Shown here: piece after piece, positions 1 to 64,000 of the stretch
How the letters are laid out: each line of letters opens with the position of its first letter
Numbering within the stretch: the stretch's first letter is position 1
Source of the DNA: Nitrospirota bacterium
GTDB lineage: Bacteria; JACPQY01
Assembly: GCA_016190245.1 (NCBI GenBank)
Contig: JACPQY010000078.1
Location: forward strand, 1 to 64,000
Length of the DNA stretch: 64,000 nt
Reading direction: 5' to 3'
Notes under the pieces: generated by a model
What the model saw: the letters and a program-made list of their open reading frames with translations, nothing else
Databases searched by the model: none
What the model was told of the DNA's origin: nothing
Made by a program: the position numbers and the translations under genes

Positions 1-90
1 ATATAATCCCCTTGCATCGCTGCCTCCTTTCAGTTGGGACAATCCTTTTTCCACGATCATCCCACGGGAGGCAGCCGCTTTCATACAATT

Positions 91-121
91 ACGAAGAACC
101 GTCCTGCCCATGGTCGATCCC
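91..121. repeat. 31-nt dispersed repeat, copy 1 (ACGAAGAACCGTCCTGCCCATGGTCGATCCC)
   Basis: 28/31 identical to 23588-23618; both copies intergenic. Confidence 0.6.
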
Positions 122-193
122 CTTAAGGTCGTTTTCAAACAGAGCCTAGCCTCCTTGAATTCATGAACAATCGGGGCTAAATTCCCCGCCCGG

Positions 194-1117
194 ATGGACG
201 CGGCGCGCGCTCCGGCATCGAACCTCAACGGGAGCGCCGTCCTATACACGGATATCCCGGGTGGGCGCATGGTCCGCCGCGGGAAGGTGCGGGACATCTA
301 CGATGCGGGCGAGCATCTCCTCCTCGTGGCCACGGACCGGATCTCGGCCTTCGATGTCGTCATGCCCAACGGAATCCCCGACAAAGGGAGGGTGCTCACC
401 CAGATCTCCGCCTTTTGGTTCGAGAAGACGCGCTCGATCGTGCCCAACCATCTCGTGAGCACGGAGCCGAAGGATTTCCCCGCCGCGTTCAAAACCCACC
501 AGTCCGCTCTGGCGCGGCGAAGCATGCTCGTCCGAAGGGCAACGCCGCTCCCGGTCGAGTGCATCGTGCGCGGCTACCTGTCCGGTTCGGGCTGGGCGGA
601 CTACCAGAAGACGGGTGCCGTCTGTGGGATCGCCCTCCCGAAGGGCCTGGTGGAATCGCAGAAGCTGCCTGAGCCCATTTTCACGCCTTCCACGAAGGCA
701 GATGAGGGCCACGACATCAACATCCCGTTCGAGGAGGCCGTACGGATCCTGGGGGATCGGCGGTTGGCCGAAAGGGTGCGCGCCACTAGCATCCGGATCT
801 ACGAGTCGGCCTGCCGCATGGCGGAGGTCTCGGGGCTCATCATCTCCGATACGAAGTTCGAGTTCGGCCTCCTGAACGGCGAGGTGGTGCTCATCGACGA
901 GATCCTCACACCGGATTCCTCGCGGTTCTGGCCGAAAGCCGAGTACGAACCCGGGCGCGCCCAGAGAAGCTTCGACAAGCAGTTCGTGCGCGACTACCTG
1001 AACACGCTCACGTGGGACAAGCGTCCTCCCGGACCGGTCCTACCGGCCGAGATCGTCGAAAAGACGCGCGAGAAGTACCTCGAGGCCTACCGCATCCTCA
1101 CGGGCCGCGCGGACTGA
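194..1117 (+). CDS. purC: Phosphoribosylaminoimidazole-succinocarboxamide synthase (SAICAR synthetase)
   Basis: [43 protein letters not shown] and ISDTKFEFG motifs typical of PurC. Confidence 0.96.
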
Positions 1118-1247
1118 CTCCCCCACGGACTTGCGGCCGGCCACCCCCGCGAGGCGGGGCGGGAGGTCATCACCCTACTCCCCAAGCCATGTGCCCATTG
1201 CACGAAATGTACGCCTAAGCCGGCTAGGCAGCACCACATGGAACGAC

Positions 1248-1276
1248 TTGACAATACGACATCGAATGCGTATACA
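1248..1276 (+). promoter_or_regulatory. Sigma70-type promoter TTGACA-17-TATACA for vapBC-like pair
   Basis: TTGACA 1248-1253, 17-nt spacer, TATACA 1271-1276, upstream of ATG at 1319 with GGAGGTG RBS. Confidence 0.7.
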
Positions 1277-1318
1277 CGTTATGTTTGTAGGGTACCCAAA
1301 GACATGATGGAGGTGACC

Positions 1319-1567
1319 ATGGAAACTTCGGTTATGACGGTCAAGGGGCAGATCGTGGTGCCGGCGAAGCTGCGCAAGAAGCTGGGGCTGAAGAAGGGCG
1401 CCAAGGTGGCCATCATCGAGGACGAACATGGATTCCTGGTCAGACCCCTGAACAGGACGTATTTCGACCAATACGCCGGCATCCTCCCGGGGAGGGGCAA
1501 GGCCACCAAAGCCCTCTTGGAGGAACGGAGAGGAGATCGAGACGATGAAGACGCTCGTGCTCGATAG
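1319..1567 (+). CDS. AbrB/MazE-family (SpoVT-AbrB fold) antitoxin
   Basis: METSVMTVKGQIVVPAKLRKKLGLKKGAKVAIIEDEHGFLVRPL; followed by overlapping PIN gene. Confidence 0.85.
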   Translation: METSVMTVKGQIVVPAKLRKKLGLKKGAKVAIIEDEHGFLVRPLNRTYFDQYAGILPGRGKATKALLEERRGDRDDEDARAR

Positions 1568-1946
1568 CCATGCGCTCCTGGCCTATTTCGAGAAGGACGC
1601 GGGCTGGGAGGCCGTGTCGCAGCTACTTCAGGAAGCCTCGGAAGAGAGATGCCACCTCGTCCTCAGCGCGATCAACTGGGGTGAGGTGTACTACATCACG
1701 CTGCGAGAGTACGGGGAAGAGTACGCCCGGAAGGTAGCGCAGACCCTCTCTCACATGCCTGTCGAAATCGTTGACGCCACACAAGAACTGGCCTTGCATG
1801 CCGCGAGACTGAAGGCGCGAGGCGGGCTATCCTATGCGGATTGCTTCGCGGCGGGCCTGGCGAAGATGAAGAAACATTCCGTCCTGGTCACCGGCGATAA
1901 GGAATTCAAGCGGGTGGCCGACGAGATCACGATTCACTGGGTCTGA
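1545..1946 (+). CDS. PIN-domain toxin (VapC-like)
   Basis: LVLDSHALLAYFEKDAGWE ... LSYADCFAAGLAKMKKHSVLVTGDKEFKRV; PIN acidic residues present. Confidence 0.9.
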   Translation: MKTLVLDSHALLAYFEKDAGWEAVSQLLQEASEERCHLVLSAINWGEVYYITLREYGEEYARKVAQTLSHMPVEIVDATQELALHAARLKARGGLSYADCFAAGLAKMKKHSVLVTGDKEFKRVADEITIHWV

Positions 1947-2128
1947 TGCCGCAGCCCTGAGGTGGGCTGAGAAGTCGCCCGAGTCCGGGGCGCTGCCCTA
2001 TGGGGGAGGAGGTCAGGCCCGGGAAAGCGGGTGCAGCATCGATCGGGCCAACTTCTCTCGTCTGACGGACCGCCGAGTCTGACCGGCGAGCCGCAGGCGC
2101 TTCAGAGCCGATCGCCGACCGCTTCGGA

Positions 2129-2743
2129 TCACACTTCCGTCTTCACCTTCCCGGACTCCTTGATCGCGTACCAGGCGATCAGGAAGCCGAGGCCCAGAAG
2201 GATCACGGCGCTCACAATCCAACGCGTGCCGAACGTCTGAGGGAAATGCGTCGCCGCGGCCATGGTGAAGAGGAGAGGCACGGACAGGAACGTGTTCAGC
2301 TTGGATGCCTTGACGGCCACCGCGCCGAGCTTCGGATCAGCGGGTTGATCGTTCCGGACGCCCCGTATGATCTGCCTCTGCCGCGGCCAGATCACGAACC
2401 ACACATTGAACCACATGATCGAGCCGAGCAGTGCGCCCAAAAAGATCCACAGGCCCGCGATCGTGACACCGTGCCCGCCCTCAGGATACGCCACCACGAA
2501 CCGATTCCAGTGGAGCAGGATCAGCAGCCAGCCCGAGAGGAACGTGAACATCGCTCCCCACCGGAACCAGAAGAGCGCGCGCGGCATGAGCTCGGGCAGG
2601 ATGCGTTTCTTGGAGGGCGCATCGTAGGCCTTGGCCACGTGAATGTTGACAAGGTTGAAGAAGTAGAGGTGTCCGATCCAGACCACCCCTGCAAGATAGT
2701 GGATCCATCTGAGAACGATGTCGGAAAGCAGGTGTCCGCTCAT
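2129..2743 (-). CDS. Urate hydroxylase PuuD-like / urate oxidase N-terminal membrane domain protein
   Basis: RWIHYLAGVVWIGHLYFFNLVNI, multi-TM; MWFNVWFVIWPRQRQIIRGV typical of the family; no cytochrome c domain. Confidence 0.75.
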   Translation of the reverse strand: MSGHLLSDIVLRWIHYLAGVVWIGHLYFFNLVNIHVAKAYDAPSKKRILPELMPRALFWFRWGAMFTFLSGWLLILLHWNRFVVAYPEGGHGVTIAGLWIFLGALLGSIMWFNVWFVIWPRQRQIIRGVRNDQPADPKLGAVAVKASKLNTFLSVPLLFTMAAATHFPQTFGTRWIVSAVILLGLGFLIAWYAIKESGKVKTEV

Positions 2744-2965
2744 GGTTACCTCCGAAATCTTTCAGTAATTATAATGCCTTACATATTCTCATTTGTGATA
2801 CTTGCGAGATCACCGTAGCGGTTCGTTCACAACTTGTCAATCCCCGTGGTGTGTTGGTATGGTCTGTTATGGACTATGCAAACGAGGTGCCGCGGGCGCG
2901 CCCGACCTCGTCTGTTCTCGGCTCCTGGCTCCCGGCTCTCGGTTCGCGGCCTCTCGCGCCGGGCG

Positions 2966-3634
2966 CTACAGGTCCTGGTTGACCTTGGACCTCAGGCGAT
3001 TCAGCAACTCGGCTGCCGACTGCTCGGTGATGATCTTGTGGAACTGGGCGCGGAACCCCTCGATCATGCTGGCCTCGTCGATCGCCAGATCGTAGATCCG
3101 CCACCCGTTTGAGGCGCGATGGAGACGGTAGGTGATCTCGACGTCCACCTGTTCGTTCTTCGGCCTCACGTAGGCCCGCACCTCGGCGTCGCCCCCGTTG
3201 GTCTTGGGTGGTTTGTACTTGACCCCGTCCAGCTTGAAGAGGTCCACTTTCCGGTCGGTCACCGAGGCGCGCTCCACGAGCGTGGTGAACAGCCGTGTGA
3301 ACTCGCCCCGTTGCTCGCCTGTGAGACGGCTCCAATGCTGCGCAAGGGAGAGGCGGCCCATCCGCTCCGTGTCGAGGATCGTGCGGATCTGCGCGAGGAG
3401 GGTTTCCTTCTCCTCGGCGGTGCCCTTGTACGTGGGGGCGTTGACGATCTCCTTGATCCTGCCCTCCCAATATCGGATGACGCCGAGCGGGTCATCGGCG
3501 AAGGATCCGTTTGAACCGGTCCCGGCCGCGGCCAGGGTGTCGGCAGGGAGACCCGGCCCGGCGAGGAGCAGCAGCAGACCTGCGGACGCTGGCAGCGTTC
3601 TACAGAGCTGAAAGAAGCGACGTTTGTGCGACAT
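2966..3634 (-). CDS. MlaC/Ttg2D family phospholipid-binding ABC transporter accessory protein
   Basis: DPLGVIRYWEGRIKEIVNAP...RGEFTRLFTTLVERA...WRIYDLAIDEASMIEGFRAQFHKII. Confidence 0.82.
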   Translation of the reverse strand: MSHKRRFFQLCRTLPASAGLLLLLAGPGLPADTLAAAGTGSNGSFADDPLGVIRYWEGRIKEIVNAPTYKGTAEEKETLLAQIRTILDTERMGRLSLAQHWSRLTGEQRGEFTRLFTTLVERASVTDRKVDLFKLDGVKYKPPKTNGGDAEVRAYVRPKNEQVDVEITYRLHRASNGWRIYDLAIDEASMIEGFRAQFHKIITEQSAAELLNRLRSKVNQDL

Positions 3635-5084
3635 GGTCGAGTCCCGCAAGGGACGTGTAGTACGCGTGGAGGCTCTCCGCGAAGTCCTTCTTCGCCTCGA
3701 GGTAGGCCTGGAACGAGTCTAGCACATCTCTCATGCTGATGAGCCCGAGGGTGTAGTTGCTCACGGCGGTGGAGAGCCATCCCCGCGCGATCCGAACGGC
3801 CTGGGCGTTGTTGGTCTTCTTGGTGCGGGCCTCCTCGTATTCGAAATACGCTCGGATGACTTCACCCTCCACCAGATCCTGCAGGCCGCTGCGCTTCGCT
3901 TCGAGCCCCGCCCTCTCGGCGCCCGCCTGCGAGACGCGATCATGCGTGATGAGAAAGTTGAGGTTCTGGTTCACACCGACCGCCCCGGTGAAGCGCTGGG
4001 TGTTCAGGGGGTCGCCGATGAAGGGGTTCTCGAGGGCGAGCACGCGGCCGGGAGAGGAGGCGAAGTTGAATCGGGCGAAGACGAAGAGCTGGGGAAAGAA
4101 CGCGCTGCGGGCCTCGGCGAGCTCGCCGGCGCGCGCCCGAATGCCGTAGTCCACGCGCTGCAGGTCCGGCCGCCCTTGACGGGCCGACGCGACGAGCGTC
4201 TCCATGGCGGGAACCGCGATCTCGGTTTCCGGGAAATCCGAGCCGATGTCCAAGTCCTCTCCGGCCGCGATCTTGAGCGCGCGAAGCGCGAGGCTGACGT
4301 TCAGCCCCGCCTCGGCACGCCGGTTCTCGAGCTCCACCTCGAAGAGGCGGAGGCGCTGCCGGTCCTCTTGCGAGATCTCTCCGCGTTCGGCGAGTTTCTC
4401 CACTCTCGATCGCACGCGTTCCAGCTCGAGCGCGGTTTCCTCCACGATGAAAGTGGACTGACGGGCGAGGAGGAGGCCGAAGTAGATCTGGGCGACGCGC
4501 CAGCGGATCTCGCGTTCCACGTCTCGGATCTCCGCCTCGGCGGCGCGGGTGCCCGCCTCAGCCTGGTCCCGAAGCCCCTTGAGGCGGCCGAAGGTGAACA
4601 GCGGCTGCGTGGCCGTCACCTCCACAATGTGGGAGGGACCGAACTCCAGGTCTTCGAATCGCCCCGTCTTGGCCGCGAGCGCCTCCAACTCCTCTTCGAT
4701 GGGTTCGAGGCCGGCGGGGACCTCCAGATCCGCGGGCACTTTCAAGTCCGGCGCGGGGGCGAGCAGGTAGTTGGCCTCGAACTTGGGGAGCACGTGCGCG
4801 TGGCGCGCCTCGGCGAGTTGGGCCTGCCGGAAGCCCAGCTTGTGCCGGGCCTCCACCATGAACGGGCTGTACTCCAGGGCTTTGCGGACGACCTCATGGA
4901 AGCCGGGCGTCGCCCCTGCCTGCGCCGCTGCCCGAGTTGTCGCAGCAGGGGGGGACGCGGCGGGCGTGGGAGGCGGTTCGGTTTGGGCGAGAAGGCGGTC
5001 GGGATGGCCGAGGACGCAGGAGGCCAAGGCCGAGACGGTCAGGAGCCGGATAAGGGGGGTCATGGCAAAAGAGGGGGGTACCAA
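3600..5084 (-). CDS. TolC family outer membrane efflux protein
   Basis: Signal peptide; repeated helical AEARHAHVLPKFEANY...RRAEAGLNVSLALRALKIAAG...; overlaps the mlaC-like gene. Confidence 0.85.
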   Translation of the reverse strand: MVPPSFAMTPLIRLLTVSALASCVLGHPDRLLAQTEPPPTPAASPPAATTRAAAQAGATPGFHEVVRKALEYSPFMVEARHKLGFRQAQLAEARHAHVLPKFEANYLLAPAPDLKVPADLEVPAGLEPIEEELEALAAKTGRFEDLEFGPSHIVEVTATQPLFTFGRLKGLRDQAEAGTRAAEAEIRDVEREIRWRVAQIYFGLLLARQSTFIVEETALELERVRSRVEKLAERGEISQEDRQRLRLFEVELENRRAEAGLNVSLALRALKIAAGEDLDIGSDFPETEIAVPAMETLVASARQGRPDLQRVDYGIRARAGELAEARSAFFPQLFVFARFNFASSPGRVLALENPFIGDPLNTQRFTGAVGVNQNLNFLITHDRVSQAGAERAGLEAKRSGLQDLVEGEVIRAYFEYEEARTKKTNNAQAVRIARGWLSTAVSNYTLGLISMRDVLDSFQAYLEAKKDFAESLHAYYTSLAGLDHVAQTSLLSAL

Positions 5085-5146
5085 ACGATCCCGGGGAAGT
5101 CAACGATACAGGTGGCCGCGCGAGGGCCAACCGATATAATCCCGGC

Positions 5147-6700
5147 GTGCTGAAGTCCACCGCAGCCGTCAGCCTCGCCACACTCATCAGCCGGATCCTC
5201 GGTCTCGCGCGAGACGCCATCGTGGCGGCCGTTTTCCCTGCCGGCGCGACGGACGCGTTTTTCGTGGCGTGGCGGATCCCCAACATGTTCCGCGCGGTTC
5301 TGGCCGAGGGCGCCGCCCAGTCGGCCGTTGTCCCGGTCCTCAATGAAGTTCGCCGCCGATCCGACGAAGTGGTGGCCCGTTTCCTTGGCGCGCTCTTGTC
5401 CGCCGCCGTGCCGCTGGTGGTCCTCCTCGCCGTGGCAGGGGTGGTCTTTTCGCCCCAACTGGTGAAACTCCTGGCCTTCGGTCTCAAGACCGACCCCGGG
5501 CGCTTCGACCTGGCCGTCCATCTCACGCGCGTGGTGTTCCCGTTCATCGCGATCATTTCGATCGTTTCGATCCTCATGAGTATCTTCCAAAGCTATGGCC
5601 GTTTCTTCCTTCCGGCGCTCACGCCGGCCGTCCTGAACATCGGCCTCATAGCCGGGGCGGTCGGGCTGTCGCAGTTCTTCGCGCGGCCGATCGATGGCCT
5701 CGCTTGGGGGGTTCTCCTCGGTGGGGGGATGCAGATCGCCCTCATGGTGGCGGCCTCCGTCCGACTGGCCCCCCCATTCAAGGCCGTTTGGGAACCGGGG
5801 AACGAGGGCGTTCGGCGCGTGGCGGGGCTCATGTCCGCCACCGTGGTGGGCACGGCCGTGTACCAACTCCAGGTAGTCGTGAACACGCAGCTCGCCTCGT
5901 TCCTGGAAACGGGATCCATCTCCGCGCTCTACTATGCCGATCGCCTGATCCAGTTTCCGCTCGCGCTCGTTCCCACGGCCCTGGCGACCGTGACGCTGCC
6001 CCGACTCTCCACCCTCGCCGCTGCCGGGGAGAAGAGGAGGATGGTGGAGGAGCTCGATCGCAGCGCGGTCATCTGCCTCTTCCTCATGATCCCCGCCGCG
6101 GTGGGCCTGTTCCTCTTGAGAGAGGAGGCCGTTCGGCTGGTGTTCCAGCGCCGTGAGTTCGGCGCGGGGCTCGCCCACGAAACCGCGGCGGTGCTTGGCG
6201 TATATGCCGCGGGCCTGTGGGCGTTCGGACTCACGCGGATCCTCTCGCAGGGGTTCTACGCGCTTCAGCGTCCCCGCCTGCCCGTGCTGGTGGCGGCGGT
6301 GGCCCTCTTCGTGACCGCCGGTGTGGGGGTCTTTGCGATGAACCGATGGGGGGTCTCGGGAATTGCCTCCGGAACGCTGGCGGGGGCGCTCGTTCAGGTC
6401 GTTCTCCTTCGGCGGGCGTGGCGAAGATTTCAAGGTGAGGGGGCCGCCGTGGCATCGCTTCTCGGGGGGGGGGCGAGGATTCTGGCCGCGTCGGGTTTCA
6501 TGGCCGCCACGCTGCTGGCTCTGGGCCGAGTCCCGGACGGTGGGCATGTCCTGTTCGCCTGGGGGCGGCTGCTGCTCCAAGTGATCGTGGGAGCCGGCGT
6601 GTACATGGTGGCGGCGCACGCGCTGCATGTGGATCCGGCGAGGGAGGCCGTGGCCCGCATGAAAAACCGCCTGCGATCCCGCGCGCGGCCCGGAGCCTGA
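5147..6700 (+). CDS. murJ: Lipid II flippase MurJ (MviN)
   Basis: ISRILGLARDAIVAAVFPAGATDAFFVAWRIPNMFRAVLAEGAAQSAVVPVLNE; 14-TM-type protein; GTG start. Confidence 0.95.
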   Translation: MLKSTAAVSLATLISRILGLARDAIVAAVFPAGATDAFFVAWRIPNMFRAVLAEGAAQSAVVPVLNEVRRRSDEVVARFLGALLSAAVPLVVLLAVAGVVFSPQLVKLLAFGLKTDPGRFDLAVHLTRVVFPFIAIISIVSILMSIFQSYGRFFLPALTPAVLNIGLIAGAVGLSQFFARPIDGLAWGVLLGGGMQIALMVAASVRLAPPFKAVWEPGNEGVRRVAGLMSATVVGTAVYQLQVVVNTQLASFLETGSISALYYADRLIQFPLALVPTALATVTLPRLSTLAAAGEKRRMVEELDRSAVICLFLMIPAAVGLFLLREEAVRLVFQRREFGAGLAHETAAVLGVYAAGLWAFGLTRILSQGFYALQRPRLPVLVAAVALFVTAGVGVFAMNRWGVSGIASGTLAGALVQVVLLRRAWRRFQGEGAAVASLLGGGARILAASGFMAATLLALGRVPDGGHVLFAWGRLLLQVIVGAGVYMVAAHALHVDPAREAVARMKNRLRSRARPGA

Positions 6701-6733
6701 TCGTGCTGCTTCTGGTGGTATAGTCCTCCCGCC

Positions 6734-7306
6734 ATGTGGGTGATCGTCGGCCTCGGCAATCCCGGCCGGAAGTACGAGCGCACGCGCCACAACGTCGGGT
6801 TCGGCGTGGCGGATAGCATCGCAACGGGGGCGGGGGGCCGGTTCCGTCGCGACACACACGGGGACCTGACGGCGCGCGTCGAGTGGGAAGGCGAGAGAAT
6901 CCTGCTGGTCAAACCCCAGACCTTCATGAACCTGAGCGGACCGGCCGTCGCGCGGGCCGCGCCGCCCGAATCGGAGCGGCTGGTCGTGGTCTGTGACGAC
7001 CTCAATCTGCCGCTGGGGAACGTGCGCCTGCGCGAGGGGGGAAGCGACGGCGGCCACAAGGGGCTCCGTTCGATCATCGAAACCCTGGGGTCGGATCGTT
7101 TCATCCGCCTGCGGGTCGGCCTCGGCCGCCCGCCCGAGGGCGAGGAAGCCGCGGAGTTTGTTCTGCGGTCGTTCGATCGAGGCGAGAGCGAAGCGATCGG
7201 GCAGGCCGTGGCACGGGCCGTGGAGTGCCTGCGTGTGCTCCTCGCGCGCGGGCTGGCGGCGGCGATGAACGACTTCAACCGCCGGGCTACGCCCGCGGAG
7301 CCCTGA
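6734..7306 (+). CDS. pth: Peptidyl-tRNA hydrolase
   Basis: VGLGNPGRKYERTRHNVGF ... KPQTFMNLSG ... GGHKGLRSI. Confidence 0.96.
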   Translation: MWVIVGLGNPGRKYERTRHNVGFGVADSIATGAGGRFRRDTHGDLTARVEWEGERILLVKPQTFMNLSGPAVARAAPPESERLVVVCDDLNLPLGNVRLREGGSDGGHKGLRSIIETLGSDRFIRLRVGLGRPPEGEEAAEFVLRSFDRGESEAIGQAVARAVECLRVLLARGLAAAMNDFNRRATPAEP

Positions 7307-7441
7307 GAGTGCGTCCGGACGTGTGCGTACCGGTGGACAGACTCGCGAGGTCGAGTTCTCGACTTCGCTCGAACAACAACCATGTCTATGCTTCGAGTCC
7401 GCCGCGGCGGATCGAGAACATTCAATTTTCGGACGCACTCT
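7306..7441. repeat. 136-bp MITE-like element bounded by 12-bp perfect terminal inverted repeats
   Basis: AGAGTGCGTCCG at 7306-7317 and CGGACGCACTCT at 7430-7441; inner GTTCTCGA/TCGAGAAC at 7355-7362/7412-7419. Confidence 0.6.
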
Positions 7442-7446
7442 AACAC

Positions 7447-8526
7447 ATGTCCTTCACCTGCGGCCTGGTGGGCCTGCCCAACGCGGGCAAGTCCACGCTC
7501 TTCAACGCCCTCACCGGGGGGGGGGCCGAGACCGCGCCTCGCCCGTTTTCCACGCTGGAGCCGAAGAAGGGTGTGGTGTCCCTCCCGGACCCGCGGCTGG
7601 TCAGCCTCGGGCGGGAGGTGGGCGCCGACCGGATCGTCCCCGCCTCGCTCGAGGTGACGGACGTAGCGGGACTCGTGAAGGGCGCCAGCGAGGGGGAGGG
7701 CCTTGGGAACCAATTCCTGGGACATCTCCGTCCGCTTGACGCCATCGTTCACGTCGTTCGTCTCTTCGAGAGCGACAAGGTGGGCCACGTGTACGGCACG
7801 GTGGACCCTGTCCGCGATCTCGAGATCGTCGAGTTGGAGCTGTCCCTGGCGGACCTGGATGTTTTAGATCGCCGCATCGAGAAGATCGAGAAGCCGGCCC
7901 AGATGAGAGTGAAGGAGGCCGAGCGGGAGTTTCTCGCCCTCTCACCGATTCGCGACGCCCTTCGGGCGGGAACGCGGGCGCCCACCGAGGCGGTGGCCAC
8001 CGATGTGGTGCGGGGCATGGGCCTCTTGTGCCTCAAGCGGCGCGTTGCGGTGGCCAACACAGCGGAGGAGACAAGCGAGAATGCGCTCGCCGCGCCTCTG
8101 CGTTCGTGGTCGGACGGGCAGGCCGTGCCGCTTGTGGCGGTGGCGGCCCGCCTGGAGGAGGAATTGCGCGAGCTTCCCGAGGACGAGCGAGGAGCGTTTC
8201 TGGCAGAGTATTTTCCCCGGGGGTTGGGTACGGCGCGACTCGTTCGGGCGCTTTTCCGAACGCTCGATCTCATCACCTTCTACACCATTGACGGTGGTGA
8301 GACGCGCGCGTGGCCCGTGCCCCGCGGGACAAAGGTCGCCGAGGCCGGGGGGAGGATCCACACCGACTTCGAGCGGAAGTTCATCCGCGCGGAAGTGGCG
8401 ACGGCCGCCGTGATGCTGGAGTGCGGCGGCTGGCCCGAGGCGACCAAGCGCGGCTCCGCGCGCACCGAGGGCCGGGAGTACGTCGTTCAGGATGGGGACG
8501 TGATCCACCTTCGAACGGGAAACTGA
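7447..8526 (+). CDS. ychF: Redox-regulated ATPase YchF (Obg-like GTPase family)
   Basis: GLVGLPNAGKSTLFNALTGGGAETAPRPFSTLEPKKGVVSLPDPR; C-terminal TGS-like ITFYTIDGGETRAWPVPRGTKVAEAGGRIHTDFERKFIRAEV. Confidence 0.96.
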   Translation: MSFTCGLVGLPNAGKSTLFNALTGGGAETAPRPFSTLEPKKGVVSLPDPRLVSLGREVGADRIVPASLEVTDVAGLVKGASEGEGLGNQFLGHLRPLDAIVHVVRLFESDKVGHVYGTVDPVRDLEIVELELSLADLDVLDRRIEKIEKPAQMRVKEAEREFLALSPIRDALRAGTRAPTEAVATDVVRGMGLLCLKRRVAVANTAEETSENALAAPLRSWSDGQAVPLVAVAARLEEELRELPEDERGAFLAEYFPRGLGTARLVRALFRTLDLITFYTIDGGETRAWPVPRGTKVAEAGGRIHTDFERKFIRAEVATAAVMLECGGWPEATKRGSARTEGREYVVQDGDVIHLRTGN

Positions 8527-8613
8527 CGCGCGGTGCGAGGGACGAGTCGTCTCCCGCGCACGATGCCTGCGTTCACTTCCCAACGCCCGGCGAGATTGAT
8601 AAAATTAACTGGG

Positions 8614-9372
8614 GTGACCGACTTACTCGTCTCCGATGTCCACCTGAGGGGAGTGGACGATCCTCGGCAAACCGACTTCATCCGTTTCCTCGAGCGCCGC
8701 GCGGACGAAGTTCAGAATCTCTTTGTCGTGGGTGACCTCATGGACCTGTGGTTTGGCATGAAGCCGGTGCTCGTGCGGCAGTACCTCCCGCTGCTTCGCC
8801 AACTCCGGCGCTTCTCTCGTGCGGGCATCGGCGTGCGCTACCTCGAGGGGAACCATGACTTCCATCTCCGGCCCTACGTGGAGGACGCTGTAGGGGCGGA
8901 GGTTCATTCCGCGATGGAGTGGACGTTCGGCGGACGGCGGACCTATCTGTATCATGGCGACGGGCTCGACGCGGGCGATGTGAAATACCGCGTGCTGAAG
9001 CGGATCGTGCGGTCGCCGGCCTTCCGTCGCGTCACGGCGCTGATGCCGGGCTCGCTTGCGTGGTGGCTCGGCACGCGGTTCTCGTCCGCCAGCCGCGGGT
9101 ACCTGGGGCGGGATCGGCCTCAATTCGAGGCGCAGAAAGAATTCGCGCGTTCGAAGATTGCGGAGGGGTTCGACGTGGTCGTCATGGGCCACGCGCATAC
9201 GCCGGGGCTTTTCCCGCTCGAGGCGGGCGCGCGCAAGGGCCTTTTCGTCAACACGGGGGATTGGTTGACGAACTTCACCGTGGTGGAGTTTTCAGACGGC
9301 CGATTCCGCCTCGTGCGGGCGGACGGCACGCCGTTGGAGTCGGAGGATCATGTCGAAAAGGAGGTTGCATGA
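8614..9372 (+). CDS. UDP-2,3-diacylglucosamine diphosphatase-like metallophosphoesterase (LpxH-like)
   Basis: DLLVSDVHLRG...FVVGDLMDLW...YLEGNHDFHL...VVMGHAHTPGLF; GTG start at 8614 is the likely start. Confidence 0.8.
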   Translation: MTDLLVSDVHLRGVDDPRQTDFIRFLERRADEVQNLFVVGDLMDLWFGMKPVLVRQYLPLLRQLRRFSRAGIGVRYLEGNHDFHLRPYVEDAVGAEVHSAMEWTFGGRRTYLYHGDGLDAGDVKYRVLKRIVRSPAFRRVTALMPGSLAWWLGTRFSSASRGYLGRDRPQFEAQKEFARSKIAEGFDVVVMGHAHTPGLFPLEAGARKGLFVNTGDWLTNFTVVEFSDGRFRLVRADGTPLESEDHVEKEVA

Positions 9373-9923
9373 TTACGAAACGCCACATTGTCCACCCCAA
9401 GCTCCAACAGTTTTTCTCGTGGTTCGTTCGCAAGGCGTTTCACGATCTCGACATCCGAAACGTCGAGATCTCGCGCTACCTGGCTGATCTCCTGGCCGAG
9501 TTCGCCCGGTCGGACCGCGTCTTCAAGGTCCGCGATGCCCGCGGCCGCGCCTTGCGCACGATCGTGGAGCTCCTCGAGGTCCGAGAGAAAGTCCTGGGGG
9601 AGAAGGCGCCGGGTCTGCAAAGGTTGGAGCTCGACCAGCATATCGGCGACTACTCGCTCTTCATGTCCGGTTTCTTCATCGAGTTCCTGCGACGCGGAGG
9701 CTTCGTGGACTTCTACCGCGTGGAAGGCATGAAGGCGTACCGGCGGGCTTCGGACGAGATCCGCTACACCGGTCACGAGGGATCGAGGCTTTTCGAGGAC
9801 CTCTCGCTCCAGTTCGACAGCCTCTCGGGGGCCCTCCAGTACATGCGCCAGACCTGCGTGAGCCGGGGCTGGCAGGCCGATCCCGGCCGAAATCTGGCGG
9901 ACTACCTCGCCTTGGAGAGGTGA
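9369..9923 (+). CDS. Uncharacterised protein translationally coupled (ATGA) to LpxH-like gene
   Basis: ATG 9369 overlaps the upstream TGA; ORF MITKRHIVHPKLQQFFSWFVRKAFHDLDIRNVEISRYLADLLAEFARS... Confidence 0.7.
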   Translation: MITKRHIVHPKLQQFFSWFVRKAFHDLDIRNVEISRYLADLLAEFARSDRVFKVRDARGRALRTIVELLEVREKVLGEKAPGLQRLELDQHIGDYSLFMSGFFIEFLRRGGFVDFYRVEGMKAYRRASDEIRYTGHEGSRLFEDLSLQFDSLSGALQYMRQTCVSRGWQADPGRNLADYLALER

Positions 9924-9960
9924 GCGGGGAGGGGCGGATCCGCAAGCCGCCGCCGCGAGG

Positions 9961-10383
9961 TCAAATCTCCGTCGAGAGGTCGAGGCGGCCGGCGAGAATC
10001 GTCGCCACCTGGGCCAGATCGGTCAGGTCGGTGAGGGCCTCCCGAAGTTGAGCGGCGGTCACCGTGGCGTATTCGTGGATGATGATGTTCCGGAACTGGA
10101 CGCGTTTCTTCATCTTGTCCGCAAGTGCGGGTTCCAGGATCTCCGCTTCACGGAGGACTTCGAACACCTCCGCGGCCCGGCGGGGTTTGGGAAGAAGCTT
10201 CTCCGCGACAAGATGAGTTCCGAGGTCAATCAGCGCCTTGGTGCCTTTCTGGAGCAGGCGCTCCAGGGCGGAACGCTGAACGAGGTCCGATTCCCAGCTC
10301 GATGGTGGAGTCGATTGGTAGCGACCGAGCGCAGCAAGGGCCTCCCGGAAGACCAGCAGGCGATCAACCACGCCCGGAGCCAT
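9961..10383 (-). CDS. HepT-like (DUF86, HEPN) ribonuclease toxin
   Basis: RX4HXY motif in VQFRNIIIHEYATVTAAQL; overlaps upstream nucleotidyltransferase. Confidence 0.82.
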   Translation of the reverse strand: MAPGVVDRLLVFREALAALGRYQSTPPSSWESDLVQRSALERLLQKGTKALIDLGTHLVAEKLLPKPRRAAEVFEVLREAEILEPALADKMKKRVQFRNIIIHEYATVTAAQLREALTDLTDLAQVATILAGRLDLSTEI

Positions 10384-10762
10384 GCGCCATCGTCCGGAGG
10401 GAACGGAGCGCCGCGTCGAGCAGGATACGCAGCTTCGGCACCCAATCCCAGTACTCCCTCTGCGTTCGCACTTCGAATTCGATCCGGGCCGCGGGGTCGC
10501 GCTCGAAGACGAGCCTCCCCTTCTGAGCGGCATACGTCCACTCCAGCGGCCCGTCGTTCAGGATGAACGGGTCCACCGGGGGATCCACAACCTCCTGGAG
10601 CCGGTCCGCCCACTTCACGGTCGCGTGCAGCAGGTCGGAAGGGGTCTCCCGGAGATAGAGCGCGATGTCGAGATCCGTTTCCGGATTCTCGCTTCCATAG
10701 ACGTAAGCGAAGAGCACGTCGGGCTCGCGGGCCAGCGCATCTGCGATCCGCTCGTCGTACAT
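10364..10762 (-). CDS. MntA-like minimal nucleotidyltransferase antitoxin
   Basis: AYVYGSENPETDLDIALYL (shortened GS...DxD), followed by HepT. Confidence 0.78.
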   Translation of the reverse strand: MYDERIADALAREPDVLFAYVYGSENPETDLDIALYLRETPSDLLHATVKWADRLQEVVDPPVDPFILNDGPLEWTYAAQKGRLVFERDPAARIEFEVRTQREYWDWVPKLRILLDAALRSLRTMAHGSGRG

Positions 10763-10829
10763 CGGGTCATCGTAACACCGTGTACTGGATGGGACAATGC
10801 GGGCGGTCGGGCGGGCGCTGACTGCTTTC

Positions 10830-11239
10830 TCAGCCGCCAGATTCCGGGCGGTGGGCGCGTCGGAGCCGGGAGGCGACGAGGGCGACGATCGCCCGCGCGT
10901 ACTCGAGGGCCTTCACGGCCTCGGACCCGGTGAAGCTCTCGAACGGGACGCTGGGTGGGGGCAGGGCGTCGGGATATCGCGGAGACAGGTAGTACTTGTC
11001 CAGGATCTTCCCCGGGTCCACGCATTCTTGGAAGGCAGGGTCAGCTTCGGCGCACTCCTGCGCGAGCTTCGCCACCGAATGAATCCATACCTGACGACGT
11101 CCCGTGCCATACAGGAAGGCCTTGAGCGCGATCTGAGCGGTTTGCTCGGCCATGAAACACACGTCCGAATGGTACTCCTTCTGGAACAGGGACTCCCCGT
11201 GACCTCCAGACTGTGCTCGGCCTGCGCGAGCCAGCTCAG
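10830..11239 (-). pseudogene. HEPN-domain protein gene with apparent -1 frameshift near 11191-11200
   Basis: N-terminal half (SWLAQAEHSLEVT) and remainder (ESLFQKEYHSDVCFMAEQTAQIALKAFLYG...) lie in different frames, joined at a GGGG run. Confidence 0.65.
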
Positions 11240-11550
11240 GCGGGTTTTTCAAAGACGACCCGGCCGTCCGACAAGACGTTCAGGATGAAAGGGTTTTCCT
11301 CTCTCGCCATCCGCTCGAATTCTTCCGGGGTATAGACGAACACGTCGATCGGTTCGGCCGTGCGCAAGGCGCGCGCGGCCCCCTCGAGCCGCTCGACGAA
11401 CCGCTCATGGGTCCGACGAATGACGACGAAATCCAGGTCGCTCTCGTCGTCGGTTTCCCCCCGTGCCGCCGAGCCGAACAGAATGATTTTTTCAGCGCCC
11501 GTGGCAGCCAGATCCTCGACGGCGTGCCTGATCCGCTCATCTACCCTCAT
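11236..11550 (-). CDS. Minimal nucleotidyltransferase (MNT) domain protein
   Basis: IILFGSAARGETDDESDLDFVVI; ATG at 11548-11550. Confidence 0.85.
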   Translation of the reverse strand: MRVDERIRHAVEDLAATGAEKIILFGSAARGETDDESDLDFVVIRRTHERFVERLEGAARALRTAEPIDVFVYTPEEFERMAREENPFILNVLSDGRVVFEKPA

Positions 11551-11736
11551 GCTGATCATCTTACCGGATGCCGGTAGGGATGACCAACGGGGTCTCGCGA
11601 GAATCGCGCCCCGGGGCTGGCGGTTCTCCACGCGGGCGCTGGGCCGGGGGTCCTGCGGGTTCCCCGCGGCGGGGGGTGGGGAGGGTGTTGGGGGTTGCGG
11701 CCGCCGTGGTATAATGCCCCTGAGGAAGCGGGTCGT

Positions 11737-12969
11737 ATGGGATACTTGAGCGGTCGGACGGTAGTCCTTGGCGTCAGCGGGGGGATTGCTGCGTACAAGT
11801 CGTGCGAGTTGGCGCGGCTCCTCATCGAAGCCGGGGCGGACGTTCACGTGGTGATGACGCACGGCGGGCAGAAGTTTGTCACGCCGCTCACGTTCGAGAC
11901 GCTGACGGGGCACCCCGTGATGACGGAAGTGTTCGCGCTGAGCGAATCGAAGATCTGGCACGTGGACCTGCCGGGCCGCGCGGACGCCGCAGTGATCGCG
12001 CCCGCGACGGCGAACATCGTGGGCAAGATCGCCCACGGGATCGCCGACGATCCCGTCACCACGTTTCTCATGGCCACCCGAGCCCGCGTGGTGGTGGCCC
12101 CCGCGATGAACACAGCGATGTATGAGCACCCCGCGTATCGGGAGAACGAAGCGCGAATCCGAAGCTTCGGTCATGTCATGGTCGAGCCGGGTGAGGGATT
12201 TCTGGCCTGTGGGGTCGTGGGCAAGGGCCGCATGGCGGAGCCGGAGACGATTCGTGAGCATGTGGAGCGGGTCCTTGCCCCTCAGTCGCTCGCGGGCAAG
12301 CACGTGCTGGTGACGGCTGGCCCGACGCGGGAGTACTGGGATGATGCGCGGTTCATCTCAAATCCGTCCACGGGGAAAATGGGGTTTGCACTTGCCCGTG
12401 AGGCCTGGCGCCGCGGCGCCGATGTCACGTTGGTCACCGGGCCTGTGGGCTTGCCCGATCCGGTGGGTGTGCGCACAGAGCGTGTGGAGACGGCCGATCA
12501 GATGTGGGAGCGGACGATGACGGCGTATGCCCGAGCGGAGGTCGTTTTCATGGCGGCGGCGGTAGGGGATTTTGTGCCCGAAGCGCGCCGGCCGGGAAAG
12601 GTGCGCAAGCGAGATGCGGCCGAGGGGGAAATCTCAATTCCTCTGCGCCTCAATCGCGATATTCTCAGGGCGCTGGGGGAGAGGAAGAACGGAAAACTGT
12701 TGGTAGGGTTCGCGGCGGAGCCGGCAGGCGCCTTCGAATCGGCAGGGGCCAAGCTGCGCGAGAAGAACGTGGATTTCCTCGTGGCCAACCCGATCGATGG
12801 GCCGGATCGCGCCTTCGCGGCGGACGAGAACCGGGTGTCGCTCTTTCGGAGAGACGGCCGGCGGGAGGACTGGCCCAAGCTCACGAAGGATGATGTGGCC
12901 CGGCGATTGATCGAGGTCGTGTGCGGGACCAAAGCAGACACGACCGAAGGGGGAGGATCCCATGGCTGA
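11737..12969 (+). CDS. coaBC: Bifunctional phosphopantothenoylcysteine decarboxylase / phosphopantothenate-cysteine ligase
   Basis: VVLGVSGGIAAYKSCELARLL...PAMNTAMYEHPA...LVTAGPTREYWDDARFISNPSTGKMGFALA. Confidence 0.96.
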   Translation: MGYLSGRTVVLGVSGGIAAYKSCELARLLIEAGADVHVVMTHGGQKFVTPLTFETLTGHPVMTEVFALSESKIWHVDLPGRADAAVIAPATANIVGKIAHGIADDPVTTFLMATRARVVVAPAMNTAMYEHPAYRENEARIRSFGHVMVEPGEGFLACGVVGKGRMAEPETIREHVERVLAPQSLAGKHVLVTAGPTREYWDDARFISNPSTGKMGFALAREAWRRGADVTLVTGPVGLPDPVGVRTERVETADQMWERTMTAYARAEVVFMAAAVGDFVPEARRPGKVRKRDAAEGEISIPLRLNRDILRALGERKNGKLLVGFAAEPAGAFESAGAKLREKNVDFLVANPIDGPDRAFAADENRVSLFRRDGRREDWPKLTKDDVARRLIEVVCGTKADTTEGGGSHG

Positions 12970-13198
12970 GCGTATTTCAGATGCTGCATCGCGGCAGCTC
13001 GCTCCGCCGAGCGGGTTCGACGGGAGGGAGACGCCGCGCGCGGAGAGAGAGCGGGAGCGCGTTGCGGAGCCACCGGCCGATGTCGACCGCGCCAGTCAGG
13101 CGGCGGCGGAGCGTCGGCGTGGGGACCGCGAGGCGCCGACCATCGCCGAGGTGGAGCGCGATCGGGGCCGCGGTCTGAGGGTGGACATCCTGGCGTAG
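12962..13198 (+). CDS. Small charged hypothetical protein overlapping the end of coaBC
   Basis: ATG 12962, 78 aa; no family recognised. Confidence 0.4.
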   Translation: MAERISDAASRQLAPPSGFDGRETPRAERERERVAEPPADVDRASQAAAERRRGDREAPTIAEVERDRGRGLRVDILA

Positions 13199-13268
13199 AG
13201 CCCTTCGACAGGACAGACTCGAACCGCCCCTTGCTGAAGGGCTACCCTCGCAGGCCGCGGATGCCGCG

Positions 13269-14045
13269 TTACCGGCGGGGAGTGTCGATCCGGCCGATCA
13301 ACCGAAGTAAACCGTCCAGGATCGTGTAGGGATGCGGCGGGCATCCGGGGACGTACAGATCCACCGGGACGACTGCTGTTGCCCCGTTGAGGACTTCGGG
13401 ATGGCCCTCGTACGGTCCCCCTGAAATCGCGCAGGCGCCGACCGCGATGACGATGCGCGGTTCCGGCACGGCCTCGTAGGTCTTGCGAAGCGCGAGATCC
13501 ATGTTGTGCGTGACGGGTCCCGTGATCAAGAGGCCGTCCGCATGGCGTGGCGACGCCACGAACTGGATCCCGAAGCGGCCCAGATCGAAGACGACGGTGT
13601 TGAGGACGTTCACATCCGCCTCGCAGGCGTTGCACCCGCCCGCGCTCACCTGACGGAGCTTGAGAGATCGGCCCAGGAGTTTTTTCAAGCGCGCATCGAG
13701 AGCCTCCGCGAGACGGAGGGATTCGTCGCCGACGAGAAGGTCCTCTCTCCGGCGGGCGGCCATCCGGTGGTCCCGAGTAGCGGTGACGGCGGCCTCCGGA
13801 CACGCGCGAATGCATTCCGCGCAAAACACGCAGCGACCGAGATCCACCCGGGTTTGAATCTCCTCGCTTCGGGGCGAGATGGCATCCGTCGGGCAGACCT
13901 CGGCGCAGTCCCGGCAGCCGGGCAGGCACCGGGCGCTGTCGACCGCAAGACGGCCCACGAACCGGTCGGGCAGTGCCGGCGCTTCAGCGGGGTAGGCCAC
14001 GGTCCGGCGACCTTGCCCAAGCCTCGTTCGCAGCACCCGAATCAT
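13269..14045 (-). CDS. Ehr/Hyf-like fused ferredoxin + NuoB-like small subunit
   Basis: Two 4Fe-4S motifs CLPGCRDCAEVCP and CVFCAECIRACP followed by NuoB-type GGCNACEADVN, GACAISGG and PGCPPHP; ATG at 14043-14045. Confidence 0.88.
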   Translation of the reverse strand: MIRVLRTRLGQGRRTVAYPAEAPALPDRFVGRLAVDSARCLPGCRDCAEVCPTDAISPRSEEIQTRVDLGRCVFCAECIRACPEAAVTATRDHRMAARRREDLLVGDESLRLAEALDARLKKLLGRSLKLRQVSAGGCNACEADVNVLNTVVFDLGRFGIQFVASPRHADGLLITGPVTHNMDLALRKTYEAVPEPRIVIAVGACAISGGPYEGHPEVLNGATAVVPVDLYVPGCPPHPYTILDGLLRLIGRIDTPRR

Positions 14046-14052
14046 GACGGGT

Positions 14053-15624
14053 TCACAGGTCGTGCCCGCAGTAGGACAGGTTGAAGCTCTTGTTGCAGAG
14101 CGGGAAGTCGGAAATCTGCTGCCCGCGGAGGGCAAGGGCAAGGCCGGTCCAGTTGTGAAACGAGGGGTCCACGATTTTGTATCGGCTGAGGCGGCTTTGG
14201 GTGTCCGTGATCGCGACGTGGCAGATCTCTCCCCGCCAGCCTTCCACGAGGGAAATGGCGCACGAGCTTGGGGCAAGTGCACCGAGGGGGACCGGGGTCG
14301 CCCCGTCCGACAGCCGCTGGAGATGGTTTTCGATGAACTGGGCGGATTGCTCGATCTCCAACCACCGAACATGCGCGCGTGCGAACACGTCGCCTGTGGG
14401 CCACGTGTGGCACGGGGCTTGGGCATCCGCATAGAAGCCGGACGCGAACTCGCGGCGCACGTCCCGCTCGAGTCCGCAGGCTCGCGCGGCCAGGCCCACC
14501 AGGCCGAGCTCAACGGCCTGTTCACGGGACACGACGCCGGTCCCGTTGAACCGGTCCGTCACGAGATGGGACTTCCAAAGGAGCGGACCCACCTGGTGGA
14601 CATCCTCCATGGCGAGCCGGAAGGCGCCCAGCATGGACGACACGCGGTCGGGCTCAAGGTCGAACCGCACGCCGCCGGGCCTGACCAAGCCGCGGCCAAA
14701 GCGATTGCCGCAGAGGGCCGCGGTGAGATTGAGAAAGTCACCGCGGAGGCGGCCGAAGTAGGCGGCGGGCGGGAGAAAACCGATGTCGTTGGCCAAGGCC
14801 CCCAGATCGCCCACATGGTTGGCGATCCGCTCAAGCTCCAGAGCGATGGCGCGGATCATGCGAGCGCGTGGCGAGGGCGTGCAGCCGCAAAGGGCTTCGA
14901 TGGCCTGGGCATAGGCAGTGGCGTGGCCGATCGTCGTGTCGCCGGCGAGGGTTTCCATCAGGAGTGGGGTGCGATTGTTTGGCCCCCCGATCACGGCGCG
15001 CTCCACGCCTCGGTGTTGGAAGCCGAGGGCGATCTCGAGATGAAAGACGGTCTCGCCGTGGCATTGGAATCGGAAGTGGCCCGGTTCGATGATGCCGGCG
15101 TGGACCGGCCCGACGGCGACTTCATGCACTTCCTCGCCCTCCACACTGAAAAAGGAACTTGCCGCTGGGAGGGCCTTGCCCCCGCTCTCATGTCGCGAGA
15201 GGCCCTCGCGACCAGGACATGGCGGCTGGAAGCGAACGGGCTTCAGCCACGGGTGACCGAGCGGCGTGATCCCGAACTGCTCCGCGATCTCGCGCTCGAA
15301 CATGTGGACTTGAGGGCACTCCGGCGTGATCGAGGAGTACTCCCCTCCGACGACGGAGGACGCAACGAGGAGGGTGGGTGGCTTGCCGTCCGCTAGAACG
15401 GCGAACAGGCGCGCCTGGTCGTTCTCGTGAGGGGCCGCGCCCCATGCATGGTCCCGAATGCGATTCGGGACTGCATACGGGGCCGCGAACAGCGCGACAA
15501 CTCGGCCCCCCGAGCGCACGCGCCGAATCAGGAACTCACGGAAGTCCTGGACGGGGAGTCGTGGGATCTCATCCAGCGGGAGGACCCCCCCGTTGGGAGT
15601 GATGGTCGGGATCGTTTGGCTCAC
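14053..15624 (-). CDS. Ehr/HyfG-like NuoCD-type large subunit without Ni-Fe ligand cysteines
   Basis: GPVHAGIIEPGHFRFQCHGETVFHLEIALGFQHRGVE; METLAGDTTIGHATAYAQ in place of the CxxC motif; C-terminus FPLCNKSFNLSYCGHDL instead of DPCxxC. Confidence 0.88.
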   Translation of the reverse strand: MSQTIPTITPNGGVLPLDEIPRLPVQDFREFLIRRVRSGGRVVALFAAPYAVPNRIRDHAWGAAPHENDQARLFAVLADGKPPTLLVASSVVGGEYSSITPECPQVHMFEREIAEQFGITPLGHPWLKPVRFQPPCPGREGLSRHESGGKALPAASSFFSVEGEEVHEVAVGPVHAGIIEPGHFRFQCHGETVFHLEIALGFQHRGVERAVIGGPNNRTPLLMETLAGDTTIGHATAYAQAIEALCGCTPSPRARMIRAIALELERIANHVGDLGALANDIGFLPPAAYFGRLRGDFLNLTAALCGNRFGRGLVRPGGVRFDLEPDRVSSMLGAFRLAMEDVHQVGPLLWKSHLVTDRFNGTGVVSREQAVELGLVGLAARACGLERDVRREFASGFYADAQAPCHTWPTGDVFARAHVRWLEIEQSAQFIENHLQRLSDGATPVPLGALAPSSCAISLVEGWRGEICHVAITDTQSRLSRYKIVDPSFHNWTGLALALRGQQISDFPLCNKSFNLSYCGHDL

Positions 15625-17105
15625 GGCACGCCTTCAACCAGGCGGGCGGCCTGATCGAGCCAGTCTCTCAGCGGCTCGGGCATCCAAAGGCCCAGCGCGA
15701 GGAGGACGGCGAGCGGTCCGTAGACGAGGATGTTGTTCCACGCGCCCTGTTTCTGTTCTCCCGGTGCCGTCGAATTGCCGCCCCAGGCCATCGAAATCGC
15801 GTGGCGAAGCGCCCCCGTGAACACGATGGTAGCCCCCAGGAGGAAGAGTCCGGCCGAGATGTAGAAATGGCGGTCCATCGCGCCTTTCAGGATTTGGAAC
15901 TCGCTCATGAAGAGCGAGAAGGGCGCCATGCCGATGAGGGCCAGGAAGCTGCCGAAGAGCCCTACCCCCCACACGGGCGCGCGGCGGACCGTGCCGGACA
16001 TTTTCTCCATCTCGTGCGTCCCGAAAATCTGGCCGAGGCGGCCGGCACAGAAGAACCCGAGCGTCTTGCACAGGGAATGGTTCAGAACGTGAAACAGGGC
16101 GGCGAACGTCCCGATCCCTCCGACGCCGAGTCCAAGGGAGATGATGCCGAGGTGCTCGACGCTGTGATACGCGAGCAGCCGCTTCAGGTCGCCCTGGAGG
16201 ACGATGAAGACGGCCGCCACGAGGATGGAGAGAACGCCGAATTGCATCAGGATCGTGTGGGCCCATCCGGAAGCGCCTGTCGCGGCCTCGACGAGCGGAA
16301 CGTAGCGCAGGATGCAATACAGGGCTGCATTGAGAAGGAAACCCGAGAACATCGCGGAAACCGGGGCGGGCGCCTGGCTGTGCGCATCGGGCAGCCAACT
16401 GTGCAAGGGTGCCAGCCCGGCCTTCGTGCCGTAGCCCACGAGCAGAAAAATGAAAGCCGCCTTCACGGGAGCAGGGCTGAGCGAGGTCGCGTGCTCGATC
16501 AGGCTCGTCCAGAGCAGGGTGTCCGTTGCGTCCTGAGCGGATCCGCGTGCCGACGCGGCCACGAGGAGGGTGCCCATGAAGGCGAACGCGACGCCCACGG
16601 AGCACATCACGAGATACTTCCACATCGCCTCCAGCGAGGCCGGGGTCCGGTGGAGGCTGATCAGAAAGGCTGTGGTCAGCGTGGTGGCCTCGAGTCCCAC
16701 CCACATGAAGCCGAGGTTGTTGGAGACGAGGACGAGCGTGATCGCCCCGAGCGCCCCCAGCCACAAGGCCCCGAACTGCCGCGCGCGGGCGGGGGGAAAC
16801 TCGCCCCGCTCGGCCTCGACCTGAAAGTAGACGCGGGCAAAGACGGAGCTCAGCAGAAACACCGCCGATAGGACGGCGAGGTGGTACGCCGAGAGGGCGT
16901 CGATTCTCAGCCAGCCGCCGGCGGACGTCACCGCTCCCGCAGAGAGGACGCGAGCCGCCACCGCGGCCGCCACGATCGAGTAGGCCGCCGCGATGCCGAT
17001 CACCCAGCCGAGGATCCGCCCAGGCGAGGCAAGGGCGAGACATACCACCGCCCCGACCAGCGGGATCAGAAGAAGCGAGGGGATCTGCAGGCTGTTCACC
17101 GTCAC
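15621..17105 (-). CDS. Proton-conducting membrane subunit, HyfF/NuoN-like
   Basis: GTKAGLAPLHSWLPDAHSQAPAPVSAMFSG; LKRLLAYHSVEHLGIISLG. Confidence 0.88.
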   Translation of the reverse strand: MTVNSLQIPSLLLIPLVGAVVCLALASPGRILGWVIGIAAAYSIVAAAVAARVLSAGAVTSAGGWLRIDALSAYHLAVLSAVFLLSSVFARVYFQVEAERGEFPPARARQFGALWLGALGAITLVLVSNNLGFMWVGLEATTLTTAFLISLHRTPASLEAMWKYLVMCSVGVAFAFMGTLLVAASARGSAQDATDTLLWTSLIEHATSLSPAPVKAAFIFLLVGYGTKAGLAPLHSWLPDAHSQAPAPVSAMFSGFLLNAALYCILRYVPLVEAATGASGWAHTILMQFGVLSILVAAVFIVLQGDLKRLLAYHSVEHLGIISLGLGVGGIGTFAALFHVLNHSLCKTLGFFCAGRLGQIFGTHEMEKMSGTVRRAPVWGVGLFGSFLALIGMAPFSLFMSEFQILKGAMDRHFYISAGLFLLGATIVFTGALRHAISMAWGGNSTAPGEQKQGAWNNILVYGPLAVLLALGLWMPEPLRDWLDQAARLVEGVP

Positions 17106-17737
17106 CCTTTGAGCGAGTTCATCTGGTCGGCATCGATGTGCTCGAACGCCTGGTTGATCTGCTGGAGCGCGATGCCCATCACGAACACCGCGACAAAGAC
17201 GTCCATGAGGACGCCGAGCTCAATCAGGAACGGAATACCGCCGACCACAGCCACTCCGAACGTGAAGATGCCGTTTTCCAGGACCAGAAAACCGAGCACC
17301 TGCGTCAGGGCCTTCCGTCTCGCGACGACGAGAAACAGCCCTGAGAGGATCGTGAAAAGGGCCGCGGGCAGGACGAGATCCGAGACGGCCTCGCCCGGCA
17401 GGGGCAGTTGTCCCCCCAGCCAGAAGGAGGCCGCAAGCGTGGCCATGCCGATCACCATCGAGCTGGAGTAGCCGACGTAGGGTTGCAGCTCGCGCCGGAC
17501 CTGCGCGTGCTTCACCGCGCGAAAGAGGAGGCGCGGGAAGACGATCCCCTTGAGGATCATGCTTCCGAGGGACAGGGCCGCGACGCGCCACGTGAGACCG
17601 TGTGGGGTGATCAGCAGCGGCATGAGCGAAAGGAGGGCGCCTTGGAGGGCGACGAGACGGATCATCCGGCTGGCGCCGAGGATGAGCAGCCCCACCAGGA
17701 TCAAAGCGATCAGGATGCCGTTGACGAGTACGGGCAT
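17102..17737 (-). CDS. HyfE-like membrane subunit
   Basis: Small multi-TM protein in Hyf order; LGFLVLENGIFTFGVAVVGGIPFLIELGVLMDVFVAVFVMGI typical of HyfE. Confidence 0.85.
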   Translation of the reverse strand: MPVLVNGILIALILVGLLILGASRMIRLVALQGALLSLMPLLITPHGLTWRVAALSLGSMILKGIVFPRLLFRAVKHAQVRRELQPYVGYSSSMVIGMATLAASFWLGGQLPLPGEAVSDLVLPAALFTILSGLFLVVARRKALTQVLGFLVLENGIFTFGVAVVGGIPFLIELGVLMDVFVAVFVMGIALQQINQAFEHIDADQMNSLKG

Positions 17738-17741
17738 CGCC

Positions 17742-18638
17742 TCAGACCAGCGCGAGGACGAGCGCAAGGGAGGACATCACCCCTGCGCCGACCAGCAACT
17801 TCGGAACTCCCAGGAGCCTCAGCCTGGGAAGAGTGGATTCGACCACGCCCGTGGCGACCGCCAGAGCCGCCAGGGCGGCGACGAATGAGACGGCCTCCCA
17901 CCCCTCCCCGCTTTGTGGCAGGAGCGGGCCGACGACGAGGGAACCGAGAATCCAAAGTCGGAGCGCGGAGGCATACTCGATCAGAGCCAGATCGGGCCCC
18001 CCGTGATCGAGCACCATCACCTCGTGAATCATCGTGAGCTCGAGATGGGTGTTGGGGTCGTCCACCGGGATGCGTGCGTTCTCCGCGAGGAAGACGATCC
18101 CGAACGCGGTCGCGACCAGCGCCAGGGCCGGCGCGTGGGCGGTCCACACGTCGGGCGACAGGGTGGAGAATACGCCGTGAAGCGAGAACTGGCCGGTGAT
18201 CCTCACGAGCGCCGCCAGGCCGAGCCACAGCGCGGGCTCCACGAGGGTGGAGAAGTGGACTTCGCGGCTGGCCCCCATTCCCTCGAAGCTTGAACCTGTG
18301 TCCAGCGCGGCGATGACCGTGAAGAAGCGGGAGAGGCCGAGGACGTAGGCGAAGAGGATCACATCCCCCTCGAACGACAGGGGCCCGGGCCGTCCGCCCA
18401 AGGGTGCCACGAGGCAGGCCGCGACGGTCGCGGCGAGGCCGATGAGCGGCCCCGCGCGGAAGATCCACGTCGTGGTGGCACTGTAGACGGCGCCCTTGCC
18501 GAGGAGCTTCCCGAGGTCGTAGTAGGGCTGGAGCAGAGGCGCGCCGCGCCGCCCCGCGAAGACGGCCTTCGTTTTGTTGATCAAACCCGCGAGGAGCGGG
18601 GCGAGGACGAAGGGAAGGACTGCGTGGAAGACGACCAT
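17742..18638 (-). CDS. HyfC/NuoH-like membrane subunit
   Basis: AGLINKTKAVFAGRRGAPLLQPYYDLGKLLGKGAVYS; FLAENARIPVDDPNTHLELTMIHEVMVLDHGGPDLALIEY. Confidence 0.9.
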   Translation of the reverse strand: MVVFHAVLPFVLAPLLAGLINKTKAVFAGRRGAPLLQPYYDLGKLLGKGAVYSATTTWIFRAGPLIGLAATVAACLVAPLGGRPGPLSFEGDVILFAYVLGLSRFFTVIAALDTGSSFEGMGASREVHFSTLVEPALWLGLAALVRITGQFSLHGVFSTLSPDVWTAHAPALALVATAFGIVFLAENARIPVDDPNTHLELTMIHEVMVLDHGGPDLALIEYASALRLWILGSLVVGPLLPQSGEGWEAVSFVAALAALAVATGVVESTLPRLRLLGVPKLLVGAGVMSSLALVLALV

Positions 18639-18645
18639 TTCGTGC

Positions 18646-20643
18646 CTAGCGCAGTTTGAGGATGAGAAGCCCGAGGAGCGTCACCGACACGTAGAGAACG
18701 TAGAGCTGCAGCCGGCCGTGCTGAAAGCCTTTCAAGCGGCTGAAGAGTGCCAGGGCGCCTTGAAAGAGCGGGGCGTAGGCCTCTTCGGTGCAGACATCGG
18801 GCGTGTGACTCGAAAACGCGGCGGTGGGTCGGGGGAAGAGGCCCTCCGGACGGCCACCGTGCGCCCGGGTCCGGAGGAAACCCCCGAAAAAGTGCGTCAA
18901 GGGTTGAGCGAACGAGGAAGCGGTGTATTGCATCCGCGGGGTGGGCTTGGCGTAGCCGCAATCCCACGTGACGGCGCCGCGCACGGGTCGTCCCCTGAGG
19001 ACGAGGAATCGCACACCGGCGAGCAGGAGCAGCAGCCCAAGTAGGATGAAGGAAGCCACGGAGATGGAGCGCGCAATGCCCTCCAAGCCGGACACTGCCG
19101 AGGAGGGCTGAGCGAAAGTAGAGGTGATCTGCTCCACCACCGGGGCCACAAGCCCGACCGCGACCGGCGCGGCGAGCCCGATGGCGAGGCACGCCCCCGA
19201 TAGGATGAACATCGGAGCCTGCATCCACGTCCCCGCTTCTTTCGGAGGCTCGGCGGCTGCAGAACGCGGGGAGCCGAGAAAGACGACGCCGAACGCCTTG
19301 GCGAAGCATGCGCAGGCGAGGCCGCCGATGATCCCGAGACTCGCGAGCACCACGGCCGAGGCGACCGGCCAAGGGAGGCCGTCCACCATGCCGCGCAAGG
19401 CGCCGTAGTAGATCAACGCTTCGCTCACGAAACCGTTGAGCGGTGGCAGGCCGCAGATCGCGATGCTTCCCACGAGAAACGAGAAACCTGTCCGCGGCAT
19501 CGGCTTGAGAAGCCCTCCCAGACGATCGATGTCGCGGGTGGCGGTGGATTGGACCGCGGCGCCCGCCGCGAGGAAGAGGAGCCCTTTGAAGATCGCGTGG
19601 TTGAGAATGTGCAGGAGCCCGCCCGCGAAGCCGGCGGCGGCCAGGAGCGGCCGCTCCGTCGCGATCCCCATCAGGCCCAGCCCCAATCCGAGCGCGATGA
19701 TGCCGATGTTCTCGATGCTGTGGTAGGCGAGGAGCCTTTTCAGATCGTGCTGCGCCAGGGCAAATAGAACCCCGAGCACGCCGGACGTGGCGCCGAGCGC
19801 GAGGAGCGCCCAGGCCCAGGACGGATCGGGAGGACCGAGGAAAAGCATGACGCGGAGCAACCCGTACAGTCCCGTCTTGATCATCACGCCGGACATCAGC
19901 GCGGAGACGTGACTCGGCGCGGCCGGATGCGCTTCCGGGAGCCACACATGCAGGGGCATGAACCCCGCCTTCGCTCCGAACCCGACCAGGGCCAGCACGA
20001 AGAGTGCGGAAGGATGTGCCCATCGCCCGGCGAGGCCGATCCAGGCGTCGAAATCGGTGGAGCCGGATTCCCTCCCCATGAGAAGGAAGAGGACGAGGAC
20101 GAACGCCGCCCCGGCCTGGCTGGCTACGAGGTAGATCCATCCCGCGCGACGCACGGATTCCTTCTCGCTCTCCGACGTGACCAGGAAGAAGGAGGTGAGC
20201 GCCATGACCTCCCACGCCAGCAGGAAGAGCAGTGCATTTTGCGCCACGACCACGAGGGCCATGCTCAGGACCAACGCGCTGAAAAGGAATTCGCGTGCGC
20301 CGGTTCTCCCGTGGGTGTGTTCCCGCCGGCTGTAGTCGAGACTGTAGAGGGCGGAGACCGCGCTCAAACCCAGGATCCCGAGCAGGAACCACGCCGAGAG
20401 GGCGTCCAGTCCGATCGATAACCGTCCGAACGGCATGGCCCAGTCCGTCTCGGCGGAGATCGGCCCCCCCCCGAGAAGAATCGCGATGGCCGGCAGGATG
20501 CCGAGGAGGCTCCCAGCCACGACGCTCGCCGCTCCAAGGCGCCGTGCGGCGCCGGGCGTGCGGACGAGCAGGCAAGCCGCGCCGCCCGAAAGGATCACGA
20601 ACATCCCCGCGAGGAGGAGAAAGAGAAGGAGGATTTCCGGCAT
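18646..20643 (-). CDS. HyfB/NuoL-like proton-conducting membrane subunit
   Basis: GFGAKAGFMPLHVWLPEAHPAAPSHVSALMSGVMIKTGLYGLLR; LKRLLAYHSIENIGIIALGLGLG. Confidence 0.9.
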   Translation of the reverse strand: MPEILLLFLLLAGMFVILSGGAACLLVRTPGAARRLGAASVVAGSLLGILPAIAILLGGGPISAETDWAMPFGRLSIGLDALSAWFLLGILGLSAVSALYSLDYSRREHTHGRTGAREFLFSALVLSMALVVVAQNALLFLLAWEVMALTSFFLVTSESEKESVRRAGWIYLVASQAGAAFVLVLFLLMGRESGSTDFDAWIGLAGRWAHPSALFVLALVGFGAKAGFMPLHVWLPEAHPAAPSHVSALMSGVMIKTGLYGLLRVMLFLGPPDPSWAWALLALGATSGVLGVLFALAQHDLKRLLAYHSIENIGIIALGLGLGLMGIATERPLLAAAGFAGGLLHILNHAIFKGLLFLAAGAAVQSTATRDIDRLGGLLKPMPRTGFSFLVGSIAICGLPPLNGFVSEALIYYGALRGMVDGLPWPVASAVVLASLGIIGGLACACFAKAFGVVFLGSPRSAAAEPPKEAGTWMQAPMFILSGACLAIGLAAPVAVGLVAPVVEQITSTFAQPSSAVSGLEGIARSISVASFILLGLLLLLAGVRFLVLRGRPVRGAVTWDCGYAKPTPRMQYTASSFAQPLTHFFGGFLRTRAHGGRPEGLFPRPTAAFSSHTPDVCTEEAYAPLFQGALALFSRLKGFQHGRLQLYVLYVSVTLLGLLILKLR

Positions 20644-20677
20644 GGGTGGCGTGTCTCTTCCTTGAAGTCGAGTGGGA

Positions 20678-21025
20678 TCAGACGCGCCCGAGATCCCTGA
20701 GGAGGCTCTCGCTCTCGCGGAGCTTCTTGCGCAGGATCTCGGCGATCGGCCGCAGGACTCTGAAGATGTCCCGATCCTTGATGGCGTAGAAGACGTTGGC
20801 CTTGGCCTGGCGCGAGGTCAGGATGCCGGCCTGGCGGAGCACCGCCAGGTGCTTGGACAGGCCGGATTGCTCCACGCCCAGGACCTCGACCATCCGGCCG
20901 ACGGAGGCCTCCCTCTGTTTCAGATGCTCGATGACCGCCAAGCGGACGGGATGCGCCAGCGCCCCGAGGAAATTGGCCTTGATCTTGAACACGAGGTTGG
21001 CTCCGAGGTGTCTCCTCTTGGTCAT
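20678..21025 (-). CDS. ArsR-family winged-helix regulator (cysteine-free)
   Basis: ALAHPVRLAVIEHLKQREASVGRMVEVLGVEQSGLSKHLAVLRQAGILTSRQAKANVFYAI; 34 bp upstream of hyfB-like gene. Confidence 0.88.
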   Translation of the reverse strand: MTKRRHLGANLVFKIKANFLGALAHPVRLAVIEHLKQREASVGRMVEVLGVEQSGLSKHLAVLRQAGILTSRQAKANVFYAIKDRDIFRVLRPIAEILRKKLRESESLLRDLGRV

Positions 21026-21059
21026 ATGCTCATAGGATCATTTGTTCCGAGCGGTCCTC

Positions 21060-21087
21060 TTTATACCCGCGACCGTCCCCCTGTCAA
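21060..21087 (-). promoter_or_regulatory. Sigma70-type promoter TTGACA-16-TATAAA upstream of arsR/Ehr operon
   Basis: Minus strand TTGACA (21087-21082), 16-nt spacer, TATAAA (21065-21060). Confidence 0.7.
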
Positions 21088-21190
21088 GCGCAGGTCGCCT
21101 CTGGAGTTTGCTGAGTTCCTCTCGCAGCGGAGGTCGCACGAAACTCCTCCCCTTTGTGTGGAAAGGCCGGGTGGGGTAGAGATAGCCCAC

Positions 21191-22939
21191 GTGAAAGTCC
21201 TGACGAATGCCGTCGTCCGTACGATGGACGACTCCAATCGAGTGGCTTCTGCGGTGGCCTACGATGGGCCTCGGCTCGTGGCCGTCGGCCCGACGCAGGA
21301 GGTGCGTCGACTTGCTGGGCCCGGAGCCGAGGTGCGTGACCTCGCAGGCCGCACCGTGGTGCCCGGGTTCATCGATTCGCACCATCACCTTTCCATTGCC
21401 TTGATCTACGGAGGCGGGGTGGATTGCCGTCCCGAGGCCGCGCCGTCGATCGACGTCCTCCTCACCCGACTCGCCGAGGCGGAGAAACGCCTGCCACCGG
21501 GCGCGTGGCTTGTGGGGACGGGACACGACGAATGGAAGATTCGGGAACGGTGTCACCCCACCCGAGACGAGCTGGATTCGGTGTCCGCCCGGCGACCGAT
21601 TCTCCTCATCCACGGGACGTGGCACGAGGTGGTGGCGAACTCCGCGGCGCTGGCGGCGGCGGGGATCGATGAGCGAACGCCGGAGCCTCCGTCCGGGGTG
21701 TTCAGCCGCGATCGCCGCGGCCGGCTGAACGGGCATCTCGCCGAGATGGCCGGCACCCTCGTCGAGCCGCTTGCGCGCGCGGATGCGATCGCCCGCGATC
21801 CGCATGGCCTTGCGAACCGGCTCGGCGCCTACGAGGACGTGCTCTTCTCGCTCGGGATCACCCGGATCTGCGATGCGACCGTTCCACCTTCGATCGCTGA
21901 ACTCTACGCCGGCGCGCGCTGTGAGGGGAAACTCCGAATCCCCGTGGTCATGATGCCGATCGGCGAGAGGGGGCTGTTCGCTCATCCCGAGGATCGCCTG
22001 GAAGGGCCACCAACGGGGGAGGGGCCCGAGGAGCTTCGCTTCGGGCCGATGAAACTCTTCTTCGATGGGGGCACGCAGTGTGCGCTCTGCTTGAGTTTCT
22101 CCGATCTCGCCCTGAGCCTTGGCCCCGTTCTGCGCCTGGTTGCGACTCGTGGTCTTTCGTCGGGTTTGGATCTGCTTCGGCAGGTCAGGCCCTCACTCGG
22201 GCGGGATCTGCGGATTCGATCGGGCGTGCGTTACTACGACGTGCGTCAGGGGCGGGACTTCGTGCGACGTGCGGTCGAGCGGGGTTTTGCGACCGCGATT
22301 CATGCGATCGGCAATGAGGCGGTGGGGTGGGCGATCGATGTCTTGGGCGCGGCGCGAGCGGCTCACGTGCGACAGCCTCCTCCCAGAATTGAACATGGGA
22401 TGATCCTGGGGCGGGCCGAGGCCCGGCGGGCGGCCGATCAGGGAATCATGTTCGTTCCGCAGCCCTACTTTCTGGTGCAGCTCGGAGACGCCCTGTCGCA
22501 CGTTCCCCTCCCGCCAAGGCTCAAGCTGTTCCCCCTTCGCACTCTGGTCGAGGAAGGCGTCGAATTAGCTGGGAGCTCGGATGGCCCGGCCGGATTCGAC
22601 CCGATCGCCGCCCTTCGAGCGGCCGTCACGCGCAGGGCAGCCGACGGGACGCCGATCTCACCGGAGGAAGCCATCGAGCCGGAGGATGTCCTGCGAATGT
22701 ACACGCGAGGCTCGGCTCGGGCCTGCGGGTGTTGGGATGTGACCGGCAGTCTCGAAGCCGGGAAACGGGCGGACCTGGTCGTGCTCTCGGACGACCCCTG
22801 TCGCGCAGGTTCTACTGACTGGGATTGTCTGCGCGTGGTCGAGACGATCTTGGCCGGTCGGACGGTTTTTCGCCGGGAGAGTGTCGTCGATCGGACGGAG
22901 GTGCTGAGGCTTCTGGATTGCGTCGCTCCAAGGGTGTAA
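21191..22939 (+). CDS. Amidohydrolase family 3 (YtcJ-like)
   Basis: VVPGFIDSHHHLSIALIYGGG...FFDGGTQCALCLSF...AIHAIGNEAVGWAID...GSSDGPAGFDPIAALRAAVTR; GTG start. Confidence 0.82.
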   Translation: MKVLTNAVVRTMDDSNRVASAVAYDGPRLVAVGPTQEVRRLAGPGAEVRDLAGRTVVPGFIDSHHHLSIALIYGGGVDCRPEAAPSIDVLLTRLAEAEKRLPPGAWLVGTGHDEWKIRERCHPTRDELDSVSARRPILLIHGTWHEVVANSAALAAAGIDERTPEPPSGVFSRDRRGRLNGHLAEMAGTLVEPLARADAIARDPHGLANRLGAYEDVLFSLGITRICDATVPPSIAELYAGARCEGKLRIPVVMMPIGERGLFAHPEDRLEGPPTGEGPEELRFGPMKLFFDGGTQCALCLSFSDLALSLGPVLRLVATRGLSSGLDLLRQVRPSLGRDLRIRSGVRYYDVRQGRDFVRRAVERGFATAIHAIGNEAVGWAIDVLGAARAAHVRQPPPRIEHGMILGRAEARRAADQGIMFVPQPYFLVQLGDALSHVPLPPRLKLFPLRTLVEEGVELAGSSDGPAGFDPIAALRAAVTRRAADGTPISPEEAIEPEDVLRMYTRGSARACGCWDVTGSLEAGKRADLVVLSDDPCRAGSTDWDCLRVVETILAGRTVFRRESVVDRTEVLRLLDCVAPRV

Positions 22940-22997
22940 AAGGGCGCTCGACAACGGCCGGACGAATGCCGTCCGGCTCGACGACAGGGGGTGAGCG

Positions 22998-23345
22998 ATG
23001 AAAACGGTGCTGCTCTTGGTGGCCTCGAACGTGTTCATGACCACGGCATGGTACGGCCACCTTCGTTTCAAGTCGGCCGCGCTGTGGAGCGTGGTCCTCA
23101 TAAGCTGGCTGATCGCGCTGCCCGAGTACGCCCTCCAAGTGCCGGCCAACCGGATCGGCCACGGCACCTTCACCGCGCCTCAGCTCAAGATCATCCAGGA
23201 GGTCGTGTCCATCTCGGTTTTCATCGTCTTCTGCCTGACCTACCTGCGCGAACCGATCCGCTGGAACTACCTCGTCTCGTTCGGGCTCATCGTTGCGGCC
23301 GTTGTCTTCGCCCTCTGGGACAGACCGGGACTGCTGCTGAGGTAG
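22998..23345 (+). CDS. DMT family protein (DUF486)
   Basis: VASNVFMTTAWYGHLRFKSAALWSVVLISWLIALPEYALQVPANRIGHGTFTAPQLKIIQEV. Confidence 0.88.
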   Translation: MKTVLLLVASNVFMTTAWYGHLRFKSAALWSVVLISWLIALPEYALQVPANRIGHGTFTAPQLKIIQEVVSISVFIVFCLTYLREPIRWNYLVSFGLIVAAVVFALWDRPGLLLR

Positions 23346-23447
23346 GAACGCCGGTTCGGGAGTCTTCGGTTTGGGAGAGGTATCTCGCTGCGCGAGTGCG
23401 CTGGGCTGTGTTTGAAAACCCTTCGCCGACCACCACAATTTTTGCAG

Positions 23448-23643
23448 GGGAGGGTGCTTGCACCCTCCCTCCCATAGGGCGGGTCCACCTGTCCGCCGTG
23501 GCGGAAGGACCCGCCCCTACCACGGTCATTGCCCTGCCATCCTGGCAGGGCCACATTGCGTGGTACCTGGCCTTCCTGGGCCAAGGTACGAAGAACCGCC
23601 CTGGCCATGGTGGATCCCATCATAGGTCCCTCTCAGAGAGGGG
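23448..23643. repeat. Cluster of intergenic perfect palindromes/hairpins
   Basis: GGGAGGGTGC-TT-GCACCCTCCC (23448-23469); GGGCGGGTCC/GGACCCGCCC (23477-23486/23507-23516) enclosing TCCGCC-GT-GGCGGA; CCCTGCCA-TCC-TGGCAGGG (23532-23550); CCCTCTC-A-GAGAGGG (23628-23642). Confidence 0.7.
23588..23618. repeat. 31-nt dispersed repeat, copy 2
   Basis: 28/31 identical to 91-121. Confidence 0.6.
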
Positions 23644-24795
23644 CTAGAACCAGCGGCGGAGCCAGTTCTTTTCGAAAAGGACCTTCGAAACGTGCCAGCG
23701 CCAACTCGGGGGACGCATTCTCACATCGGGGGCCGGTTCGGCGTAGAAATTCCCCGCCCCGTAGCCCGCTTTCCCATCGCCTGTTTCGATGAAGCACTCG
23801 CCGTGACCGTCGAATGAGGCCGATCGGCCCTTGCCCGTGATCGCGAGGGCGATGTTGCAGGCGACCGCTTCGGCCTGGGTGTGCGCAAAGACTCCGGCCT
23901 TGGGGAGAGGCTTTCCCATCTTGAGCGGGATGCCGGTCACGTCGCCGATGGCGAAAACGCGGTCGAAGCGTGTGGCCATGCTGTTCCGGTCCACGTCCAC
24001 GTACTTGCCCTCGGCGGCAAGTCCCGCTTCGCGGATCACGCGCGGCGCCCGGTGGGGCGGGACGTAGGCGAGAAGATCGAACGGGACCTCGGCGCCGTTC
24101 TTGAACCTGAGTTTTCGGGATGCCGTATCGACTTCGCTCATTTGGTGCTCCGGGTGGTAGGTGATCCCCTTGGCCTCGACCATCTGTCGCACCGCTCTTG
24201 AGATCTCGGGACCGGCCACGCCCATCGGTGCCGGTTCGGCTGCGTAGAGGTCGAGTTGAGTGCGCTCGCGGATCCGGCGCTTCCGGCAGTACGCCTCGAT
24301 CAGCATCGCCGCCTCGTAGGGGGCGGCCGGGCATTTGTACGGTTGGCCGGCCGTGAGGATCACCAGCCGCCCGCCGGTGAAGGAGGCGAGGGCGTCGCGG
24401 AGCGTTGTTGCGCCCGGCAGGGTGTAGAAATTGTGGCCCGCCGCGGTCAGGCCCGGCACAAGCTCCGGCGCGAGCTCGGCGCCGAGGGCCACGATGAGAA
24501 AGTCGCCCGACAGGAGCCGACCGCCCACCGTGGCTGTCCGGCGGGCAGGATCGAGGCTCTCGATCTCGCCCACGACGACTTCGATTCCCTTCCTTCCGAG
24601 GCGGGACAGCGGTCGAGAGATCTTCTCCGGAGTCCGAGCACCCGTCATGAGCCAGAGGAGCGAGGGCGCGAACAGGTAGGAAGATTCGCGGTCCACCACC
24701 ACGACGCGGTTTTCCCTCGGGAGTCGTTTCCGAACTTCGTTCGCGGCCACCAGTCCGCCGACGCCGGCACCGAGGATGAGGACGGTCTGCCCCAC
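23644..24795 (-). CDS. FAD-dependent oxidoreductase, sulfide:quinone oxidoreductase-like
   Basis: VLILGAGVGGLVAANEVRKRL...VFAIGDVTGIPLKMGKPLPKAGVFAHTQAEAVACNIA; GTG start at 24793-24795. Confidence 0.82.
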   Translation of the reverse strand: MGQTVLILGAGVGGLVAANEVRKRLPRENRVVVVDRESSYLFAPSLLWLMTGARTPEKISRPLSRLGRKGIEVVVGEIESLDPARRTATVGGRLLSGDFLIVALGAELAPELVPGLTAAGHNFYTLPGATTLRDALASFTGGRLVILTAGQPYKCPAAPYEAAMLIEAYCRKRRIRERTQLDLYAAEPAPMGVAGPEISRAVRQMVEAKGITYHPEHQMSEVDTASRKLRFKNGAEVPFDLLAYVPPHRAPRVIREAGLAAEGKYVDVDRNSMATRFDRVFAIGDVTGIPLKMGKPLPKAGVFAHTQAEAVACNIALAITGKGRSASFDGHGECFIETGDGKAGYGAGNFYAEPAPDVRMRPPSWRWHVSKVLFEKNWLRRWF

Positions 24796-24806
24796 GCGCC
24801 GGCCCC

Positions 24807-25157
24807 TCAAAACGTGAAGACCTTGTCGGCATCGAGCGACCACGTGGTCCACTCGTCGAGCGAGCTGCGTCGCGCGCCCTCGACCAGTTCGCTTTCCGAG
24901 ATGCCGCGCGCATCCATGCAGGTGCCGCAGACGCCGATCGATCCGCCGCGCCGCGCGACTGAAGAGAGCATGCTCTGGATATTGTAGTAGCCCTGAGGAA
25001 CCTTTTGCCCGGCCTTGGCGCACGCGGCGGCATCGCCGACAAGAAAGACCTTCACTTCCACCCCTTCGCGTTTCGCCAAGGATCCGGCGAGGCGGAGGCC
25101 GTTGTAGGATCGCTCGGTGCCGTAGGGGGCGTCGTTCAGGGTCATGAGAACCTTCAA
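24807..25157 (-). CDS. DsrE/DsrF-like family protein
   Basis: LKVLMTLNDAPYGTERSYNGLRLA...VFLVGDAAACAK...GVCGTCMDARG; probable TTG start overlapping upstream stop. Confidence 0.85.
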   Translation of the reverse strand: MKVLMTLNDAPYGTERSYNGLRLAGSLAKREGVEVKVFLVGDAAACAKAGQKVPQGYYNIQSMLSSVARRGGSIGVCGTCMDARGISESELVEGARRSSLDEWTTWSLDADKVFTF

Positions 25158-25834
25158 GTGCCCCCTCCTTCCAGCCCGACCGCGACCGGGAGCCCCGCCG
25201 CGCGCCACTCGGGGAACCCGTCTTCGAGGCGCCGGGCCCTGAATCCGCGTTTGCGGAGGGTTTCAACCGCGCGGAGGGCGAGGAGGCAGTAGGGGCCGCG
25301 ACAGTACGCGACGATTTCCTTTCTGCGCGGAAGTCCTGCCAGACGCCGCGCCAGTTCGGAGAGGGGGATGGAGACCGCTCCACGGATGTGCCCTGCAGCA
25401 AACTCGTCCACCGGCCGCACGTCGAGCACAACGACCTCGCCGAGGCGGACGCGGCGGAGCAGGTCGCGTTGCGTGACCGGTTCGAGTGAATCGCGCTCGT
25501 GGAGGTAGGATTGCACGAGGCGGTCCACGTCGGCGATCCTCCTTTGGGCAAGGGCACGAATCGCTCGGGAAAGCTCGTAGATATCGGCGCCGGCCAGACG
25601 GTAGCGGACGTGGAGGCCGTCCCGTCGCGTTTCCACGAGCCGCGCGTCGTGCAGAGCCCGGAGGTGGTGGGAGGTATTGGCGACGGACATGCCCGATTCG
25701 GCCGCCAGGGCCTCCACCGGCCGCTCCCCCTGGGCCAGGAGGTCGATCAATTCGAGGCGGGGCGGGCTGGAGAGGGCCTTGCCGATCCGGGCGCAATGCT
25801 CGTGGACACGTTGGGTCAGGCTGCGATTCGTCAT
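25154..25834 (-). CDS. ArsR-family HTH regulator fused to a rhodanese domain
   Basis: LSSPPRLELIDLLAQGERPVEALAAESGMSVANTSHHLRALHDARLV + rhodanese LDVRPVDEFAAGHIRGAVSIP...VAYCRGPYCLLAL. Confidence 0.92.
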   Translation of the reverse strand: MTNRSLTQRVHEHCARIGKALSSPPRLELIDLLAQGERPVEALAAESGMSVANTSHHLRALHDARLVETRRDGLHVRYRLAGADIYELSRAIRALAQRRIADVDRLVQSYLHERDSLEPVTQRDLLRRVRLGEVVVLDVRPVDEFAAGHIRGAVSIPLSELARRLAGLPRRKEIVAYCRGPYCLLALRAVETLRKRGFRARRLEDGFPEWRAAGLPVAVGLEGGGT

Positions 25835-25844
25835 GTTTGTCCTG

Positions 25845-25897
25845 TATTCAAGTAATCAAACATCTATTTGAATATCTCAGCGCTGCCAGGTTGTCAA
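25845..25897 (-). promoter_or_regulatory. Promoter and ArsR-type operator of the sulfur cassette
   Basis: Dyad TATTCAA (25845-25851)...TTGAATA (25868-25874); minus-strand -35 TTGACA (25897-25892), 17-nt spacer, -10 TATTCA (25874-25869). Confidence 0.7.
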
Positions 25898-25960
25898 GCC
25901 CCCGGCGCCGGGGCACGGATTCCCCGACTTGCGTTGGAGGGTCCCTTTCGAGATGGCTTC

Positions 25961-26053
25961 TCCGCCGGCCGGCGGATCGCCATGACGGCTTTCTCTTGTC
26001 ATCGCGAGTCCGCCACAGGCGGAAAGGGGCAGCCTATCCGCCCACTGGCGGAT
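25961..26053. repeat. Three TCCGCC(N)GGCGGA palindromes in one intergenic region
   Basis: TCCGCC-GGCC-GGCGGA (25961-25976), TCCGCC-ACA-GGCGGA (26009-26023), ATCCGCC-CACT-GGCGGAT (26036-26053). Confidence 0.7.
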
Positions 26054-26092
26054 GGCGATCTCGCCTCGGGGGATTCCTTCCGCGATGCGCGG

Positions 26093-26959
26093 TCAGCGGG
26101 GAGCGTTCAGTGCTCGCAGGAGTACGCGCCTCATCACTCCCAGGGGGGGCGGACGGCGCGTCCAGATGCGGTAGGACCGTGCGGCCTGGTGGAGGAACAT
26201 GGCCCAGCCGCCGAGCGTGGCGCGCCCGGCGCGGCGCGCGGCGCGCAGGAAAGGTGTCTCGAAAGGGCGGTAGACGATGTCCGTGACAAGGGCGCGGGGA
26301 GGGAGGAGATCGAAGGGGAAGGGGAGGCGCGACCGTCCGTCCAGTCCCACGGAGGTCGTCTGCACAACCAGATCGGACTCGTGTGCGTATCGGCCGAGGT
26401 GCTCCGCGACCAGGGCATCGCTCTCCCACGCCGTGTCGGGATGGGCTGCGCGGAGTCTCCGCACGAGGCGGTGAGCGCGCGAGGGTGTCCGATTGAGGAC
26501 CACGCTTCGGCCCGCCCCCGCTTGAGCGAGGGCATGGGCGATCCCCAGAGCCGCGCCGCCCGCCCCAAGGATCAAGATCGTCCGCCCGCGCGGATCCCAT
26601 CGTGACTCCGCGCGCAAGGCGTCCACAAAGCCCGCGCCGTCCGTGTTGTGGCCCTCGAGACCGGCGCGACTGACGCGCAGGCAGTTCGCCGCTCGCGTCA
26701 CCTCCACGTCCCTCGATGCGCGCGCGAGAAGGGGGACGACGGTCTCTTTGTGGGGGACGGTCACGTTCAGCCCCACCGCCCCCGTGGACGGCAGGATCCG
26801 CAGGAAGGGGCGCACCAGCCTCTGCGGGAGGTCGATCTTGAGGTAGATCCACGGGATCGTGTCATGGCGAAAGGCGGTGTTTTGAATCAGGGGCGAGAGC
26901 GAATGCGCCACGGGATGGCCGACGAGCCACACCGTGCCGCGTACCGGCCGCTCAGGCAT
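26093..26959 (-). CDS. aroE: Shikimate dehydrogenase
   Basis: WLVGHPVAHSLSPLIQNTAF...GLNVTVPHKETVVPL...GHNTDGAGFVDAL...ILGAGGAALGIAHAL. Confidence 0.94.
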   Translation of the reverse strand: MPERPVRGTVWLVGHPVAHSLSPLIQNTAFRHDTIPWIYLKIDLPQRLVRPFLRILPSTGAVGLNVTVPHKETVVPLLARASRDVEVTRAANCLRVSRAGLEGHNTDGAGFVDALRAESRWDPRGRTILILGAGGAALGIAHALAQAGAGRSVVLNRTPSRAHRLVRRLRAAHPDTAWESDALVAEHLGRYAHESDLVVQTTSVGLDGRSRLPFPFDLLPPRALVTDIVYRPFETPFLRAARRAGRATLGGWAMFLHQAARSYRIWTRRPPPLGVMRRVLLRALNAPR

Positions 26960-27905
26960 AGCGCGGAAACACTCTTCGGGCCGATCGGATGTCGCGTTGG
27001 ATCTGCGCCGACAGGGCCTTCAGCGAAGGGAATTTCTTTTCTCCTCGGAGGCGCTCCAGAAATTCCACTCGGAGCCGTCTCCCTCGCAGCAAGCGTTTCC
27101 AGCCGAGGATGTGCACCTCGATGCGGCGCGACCGCCCCCCCACCGTCGGGTTTGTCCCGATGTTCATCACGCCCGGCCGGCGTCGTCCGGCGGCGCCCGT
27201 GGCGTTCGGAAAGATGGCCCACACGGCATACACGCCGTCCGCCGGAACCACGTACTCGTCCACCGAGAGATTCGCGGTCGCGAATCCGATCCGGCGGCCG
27301 AGGCCGCGCCCGGGACGCACGACTCCCTCGAACGTGTAAGGGCGCCCCAGCAGGCTGCCGGCCTCGCGCACCTTCCCCTCAAGCAGAAGACCTCGGACCA
27401 TGGTGCTCTTGACGACATGACGGTGCGTTCGCAGAGGGCTGACCACGTCGAGCCGGAACCCCAACGGTTTGGCCCAGCGGCGAAGCAGGTCGATGTTTCC
27501 GCGTCGGCCACGGCCAAAAAAGAAGTCGTACCCCACAATGACGGCTTGCGCGTGGAGTCCACCGGCAAGGTAGCGATCGACGAATGCGCGCGGGGCGAGG
27601 CTCGCCACCGTACGGCTGAAACGAAGGAGGAAAAGGTGGTCGATCCCTTGCCGTTCGACCTGTCGGACCTTCTCGGCTACGGGAGTGATCCGGGGGAGGC
27701 GGGGCACCCTCCCGAGCACCTCGGCGGGGTGGGGGGTGAACGTCATGACAAGCGAGGGCGCTTTGCACCGTTGCGATTCCCCAATGACGCGCCGGAACAG
27801 CTCCTGGTGGCCGAGGTGGATGCCGTCGAAGTTCCCGATCGTCACGACCGGTCGCCGCCCCGCGAGGGTCCGTCGGACCGAGGCGAGCGAACGGTGAACG
27901 AGCAT
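26952..27905 (-). CDS. ribF: Bifunctional riboflavin kinase/FMN adenylyltransferase
   Basis: VVTIGNFDGIHLGHQELFRRV...RPYTFEGVVRPGRGLGRRIGFATANL. Confidence 0.94.
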   Translation of the reverse strand: MLVHRSLASVRRTLAGRRPVVTIGNFDGIHLGHQELFRRVIGESQRCKAPSLVMTFTPHPAEVLGRVPRLPRITPVAEKVRQVERQGIDHLFLLRFSRTVASLAPRAFVDRYLAGGLHAQAVIVGYDFFFGRGRRGNIDLLRRWAKPLGFRLDVVSPLRTHRHVVKSTMVRGLLLEGKVREAGSLLGRPYTFEGVVRPGRGLGRRIGFATANLSVDEYVVPADGVYAVWAIFPNATGAAGRRRPGVMNIGTNPTVGGRSRRIEVHILGWKRLLRGRRLRVEFLERLRGEKKFPSLKALSAQIQRDIRSARRVFPRYA

Positions 27906-27997
27906 GGGGATAGCAGCACGCGACGTTAGCCCACCGGCTCCACGTATGTCAACGCATCGGGCGGGTGCGCCGGGGGATTTCCGGATAGAATGGGCGC

Positions 27998-29119
27998 GTG
28001 GTCCTTCACGCCTATATCGCGCGCGAGTTCCTTACACCTTCGTTCATCGGCTTCCTTCTGTTCACGAGCGTCTTTCTCTCGGACAAGATCCTGCGCCTCC
28101 TGGATCTCCTCCTTACGCAGGGGGTTCCCTTCCACACGATCGCCAAGCTCTACGTGCTCTCGCTGCCATCTTTCCTGCCGATCACGATTCCCCTCTCGTT
28201 TCTCGTGGGGCTGACGGTGGGATTCGCGCGGTTCTCGGCGGACGGCGAGTACATGGCGATGCGCGTTTCCGGGCGGCCCTATCGTTCCCTGCTGCTCGCT
28301 CCGGCCGTGTTTGCCGTCGCCTTCTACCTCCTCACGCTCTACATCTCGCTTTACGCCCAACCCCAGGCCAGTTCCGCCTTCAAGGACCTGCTGCGCGAAA
28401 CGGCGGAGCGCCAGATCGAAGCGGCGCTCAAGGAGCGCGTTTTCTTCGACGACTTCGAGAATCTGCTCGTCTATGTGCAGAAGGTGTCCAAGGACCGCCG
28501 GACATTCGAAGGCGTCTTCGTGGGGGACCGGGGTGAGGGACGCGACATCACCGTCGTTGCGCGAAGCGGAGTGATGTCGGACCCCACTCAAGAGGCAGGG
28601 GAAGGCGAGCAGGAAGCGCGCAAACTTGTCCTCCTCGACGGCGTCTCGTTGGCGCGCGACAAGGGGGGGGATCGGCTCACGGTCGTGAACTTCGAACGCT
28701 ACGAGCTGCCGCTCAGATACGTGAAGAAGTCGTTCGTCCGCCCGCTCCCCGATCCGCGGGACCTCACCTATCGGGAGCTCCGCAGCGAGATCGAGCGCCG
28801 GGAGGCGGAAGCGGGGGAGTCCAAGGACCTCTTCGCGTATCAGATCGAGTTTCACAGAAAGTGGGCGCTGCCGTTTTCGTGCCTGGTGTTTCTCCTCGTG
28901 GGCCCCGCTCTCGTTTCGGTCCCGCGCGGCTCGGGCGCGCTTCGAGGGTACTGGGTGTGTCTCGCGCTGGCGTTCGTGTACTACCTGCTCTTGACGGCGG
29001 CGACACGCATGGGGGAGCGCGGGCTCATCACGCCGGTGATGGTGGCGTGGGTCCCGAATGCGCTCTTGCTTGCAACGGGAGCCGTGCTGTTCGCGCGGCG
29101 CGAGCGGCAGGGGGTGTAG
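27998..29119 (+). CDS. LptF/LptG family LPS export permease
   Basis: YIAREFLTPSFIGFLLFTSVFLSDKILRLLDLLLTQGVPF; YjgP/YjgQ architecture; GTG start. Confidence 0.88.
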   Translation: MVLHAYIAREFLTPSFIGFLLFTSVFLSDKILRLLDLLLTQGVPFHTIAKLYVLSLPSFLPITIPLSFLVGLTVGFARFSADGEYMAMRVSGRPYRSLLLAPAVFAVAFYLLTLYISLYAQPQASSAFKDLLRETAERQIEAALKERVFFDDFENLLVYVQKVSKDRRTFEGVFVGDRGEGRDITVVARSGVMSDPTQEAGEGEQEARKLVLLDGVSLARDKGGDRLTVVNFERYELPLRYVKKSFVRPLPDPRDLTYRELRSEIERREAEAGESKDLFAYQIEFHRKWALPFSCLVFLLVGPALVSVPRGSGALRGYWVCLALAFVYYLLLTAATRMGERGLITPVMVAWVPNALLLATGAVLFARRERQGV

Positions 29120-29120
29120 G

Positions 29121-30278
29121 ATGCAAGGCTCGGGGGACGCGGCGATGACCGAGCGCTCGGCCGGCATGGAACGACTGGCCCGCCGCATCCAGGTCCTCCT
29201 GCGCCCCACCGCCTCGCGCTACATCATCTCGGAATACGGGAAGTACATGCTCCTGACGCTGGCCGGGCTCATGGTGCTGTATGGGATCGTGGAGCTTTTC
29301 GAGATCGGGCGCCTGCTGTATCGCTACCGCGCCGACCTCAAGTACCTCCCGAGCCTCTTCGTGCTCAAGATGCCGCTCATCGCCTACCAGATGATCCCCG
29401 CGGCGGCCCTCATGGGCACTCTCATCGCGACGGGGCTTCTCCTCAAGAACAACGAGCTGATCGTCCTGCGCATCTGCGGCTTCACCTACGCCCGCCTGTT
29501 CTCGATGATCCTGATCCCGTGTACCGGGATGGCGGCCCTCGATTTCTGGATGGGTGACCGAGTGGTACCCCGAGCCGTCGAGGCTCGAAACCGGATCGTC
29601 ATTCAGGAGATTCGAAAGGTCGAGCGGGCGGCCGTCCAGACGGAGAGTGGCACGTGGATTCCGGGCATCAGTTCCATCTTCCGGGCGGACCGCCTCAGCC
29701 AGGAGGAGCAGGTGCTTGACGGCGCACGCGTGTACAAGCTCGACGAGCAGTACCGGCTACGCAGCTACTTCGAGGCCGAGAAGGCACGCTACGGCGCGTC
29801 CGGCTGGACGTTGGAGAAGGGGAGGGCCTTCGATTTCGAGCCGGGACAGGAAGTGCAACCCCGGGCCTTCGAGAGCGAGGAGATCCGGCTTCCCGAGGCG
29901 TTTGCGGACTTCGAGATCTTCCGACAGGATCCGGACGCGATGAGCTTCGGGAATCTGTGGACGCTCACGCGGAAGCTGGCGGCGGAGGGATATGACGCCA
30001 CGGAGTATCAGGTCGCGCTCCACTCGAGGCTCTCGTTCCCGGCGCTGGCGGCGCCGCTTTCACTCCTGGGCTTTGCCCTCGCGCACATGGGCGGGCGTAA
30101 GAAGACGATGGGTGGGAACCTCTTCCTCGCGGTGCTGGCGTCGTTCTTCGCCTGGGTCCTCTTCGGCCTGACCATCATCCTCGGCCGCCATGGACTGCTG
30201 CCGGCCGAGGTCTCCGCGTGGCTCGTTCACCTGCCGCTCGTGTTCGCGGGGCTGGTGCTGCTGACCAGAGAGCTCTAG
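29121..30278 (+). CDS. LptF/LptG family LPS export permease
   Basis: RYIISEYGKYMLLTLAGLMVLYGIVELFEIGRLLYRYRADLKYLPSLFVLKMPLIAYQMIPAAALMGTLIA. Confidence 0.88.
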   Translation: MQGSGDAAMTERSAGMERLARRIQVLLRPTASRYIISEYGKYMLLTLAGLMVLYGIVELFEIGRLLYRYRADLKYLPSLFVLKMPLIAYQMIPAAALMGTLIATGLLLKNNELIVLRICGFTYARLFSMILIPCTGMAALDFWMGDRVVPRAVEARNRIVIQEIRKVERAAVQTESGTWIPGISSIFRADRLSQEEQVLDGARVYKLDEQYRLRSYFEAEKARYGASGWTLEKGRAFDFEPGQEVQPRAFESEEIRLPEAFADFEIFRQDPDAMSFGNLWTLTRKLAAEGYDATEYQVALHSRLSFPALAAPLSLLGFALAHMGGRKKTMGGNLFLAVLASFFAWVLFGLTIILGRHGLLPAEVSAWLVHLPLVFAGLVLLTREL

Positions 30279-30349
30279 TACCGTCTTGTGGGCTGGATAC
30301 CCAGCCAGGAATCATCCTCCAACTACACCAAGTCAAAGGAGGCACGACA

Positions 30350-30763
30350 ATGAACCGATTCAGAGGCTATCTTCTCACGGCCCTCGCGGCTGGATGGGTC
30401 GGGATTCTGATTGGGGCGACCGGGATGAAGGCGGAGGGAGAGCCCAAGCCCAAGGCGACCGAACTCCTCCGAGTGGACCTGGAGGGCGCCGCGGGTATGG
30501 AAGCCATCGTGCAGTCGGTCGAAATGCCGCCCGGCGGCGCGTTGCCGAAGCACTATCACCCCGGCCGCGAGTTCGGCTATCTGCTCGAAGGCGAGGCGAC
30601 CCTGTGGATGGAAAAGCAACCTGAGCGAAGCCTCAAGGCAGGCGACCTCTTCACGATCACGCCGGGCCAAGTGCACACGGCCAAGACGGGGAAGACACCC
30701 GCGAAGGTGCTTGTCTTCCGCGTGCACCCGAAGGGTCAGCCCGTAGCGATCAACGCGGAGTGA
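30350..30763 (+). CDS. Secreted cupin-domain protein
   Basis: Signal peptide plus cupin PPGGALPKHYHPGREFGYLLEGEATL...AGDLFTITPGQVHTAKT; RBS AAAGGAGG. Confidence 0.85.
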   Translation: MNRFRGYLLTALAAGWVGILIGATGMKAEGEPKPKATELLRVDLEGAAGMEAIVQSVEMPPGGALPKHYHPGREFGYLLEGEATLWMEKQPERSLKAGDLFTITPGQVHTAKTGKTPAKVLVFRVHPKGQPVAINAE

Positions 30764-30781
30764 CCCCCCCAGCTCCGCAGC

Positions 30782-32080
30782 TCAGGCCTTCCGGCGGGCG
30801 GTTGACCGCGGCCTCGTAATGACCCGCCTCGGTTTCCGCCCGGCGCGTGAAGGGGCTGGGGCCTCAACAGCGGCGGCTCCCTCGGCGGCCACGCCGGCCC
30901 GCGCCTGAAGATCGGAGACGACGTTCATGAAGTTGATGAAGGCGTCGTACGGCGAGGGATAGGGCGTGAAGTGGCGGTGGACCTCGCCGTCGTTCAGGAA
31001 CTTCGTGCTCATGTAGTACAAGTGGTCGGAGGTCTGGAGTCGCCGCCAGTCCCGTGTGAGGTCTGCGTCCTTGCTCTTCAACACCGGCCCTTCGAGGGCG
31101 TAGAGCTTACGTAGGGCTTCTTCCTGGAGGGGATTCCCCATCCACGCGGATAGGTCGCGTTCCTCGTCGGCCCAGGAGGAGTACGTGGGCAGGTCGAGCG
31201 TCGCGACGGGGCGATGGCGCCTCGCCGCCTCGGACGGCGTGAGGAACTCATTTCCCGCTTCCTTCAGGATCTCGCCTGGGAGGGCCGAAAGGAAGTCGAA
31301 AATGCCCGTCTCGGCCGGCTGGTGCTCGCCGAAGGTCTCCATGTCCATGAAGAGATTGACCACGTCCGCCTGGCCGCGCAGCGCGGTGATCCATCCCGCG
31401 AACTTCTCCGCGCTGAGGGGGTGCTCTTCCCAGTCCGTGCGCGAGAAGCGGAATGCGATATCGTCCGAAAGGCGGGCGTTCCGGGTGATCACGCGAGCCC
31501 CGCGCGGACCCGGCGAGGCGAAGACCCGGTCGGGTGTTCGGCCCCCCAGAGCGCTCGGCACGCCTTCGGCGAGCACGGCTGCGTATCCGAGGGCGCGCGC
31601 CTCTCGGGCCACGTCGTTGTTGTAGATCAACTCGGTGTTGCGGAACGCGCGCGGCTCCACGCCGAACGTCCGGCGGATTACCGCGTGGTGGGCGCGGACC
31701 TGCCGGCGGAACTCCGGGCGGGAATACACGAAGGCAAGCGAGTGATAGTAGGTTTCCGCCAACAGCTCCACGCGGCCGGTGCGCACGAGCCGCCGGAAGG
31801 AATCGAGGGTCGTGGGGGCATGGGCGCGCAGCTGCTCGATCAACGTTCCCGAGATGGAAAGGCTCAACTTGAATCCGGGGTGGGTCTCGAGAGCCTTCAG
31901 CAGGAGCGTCGCGACCGGCTCGTAGCACGAGCGGACCACCTTCTCGATGACGCGCGAATTCGTGTCGTCGCCCCCTTCGCCTTCCGCGAAATACGCGTGG
32001 CTCCGGCCGAGGTCGAAGATGCGGTACCGGCGCAGGCGGTACGGCTGGTGCGCTTGGAAGTAGAGGCAGACCGAAGGCAT
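30782..32080 (-). CDS. Glycoside hydrolase family 57 protein (alpha-amylase-like)
   Basis: VCLYFQAHQPYRLRRYR...FRNTELIYNNDVAREARALGY...DMETFGEHQP. Confidence 0.9.
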   Translation of the reverse strand: MPSVCLYFQAHQPYRLRRYRIFDLGRSHAYFAEGEGGDDTNSRVIEKVVRSCYEPVATLLLKALETHPGFKLSLSISGTLIEQLRAHAPTTLDSFRRLVRTGRVELLAETYYHSLAFVYSRPEFRRQVRAHHAVIRRTFGVEPRAFRNTELIYNNDVAREARALGYAAVLAEGVPSALGGRTPDRVFASPGPRGARVITRNARLSDDIAFRFSRTDWEEHPLSAEKFAGWITALRGQADVVNLFMDMETFGEHQPAETGIFDFLSALPGEILKEAGNEFLTPSEAARRHRPVATLDLPTYSSWADEERDLSAWMGNPLQEEALRKLYALEGPVLKSKDADLTRDWRRLQTSDHLYYMSTKFLNDGEVHRHFTPYPSPYDAFINFMNVVSDLQARAGVAAEGAAAVEAPAPSRAGRKPRRVITRPRSTARRKA

Positions 32081-32085
32081 CGTGT

Positions 32086-33276
32086 CTATCCCCGCTGGAG
32101 GGCCAGGTAGAGATCCATGCACTTCTCGGCGCTCGCCTTCCACGTGTGTCGGCGGGATTCGGCCTGACCCTGGGACCGCAGGAGGCGGTGCAGAACGGGA
32201 TAACGCAGCACGGCAAGGATCTTGTCCGCGATGTCATCGAGGTCCCAGAAGTCCACCTTGAGGACGTGCCGCAGCACTTCCGAAACACCGGACTGCCGTG
32301 AAATGAGAACGGGCGTGCCGTACGCCAGGGCATCGAGGGCGGAGATGCCGAAGGGCTCGGAGACGGACGGCATGACGAACAGATCGGCGGACCGGTATAC
32401 CGTGGCCAGGTCCTTCCCGCTGAGGAATCCCGTGAAGAGCACGCGATCGGCGATGCCGAGTCGGGCCGCCTCCGAAATCATCTGGTGCTCCATGTCGCCG
32501 GTGCCGGCGACGACGAAGCGGACGCTCGAGTTGACCTCGAGCACGCGCCGGGCCGCCCGCACGAAATACTCCGGCCCCTTCTGGAGCGTGATCCGGCCCG
32601 CGAAGAGGACGATGGGTTGCCCGCTCTCGCGCAAGCGCAACACGTCCCGGGCGGGGGTGCCCATGAACGTGAGATCCACACCGTTGTGGATGACGCGAAC
32701 TTTTTCCGGCGGGATTTCATAGTGGCGGACGATGTTGGCCTTCGTGAACCGGCTGACGGTCACCACGACATCGGCCCCTTCCATGCCTGCCTTCTCGATC
32801 GCGAAGACGTGGGGATTGGCGCCCCGCCCGCCCGATCGATCGTATTCCGTGGCGTGCACGTGAACGACCAGCGGCTTGCCGCTGACCCTTTTCGCCTCCA
32901 GGCCGGCCTCGAAGCACAGCCAATCGTGGGCGTGGATGACGTCGAAGTGCGCGGCGGCCGCGAGCGTGTGGGCGAAGCCCGCGTAGTGGCGGGCAGAGGC
33001 CACGTAGTCCCGGCGCGGGGCCTCCCACCAGCCCACGGTCGCGTAGGGGTCGAGGGCGGTCCGGTGTTCCCCGCCGACCGTCGAGGGGGGGGGGGAAGGA
33101 TCGGCGAAGAGAAAGGTCAGGAACGGCAGACGGAGATCCAGCCGGTCCGGCAGGGCGAACAGGACGTTCACCCCGGCGGCGGACAGCGCGCGCGTGAGAC
33201 CGTAGCACGCCACCCCAAGCCCGCCCACGTGAAACGGAGGGAATTCCCAACCGAACATCAGGACCGTGATCGCCAT
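32086..33276 (-). CDS. Family 4 glycosyltransferase (glycogen/starch-synthase-like)
   Basis: VLMFGWEFPPFHVGGLGVACYGLTRAL...VIHNGVDLTF...VMPSVSEPFGISALDALAYGTPVLISRQSGVSEVL. Confidence 0.9.
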   Translation of the reverse strand: MAITVLMFGWEFPPFHVGGLGVACYGLTRALSAAGVNVLFALPDRLDLRLPFLTFLFADPSPPPSTVGGEHRTALDPYATVGWWEAPRRDYVASARHYAGFAHTLAAAAHFDVIHAHDWLCFEAGLEAKRVSGKPLVVHVHATEYDRSGGRGANPHVFAIEKAGMEGADVVVTVSRFTKANIVRHYEIPPEKVRVIHNGVDLTFMGTPARDVLRLRESGQPIVLFAGRITLQKGPEYFVRAARRVLEVNSSVRFVVAGTGDMEHQMISEAARLGIADRVLFTGFLSGKDLATVYRSADLFVMPSVSEPFGISALDALAYGTPVLISRQSGVSEVLRHVLKVDFWDLDDIADKILAVLRYPVLHRLLRSQGQAESRRHTWKASAEKCMDLYLALQRG

Positions 33277-33556
33277 CAGTGTCCGACGAGCTCGATCGCC
33301 ACGGTGCCCTACCGAATCGTGGCGAAAGTGGCCCAGCCCTCCTTCGCTCATGCGCCCCGGCGGCTCGCGTCCTCCCGGGCCGCCCACCGGATTCCACAGC
33401 GCGTGGTGCAAGATAGCCCTAACGGGACGAGAAGGCAATGACTTGTGTCAACCGCCGCCTTGTGCCGCGTGCCCGCGCCACCCGTGTGCGAGCGGTCTCC
33501 TGGCCCGAATGCGCTTGACTTCACGGGCACTTCATATAACCTAATCTGCCAACTAC

Positions 33557-33937
33557 ATGGAAGAGACCGCCAATGCAAAGAGGCGTGTCCTCATCATCGA
33601 CGACAGCGTCTCGGTGTTTGCTCAACTGAAAAAGATCCTGGATGACGATGGAGCGTTCGATGTTGTGGGTCACGCCCCCAACGGCGCGGAAGGGCTGAAG
33701 ATGTACAAGGCCCATCGGCCGGACATTGTACTCCTCGACATCGTGATGCCTGTGCTGGATGGCCTGAAGGCGCTCAAGATGATCCTGGACAGCGACAAGA
33801 ACGCTCGGGTCGTGATGATCTCTTCCGTGGGAGCCGTCGGCAACAAGGCCCTGCAGGCGCTCCAACTCGGCGCCAAAGGCGTCATCTCCAAGCCCTTCCG
33901 AGGCGAGGAGATTATCAAGACGGTCAAGGAGATGTAG
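33557..33937 (+). CDS. CheY-like single-domain response regulator
   Basis: RVLIIDDSVSVFAQLKKIL...PDIVLLDIVMPVLDGLKALK...VVMISSV...GAKGVISKPF. Confidence 0.93.
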   Translation: MEETANAKRRVLIIDDSVSVFAQLKKILDDDGAFDVVGHAPNGAEGLKMYKAHRPDIVLLDIVMPVLDGLKALKMILDSDKNARVVMISSVGAVGNKALQALQLGAKGVISKPFRGEEIIKTVKEM

Positions 33938-33959
33938 GGCTACGAAAGGGGGACTCGGC

Positions 33960-35021
33960 ATCAAATTCTTCGGCCAGCACCTGCTTCAAAAAAAACTCGT
34001 CACACGTGAGGACCTGCTCAAGGCCGTTGCGCTCCAGGAGAAGCTCAACCTGCGCTTCGGCGACTACTCCGTCCGCAAGGGCTACCTGACTCAGGAGCAG
34101 GTCTACTTCATCCACGAGGCGCAGAAGAGGCAGGACAAGCTGTTCGGAGAACTGGCCGCCGAGCTGGGATACCTGACCCCGGAGCAAGTCCAATCCATCC
34201 TGACCCAGCAGAAGAACGATCATCGTTTTCTGGGCGATCTTCTCGTGGAGCAGGGATCGCTCACGCGCGAGCAACTCGACCTCGAGCTCGTCGAGTACGA
34301 GGAGTCGCAGAAGGAGTATTTCGCCGACCGAGAGTATTTCCCCCCCGAGGTCCCGTATCACAAACAGTACGACGTCTACATTGACCTCTTCGTCAAGCTC
34401 CTGCGGCGCGTGGCCAACATTCTCACCAAGCCGGAGGCGGTCTCGAAGACCTCGGGTCGTATCGGAAACGGGCTCCTCACGATCGGGATTCCCTTCAACG
34501 GCGCACTTCACGGCCGGTTCGTGTTCGCCCTCTCGAAAGACAAGGTGGACGAGGTGGTGGTGGCGACGTTGACTCAGGCGGCAGACGGCGTGGAGCAGGA
34601 GATGTTGCTCGATGCGGTGAAGGAATTCGGCAACGTGGTGTGCGGGAACGTGGCTGCGCGCATGGCCCAGATGGGGCGCGAGGTCGAGATTGATCCGCCG
34701 GAAGTGCTCAGCCCCTTGGGCGGGCAGGGGTATTCGCCCAAGCCCGGCGAATCGGTATGGCTGTGCCCGCTCGTCACCACCTCCGGGGAAGTCTACGCCG
34801 CGTTGGTCATGGGTGCGCCGCGGCCGGCGAAGCCTGCGGCCAAACCGGAAGCCAAGCCGGCGGCCCCGCCGCGTCCCAAGCCCCGGAAAGCGGCCCGACC
34901 GAGGCCAAAGCCCGCGCGGAAGAAAGCCGCGAAGCGCACTCGGCCCGCGGCCCATAAGCCGGCCCGGCGGCCGGCCAAAGCCGCCCGCAAGTCTTCCCCC
35001 AAGCGGAGAGCTCGACGGTAG
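33960..35021 (+). CDS. CheX-like chemotaxis/phosphatase-type protein with GspE-N-like repeats and histone-H1-like C-terminal tail
   Basis: Open frame from 33960 ([28 protein letters not shown]...) through ORF 34245-35021; tail [41 protein letters not shown]...; no ATG/GTG/TTG at the predicted start (ATC). Confidence 0.65.
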
Positions 35022-35068
35022 ATAGTTTCAAGGCGCGCCGCGAGCTGAAGGTCGGAGCCCGGGCGTGC

Positions 35069-37717
<2,649 letters not shown>

Positions 37718-37803
37718 AAGGCGCCCCGTTCCCCGCCGGTCCTCGTTTCATCCCTACGGCCTTCCGAGCTTTGCCGGTAGCCGCGGGCTTCCCGCCTGTC
37801 CAG

Positions 37804-37894
37804 TCCGCCACGGCGGACGGACTTCGGCGGGCAGGCAGCCCGCGACCGGCGCGCAGCCTGAAGGCCATGTTTTATGTGGCCCATCCTGGGCCAC
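37804..37894. repeat. Intergenic palindromes TCCGCC-AC-GGCGGA (37804-37817) and GTGGCCCA-TCC-TGGGCCAC (37876-37894)
   Basis: Read directly; the first is the reverse complement of the 14-mer at 23492-23505. Confidence 0.65.
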
Positions 37895-38092
37895 AACTTA
37901 TCATGGCCCCATACCCTCCTGGGCAAGGGGCTGCGGCTACCCCCGATCGGTTGGATTACCTCAGCAGGCCACACCGGAAGGCGCAAGCCAGGCGTTTCGT
38001 GCGGAAACCTGGCTGTAACCCGGCAACAGTGGCTTGTTGACAACCGCAGTCTCCTAGTCTTTGATTGTGGTATCCGAAACGGGAGGTGACTC

Positions 38093-38662
38093 ATGACCAA
38101 GGCGCGATCGAAAAAAGCAACGGCGAAAAGGGACACGAAGAAACCCACGCGGGCCGCGAAGGTGACAAAGGCTATGGCGGCGCGCTCGGCACCGGCCTCG
38201 GAACCCCGAATGCCCAAGCCGGGCGAGGCGGCGCCGGATTTTAGACTGGCGACGGACGAAGGGCGCGAGGTGAGCCTCGCTGACTTTCGGGGAAAGAAGG
38301 TCGTCCTGTACTTCTACCCGAAAGATGACACCCCGGGGTGCACCGTGGAGGCCTGTTCGTTCCGCGATGGCTCAACCGATATCCAGGCCAAAGGCACGGT
38401 AGTGCTCGGCGTGAGTGTGGATTCGGTCGTTTCCCATAAAAGATTCAGGGAGAAATACCGCCTCAACTTCCCCCTGCTTGCCGACACCGAGAAGAGGGTG
38501 GTGGAGGCCTACGGCGTGTGGAAGATGAGGTCGCTCTACGGCCGCTCCTTCATGGGAACGGAGCGCACGACGTTCGTGATCGACGAGAACGGGAAGATCG
38601 CGAAAGTCTTCCCCCGCGTGAAGGTGGATGGCCACCTCCAGGAGGTTCTGGGAGTGCTGTAG
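38093..38662 (+). CDS. Peroxiredoxin, BCP/PrxQ type, with Lys/Ala-rich N-terminal extension
   Basis: FYPKDDTPGCTVEACSFRD (Cp and Cr); MTKARSKKATAKRDTKKPTRAAKVTKAMAARS extension. Confidence 0.92.
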   Translation: MTKARSKKATAKRDTKKPTRAAKVTKAMAARSAPASEPRMPKPGEAAPDFRLATDEGREVSLADFRGKKVVLYFYPKDDTPGCTVEACSFRDGSTDIQAKGTVVLGVSVDSVVSHKRFREKYRLNFPLLADTEKRVVEAYGVWKMRSLYGRSFMGTERTTFVIDENGKIAKVFPRVKVDGHLQEVLGVL

Positions 38663-38700
38663 GGGCCGGGCCTTGGTGACTTCCCCGCCGAAGCGGGCCG

Positions 38701-40434
38701 TCAGATGACCTTGATCTCGTGGTGCTCGCCGAAGACGCTGCGCAGTCGGTCCGAGATCTCGCCCACGGTCGCGTAGCTCTCCACGCACTCGAGGATCGCC
38801 GGCATGAGGTTGGCCGTGCCGCGCGCGGCGTCTTCGAGCCTGCGAAGGGCGGCCCGGGCGGCCGCCTCATCGCGTGCGTCGCAAACGGCGCGGAGGCGCT
38901 TCTTCTGGGCCTCCTCGATGCGGGGGTCCACTTTCAGGATGGGTTTGTCAAAGACGTGATCGGATTGGCAGACGTTGACCCCGACTACGTTCAGCTCCTT
39001 CGTTTCGAGCATGCGCTGGTACTCGGTCGCACTTTGAAGGATCTGAGTCTGGATGTAGCCACGCTCGATCGCCGGTAGAGCCCCGCCCATCTCTTGGATG
39101 CGATCCAGCAGGTTCGAGGCGTGCTCCTCGATCTGGTTCGTGACGGATTCAAGGGCCCAACTCCCGCCGAGGGGGTCTATCACATCCGCGACGCCGCTTT
39201 CGTGGGCGATCACCTGCTGCGTGCGCAGGGCCAGCATGGCGGACTCCTCCGTGGGCAGGGCGAGGGCCTCATCGTAGGCGTTGGTGTGGAGCGACTGCGC
39301 GCCGCCGAGCACGGCCGCGAGGGCCTGGATCGTCACACGGGCCACATTGACCATCGGCTGCTGGGCGGTGAGCGAGCAGCCGGCGGTCTGAGCGTGGAAG
39401 CGCAGCATGCACGAACGGGGATCCTTGGCGCCGAACCGGTCCCGCATGAGTCTGGCCCAGAGCCGCCGCGCGGCGCGGAACTTCGCCACTTCCTCGATGA
39501 GATTGTTGTGGACGTCGAAGAAGAAGGAGAGCTGCGCGGCAAACCCGTCCACGGGGAGTCCCCGATCGAGAGCGGCCTGCACGTACTGCACCGCGTGGGC
39601 GAAGGTGAAAGCCACCTCCTGAACGGCTGTGGCTCCCGCCTCGCGAATGTGGTACCCGCTGATGCTGATCGCATTCCACTGCGGGACGTCTTTCGCGCAG
39701 TATTCGATCACGTCCGTCACGAGGCGAAGAGACGCGCGGGGGGGGTAGATGTAGGTCCCACGCGCGACGTACTCCTTGAGGATGTCGTTCTGCACCGTCC
39801 CGCGCAGCGCGTTCGGCTGCGCGCCCTGTTTTTTCGCCGCCGCGATGTAGAGGGCGAGAAGCGTGGCCGCCGTCGCGTTGATCGTCATTGAGGTGCTGAT
39901 CTGCGCGAGGGGGATCTGGGCGAAGAGGTCCTCCATGTCGGCAAGACTCGATATGCTCACGCCCACGCGGCCGACCTCGCCGGCGGCGCGGGGGTGATCG
40001 GGGTCGTAGCCCATTTGCGTGGGCAGGTCGAACGCCACCGATAGGCCGGTCTGCCCCTGCGCGAGGAGGTACCGGTAGCGTTTGTTCGTCTCGGCAGCGT
40101 TGCCGAAACCCGCGTACTGCCGCATGGTCCAGAAGCGGCTGCGGTACATCGTCGGCTGAATGCCCCGCGTGTAGGGATACTGGCCGGGATATCCGAGACG
40201 TTCGAGCGAGTCCGCACCGTCCGCGTCGGAGGGGTCGTACACCGGCTCGATCCGGAGATTCGAGGTCGTCCGGAACTCGGGTTTGCGCTCGGGGACCTTG
40301 GCCTTGGCTTTCGAGTAGGTGTCTTGCTCCCAGGCCAGGCGGGCCTTGACGGCCCTGTCCCGACGGGTCCGGCCGAGCCTAGGACGGTGAGGCGGCTCCC
40401 GTCTGTCGGCGTGGGCGTTCTTGGGGTTGGTCAT
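38701..40434 (-). CDS. Methylmalonyl-CoA mutase large (catalytic) chain, no B12-binding domain
   Basis: [59 protein letters not shown]...[15 protein letters not shown]; ends without DxHxxG domain. Confidence 0.93.
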
Positions 40435-40481
40435 GGAGGGGTGGGGGCTCGGGTCACGTATCCTTGCATCGGGCCGCCTCG

Positions 40482-40997
40482 TCAGCCCTTGGCATCGTCC
40501 ACCACGAGAAGGACGTCGCCGGAATCCACGGTGTCCCCCTCGCGGGCCTCGACCTTGACGACCCGTCCGTCCTTGGGCGACTTGATCTCGTTCTCCATCT
40601 TCATGGCTTCAATGATCGCGATGGTTTCACCGCTGCGGACGGCATCGCCGGCCTTCGGCAGGACCTTGAGCACGCGGCCGGGCATGGGCGAGGGGACCGC
40701 GATGCGGCCCTTCTGGGCACCCCGTCGGGCCGCGTGCGCTGCGGCAATGCCGCCGGCCCTCACCTCGACGTCCCACGCGCGGCCGTCGCGCGTGACCTTG
40801 ACCTTGTCCGGCTCGGACGCCGTCACCGTGAAGGTGTGGTGGCGGCCCTCGATCAGCAGGGAAAGACGTCCGGCTCGCACTCGCAGGACGTCGGCCACGC
40901 GTGTCCGCCCCCCGAGGTTGATCTCGATCTTTCGTTCCCCGATCCGCTTGACCTCCAGGTCGTGCTGCCGGCCCTCGACGATGCAGGCGTATTTCAT
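40482..40997 (-). CDS. Biotin carboxyl carrier / acyl-CoA carboxylase biotin-binding subunit
   Basis: [21 protein letters not shown] biotinylation motif. Confidence 0.92.
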
Positions 40998-41030
40998 GAC
41001 CTACTGACGTTTGGAGAATTGGTGAAGCCC

Positions 41031-41132
41031 CGAGATTGCTTCGCCGGCCCGCGTCGCTTGCGCTCGCGGCTTCGGCTCGCATTGACACCCCCCCTCGTCA
41101 TGGCGAGAAGGCTCCGCGACAAAGCAATCTCG
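41031..41132. repeat. 102-bp inverted-repeat element (CGAGATTGCTT...AAGCAATCTCG) inside the carboxylase gene cluster
   Basis: 11-bp perfect terminal IR 41031-41041/41122-41132; internal TCGTCATGGCGAG resembles widespread GTCATTGCGAG...GCAATCTC repeats. Confidence 0.7.
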
Positions 41133-41161
41133 AAAGGGGATGGATCCATTGTGTCCGGACC

Positions 41162-42723
41162 TCAAGATGCGGCCCTCAAGCTGGACCGGCGTCCCGCGAG
41201 GGTCCACGGACTTGGCCCCTCGGCCGCGCCGGAGGCGGACGGGGACGGGCGCGTGCCCGGTTCCGTATCCTCGAGGAATCGGTGGACCCCGGCCGCGAGG
41301 GCCGGCAGCTCCGTGCCTTCGGTGGGGAACAGGGGCGCCGATTTGGATAGATACTCGTCCTCGATGAAGTGCGTGTCGAGATCGCCCTCCCGGAATCGCG
41401 GATGGCGCATGAGCCAGCGCAGGAAGGGGATGTTGTGTCGCGTGCCCGCAATCTCGTATTCGGCCAGGGCCCGTTCCATCCGGCGGATCGCCTCCGCACG
41501 ATCCCGGCCCCAGACGATCAACTTGGCGAGGAGGGGGTCGTAGAAAACGGGGACCGTCCATCCCTCGTAGATCCCGCTGTCCACCCGTACCCAAGGTCCC
41601 GAGGGTTCCGTGAGGTGGGCGATCGTGCCGGGCGCCGGAAAGAATTTCTTGAGGGGGTCCTCGGCATAGACGCGGCACTCGATGGCCCAGCCGGTCCTTC
41701 GGATCTCCTCCTGGGACCATGGCAGCGGTGCGCCGGACGCGAGCGCGAGCTGGGCGGAAACAAGGTCAATCTGCGTGACCATCTCCGTGACGGGATGCTC
41801 CACCTGGAGCCGGGTGTTCATTTCGAGGAAATAAAAGTTCTCCTCGGGGTCCACCACGAACTCGACCGTCCCGGCGTTCACGTAGCCCACGGCCTGGGCG
41901 GCGCGAACCGCGGCCTCTCCCATCTTCGTGCGGATGGCCTCGGAGATGAACGGCGAGGGGCATTCCTCCACCACCTTCTGGTAGCGGCGTTGAATCGAAC
42001 ACTCCCGCTCGCCGAGATAGAGGGCGCGGCCGCCGGTGTCCGCGAGAATCTGCATCTCGATGTGCCGCGGTTTGCGGATGTACTTTTCGAGGTAGACGTC
42101 GCCGACGCCGAACGCGGACTTAGCCTCGGAGGAGGCCCGTTCGAAGAGCTTGGGGAGGTCCTCCTCTCGATCCACGATCCGCATCCCTTTCCCGCCGCCC
42201 CCGCTGGCGGCCTTGAGGAGGACGGGGAACCCGAGGGCCTTCGCCTGCTCTCGGGCTTCCTGCGCGTTCGCGAGGGCCTGACGCATGCCCGGCACGATGG
42301 GCACGCCGGCCTCCGCCATGATCTTCCGGGCCGCCGTTTTGGACCCCATCCGTTCGATCGCCTTGGGGGGGGGGCCGATGAAGACGATCCCGGCGTCCGC
42401 GCAGGCCTGGGCGAACGCCGCGTTCTCGGAGAGGAAACCGTAGCCGGGATGGATCGCATCCGCCCCGGTCGAGCGGGCGGCATCCAGGATCCGCTGGACA
42501 TTGAGGTAGCTTTCGCGGGCGGGGGGGGGCCGATCTCGACCGCCTCCTCGGCGGCGAGGACATGAAGGGCCTTGCGGTCGGCCTCGGAAAAGACGGCCAC
42601 GGAGGGGATGCCCCATTCCTTGAGCGCGCGGATGACACGGACGGCGATCTCCCCCCGGTTGGCCACGAGGACCTTCCGGAAGGGCCGGCGCTCCGGGAGA
42701 GAGAACGAAGTGTTGGGACCCAC
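41162..42723 (-). pseudogene. Biotin carboxylase (AccC/PccA-type) with -1 frameshift in a 9-base homopolymer at 42521-42529
   Basis: N-term [56 protein letters not shown] is in the frame of ORF 41878-43047; [37 protein letters not shown]... is in ORF 41162-42616. Frames meet at the C9 run. Confidence 0.85.
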
Positions 42724-42760
42724 TACCGGGCGATCGAGACGGTGCCCGCTCCGGCCGCGC

Positions 42761-43057
42761 TCACGCGGGCTTCGTGGCCGAGGCGGAAGATCCCTCCTTG
42801 CCGCCCCCACCTCCGGTTTCGCTTGTTTTGCCGGCCCCTGCCGTCTCGCCCTCCTTTTTCTTCTGGGTCGACGAGCCGCCCGAAGCGTAGTCCGTCTTGT
42901 ACCAACCCGTTCCCTTGAGCACAAAGCTCGTCTGGGAGATCTGCCGGCGCGCGGCCTTCCCGCACTTCGGACACCGTGCGGAGCCGGGTGCGGTGATTTT
43001 CTGCACCTTCTCGAAAGTGTGCCGGCAGGAAGAGCAGCTATACTCATAGATCGGCAT
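42761..43057 (-). CDS. FmdB family zinc-ribbon protein
   Basis: [21 protein letters not shown]...[32 protein letters not shown]. Confidence 0.9.
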
Positions 43058-43081
43058 GGACCCGGTCCTCCTTGGGCGTCT

Positions 43082-44059
43082 CTACTCCTGGGCGACCACC
43101 ACGCGGTTCCGCCCGGCGTCTTTGGCGCAGTACAGCGCGTCGTCCGCCAGCCGGATAAGCTGATCGACGTGGGCGACCTTGTGACGGGGCCAGTTCGCCA
43201 CGCCGAAGCTCACCCGCACGTCGAGCGGGCCGTCTTGGGATGGGAACCCTTCGCGCTCGACCGTCCGCCGCATCTTCTCGGCCGCGGCCACCGCGCCCTC
43301 CAGTTCCGTTTCGGGGAGGATCACGGCGAATTCCTCGCCGCCGTAGCGGGCCACGACGTCCGACCCGCGCAGGGCCTGTTTGATGAGAGCGGCCAGATGG
43401 GAAAGGACCATGTCGCCCACTTGATGGCCGTGAGTATCGTTGATTTTCTTGAAGTGGTCAATGTCCATGAGGATGAACGAGATCGGCTTCTGGTAGCGGA
43501 CGGCCCGGCTGAACTCGCGCGAGAGCTCCTCCATAAAGTGGCGGCGGTTGTAGACCTGGGTGAGTTCGTCGATGCTGGCCAGTTCGCGCAGCCGATCGCG
43601 GCTTTTCTTGAGCTCCAGGTGGGTCTTTACGCGCGCGCGCAGCTCGGGGCCGCGCTCCTTCCAGCTTCCCTTCTCGACGTAGTCCGAGGCCCCGAGTTCG
43701 AAGCAGCGGATCTTGGTCTCCATGTCGCGAGCGCTCGTGAGCATGATGATGGGGATGTCCTTGAACTTCTTGCGCGTCAGGTCCAGGAACTTCAGCCCGT
43801 CGATCCCCGGCATGTTCACATCGCAGATGATGAGGTCAACCCGGTTGTGCTGGAGCGACTTGATCCCCTCGGCGCCGCCCGCCGCCTCGTAGCAGTGATC
43901 GAAGAGCTGCGCCTCCTGGATGATGGCGAGGATTTCCTGGCGGGTCACCTCCGAGTCGTCGATGACGAGGATCCCCCGCTCGACCGGCTCGGTCTCCTCC
44001 GCTCCTCTCTGGACCGGCGCCGCCTCCGGCCTCAGCTCCTGGGGAGAGGCCAAATCCAT
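43082..44059 (-). CDS. REC-GGDEF response regulator diguanylate cyclase
   Basis: [18 protein letters not shown]...[23 protein letters not shown] signature [14 protein letters not shown]. Confidence 0.93.
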
Positions 44060-44125
44060 AACCCTTGATTGTAGGCCAAAGGAGGGGGCCGTACAAGGAT
44101 GCGGGGCAGAGTCTTTTCCCGGGTC

Positions 44126-44154
44126 TTGACACAGTGCGTCAGAGTCTCTATTAT
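44126..44154 (+). promoter_or_regulatory. Consensus sigma70 promoter TTGACA-17-TATTAT
   Basis: TTGACA 44126-44131, TATTAT 44149-44154, upstream of HD-GYP gene. Confidence 0.7.
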
Positions 44155-44270
44155 CGGAAAATACAATACACTATAATAGAAAATGGGCAATCGTGCCGTC
44201 TCCGCATCGGGCGCCGCGCTCGGCTTGATGTTCGCCCGAGCGTTGCTACAATACCGTCGGAGTCGCTGGC

Positions 44271-45794
44271 TTGAGGCAGATTTCGATCTCGGACCTACCC
44301 ACGGGTGTCACGCTGCTGCATCCCCTTTATCACGGCGGCGGCCAACTCCTTCACTCCAAGGGGGATGTGCTTACCCCCGAGAATTTCGATCTGATGCGGA
44401 AGGCGGGCATCCAGTCCGTCTACGAGCTGGGGCCGGAGGACTGGCTGGAGGGCTTCCTCTTCCAATGCCGGTCGGAAGCGGTGCCTGTGAAGGACTTGGA
44501 GGTGGGCTCCACGCTGACACACCCCCTGAGCAACGACAAGGGCGTGCTGCTCCTCGAGCGCGGGGTGAAGGTTACCGAGGGGATCAAGCGCGGCCTCATG
44601 AGCCGCGGCTACGAGAATCTCTACCGCGAGCGCACGCCCGAGGAGCGCCGGCTCCACGAGGCGGACGCCTACCTTTCGATGGTCCGCCGCGAGCTGGTCA
44701 AGCCCTTCAAGCTGGAGGATCTGCGATTCACCGAGAGGGACCTGATCCAGAGCGAGGCCGACATTTCGCTCGCCACGATCGAGCGGCAGCTCCAGGACCT
44801 GGACCTCAATGTAAAACCCTCCGGCGCGCCGCTTCACAAGGAGCTCCGCCGCGCGGACAAGACCCGCACCCGCTCCGAGAAGGAGCTGGCGCGTGCCTTC
44901 TCCGTCTACCAGGCGTGCCTGGGTCAGGTGGAGAAGATGATGCACATGCTCAAGGAGAACCAGTCCTTCTCCGGGACGCGCGTGGGGGACATGTGCCGCG
45001 AGATCATCGGTCTGCTCATCGACGACAAGGAACTCCTTCTCAATTTCACGAACCTCGCCTGGCAGCGGGCCTACCTCCCCTCGCACAGCACCAACACGGC
45101 GATCCTGGCCATGAACATCGCCACGGCGCTCGGCTACAGCGCCCCGCAGGTGCTGGAGATCGGGTACGGCGCCCTGCTCCACGACATCGGGATGCTCTGG
45201 GTGCCCGAGGAAATCGTCAACAAGAAGGGGCGCCTCACGCCCTACGAGCGCATCGAGGTGAGCAAGCATCCCTATCACGCGGTCACGATGCTGCGGAGGA
45301 TCCGGGGACTCCCCACGGGCGTCCCCTTGATCGTCTTCCAGGTCCACGAGAGGCTGGACGGCGGCGGCTATCCGCGCCGCAACTCGGAAGAGAAGATTCA
45401 CCGCTTCTCGAAAATGATCACCGTCGCGGATATCTACGAGGCCCTGACGAAACCGAGACCCTTCCGGGCGGCCTACAAGCCGTACGACGCCATGCGGCTC
45501 ACGCTCCAGATGGTCTATCGCAAGGAGATCGATGCCGACAGCGTCCGCGCGTTCCTCCAGTACGTTTCGCTGTATCCCATCGGGAGCTTCGTGCGCCTCT
45601 CGGACGAACGGGTGGGCAAAGTCATCGGGGCGAACGAGGAGGACTACACGCGCCCGCTCGTGCGGGTCATGTGGCAAGGGGACCAACCGCTGCCGGCGCA
45701 CCAGGTGGTGGATCTGTACAGGGATCAAACCGTTCACATCGTGGAGGCCCTGCGCAACGCCGATACGTCCGAGGCCCTGTTCGAGGGTTTCTAG
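44271..45794 (+). CDS. HD-GYP domain c-di-GMP phosphodiesterase-like protein
   Basis: GALLHDIGMLWVPEEIVNKKGRLTPYERIEVSKHP...VFQVHERLDGGGYPR; TTG start. Confidence 0.88.
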   Translation: MRQISISDLPTGVTLLHPLYHGGGQLLHSKGDVLTPENFDLMRKAGIQSVYELGPEDWLEGFLFQCRSEAVPVKDLEVGSTLTHPLSNDKGVLLLERGVKVTEGIKRGLMSRGYENLYRERTPEERRLHEADAYLSMVRRELVKPFKLEDLRFTERDLIQSEADISLATIERQLQDLDLNVKPSGAPLHKELRRADKTRTRSEKELARAFSVYQACLGQVEKMMHMLKENQSFSGTRVGDMCREIIGLLIDDKELLLNFTNLAWQRAYLPSHSTNTAILAMNIATALGYSAPQVLEIGYGALLHDIGMLWVPEEIVNKKGRLTPYERIEVSKHPYHAVTMLRRIRGLPTGVPLIVFQVHERLDGGGYPRRNSEEKIHRFSKMITVADIYEALTKPRPFRAAYKPYDAMRLTLQMVYRKEIDADSVRAFLQYVSLYPIGSFVRLSDERVGKVIGANEEDYTRPLVRVMWQGDQPLPAHQVVDLYRDQTVHIVEALRNADTSEALFEGF

Positions 45795-45876
45795 TCCCGC
45801 TCGCAGAGAGACGCTATCCCGATGAAGTCTTCAAGCTGGAAGTCGTCTTGACCCGAACCATCCAAAGGGGGTTCCC

Positions 45877-46764
45877 ATGAGCAACTGGAAAGACAAGGTC
45901 GTCATTACCTGCGCCATCACCGGCGCCCTGGCCAACCGCAAGCAGGCCGAGGGCATCCCGTACAGACCCGAGGAGTACGGCGAGGAGGCGAAACGGGCCT
46001 ATGACGCGGGGGCGGCCGTCGTTCACGTGCACGCCCGCGAAGAGGACGGGACCCCTTCGATGAGGCCGGAGATGTACCGCCGCGAGCGCGACGAAATCCG
46101 AAAACGCTCCCCCATCATTCTCAACTTTTCCACGGGCGCGATCGGCATCCCGCCCGAGCAGCGCATCGCGCACATCCGTGAGCTCCAGCCCGACATCGGC
46201 GCGCTCAACATGGGCAGCGTCAACTACCTGAAGTACAGCGAAAATCGCAAGAGCTTCGTCTGGGATTTCACGTTCCAGAACAACATGAACGAGGTCACGT
46301 TCTTCCTCACCGAGATGAACAAGGCCGGCGTGAAGCCGGAGTGTGAGTGCTTCGATACGGGGCACGTGGTCAACTCCCACCACCTGATCCACATGGGCAT
46401 CCTCAAGGCGCCGCCGGACTACAGCCTCATCCTCGGCAGCGGCGGGATCGCGCCCGAGCCGGAGGATCTGATGCATATCGTTCGCAAACTCCCGCCGGGG
46501 GCGACGTGGAAGACGATTCCCGTCAGCCACGCCACGTGGCGACTCACCGCCCAGGCGATCGTCATGGGTGGGAACATCCGTGTCGGATTCGAGGACAACT
46601 TCTATCTCCCGAACGGGAACAAGGCGCGGTCGAACGGCGAGCTGGTGGAGGCGGCCGCGAACCTGGCCCGGGTGATCGGGCGCGAGGTGGCGAGCGTGGA
46701 CGAGGCCCGGCAGATCCTCGGCCTCCCGGCGCGCAGCGCCTCTTCCGCAGCCTCCGCCGCGTAG
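45877..46764 (+). CDS. Beta-keto acid cleavage enzyme (BKACE, DUF849; 3-keto-5-aminohexanoate cleavage-like)
   Basis: KVVITCAITGALANRKQAEGIPYRPEEYGEEAKRAYDAGAAVVHVHAREEDGTPSM. Confidence 0.92.
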   Translation: MSNWKDKVVITCAITGALANRKQAEGIPYRPEEYGEEAKRAYDAGAAVVHVHAREEDGTPSMRPEMYRRERDEIRKRSPIILNFSTGAIGIPPEQRIAHIRELQPDIGALNMGSVNYLKYSENRKSFVWDFTFQNNMNEVTFFLTEMNKAGVKPECECFDTGHVVNSHHLIHMGILKAPPDYSLILGSGGIAPEPEDLMHIVRKLPPGATWKTIPVSHATWRLTAQAIVMGGNIRVGFEDNFYLPNGNKARSNGELVEAAANLARVIGREVASVDEARQILGLPARSASSAASAA

Positions 46765-46766
46765 CC

Positions 46767-48329
46767 ATGGGCGCGCTCGAGTTCTGGCAGGCCCAGGTCG
46801 AGGACCTGGAGAAGCGTCGGAGCCGCGCCTGCGCAGGGGGCGGCCCGGAGAAGGTGCAGCGGCAGCACGATCGCGGCAAGCTCACCGCCCGCGAACGAAT
46901 CGATCTCCTGTTCGACACGGGCACGTTCGTGGAGATGGGCGTGCACGGTACCCAGATGATGACGGACGAGTACGCGGCGGCGGACGGCGTCGTGGCCGGC
47001 TACGGAAAGGTGAACGGCCGCCCCGTCTGCGTCATCGCGTACGACTTCACTGTCTTTGGCGGCTCGATGGGTCAGGTGGGCGAGACGAAGGCCACGCGCA
47101 TGCGCGAGCTCGCCTTGAAGGAGCGCATGCCGCTCGTCTGGCTCGTGGATTCCGGCGGGGCCCGCATTCGCGGGGCCTCGGGTCTTCATCCGGACATGGT
47201 CTCCCTCTTTGCCGGAACGGGCCACCTTTTCCGGGAGGAAGTCATCATGAGCGGCGTCGTCCCTCTGGTCGCCGCGATGATGGGTCCCGGCATGGCCGGC
47301 ACGGCGTACATCCCCGGCCTCGCCGATTTCGTGCCCATGGTGAAGAACGTCAGCTCCATGGCGCTCGGCGGCCCCCCGCTCGTGAAGGCCGTCACGGGAG
47401 AGGACATCAACGAGAACGAACTCGGCGGCGCCAAGGTCCATTGCGAGATGAGCGGCTGCGGGGACCTCGAGGTCGAAAACGACCAGGAGTGCATCAAGAT
47501 CGTCAAGGACTACCTCAGCTATTTCCCCCTCCACAACGGCGAAAAGCCCCCCATCGTCCCTTGCGACGATCCGATCGACCGCCGGGACGAAGAGGCGATG
47601 AAGGTGGTGCCCGACAATCCGCGCGGCGCCTACGACATGCACAAGCTCATCAAGATCATCGCGGACCACGGGAAGTTTCTTGAGATCAAGCCGAAGTGGG
47701 CGCGCAATCTCGTCACCTGCCTCGCCCGGATCGGTGGCCGCCCCTGCGGGATCGTGGCCAACAACCCGCTGCACTACGGCGGCGTGCTGGACGTGAACGC
47801 TTCCGACAAGGCGGCGCGGTTCATCTGGCTGTGCGACGCCTTCAACATCCCGCTCGTGTTCCTCCAGGACGTTCCCGGTTTCATGGTGGGCAGCAAGGTG
47901 GAGAAGGAGGGGATCATCCGGCACGGCTCGAAGATGCTGTTTGCCGTGAGTGAGGCGACCGTGCCCAAGCTCACCGTGGTCGTTCGTAAGGCCTACGGCG
48001 CGGGCTACTACGTGATGTGCGGGCGGGCCTTCGAGCCCGATCTCATCGTCGGCTGGCCCACGGCGGAGATCTCCGTGATGGGCGCGGAGGGGATGGTCGG
48101 CATCTTCGGCCGCAGCTCTAAGGCGGCGGAGATGAGCGAGGAGGCGAAGAAGAACATGGCCGAGATGATCAAGCCGTACATCAACGCGTACAAGTCGGCC
48201 GGCTGGGCGCTGGTGGATGACATCATCGATCCGCGCGAGACGCGCCTCAAACTGGCCCGCGGACTCGAGATGTTCTGGAATAAGACGGTCGAACGGCCCT
48301 GGCGCAAGCACGGCGTGCTCCCGGTGTGA
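46767..48329 (+). CDS. Acyl-CoA carboxylase beta (carboxyltransferase) subunit, propionyl-CoA carboxylase-like
   Basis: KLTARERIDLLFDTGTFVEMG...YDFTVFGGSMGQVGETKATRMRELAL...DSGGARIRGASGL...VPGFMVGSKVEKEGIIRHGSKML. Confidence 0.94.
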   Translation: MGALEFWQAQVEDLEKRRSRACAGGGPEKVQRQHDRGKLTARERIDLLFDTGTFVEMGVHGTQMMTDEYAAADGVVAGYGKVNGRPVCVIAYDFTVFGGSMGQVGETKATRMRELALKERMPLVWLVDSGGARIRGASGLHPDMVSLFAGTGHLFREEVIMSGVVPLVAAMMGPGMAGTAYIPGLADFVPMVKNVSSMALGGPPLVKAVTGEDINENELGGAKVHCEMSGCGDLEVENDQECIKIVKDYLSYFPLHNGEKPPIVPCDDPIDRRDEEAMKVVPDNPRGAYDMHKLIKIIADHGKFLEIKPKWARNLVTCLARIGGRPCGIVANNPLHYGGVLDVNASDKAARFIWLCDAFNIPLVFLQDVPGFMVGSKVEKEGIIRHGSKMLFAVSEATVPKLTVVVRKAYGAGYYVMCGRAFEPDLIVGWPTAEISVMGAEGMVGIFGRSSKAAEMSEEAKKNMAEMIKPYINAYKSAGWALVDDIIDPRETRLKLARGLEMFWNKTVERPWRKHGVLPV

Positions 48330-48420
48330 TTCACGAGCCGGGAGCCGCGAGCAGGGGCCCCAGCCCGCCCGCGTTTCCGGTCGCGTTGAGCTCGGCCCGG
48401 TCGCGTGCTACGCTGAGGGC

Positions 48421-48798
48421 ATGAGGGAGATCGTCGTGCCGGTTCGCATCAGGGGCAGCCGTGGCCAGAGGCGGGTGAAGATGCTTTTTGACACGGGTGC
48501 CACGTCGACGTTCCTTCGCGCAGACATTGCCAAGTCCGTCGGGGCCCTGGTCAGGAACCCCAAACCGATACCGGTTTTCCTCGCAGACGGATCTAAGGGC
48601 AAGCCGGTCCGAGCGAGCCTGAACATCCTGATTGAGCTGAAGGGCGTCTGGATGCCGGTATCGGCGAATGTCCTCGAGGAATCATCGTGCGAATTGATCC
48701 TGGGCTGTTTCGACATGGAGCAGTATGACGTTCGGCCCGTCCCCCGGAACGGGACCTATACGATTCCAAAGCCCAAACTCCTGGCGAAGCTGATCTGA
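48421..48798 (+). CDS. Retropepsin-like aspartic protease domain protein
   Basis: VKMLFDTGATSTFLRADIAKSVG (D-T-G-A) in a ~125-aa protein. Confidence 0.82.
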   Translation: MREIVVPVRIRGSRGQRRVKMLFDTGATSTFLRADIAKSVGALVRNPKPIPVFLADGSKGKPVRASLNILIELKGVWMPVSANVLEESSCELILGCFDMEQYDVRPVPRNGTYTIPKPKLLAKLI

Positions 48799-49487
48799 AA
48801 CAAGTCGTTCCCCACCTCTGGCTTCTCGAATCCGGGGGGTTCGTTAACTCGTACCTCGCCGATTCGGATGGAGAGCTGTTCGTGGTGGATGCAGGTCCGC
48901 CGGGGAAGTTCCGGGAGTACGTCGGCGAGATCAAGGCCGGCGGGTTCGATCCGAAGTCCATCCGGAAGATCGTCATCACCCACTATCACCCCGATCATCT
49001 GGGAAATGCCTCGGGCTACTTCAAGCTCGGGATCGAGCAGATCCTCATCCATGCCGAGGACTCGGATGTCTTGACCGGCGCCCGGCCCGTGCCTCGGGGG
49101 AAGGGGACCGTGGGCGCCGCGCTGAGCTTCGTGTTCGATCGCTACCTTTTCCGGTTCGAGCCCGTGGCAGACGTCAAAACCCTCCGGGAGGACGAGTCCG
49201 TGGATTCGGCCGGGCGCTGGAAGGTGTTGCGCACAGCCGGCCACACGCCGGGATCGTGTTCGCTCTACAACGAGGCTGAGAAGGTCCTGATCTGCGGAGA
49301 TGCGCTCAATACCCGGATGAACCGCCTCACGGGCCCTTCACCGCTCTTCACGGCGGACACGCGCCGGGCCTGGGAGAGCGTGCGCAAGCTGGCCGCGTTG
49401 GAGATCGAAACGCTCGCCTGTGGCCACGGCCACCCGATCCCTTCCGGCGCGGACCGCCGCCTGCGCGACCTCGTCGGGGAGATCTGA
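48795..49487 (+). CDS. MBL-fold metallohydrolase (probable CTG start in CTGA overlap)
   Basis: LKQVVPHLWLLESGGFVNSYLADSDGELFVVDAGPPGKF...VITHYHPDHLGNASGYF...TAGHTPGSCSLYNEAEKVLICGD. Confidence 0.85.
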   Translation: MKQVVPHLWLLESGGFVNSYLADSDGELFVVDAGPPGKFREYVGEIKAGGFDPKSIRKIVITHYHPDHLGNASGYFKLGIEQILIHAEDSDVLTGARPVPRGKGTVGAALSFVFDRYLFRFEPVADVKTLREDESVDSAGRWKVLRTAGHTPGSCSLYNEAEKVLICGDALNTRMNRLTGPSPLFTADTRRAWESVRKLAALEIETLACGHGHPIPSGADRRLRDLVGEI

Positions 49488-49488
49488 G
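49446..49488 (+). repeat. 43-nt direct repeat, copy 1 (3' end of MBL gene)
   Basis: 39/43 identical to 51081-51123 with a 26-nt exact core GCCGCCTGCGCGACCTCGTCGGGGAG. Confidence 0.8.
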
Positions 49489-49524
49489 AGAGCGTGTGGA
49501 GGGGGAGGGCGGACGGCGTCGATG

Positions 49525-49553
49525 TTGACATGTGTCGTGTCTGTGAATACAAT
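49525..49553 (+). promoter_or_regulatory. Consensus promoter TTGACA-17-TACAAT for VapBC-like pair
   Basis: TTGACA 49525-49530, TACAAT 49548-49553. Confidence 0.75.
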
Positions 49554-49560
49554 GACCCCT

Positions 49561-49770
49561 ATGGTCAAGACGCAAGTTTACATGCCTGAGGCGGAGCTCG
49601 AGGAACTCCGTCGGCTGGCGCGCAGCAGGGGTCGACGGCTCGCTGACTTGGTGCGGGAGGCTGTGCGACGCGTTTGGCTCCGGCCCCCGAAGGAGGGCCC
49701 TGTCGGATTGTTCAACGGGGAACTGAGGGGCAGTTCGGTCGACCACGACTCCGCCTTCGACGATCTTTGA
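49561..49770 (+). CDS. Ribbon-helix-helix type antitoxin (VapB-like)
   Basis: MVKTQVYMPEAELEELRRLARSRGRRLADLVREAVRRVWL. Confidence 0.8.
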   Translation: MVKTQVYMPEAELEELRRLARSRGRRLADLVREAVRRVWLRPPKEGPVGLFNGELRGSSVDHDSAFDDL

Positions 49771-50186
49771 ATCACTCGGCCGGTCCGACGTTCGTCGACA
49801 GCGGCGCCTGGATTGCCCTTGCGGATGTACAAGACCCTTTGCATCCGCGCGCTCGTGTTTGTTGGCAGGAACTGGGGCGGGAGGGGGCGCGATTCGTCAC
49901 TTCCGTCCCCGTCATCATCGAAACGTTTACGTACTTGGACCGTAAGGGCTCGCGCGACCGCGCCTTGCGCTGGAAGGCCAGCCTGTCAGGCGTAAAGCGA
50001 TTCGAGATCCTTGGCCTCGGCACGGCCGACCTGGCCAGGGCATGGGCGTACCTCGACAGGAGGGAATTCCACAAGCTGAGCCTGGTGGACGCCACGAGCT
50101 TCGTCCTGATGGAAAAGCACCACATCCGAACCGCCTTCACATTCGATACGCACTTCGCCTCGGCGGGATTTCGCTGCGTGGGGTGA
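49767..50186 (+). CDS. PIN-domain toxin (VapC-like)
   Basis: TFVDSGAWIALADVQDPLHPRA...LSLVDATSFVLMEKHHIRTAFTFDTHFASAGF; TTG start overlapping TGA. Confidence 0.85.
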   Translation: MNHSAGPTFVDSGAWIALADVQDPLHPRARVCWQELGREGARFVTSVPVIIETFTYLDRKGSRDRALRWKASLSGVKRFEILGLGTADLARAWAYLDRREFHKLSLVDATSFVLMEKHHIRTAFTFDTHFASAGFRCVG

Positions 50187-50189
50187 GGC

Positions 50190-51090
50190 CGGGCGGCGAT
50201 GGCCAAGCCCCCGTCGAAGCGGCCGGGCATCCGGTGGAGTCGGTCCGAGCGTCAAACCGCCGGAACCGAGTTCTCCGAGCGAGTTGAGACCCCAGCACTG
50301 GACGCTCCCATCACGAAGAGTGACACAGGTGTGGGCGGACCCAGCCGCGAGAAGCGCAGCCGAGGTGATCCCTCCCAGTTGGACAGTGGTTGGACTGTCT
50401 GATGTGGTCCCGATCCCGAGTTGTCCGAACTGGTTACGCCCCCAGCCCGGTCCAGAGTGTCAGCACTCCCTCAAGGTCCGACACTGCGACCGGGCTGGGG
50501 GCGTGGGTGAAGGTGCCCGATCCGACTTGGCCCCAGGAATTGCGGCCCCAGCAGTAGACGCTTCGATCCGGCAGAATGGCGCAGGCATGCTCGTTCCCGG
50601 CGACGATGACCGGCGCTCCGGCTGGAAGCGCCACCGGTTGGGGTCGAGCAAACCGTTGCCCGTCGCCGCAGGTTGAATCTCCGCAGGGTCCGGGGACACA
50701 TTTCATGTTCGGCCGGCACGCCGCCTTCAAGTCCGATCGGTCCGGGTCAAAGTCGGCGGTGCAATCGGAGTCTGTTGAGCAGACGCATCCTGCCGGTTCA
50801 TAGCGTTCGGGATCGCAGCCCTTGTCCTGGATGCACGGAACAACTCTCTCCCAGCAAGCACAGATGCAGCCAAACCACTCCGGGTCTGCTTTGCACGTGT
50901 CGGTGCATGAGAGCCAGTTGCCCATGCATGAAGGTGGACCGGATTCAGGGCACGAACTACTCGCCGGTTGGAACGGACCTTCCGCCACGGAGGTGGACTC
51001 GGGCTTTGCCCGTGGCTGGCAAGCCATGCCGTCCAGGAAGCAGGATAGGCTGACGAGCGTCCCGAGGAAGAACCCGGCGAGGCGCCGGCC
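50190..51090 (-). pseudogene. Decayed secreted RCC1-repeat protein gene
   Basis: Cys-rich secreted region then RCC1 repeat EHACAILPDRSVYCWGRNSWGQVGSGT; further repeats GRNQFGQLGIGT and AHTCVTLRDGSVQCWGLNSLGELGSG continue in another frame; truncated. Confidence 0.7.
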
Positions 51091-51123
51091 GCCGCCTGCG
51101 CGACCTCGTCGGGGAGGTTTGAG
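51081..51123 (+). repeat. 43-nt direct repeat, copy 2 (orphan RRLRDLVGEV-stop fragment)
   Basis: See 49446-49488. Confidence 0.8.
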
Positions 51124-51310
51124 GCAACCCGGCTCCGGTCTCACCGCGCGCTCCACATAGCGATCACGGCTGGTTCCGTCCGCTTGGACGGGTGCGGTTG
51201 AAGGGGGTGAAATCAAGGTGTCGAGGGCTTGCATGGCTAGTGCCGGTGTGCTTAGCTGACCCAGTAACACATCTTTGGAAGGCTGACCTCTCACTGCCAG
51301 GGGGTGCAAG

Positions 51311-51730
51311 ATGAAGAAACGGGGGTTCCCTTCGGCAACGGCCCTGTGTGCTCTGGCCATCTTCTATTCCGGATCGTTCGCCGTGGCGGCTGGTCTGGAA
51401 GTGAGGGAGGCTGTTGTGGCGCTGGGTGTGGAGAACAGGCAGCCCACGGGGTCCGGAACGTCCTTTCCTGCGGACGTGGGAAGGCTCTCTGCCTTCACAC
51501 GCATCGAGAGTGTGGAGGAACGGACGACGGTGAAGCACGTCTGGTACCACGGTGATCGCAAGATGTTCGAAATGGTCCTCGAGGTCGGCCCGAAATCCTG
51601 GCGCACGTGGAGCAGCAAGCGGATCCTTCCCGAGTGGACGGGCGAGTGGCGTGTGGAGGTGCTCTCTCCTGATGGGACGCTGATGAAGAAGCTTGTGTTT
51701 TCGATCGAGCCGGCGGGTGGTCGAGAGTAG
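51311..51730 (+). CDS. DUF2914 domain secreted protein
   Basis: TRIESVEERTTVKHVWYHGDRKMFEMVLEVGPKSWRTWSSKRILPEWTGEWRVEVLSPDGTLMKKLVFSI. Confidence 0.82.
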   Translation: MKKRGFPSATALCALAIFYSGSFAVAAGLEVREAVVALGVENRQPTGSGTSFPADVGRLSAFTRIESVEERTTVKHVWYHGDRKMFEMVLEVGPKSWRTWSSKRILPEWTGEWRVEVLSPDGTLMKKLVFSIEPAGGRE

Positions 51731-51749
51731 TCCCCCAGGATACCCGGGC

Positions 51750-54700
51750 ATGCCCTCCGGTCAGGTCTGGAAAGCGACGTTGAGACGCACGGGCGAAGCC
51801 CTCCGACGAATCGGCCGGCAGTTTTTCGGCAGCTCCACCTGGGCGCCACCGCCTTGGTGGGACGGGGCCCGACGAGCCCGGGCTGCCGTGGTCAGTTGGG
51901 AAAGGTCCCACGAGAAAGCCATCAGGCGGTACGCAGTGGTGCTTGCGGCGCTGGCCCTCGTTTCCGGCGGAATCTATGGCTGGTACGTCAGCCGCCCGCG
52001 CCCGTCGAGAGTTGCCGTCACGATCGTCCCTCCGGGCCCCACCAAGCTGGAGAAGGACGCCAAACCCGATCCGCTGAAGATCAGGTTCACTGCTTCAGCG
52101 GCTCGGCTGGAGGACGTGGGAAAGGACGTCACCAAGGGTATCCGCCTCGATCCTCCCCACTCAGGCGTCTGGACCTGGGTCTCCGACCAGGATCTGACTT
52201 TTCAGCCTTCCGAAGACTGGCCCGTCGGGCAGGAATACCGCCTTGCATTTGACCGCACGGCGGTTGCCGGTCACGTCCTGCTCGAAGAGTACGAAATCGA
52301 GTTCTCCTCGGCGCCGTTCGAGGTCTCCATCGAGAGCACGGAACTCTACCAGGACCCGGAGGATCCCAAGCTGAAGAAAGTCGTTTCGACCATTTCGTTC
52401 AGCCACCCTGTGGATCCCGCAGAGCTCGAGCGCCGCGTCCGTCTTCGCATGAAGGACCAGTCCGAGGGCTTTCTGGGGTTGGGAGCTGAGGAGTTCGATC
52501 GATCCATCACCTACGACAAGTTCAAAGGGAAAGCCTTTGTGCATTCGGGACCGGTTGCCATTCCGCTCAAGGCCGGTTTCATGGTGGTGACGATCGAACC
52601 GGGTGTGCGGTCTGCGCGTGGCGGTCCTCCGTTCGACGAAAAGCTGGAAGCAAAAGTTGAGATCCCCGGGATGTATGAATACTTCAGGGTGGATTCAGCC
52701 GAGCTCACGGTCGTCACGAACGAAAGATACGAACCGGAGCACGTCCTGGTCTTGACGCTGACGGACGGCGTCGAAAGCCCCGCGATTCGGAACAGGCTCA
52801 CGGCCCATCTCCTCCCGAAGGACCTGCCTTCGATCCAGGGGCGCGCGGCGATCAAGGACTACCGTTGGGGTGATGAGGCCATCGTGGGGCCTGAAGTTCT
52901 CGGGGCATCATCCCCGATTGGGCTCGATGCCCTGCCCACGGACCGGGTGTTCGCGACGGTGCACAGCTTCAGGTACGCCCCCGAGCCCGGGCGCTACGTC
53001 TATGTTCGGCTGGAGAAGGGACTCGTATCTGGCGGCGGCTACGTTCTGGCCGAAACCTACGACGAGATCGTGCGTGTGCCGCCGTTCCCTCGCGGCCTCA
53101 AGATCATGGCGGAGGGGGCGATCCTCAGCCTGGCGGGAGAGAGGAAGCTCTCGATCGTTTCCTACGGGATCGAGGCCGTCCGTTTCAGTGTTTCGCGCGT
53201 CCTGCCGGGGCAGATCAATCACATCGTCAGCCAGACCTACGGGAAGTTCCAGAACCCCAGCTTTCAGTTCTACCGTTTCGGGTCGGAGAACCTGTCCGAG
53301 ACCTTCGTCGAAACGCGCGTCTTTGCCCAAGCAGACCCTCGGAAGCCCCAATACACGTCACTGGACCTTTCCAGATACCTCATGGGCGCCGGTGAGTCGA
53401 GGCGCGGCCTCTTCTTCCTTGAGATCGAGAGCTGGGACCCCAAGCGGAACAAGACGACGGGTCTGAGCGACAGGAGGATGATCCTGGTGACGGACCTTGG
53501 ACTCCTCGTGAAGGAAGCCCAGGACGGCAGTCGGCACGTCTTCGTTCAATCCATCGCAAGCGGTAGGGCAGTGGGAGGCGTCCAGGTCCAGGTGATCGGG
53601 AAGAATGGCGTGGCGATCGTCACCCAGGCGACGGGAGGGGACGGCTCGGCCTCCTTCCCGGACCTGGCCGACTTCGAGCGGGAGAGGACGCCCACCGCCA
53701 TCGTCGCCACGGACGGGCATGATCTTTCATTTATCCCCTACGATTGGGCCGAGCGGCGCTTGGAGTTCTCCAGGTTCGAGACGGGCGGCAGTGTGACCGG
53801 AAAGGAGCCGGACCGCTTGCAGGCGTATCTCTTCTCCGACCGGGGCATCTACAGGCCGGGGGACGAGATCAGGGCCGGCCTGATCGTCAAGGCGTCCGAC
53901 TGGAGGAAAGAACTCGCAGGAGTCCCTCTGGAGGTGGTCATTACCGACGCTCGAGGGCTTGGCGTCCAGAAGAATAAGATCAGGCTCTCCGCGGCGGCAT
54001 TTGAGGAAATCCACTACCGGACCGAGGAGAACGGGCCGACCGGGGCCTACGGGATCAGTGTCTACATTGTGAAGGACGAGAAGCGGGCGGGTCTCCTGGC
54101 CTCCACGCAGGTGCGAGTGGAGGAGTTTCTTCCCGACCGCATGACCATCACGACCCACCTGTCGCGGGAGAGTCTGGAAGGATGGGTGGACCCGAAAGGG
54201 CTCAAGGCACTCGTCTCGCTCAGGACCCTCTTCGGGACGCCCGCCGCCGGCCGACGGGTGTCGGCGAGCCTGATCCTCAAGCCCGCTTCCCCCACGTTCA
54301 AGCGATACAAGGACTACACGTTTCTTGACCCCACCCGGGAGAAGAAGAGATCCTTCTCGGACCGACTTGAGGATGAGGAGACGGACGAACAGGGTGAGGC
54401 AGAGTTCGATCTTGCCCTGGAGCGGTTCGACAGGGCCCTGTATCGGCTGAGTTTCCTTGCGGAAGGCTATGAGGCCGGCGGCGGGCGGGGGGTCTCCTCC
54501 GAAAGCTCCGCCCTCGTGTCGGACCTGCCGTATCTCCTCGGCTACAAGCCGGATGGCGGCCTCCAGTACATCAAGCGGGGAAACGTCAGGCACGTGCACG
54601 TCATCGGGGTGGATCCGGAACTCAAGCAGATCGCGGCCGACGGTCTGACCGCGCAGGTTGTGGAAGAACAGTACGTCTCGGTGCTGGTCCGACAAGAGAA

Positions 54701-57545
54701 CGGGACCTACAAATACGAGTCGGTCCGAAAGGAAGTGCCGGTCTCCAGCGAAACCGTTTCGATCCCCTCGGGCGGTCTTCAGTTCAAACTGCCCACGGAC
54801 ACGCCCGGCGACTTCGCCCTATCGTTCAAGGACAAACGAGGGACGGAACTTCTGCGCGCGGGTTTCGCGGTCGTGGGGAAAGCCGATCTCACCCGTTCGC
54901 TCGACCGGCACGCGGAGTTGCAGGTCACGCTGAACAAGACGGATTACGCCCCTGGTGAAGAAATCGAGATGCAGGTACGGGCGCCCTACACCGGCGCCGG
55001 TCTGATCACGATCGAACGGGAAAAAGTGTTCGCCCACGAGTGGTTCCTCGCAAACACCACGAACACGGTCCAGCGTATCCGCGTGCCGCAGGAACTGAAG
55101 GGGAACGGCTACGTGAATGTCGCTTTCGTACGATCCCTCGCGTCTCCGGAAATCTTCATGAGCCCCCTGAGCTACGCGGTCGTCCCGTTCACGGTCAGTC
55201 TCGAGCAGCAGACCCATGCGGTGGAGCTGGACGCCCCGGACCTCTCGCCCCCCGGCGTCCCGTTCCGAATTCGATATCGTGGTTCACATCGCGGCAAGAT
55301 CGTCGTCTTCGCCGTGGACGAGGGGATCCTTCAGGTCGCCGGGTACAAGACGCCCGATCCCCTGTCCAAGTTCTTTCAGAAGCGGGCCTTGGAAGTGGAC
55401 ACCTCGCAGATCGTGGACCTCATCCTGCCGGAGTTCAGGCATCTCCTTGCGTTGTCCGCTCCCGGCGGGGATGAATACGAGGCGCTGGGCAAGAACCTCA
55501 ACCCGTTCAAACGGAAGCGGGACCGGCCGGTGGCTTACTGGTCGGGGATACTGGATGTGGGGCAGGATTGGAGGGAGGTCGTCTACGACATTCCGGACTA
55601 CTTCAACGGCACCCTCCGGATCATGGCCGTCGCCGTCGCCCCGGCCGCTGTCGGCGCGGCCGAAAAGAAAAGCCTTGTTCGCGGGCCATTCGTGCTCAAT
55701 CCAACCGTGCCCACGTTCGTCGCCCCCGGCGACGAATTCGAGGTCGGCTTGGCCGTCCACAACAACGTCGAGCAGTCCGGCGACGCCGCCCAAGTGGCGG
55801 TCGAGGCACGCGCATCCGAACACTTGGAGATTCTCGGGAGCGCACGGGAAGTCGTTTCCATTGACGAAGGGAGGGAGCGTGTATCGGCGTTCAGGGTGCG
55901 GGCCAGGGACCATCCGGGAGGCGCCACACTAACCTTCAAGGCTTCGCTGGGGAGAAAGAGCTCCACGTCCGTGTTGGGCTTGAGCGTCAGACCTGCCGTC
56001 GCTTACTTGACGACCATCGCAGGCGGGCATGTGCGCGGAGGGAAAGCGGAGGTTCCCGTTCCCCGAAAGCTCTATCCGCACTATCGCCTGCTCGAGGTGT
56101 CCGTCTCGACCGTTCCCCTGATCCTTGCGCGGGGCCTGACCGAGTACCTGAACCGATTCCCATACGGCTGCACGGAGCAGCTCGTCAGCCGCGCCTTGCC
56201 CGCGCTGGTCCTCAGCGGACGCCCCGAGTTCGGGACCGACCAGGATGCGGCAAGGGCCTCTCTCCAGGAAGCCATGAGGATCCTGAGCGCACGTCAGAAT
56301 GCCGAGGGCGCCTTCGGGTTCTGGGCCGCCAACTCGCATGTCTCCCCTTTCCAAACGGTCTACGCCCTGCTCTTCCTGACGGAGGCCAGGGAGCGGGGAC
56401 ATCCGGCGGCCGATGACATGCTGACCAGGGGCTACCCCTACCTGGAATCGCTGGCCCGGGAGGAACCGGAGACCCTGCCGGATGCGAGGGGCCGAGCCTT
56501 TGCGATCTACTTGCTTGCCCGTGGCGCGCGGGTCGTCACCACCGAAGCGAATACGCTCAGGAACTGGCTGGAAAAGAACCACCGGAACGCATGGGAAAAG
56601 GATCTCACGGGCGTTCTCCTGGCCGCCACCTACAAGCTTCTAAAGATCGAAGGGCAGGCGGAGTCCCTGATCAAGGAATCGCGCCTCGGTGACCTGCAGG
56701 AAGCGGACTACGAGAGCTACTATGACGGTCTGTTGCGCGATGCGGGATATCTGTTTGTCCTCTCCCGCCATTTTCCGGAGCGGCTCCGGTCACTGAGCGC
56801 CGACGATCTCCTGAAACTTGCCGAACCGATCACTCAAGAGCGATTCAGCACGATCTCGGCGGGTATGGCCATACTCGCGCTGGACGCCTACACGTCGGCT
56901 GTGGGTGCCCCTCGGCCCGACGCCATCGCGCTCACGGAAATTCACGAAAACGGCCGCTCTGTGCCGGTCTCCTTGCCCGAAGGTCTCTTCCCCAAGGCCG
57001 CTTTCTCGCCCGAGGCCGTTAAGCTTCACCTCAAGACGACGGACCGGTCCCTGATCTTCTACCAGGCCGTGCAGGCGGGGTTTGAGATCGGACTCCCGCC
57101 GGTGAAGATCACGAACGGTATCGAAATCCACCGCGAGATCCGTGCCCCAGGGGGGATCGAGACCGACAGCACCCGCCTCGGCAACGAACTGGAGGTGCGC
57201 CTGAAAATCCGCAGCTTGGATGATCGGGTGCATGCGGACGTGGCCGTTGTGGATCTCCTCCCAGGAGGTTTTGAGGTCAAGCTCGATCCCGAGGATGGCG
57301 TGGAAAAGGGTTTGCGGATAGGTGTGAGGGGAACATCGTGGCGACCCGACTACGCGGACGTGCGGGAGGACCGCGTGCTGCTGTTCGGGACCGTCCCCGG
57401 GAGGACCTCCGAGTTTGTCTACCGGATCGGCGCAACGAACAAGGGGACCTATGTCGTGCCTCCCGTGTTTGCGGAGGCCATGTACGATCGTTCAGTCCGG
57501 GCGCGGGGTCTGGCCGGGAAGATCGTGGTGGGGGATCGCGAGTGA
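51750..57545 (+). CDS. Bacterial alpha-2-macroglobulin (YfhM-like) with thioester motif
   Basis: ~1930 aa; YLNRFPYGCTEQLVSRALPAL thioester (CTEQ); directly followed by pbpC. Confidence 0.93.
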   Translation: MPSGQVWKATLRRTGEALRRIGRQFFGSSTWAPPPWWDGARRARAAVVSWERSHEKAIRRYAVVLAALALVSGGIYGWYVSRPRPSRVAVTIVPPGPTKLEKDAKPDPLKIRFTASAARLEDVGKDVTKGIRLDPPHSGVWTWVSDQDLTFQPSEDWPVGQEYRLAFDRTAVAGHVLLEEYEIEFSSAPFEVSIESTELYQDPEDPKLKKVVSTISFSHPVDPAELERRVRLRMKDQSEGFLGLGAEEFDRSITYDKFKGKAFVHSGPVAIPLKAGFMVVTIEPGVRSARGGPPFDEKLEAKVEIPGMYEYFRVDSAELTVVTNERYEPEHVLVLTLTDGVESPAIRNRLTAHLLPKDLPSIQGRAAIKDYRWGDEAIVGPEVLGASSPIGLDALPTDRVFATVHSFRYAPEPGRYVYVRLEKGLVSGGGYVLAETYDEIVRVPPFPRGLKIMAEGAILSLAGERKLSIVSYGIEAVRFSVSRVLPGQINHIVSQTYGKFQNPSFQFYRFGSENLSETFVETRVFAQADPRKPQYTSLDLSRYLMGAGESRRGLFFLEIESWDPKRNKTTGLSDRRMILVTDLGLLVKEAQDGSRHVFVQSIASGRAVGGVQVQVIGKNGVAIVTQATGGDGSASFPDLADFERERTPTAIVATDGHDLSFIPYDWAERRLEFSRFETGGSVTGKEPDRLQAYLFSDRGIYRPGDEIRAGLIVKASDWRKELAGVPLEVVITDARGLGVQKNKIRLSAAAFEEIHYRTEENGPTGAYGISVYIVKDEKRAGLLASTQVRVEEFLPDRMTITTHLSRESLEGWVDPKGLKALVSLRTLFGTPAAGRRVSASLILKPASPTFKRYKDYTFLDPTREKKRSFSDRLEDEETDEQGEAEFDLALERFDRALYRLSFLAEGYEAGGGRGVSSESSALVSDLPYLLGYKPDGGLQYIKRGNVRHVHVIGVDPELKQIAADGLTAQVVEEQYVSVLVRQENGTYKYESVRKEVPVSSETVSIPSGGLQFKLPTDTPGDFALSFKDKRGTELLRAGFAVVGKADLTRSLDRHAELQVTLNKTDYAPGEEIEMQVRAPYTGAGLITIEREKVFAHEWFLANTTNTVQRIRVPQELKGNGYVNVAFVRSLASPEIFMSPLSYAVVPFTVSLEQQTHAVELDAPDLSPPGVPFRIRYRGSHRGKIVVFAVDEGILQVAGYKTPDPLSKFFQKRALEVDTSQIVDLILPEFRHLLALSAPGGDEYEALGKNLNPFKRKRDRPVAYWSGILDVGQDWREVVYDIPDYFNGTLRIMAVAVAPAAVGAAEKKSLVRGPFVLNPTVPTFVAPGDEFEVGLAVHNNVEQSGDAAQVAVEARASEHLEILGSAREVVSIDEGRERVSAFRVRARDHPGGATLTFKASLGRKSSTSVLGLSVRPAVAYLTTIAGGHVRGGKAEVPVPRKLYPHYRLLEVSVSTVPLILARGLTEYLNRFPYGCTEQLVSRALPALVLSGRPEFGTDQDAARASLQEAMRILSARQNAEGAFGFWAANSHVSPFQTVYALLFLTEARERGHPAADDMLTRGYPYLESLAREEPETLPDARGRAFAIYLLARGARVVTTEANTLRNWLEKNHRNAWEKDLTGVLLAATYKLLKIEGQAESLIKESRLGDLQEADYESYYDGLLRDAGYLFVLSRHFPERLRSLSADDLLKLAEPITQERFSTISAGMAILALDAYTSAVGAPRPDAIALTEIHENGRSVPVSLPEGLFPKAAFSPEAVKLHLKTTDRSLIFYQAVQAGFEIGLPPVKITNGIEIHREIRAPGGIETDSTRLGNELEVRLKIRSLDDRVHADVAVVDLLPGGFEVKLDPEDGVEKGLRIGVRGTSWRPDYADVREDRVLLFGTVPGRTSEFVYRIGATNKGTYVVPPVFAEAMYDRSVRARGLAGKIVVGDRE

Positions 57546-59872
57546 AGCACGCGGCCCGGCGCGCCTTCGCCGTCGGGCTGGCTCTGCTGGTCGCCGTCGC
57601 GGCGGTCCCCAAACCGCCCTTGCGCGCGGGCCTGAGCTTCTCACAGGCGGTATGTGACCGCGAAGGCCACCTCCTCCGCCTCACGCTTGCGTCGGACGAA
57701 CGGTATCGCCTCTGGGTGCCGCTGGCCGAGATGGCCCCCGACCTGGTCGAAGCGACGGTCCTGCACGAAGACCGATTCTTCAGGTGGCATCCGGGTGTCA
57801 ACCCCCTGTCGCTCTTGCGGGCCGCTTGGCGGACGTACGTGGCGCGCGACAGAAGGATGGGGGGATCCACCCTCACGATGCAGCTTGCGAGGATCCGTTA
57901 CAGGATCCAGTCGCGCACGGTCGGCGGGAAACTCGCGCAGGTCATTCGAGCCCTCCAACTCGAAAGGCACTACTCCAAGGACGAGATCCTGGAGGCCTAT
58001 CTGAACCTGGCGCCTTACGGACAGAACATCGAAGGAGTAGGAACGGCAAGCTTGGTCTATTTCGGCAAGGAGGCGAAGCGCCTGACCCTGCAGGAGGCCC
58101 TGACCCTTGCCGTGATCCCCCAAAGCCCAGCGAAACGGCGCATGCGGGCGGAGGCCGGGTCTGTCCATTCGCGGCCGTACGGGCAACCGGCCCGGTCCAG
58201 GCTTATCCACCGATGGCTGGGGGAACATGCCGAAGCCGCGAAGGAACTGGATCACCTGGAGCATCCGATGGCCGTCCGCGGTCGCTCAAGCCTGCCTTTC
58301 GAAGCCCCGCATTTCGTGGATGCACTGCTCCAAGACGACGCGGCTCGAACGGACCATCTCATTTCGACCCTCGATCTTCGGTTGCAGAAGCTTTTGGAGA
58401 GAAGGGTGCAGGGCTATGTGGCCGAACAGCGCGGAATAGGCATCCAAAACGCCTCCGCGCTCCTGCTGGACTTCCGGACCATGGAGGTTTTGGCAGCGGT
58501 GGGGTCGGCAGAGTACCGAGACGAAGCGATCCAAGGGCAGGTGAACGGGTACAAGGCGCGGCGGTCTCCGGGATCGCTACTCAAGCCGTTCGTTTACGCC
58601 TTGGCGATGGATCAGGGACATGTCCATCCGATGACCATGCTGAAAGATGCCCCCTCGAGCTTCAGGGGGTTCAATCCGGAGAACTTCGAGAGGGATTTCG
58701 AGGGGCCCGTCAAGGTGCGCGATGCGCTGATCAGGAGCCGGAACGTGCCGGCCGTGCAGGTGGGGGCCAGACTCCGCGATCCGGACTTTTACACGTTTCT
58801 CAGGCAGGCCGGCGTGGATTTGCCGCTGGGTCCAGACCACTACGGGCTCGCCCCGATCTTGGGGGGAGCCGAGGTCACGATGGAAGACTTGGCGAGGCTC
58901 TACGCCATGCTGGCGAACGAGGGCACCCTTCAACCATTGAAAACGAGACGCGATCAGCGGTCCGAAAGCACACGGCGGGTTCTGAGTCCTGAAGCTACGT
59001 TCCTGGTTCTTGACATCCTCAAGGACGTTCCGCGGCCGAGACAGGGGTACAAGCCCGAATGGACACGCGATTCGATGCCCCTGTATTGGAAGACGGGCAC
59101 ATCTTCAGGTTTCAGGGACGCGTGGTCCGTGGGCATCTTCGGCCAGTATGTCCTGGCGGTTTGGATGGGGAACTTCGAAGGCGGCGGAAACCCCGCGCTC
59201 GTCGGTGTTGAACTCGCCGCACCCCTTTTCATCCGAGTGATTGATGCGCTGCGCCCCTACGCCGAGGAACAGGGGCTCGTGGGGCCGGCCAGGATCGGCC
59301 GTCTCACGAAAGTTGGCGTCTGTGCCCTGTCGGGCGCCATTCCGACTCCCCAGTGCCCGCACGTGATTCAGACTTGGTTCATCCCGGGGGTATCGCCGAT
59401 CCGTCGCTGCGAGATGCACAGGCAGCTCGAAACGGAGGCTCCTTGGGCTCGGGATGCGTGCTCAGAAGAGCTGCAGGTGAGTCGCCACGCCTACGAGTTC
59501 TGGACGACCGACCTCTTGGAGATCTTTCGTCAGGCAGGGATTCCTCGTCGCTTGCCGCCGGCCGCAAAGTCCCCCTGCACGGTTGACGGGTCACCCGACC
59601 GAGGACGACCTCCGCGGATCTCCTCCCCGGTTGCGGATCTCGTTTACAACGTGCGCTTGCGGGAGACCGGCGAGCAGCCGGTCCCGCTCAATGCTGTGAC
59701 CGATGCGGACGCGAGCGAGGTTTTCTGGTTCGCCGATGAGAGGTTCCTGGACAGGGCGCCTGTTGGGTCCACCCTTTTCTGGGCTCCCAAGGCCGGGACT
59801 TATGTGCTGCGCGTTGTGGATGATCGCGGGCGATCGGATTCTCTTGTCGTCCACGTGGCGCTCGTCGAGTAG
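57542..59872 (+). CDS. pbpC: Penicillin-binding protein 1C
   Basis: EDRFFRWHPGVNPLSLLRAAW...GGSTLTMQLAR...RSPGSLLKPFVYALAMD...KTGTSSGFRDAWSVGIFG; GTGA overlap with the a2M gene. Confidence 0.92.
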   Translation: MKHAARRAFAVGLALLVAVAAVPKPPLRAGLSFSQAVCDREGHLLRLTLASDERYRLWVPLAEMAPDLVEATVLHEDRFFRWHPGVNPLSLLRAAWRTYVARDRRMGGSTLTMQLARIRYRIQSRTVGGKLAQVIRALQLERHYSKDEILEAYLNLAPYGQNIEGVGTASLVYFGKEAKRLTLQEALTLAVIPQSPAKRRMRAEAGSVHSRPYGQPARSRLIHRWLGEHAEAAKELDHLEHPMAVRGRSSLPFEAPHFVDALLQDDAARTDHLISTLDLRLQKLLERRVQGYVAEQRGIGIQNASALLLDFRTMEVLAAVGSAEYRDEAIQGQVNGYKARRSPGSLLKPFVYALAMDQGHVHPMTMLKDAPSSFRGFNPENFERDFEGPVKVRDALIRSRNVPAVQVGARLRDPDFYTFLRQAGVDLPLGPDHYGLAPILGGAEVTMEDLARLYAMLANEGTLQPLKTRRDQRSESTRRVLSPEATFLVLDILKDVPRPRQGYKPEWTRDSMPLYWKTGTSSGFRDAWSVGIFGQYVLAVWMGNFEGGGNPALVGVELAAPLFIRVIDALRPYAEEQGLVGPARIGRLTKVGVCALSGAIPTPQCPHVIQTWFIPGVSPIRRCEMHRQLETEAPWARDACSEELQVSRHAYEFWTTDLLEIFRQAGIPRRLPPAAKSPCTVDGSPDRGRPPRISSPVADLVYNVRLRETGEQPVPLNAVTDADASEVFWFADERFLDRAPVGSTLFWAPKAGTYVLRVVDDRGRSDSLVVHVALVE

Positions 59873-59948
59873 CCCCATCGCCTCGCAGTCCAACGCACCC
59901 GTGCGGGCGTTTCGCGGGTGCCTGAGCCGTGCTATAAAGATAGGTTCC

Positions 59949-60818
59949 ATGCCGGACACTGTGTACTTGGTGGACGGGACGTCGCAGATCTACCGCGCGT
60001 TCTACGCCATCAAGGCTCTGTCCACCTCCTCGGGCCTTCCGACGAACGCAATCTACGGATTCACGCAGATGCTCCTCAAGCTCCTTCAAGACCGGCAGCC
60101 CAAGTATCTCGGGATGGCGTTCGACACGAAGGGCGAGGTGTTCCGCGACAAACTCTACGACCAGTACAAGGCCAACCGTCCGCCGATGCCCGACACCTTG
60201 GTGCCGCAGATCCCGTTCATCAAGGAGATCGTGAAAGGGTTTGCCGTCCCCATCCTGGAGCGGGAAGGTTTCGAAGCCGATGATGTGATGGCCACGCTGG
60301 CCGTTCGCGCGGCGTCCGAAGGGCGCGACGTCCTGATCGTCACGCGGGACAAGGACATGATGCAGATCGTGGGCGACAAGATCGCGCTGTTCGATCCCTT
60401 CGAGCACAAGGTGACGGACCGGCAGGGCGTGATTCAGAAACTCGGCGTGGCCCCCGAACAGGTGGCGGACTTCCTCGGACTGGCGGGCGACGCGGTGGAC
60501 AACATCCCGGGCGTTCCCGGCATCGGTCCCAAGACGGCGGCGAAACTCCTTCAGGAACACACCAGCATGGACCGGATTCTCGAGACAGTGGAAGGCTGGC
60601 CGGAGGGCGCGGTGAGATCGAAAATCATCGAGAACCGCGAGCAGGCGCTCAAGTCGCGAGAACTGGCCCGGCTCCGGACGGACCTGGACCTGGGCGTCGG
60701 CACCGAAGGCCTCGCGGTGGGCAAGTGGAGCCTCGCCGACCTGAAGAGGATCTTCGGCGAGCTGGAGTTCCGGAAGCTGGCCGCACAGGTCGAAGGCCCG
60801 CTCGGGCTTTTCCGGTAG
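59949..60818 (+). CDS. Stand-alone 5'-3' exonuclease (PolA N-terminal / flap endonuclease domain)
   Basis: [40 protein letters not shown]...[15 protein letters not shown]...[18 protein letters not shown]; stops after the exonuclease domain. Confidence 0.9.
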
Positions 60819-63800
60819 ATGGGCATGGCGGCGCAACGGTTGGGCAAGAAACAGGTTCCCGCGGGCGGGGCTCGCCACAAGCTGGGCTCGTGGATCACCA
60901 TCCGCGGCGCGCGCGAGCACAACCTCAAGAACATAGACCTCTCGATCCCCCGCGATCGGCTCGTCGTGTTGACCGGCGTCTCCGGCTCGGGCAAGTCGTC
61001 GCTCGCGTTCGACACCCTCTACGCGGAAGGTCAGCGCCGGTACGTCGAATCCCTCTCCGCCTACGCGCGGCAGTTCCTGGAGCAGATGGACAAGCCGGAC
61101 GTGGACGCGATCGAAGGGCTTTCCCCCGCGATTTCCATCGAGCAAAAGACCGTGTCCAAGAACCCGAGATCCACGGTCGCCACGGTCACCGAAATCTACG
61201 ACTACCTGCGGCTCCTCTTCGCGAGGGCGGGGACGCCCCACTGTTATCAGTGCGGCCGGGTCATCAAGAGCCAGACGGTGCAGCAGATGGCCGACCGCAT
61301 CCGCACGATGCCCGAGGGGACCCGCTTCAATCTGCTGGCTCCGATCGTGCGGGCGCGAAAGGGCGAATACCGCAAGGAACTTGACGAGCTGAGACGGGCC
61401 GGATTCGCCCGCGTGAAAGTGGATGGACGTCTCCTCGATCTCTCGGAGCCGATCGAGATGGACAAGAACCGGAAGCACGACATTGACCTGGTGGTGGATC
61501 GCCTCGTGGTGAAAGCGGACTCGGGCGCGCGGCTCGCCGACTCGCTCGAGACCGCGCTCAAGTACTCGTACCTGGCGCCCGGGAAGTCCGGCGGCCTCGT
61601 CCGGGTGGTGGTGGTGGACGACCAGGGGCGGGAGACCGAATCCCACCTCTTCAGCGAGCGCTACGCGTGCGTGGAGTGCGGCATCAGCTACCCGGAAATG
61701 ACGCCGCGGATGTTCTCGTTCAACAGTCCGCAAGGGGCGTGCCCCGAGTGCACGGGCCTCGGCACGCAGCTCTTCTTCGATCCGCAGCTCGTCGTGCCCA
61801 ATCCCTACCTTTCGCTGCGGGAGGGGGCGATCGCGCCGTGGCAGGATTGGGAGCCCACCGATCTAGAGGCCCATCTCGATCCGGTGGCCCGGCGCCACGG
61901 GTTCAGCCTCCACACGCCTTTCTGCGATCTCTCGGCGGCTCATCAGCGACTCATTCTCTATGGCGAAGGGGCGGGCCGCCACGCGACCGACTCTTCCGCC
62001 TCGCGCCTCTCCGCCGCTGATTCCTCCGGCTCACGGCTCTCCGCCCGATGGCGGGCTCGCGGCTCGCGGGCCTGGCCCGGCGTCATCCCCATGCTCGAGG
62101 AAAAGTACCGCGATCTCGAGGGGAGCTGGCATCAATGGGAACTGGAGCGGTTCATGGGCGAGAAACCCTGCCCGGAGTGCCGCGGGGGCCGCCTGCGCCG
62201 AGAAAGCCTGGCCTTCCGTGTGGGCGGAAAAAACATCTACGAGGTGACGTGCCTGACCATCCTCGAGGCCGAGGCCTTCTTCAAGTCGCTCGCCTTGGAG
62301 GCGCGGGAGGCTGAGATCGGCCGCCGTGTCCTGAAAGAGGTCCGCGAGCGGCTCAAGTTTCTCACCGACGTGGGTCTGGATTATCTCACGCTCCACCGGC
62401 CATCGGCCACATTGGCGGGCGGGGAGGGACAGCGCATCCGCCTCGCCTCCCAGATCGGCTCCCACCTCGTGGGCGTGCTGTACGTGCTTGATGAGCCCAG
62501 CATCGGCCTCCACCAGAGGGACAACCGCAGACTCTTGCAGACCCTCGCCCGATTGCGCGATCTGGGGAACAGTGTCGTCGTGGTGGAGCACGACGAGGAA
62601 ACCATCCGGACCGCCGACTACGTGGTGGATCTGGGGCCCGGCGCGGGCGTCCACGGCGGTGAGGTGGTCTACGCGGGATCTCCAGAGGGGCTGACCCGGC
62701 ATGCACGCTCCGTGACCGGGCGATACCTGTCCGGCCGGGCATTCATTCCCGTGCCCCCCACCCGCCGCGCGGGCCACGGGAAGTCCGTTACCCTGATCGG
62801 CGCCACGGCCCACAATCTCAAGGACCTCACCGTGTCGTTCCCGCTGGGGACGTTCATCTGCATCACCGGCGTGTCCGGCTCGGGCAAGAGCTCGCTCGTG
62901 GTGGATACGCTGTACAAGGCCCTCGCGCAGAAGGTCAACCTGTCCAGGGAGCCCGCCGCACCCTTCCGGGAGCTCGTCGGCGCTCACTTCGTGGACAAGG
63001 TGATCGACGTGGACCAATCGCCCATCGGCCGCACCCCGCGCAGCAACCCCGCCACGTACACGGGCGTCTTCACGCCCATCCGCGAGCTGTTCGCCCAGGC
63101 CACCGAGGCGCGCTCGCGCGGATACAAGCCCGGCCGGTTCTCCTTCAACGTCAAGGGTGGACGCTGCGAGGCCTGCGAGGGCGACGGGATGATCAAGATC
63201 GAAATGCACTTCCTGCCGGACGTCTACGTCGTCTGTGAAGAATGCAAGGGGCGCCGCTACAACCGCGAGACGCTCCAGATCCTGTTCAAGGGGAAGCACA
63301 TCGCCGAGGTGCTGGGCATGACCGTGGAGGAAGCCCTCGAGTTCTTCACCCATCACGCCCCGATCCGGGAGAAACTCCAGACGCTCAAGGATGTCGGCCT
63401 GGGTTACATCCAACTCGGCCAGTCGGCCACCACGCTTTCGGGTGGAGAGGCGCAGCGAGTGAAGCTCTCGAAGGAGCTGGCCCGCCGAAGCACGGGGCGG
63501 ACGCTCTACATCCTGGACGAGCCGACCACGGGCCTCCATTTCGCGGATATCCAGAACCTTCTCCACGTTCTTCACCGGTTGGTTGAACTGGGAAACACCG
63601 TGATCGTCATCGAGCACAACCTCGAAGTAATCAAGACCGCGGATCACGTCATTGACCTGGGCCCCGAGGGAGGCGACGCCGGCGGGCGGGTGTTGGTCGA
63701 GGGCACCCCGGAAGAGGTGGCGCGAAGACCTGACACATACACGGGTCAGTACCTGGCCGGCGTGCTCGCGCGGGGCCGTCGGGGCGAGCTGCGAGCCAAC

Positions 63801-63920
63801 GGTGACCTGCAATCCCGGCCGGCAAACGCGCAAGCGCCTTCTTACGCGCAGGACCCCCGGCAGGTGGTCGCACCATCACCCCCTGCTGTGGCCGAGCCGG
63901 CCGATCCCGCGAGGAAGTGA
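60819..63920 (+). CDS. uvrA: Excinuclease ABC subunit A
   Basis: [65 protein letters not shown]; two ABC ATPase halves and zinc fingers. Confidence 0.97.
61989..62080 (+). repeat. In-frame repeat insertion within uvrA
   Basis: 30-nt imperfect tandem units 61989-62018 and 62019-62048 ([10 protein letters not shown] / [10 protein letters not shown]) followed by GCTCGCGGCTCGCGGG; contains CCGCC-CGAT-GGCGG hairpin. Confidence 0.65.
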
Positions 63921-64000
63921 TGGCACGCACAGCCTCGCCGGCTCGAACGCGACGCCCAACTCCATCGGAGAACCCTCATCACAACCCTCTCCTTGCAGAG

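Follow-up and report, generated by a model that had tools for sequence, protein, structure and literature searches.

The ehr operon of a Nitrospirota bacterium and the former Ni-Fe site of its large subunit

Gene content, distribution and neighborhood of the operon

The window, that is, the whole 64,000-nucleotide stretch of DNA analyzed here, carries six co-directional minus-strand genes between positions 20643 and 13269, encoding EhrA, EhrB, EhrC, EhrD, EhrL, and EhrS in this order, with intergenic gaps of at most ~10 nt or short overlaps. These genes and the regulator gene preceding them are as follows.

20678..21025, minus strand: ArsR/SmtB-family regulator, 115 aa, 34 nt upstream of ehrA
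18646..20643, minus strand: ehrA, HyfB-like antiporter-type membrane subunit, 665 aa (NCBIfam HyfB, 617 bits)
17742..18638, minus strand: ehrB, HyfC/NuoH-like membrane anchor, 298 aa (NADHdh match)
17102..~17737, minus strand: ehrC, HyfE-like membrane subunit, ~211 aa (open reading frame opening at 17767, ATG at 17737)
15621..17105, minus strand: ehrD, HyfF-like antiporter-type membrane subunit, 494 aa (HyfF, 403 bits)
14053..15624, minus strand: ehrL, fused NuoC/NuoD-like large subunit without Ni-Fe ligands, 523 aa
13269..14045, minus strand: ehrS, 2x[4Fe-4S] ferredoxin fused to a NuoB-like small subunit, 258 aa (ATG at ~14045)

Gene calls and family matches confirmed the sequence-only reading of this locus, which had described six co-directional genes for these types of subunit, and the set by which an Ehr operon is recognized (membrane subunits of the HyfB, HyfC, HyfE, and HyfF types plus a large and a small subunit) was present in full. 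EhrL combined the 30-kDa and 49-kDa domains of complex I, the solved chains closest to EhrB were HycD, MbhM, and MbsM, and EhrC gave a weak match to the hydrogenase 4 membrane subunit (HyfE) profile, at 74.8 bits and below the cutoff of 136. The equivalents of the NuoM channel residues E144, K234, K265, and E407 were all present in EhrA, and three of the four were kept in EhrD, which has Asn at the K265 position, as does HyfF. No HycB/HyfA-like linker subunit was found in the operon of the window.

Ehr complexes, which stand beside respiratory complex I and hydrogenases, are very widespread; a protein scan of genome contigs returned at least 578 matching stretches. Since the analysis drew on the 80 best-matching loci (54 to 60% identity) out of more than 578, the sample leans toward the subtype of the window; these 80 came from Planctomycetota, Verrucomicrobiota, Myxococcota, Omnitrophota, Acidobacteriota, Elusimicrobiota, Zixibacteria, and other lineages. 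The order A-(A)-B-C-D-L-S recurred in nearly all loci on sufficiently long contigs, the exceptions being two EhrA genes in some loci and an EhrA gene at the opposite end in one (L103). Because almost every relative with sufficient flanking sequence, across more than 10 phyla, has the same gene order, the operon is not a chance arrangement.

The ArsR gene, which had been left out of the sequence-only reading, belongs with the operon; both genomes examined from the phylum of the window have an Ehr operon together with an ArsR gene, and the two ArsR proteins were 85% identical (the counterpart lying in locus L101). The best solved match of this protein was Rv0081 of Mycobacterium tuberculosis (6jmi, E value of 2.4e-15), followed by NolR (4.4e-12). 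Rv0081 is the regulator of Rv0082-Rv0087 (PMC6901956), an operon that has been called Ehr and judged to be nonhydrogenase because maturation genes are missing (PMC6728331). The operon of the window is probably controlled by an Rv0081-like ArsR regulator. In the relatives, ehrA was directly preceded by a gene with HTH_17 and PTS EIIA_2 domains in 51 of the 59 loci with enough upstream DNA, two histidines being invariant across 35 aligned copies, and the position of this gene is taken by the ArsR gene in the window and its phylum-mate. This HTH-EIIA gene was the sole recurring neighbor, and no conserved metabolic neighbors of ehr were found in the relatives. Within the window, a cluster of sulfide:quinone reductase-like, DsrE, and rhodanese genes lies 3 to 5 kb from the operon.

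The former Ni-Fe site and the pocket of EhrL

The residues discussed below map to the following positions.

15076..15090, minus strand: EhrL beta1-beta2 loop, residues 179-183 (I-E-P-G-H), E180 corresponding to HycE E193 and MbhL E21
14935..14946, minus strand: EhrL residues 227-230 (A-G-D-T), replacing the N-terminal CxxC in the alignment
14056..14097, minus strand: EhrL residues 510-523 (CNKSFNLSYCGHDL), replacing DPCxxC in the alignment
18021..18062, minus strand: Ehr-specific EhrB TM5-6 loop DDPNTHLELTMIHE, with a 3-residue insertion relative to HycD, HyfC, and NuoH

An alignment of 89 EhrL sequences (the window and 88 relatives from more than 10 phyla) with HycE, HyfG, and NuoCD revealed that the HycE ligands C241, C244, C531, and C534 correspond to A227, T230, S517, and G520, leaving the protein of the window with none of the four. 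Both motifs to which the sequence-only reading had drawn attention, METLAGDTTIGHATAYAQ and FPLCNKSFNLSYCGHDL, were found in EhrL, and the alignment contained no displaced ligands: a CxxC ligand pair was missing from all 89 sequences, three of which had a lone Cys at position 227, ruling out canonical Ni-Fe binding. C510 and C519 were considered as a catalytic pair and rejected, C519 being Ala or Ser in five and C510 being Ile in two of the 89 sequences. The C terminus of EhrL aligned at HycE R537, so that the C-terminal extension of HycE is missing. In a single-chain AlphaFold2 model, the overall fold was clear and nearest to that of HycE (7z0s_E, TM score of 0.82), followed by Escherichia coli NuoCD (0.73 to 0.80), with the site loops 170-182 and 509-523 below a pLDDT of 50. 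A family search of the host genome (84.8% complete), in which the positive controls worked, recovered neither the maturation protein HypD nor a match to PF00374, the canonical Ni-Fe large subunit. Considering the four replaced ligands, the missing extension, and the lack of HypD and PF00374 matches, a hydrogenase function is not credible, and the complex is instead classified as Ehr, in agreement with the earlier view that it should not be a hydrogenase.

As judged from residue conservation, the former active site is remodeled, not decayed. Proton transfer in HycE has been assigned to E193, H284, R395, E437, and R478 (PMC9474812), and these assignments land on identical HycE numbers in our alignment, corresponding to EhrL E180, H270, R381, E423, and R464 (the counterpart of the canopy Arg R478), each kept in 88 or 89 of the 89 sequences; a function has also been assigned to MbhL E21, the counterpart of E180 (PMC11228991). 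Other positions were exchanged. HycE D192 is replaced by Ile in all 89 sequences, and the canopy residue D529, called strictly conserved across hydrogenases and complex I (PMC9474812), by Asn in 86 and by Ser in three; the canopy Asp is retained in the Ehr of Variovorax cluster 1 and Allomeiothermus. The quinone-head ligands of complex I, Nqo4 H38 and Y87 (PMC7684303), correspond to I179 and G228, respectively, and both are missing in essentially all Ehr. Moreover, seven residues were gained and are invariant in all 89 sequences (D229, W463, F507, N511, K512, S517, and G520). Every EhrB inspected had the loop DDPNTHLELTMIHE, with minor variations, whereas none of the hydrogenase or Nuo homologues inspected had it; by homology, this loop would line the same chamber as the EhrL pocket. 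The exchanges and gains in EhrL, together with this loop, suggest that three sides of the chamber were remodeled together.

Phylogenetic placement and comparison with known systems

In a large-subunit tree built after removal of the ligand columns, the EhrL of the window and the other Ni-Fe-less HycE-like subunits formed one Ehr clade (100/100), and this clade was sister to E. coli HycE/HyfG (96/84), with Ech/Mbh-like hydrogenases standing between Ehr and NuoD. The membrane subunits of Ehr were likewise Hyc/Hyf-like. Taken together, these placements suggest that Ehr lost the Ni-Fe site separately. The proposal that such complexes are evolutionary intermediates between group 4 hydrogenases and complex I is therefore disfavored by the tree, although an approximately unbiased (AU) test did not reject a topology holding Ehr and NuoD together (P = 0.31). 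The position of Ehr roughly among the group 4 hydrogenases, on the other hand, does not make it a hydrogenase, because the Ni-Fe ligands are missing. A Nuo assignment of locus L069 in the tree table was rejected; the label came from SLSY instead of NLSY, and L069 is an Ehr.

The ehrABCDLS gene set, the loss of both CxxC motifs, and the single Ehr clade uphold the Ehr-type assignment, meaning that the complex of the window is of an already known kind and is a new member in a phylum represented by two of the genomes examined. Known examples include ehrABCDLS of Methylacidiphilum (PMC6688271), GSU0739-0745 of Geobacter sulfurreducens (PMC7894505), and the Ehr of comammox Nitrospira (PMC10284858) and Sulfobacillus (PMC4378227); according to their published descriptions, these resemble the complex of the window in gene content, in the loss of both CxxC motifs, and in showing no link to hydrogenase activity. 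The Geobacter cluster comprises seven genes and has a second EhrA (EhrA-1), whereas the window has a single EhrA. The M. tuberculosis locus Rv0081-Rv0087 resembles the window in having an ArsR regulator beside the operon and no hyp genes; in Rhodococcus sp. ZPP, a relative of that locus, a NuoB-only EhrS comes first, whereas the ferredoxin-fused EhrS of the window comes last.

E. coli hydrogenase-3 and -4 (Hyc/Hyf, group 4a), the sister clade, share the subunit types and the proton-path residues with Ehr, which differs in lacking the Ni-Fe ligands, the HycB/HyfA linker, and the C-terminal extension, in having Asn in place of the canopy Asp529, and in its remodeled EhrB loop. The sulfane reductase MBS of Pyrococcus is, like Ehr, derived from group 4 and devoid of both the Ni-Fe site and the quinone His/Tyr; its catalysis relies on a proximal cluster that has three Cys ligands and sits in a shortened loop, and the MbhL E21 equivalent is missing (PMC7684303), whereas Ehr has a four-Cys proximal cluster, the proton-donor Glu, and Hyf-like rather than Mrp-like membrane subunits. 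Complex I (Nuo) shares a homologous core and channel residues with Ehr, which lacks the quinone-head His/Tyr and has no NADH module in its operon, a separate nuo cluster being present in the host. No paper establishing the reaction of Ehr was found in the literature searched, and within that literature the earlier statement that its redox substrate is not established holds.

Electron wiring and possible function

The EhrS of the window retains 12 of 12 cluster cysteines, eight in the ferredoxin domain and four proximal ones in hydrogenase (HycG-like) CxxC spacing. The four proximal ligands were kept in ~95% of the EhrS examined, window included, and all 12 cysteines in most relatives and in most of the clade of the window. 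Plasmid-borne Ehr of Variovorax, Rhodococcus, Rhizobium johnstonii 3841, Sinorhizobium fredii, Azospirillum, Cupriavidus metallidurans CH34, and methanotrophs carry the EhrL and EhrB signatures, and in most of them, including those of Rhodococcus, Rhizobium, and Cupriavidus, EhrS is NuoB-only (169 to 212 aa) and lacks the ferredoxin domain.

Five relatives were without the proximal [4Fe-4S] ligands, the four Cys positions being occupied by N, E, E, and W in L022; A, S, E, and H in L105; a gap, A, G, and D in L106; D, C, D, and D in L107 (three of four lost); and T, D, E, and S in Allomeiothermus silvanus. Mapped onto a quickly built EhrL tree that contains some long branches, these losses amounted to five parsimony changes, and the proximal ligands thus appear to have been lost independently in five relatives while the EhrL and EhrB signatures stayed. 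In L022, the reading frame and the ferredoxin domain of EhrS are intact, the protein is 57% identical to the EhrS of the window outside the ligand loss, and the EhrL of this locus preserves all 90 family-invariant positions, including all 41 in the pocket, suggesting a pocket that is fully constrained where no electron should arrive from EhrS. Such constraint calls a purely redox role into question and suggests that not every complex requires electrons at the conserved pocket. A literature search on cluster-less Ehr returned nothing relevant.

For the complex of the window, the explanation that we favor, with about even confidence, is an oxidoreductase that would be fed by ferredoxin, translocate ions, and reduce an acceptor in its metal-free pocket with proton uptake. 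It builds on features observed directly, namely, the gene set, the loss of the Ni-Fe ligands, the intact cluster ligands, and the conserved proton-path and channel residues. Reduced ferredoxin, most likely the donor, would feed electrons into the two-cluster ferredoxin domain of EhrS, from which they would pass through the proximal [4Fe-4S] cluster to the metal-free polar pocket of EhrL; there, an oxidized small molecule would be reduced with proton uptake via E180 and the R464/H270/E423/R381 path, and the EhrB loop would relay the change to EhrD and EhrA, the antiporter-like subunits that would move H+ or Na+. The reverse direction is also possible, with an ion gradient driving the reduction of ferredoxin. 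The host encodes subunits of a 2-oxoacid:ferredoxin oxidoreductase next to its separate nuo cluster, and reduced ferredoxin is therefore probably available. As a rough division, a small molecule other than quinone seems the leading candidate for the acceptor, although short of an even chance, a quinone-type acceptor is slightly less probable, and the lack of any terminal reduction is the least probable of the three.

As a special case of this explanation, Ehr might act as a small complex I, a reduced ferredoxin:quinone oxidoreductase whose EhrL pocket would handle quinone, by reduction or oxidation, as in NDH or Fpo. The fold and subunits common to complex I, the location of the pocket at the quinone-head site, and the polar proton path kept in EhrL are consistent with this, but the Nqo4 H38/Y87 equivalents are gone, the EhrB chamber loop is unlike that of NuoH, and MenG/UbiE was not enriched in Ehr genomes (31 of 59, versus 24 of 51 without Ehr; P = 0.70), making this case rather unlikely. 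Neither genome from the phylum of the window passed the MenG/UbiE cutoff or had MqnA/D; MenG/UbiE is an imperfect marker and weak evidence, having missed genomes in which quinones are probably present. A comparably unlikely rival, and the most interesting one in view of the cluster-less relatives, is a nonredox or redox-optional ion transporter, in which acid-base or ligand chemistry in EhrL would drive or gate ions and the FeS wire would be dispensable. The five losses of the proximal ligands alongside retained EhrL and EhrB signatures argue for it, whereas the four ligands kept in ~95% of EhrS and the 12 cysteines retained by most of the clade of the window argue against it.

The remaining rivals are much less probable. 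A formate dehydrogenase-Ehr complex oxidizing formate has been proposed for Margulisbacteria (PMC6349859), the Geobacter Ehr is more abundant on formate (PMC7894505), and the host encodes a formate dehydrogenase alpha subunit (G000:C83, 766 bits). However, this gene is on a contig other than that of ehr, the set of formate dehydrogenase and NuoE/F-like genes by which such a complex is recognized does not accompany ehr, formate dehydrogenase genes are not among the conserved neighbors, the HycB-like linker is missing, and Fdh-alpha above the curated cutoff was equally frequent in genomes with Ehr (14 of 59) and without it (12 of 51; P = 1.0), so that formate oxidation seems improbable. In both co-occurrence comparisons, the controls are only roughly matched by taxonomy, and the incompleteness of many genomes means that absence calls understate presence; neither comparison supports an obligate formate dehydrogenase or quinone partner. 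A sulfur or polysulfide reductase resembling archaeal MBS seems marginally more improbable still: MBS also lacks the Nqo4 H38/Y87 equivalents (PMC7684303) and sulfur genes occur nearby in the window, but EhrS has four ligands in hydrogenase CxxC spacing, EhrL has the MbhL E21-equivalent Glu, and sulfur genes are not conserved ehr neighbors. Finally, a hydrogenase whose Ni-Fe site is hidden or displaced would fit HycE/HyfG being the closest relatives by fold and sequence, yet the replacement of all four ligands with no displaced CxxC, the lack of HypD, PF00374, and a HycE-type C-terminal extension, and the missing HypD in 18 of 50 other Ehr genomes render it negligible.

Beyond the favored ferredoxin-fed oxidoreductase, a bolder proposal, which we consider unlikely but worth stating, is that Ehr may be a functional class of its own within the complex I superfamily. 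Its conserved EhrL/EhrB pocket would then host a proton-linked reaction other than H2, quinone, or polysulfide reduction, for which the FeS wire would not be strictly required; wired members such as that of the window would be redox coupled, while at least five lineages would run after loss of the proximal cluster. The residue map, the finding that neither formate dehydrogenase nor the quinone marker is enriched, and the cluster-less relatives open the function of Ehr to specific tests by mutation and comparison, some of which are feasible in culturable isolates. Among the five cluster-less Ehr, that of Allomeiothermus silvanus comes from an isolate with a complete plasmid, and the other four include metagenome-assembled genomes.

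EhrS homologues lacking proximal-cluster ligands

Three or all four of the cysteines that ligate the proximal [4Fe-4S] cluster were missing from the small subunit, EhrS, at the related loci L022, L105, L106, L107 and L158, and these residues were often replaced by acidic ones, with the large subunit (EhrL) and membrane anchor (EhrB) still conserved alongside.

EhrS homologues with proximal [4Fe-4S] cysteine ligands lost
L022, 11522-12316
L105, 634-1488
L106, 7246-7992
L107, 3266-3799
L158, 13266-14138

Plasmid pMESIL01 of Allomeiothermus silvanus carries two copies of a cluster-less Ehr operon plus ArsR gene (L158 and L166), identical in EhrS. Plasmid 3 of Variovorax sp. PBL-E5 (L156) also holds two Ehr operons, distinct and ∼3.4 kb apart, one with a ferredoxin-fused and the other with a NuoB-only EhrS. 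Moreover, Mycobacterium branderi pJCM12687 and Caballeronia sp. SBC1 encode a separate Hyf-like family, likewise devoid of the Ni-Fe site and without the Ehr signatures NKSF and THLELTM; the M. branderi small subunit retains 0/4 proximal-cluster cysteines.

A candidate regulator upstream of ehrA

The sequence reached far enough upstream at 59 related loci, and 51 of these had a helix-turn-helix plus PTS EIIA_2 gene immediately 5' of ehrA. A limited literature search found nothing on such a regulator of Ehr operons, and the protein is apparently a so far unreported one.

Examples of the helix-turn-helix plus PTS EIIA_2 gene
L026, 4186-4893
L102, 3624-4340

Other genes of the window and host genome

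Apart from the Ehr operon, the window contains a small sulfur cluster and paired genes resembling, by eye, MntA-HepT toxin-antitoxin modules. One host contig (G000:C47) bears an unusually dense grouping of molybdenum enzymes.

Window 23644-25834, minus strand: consecutive genes for an ArsR-rhodanese fusion, a DsrE-like protein and a protein resembling type III sulfide:quinone reductase
Window 9961-11540, minus strand: two nucleotidyltransferase/HEPN-type gene pairs, side by side
G000:C47 (L130, 3167-14530), minus strand: three (four by family search) neighbouring type II DMSO-reductase-family catalytic subunits
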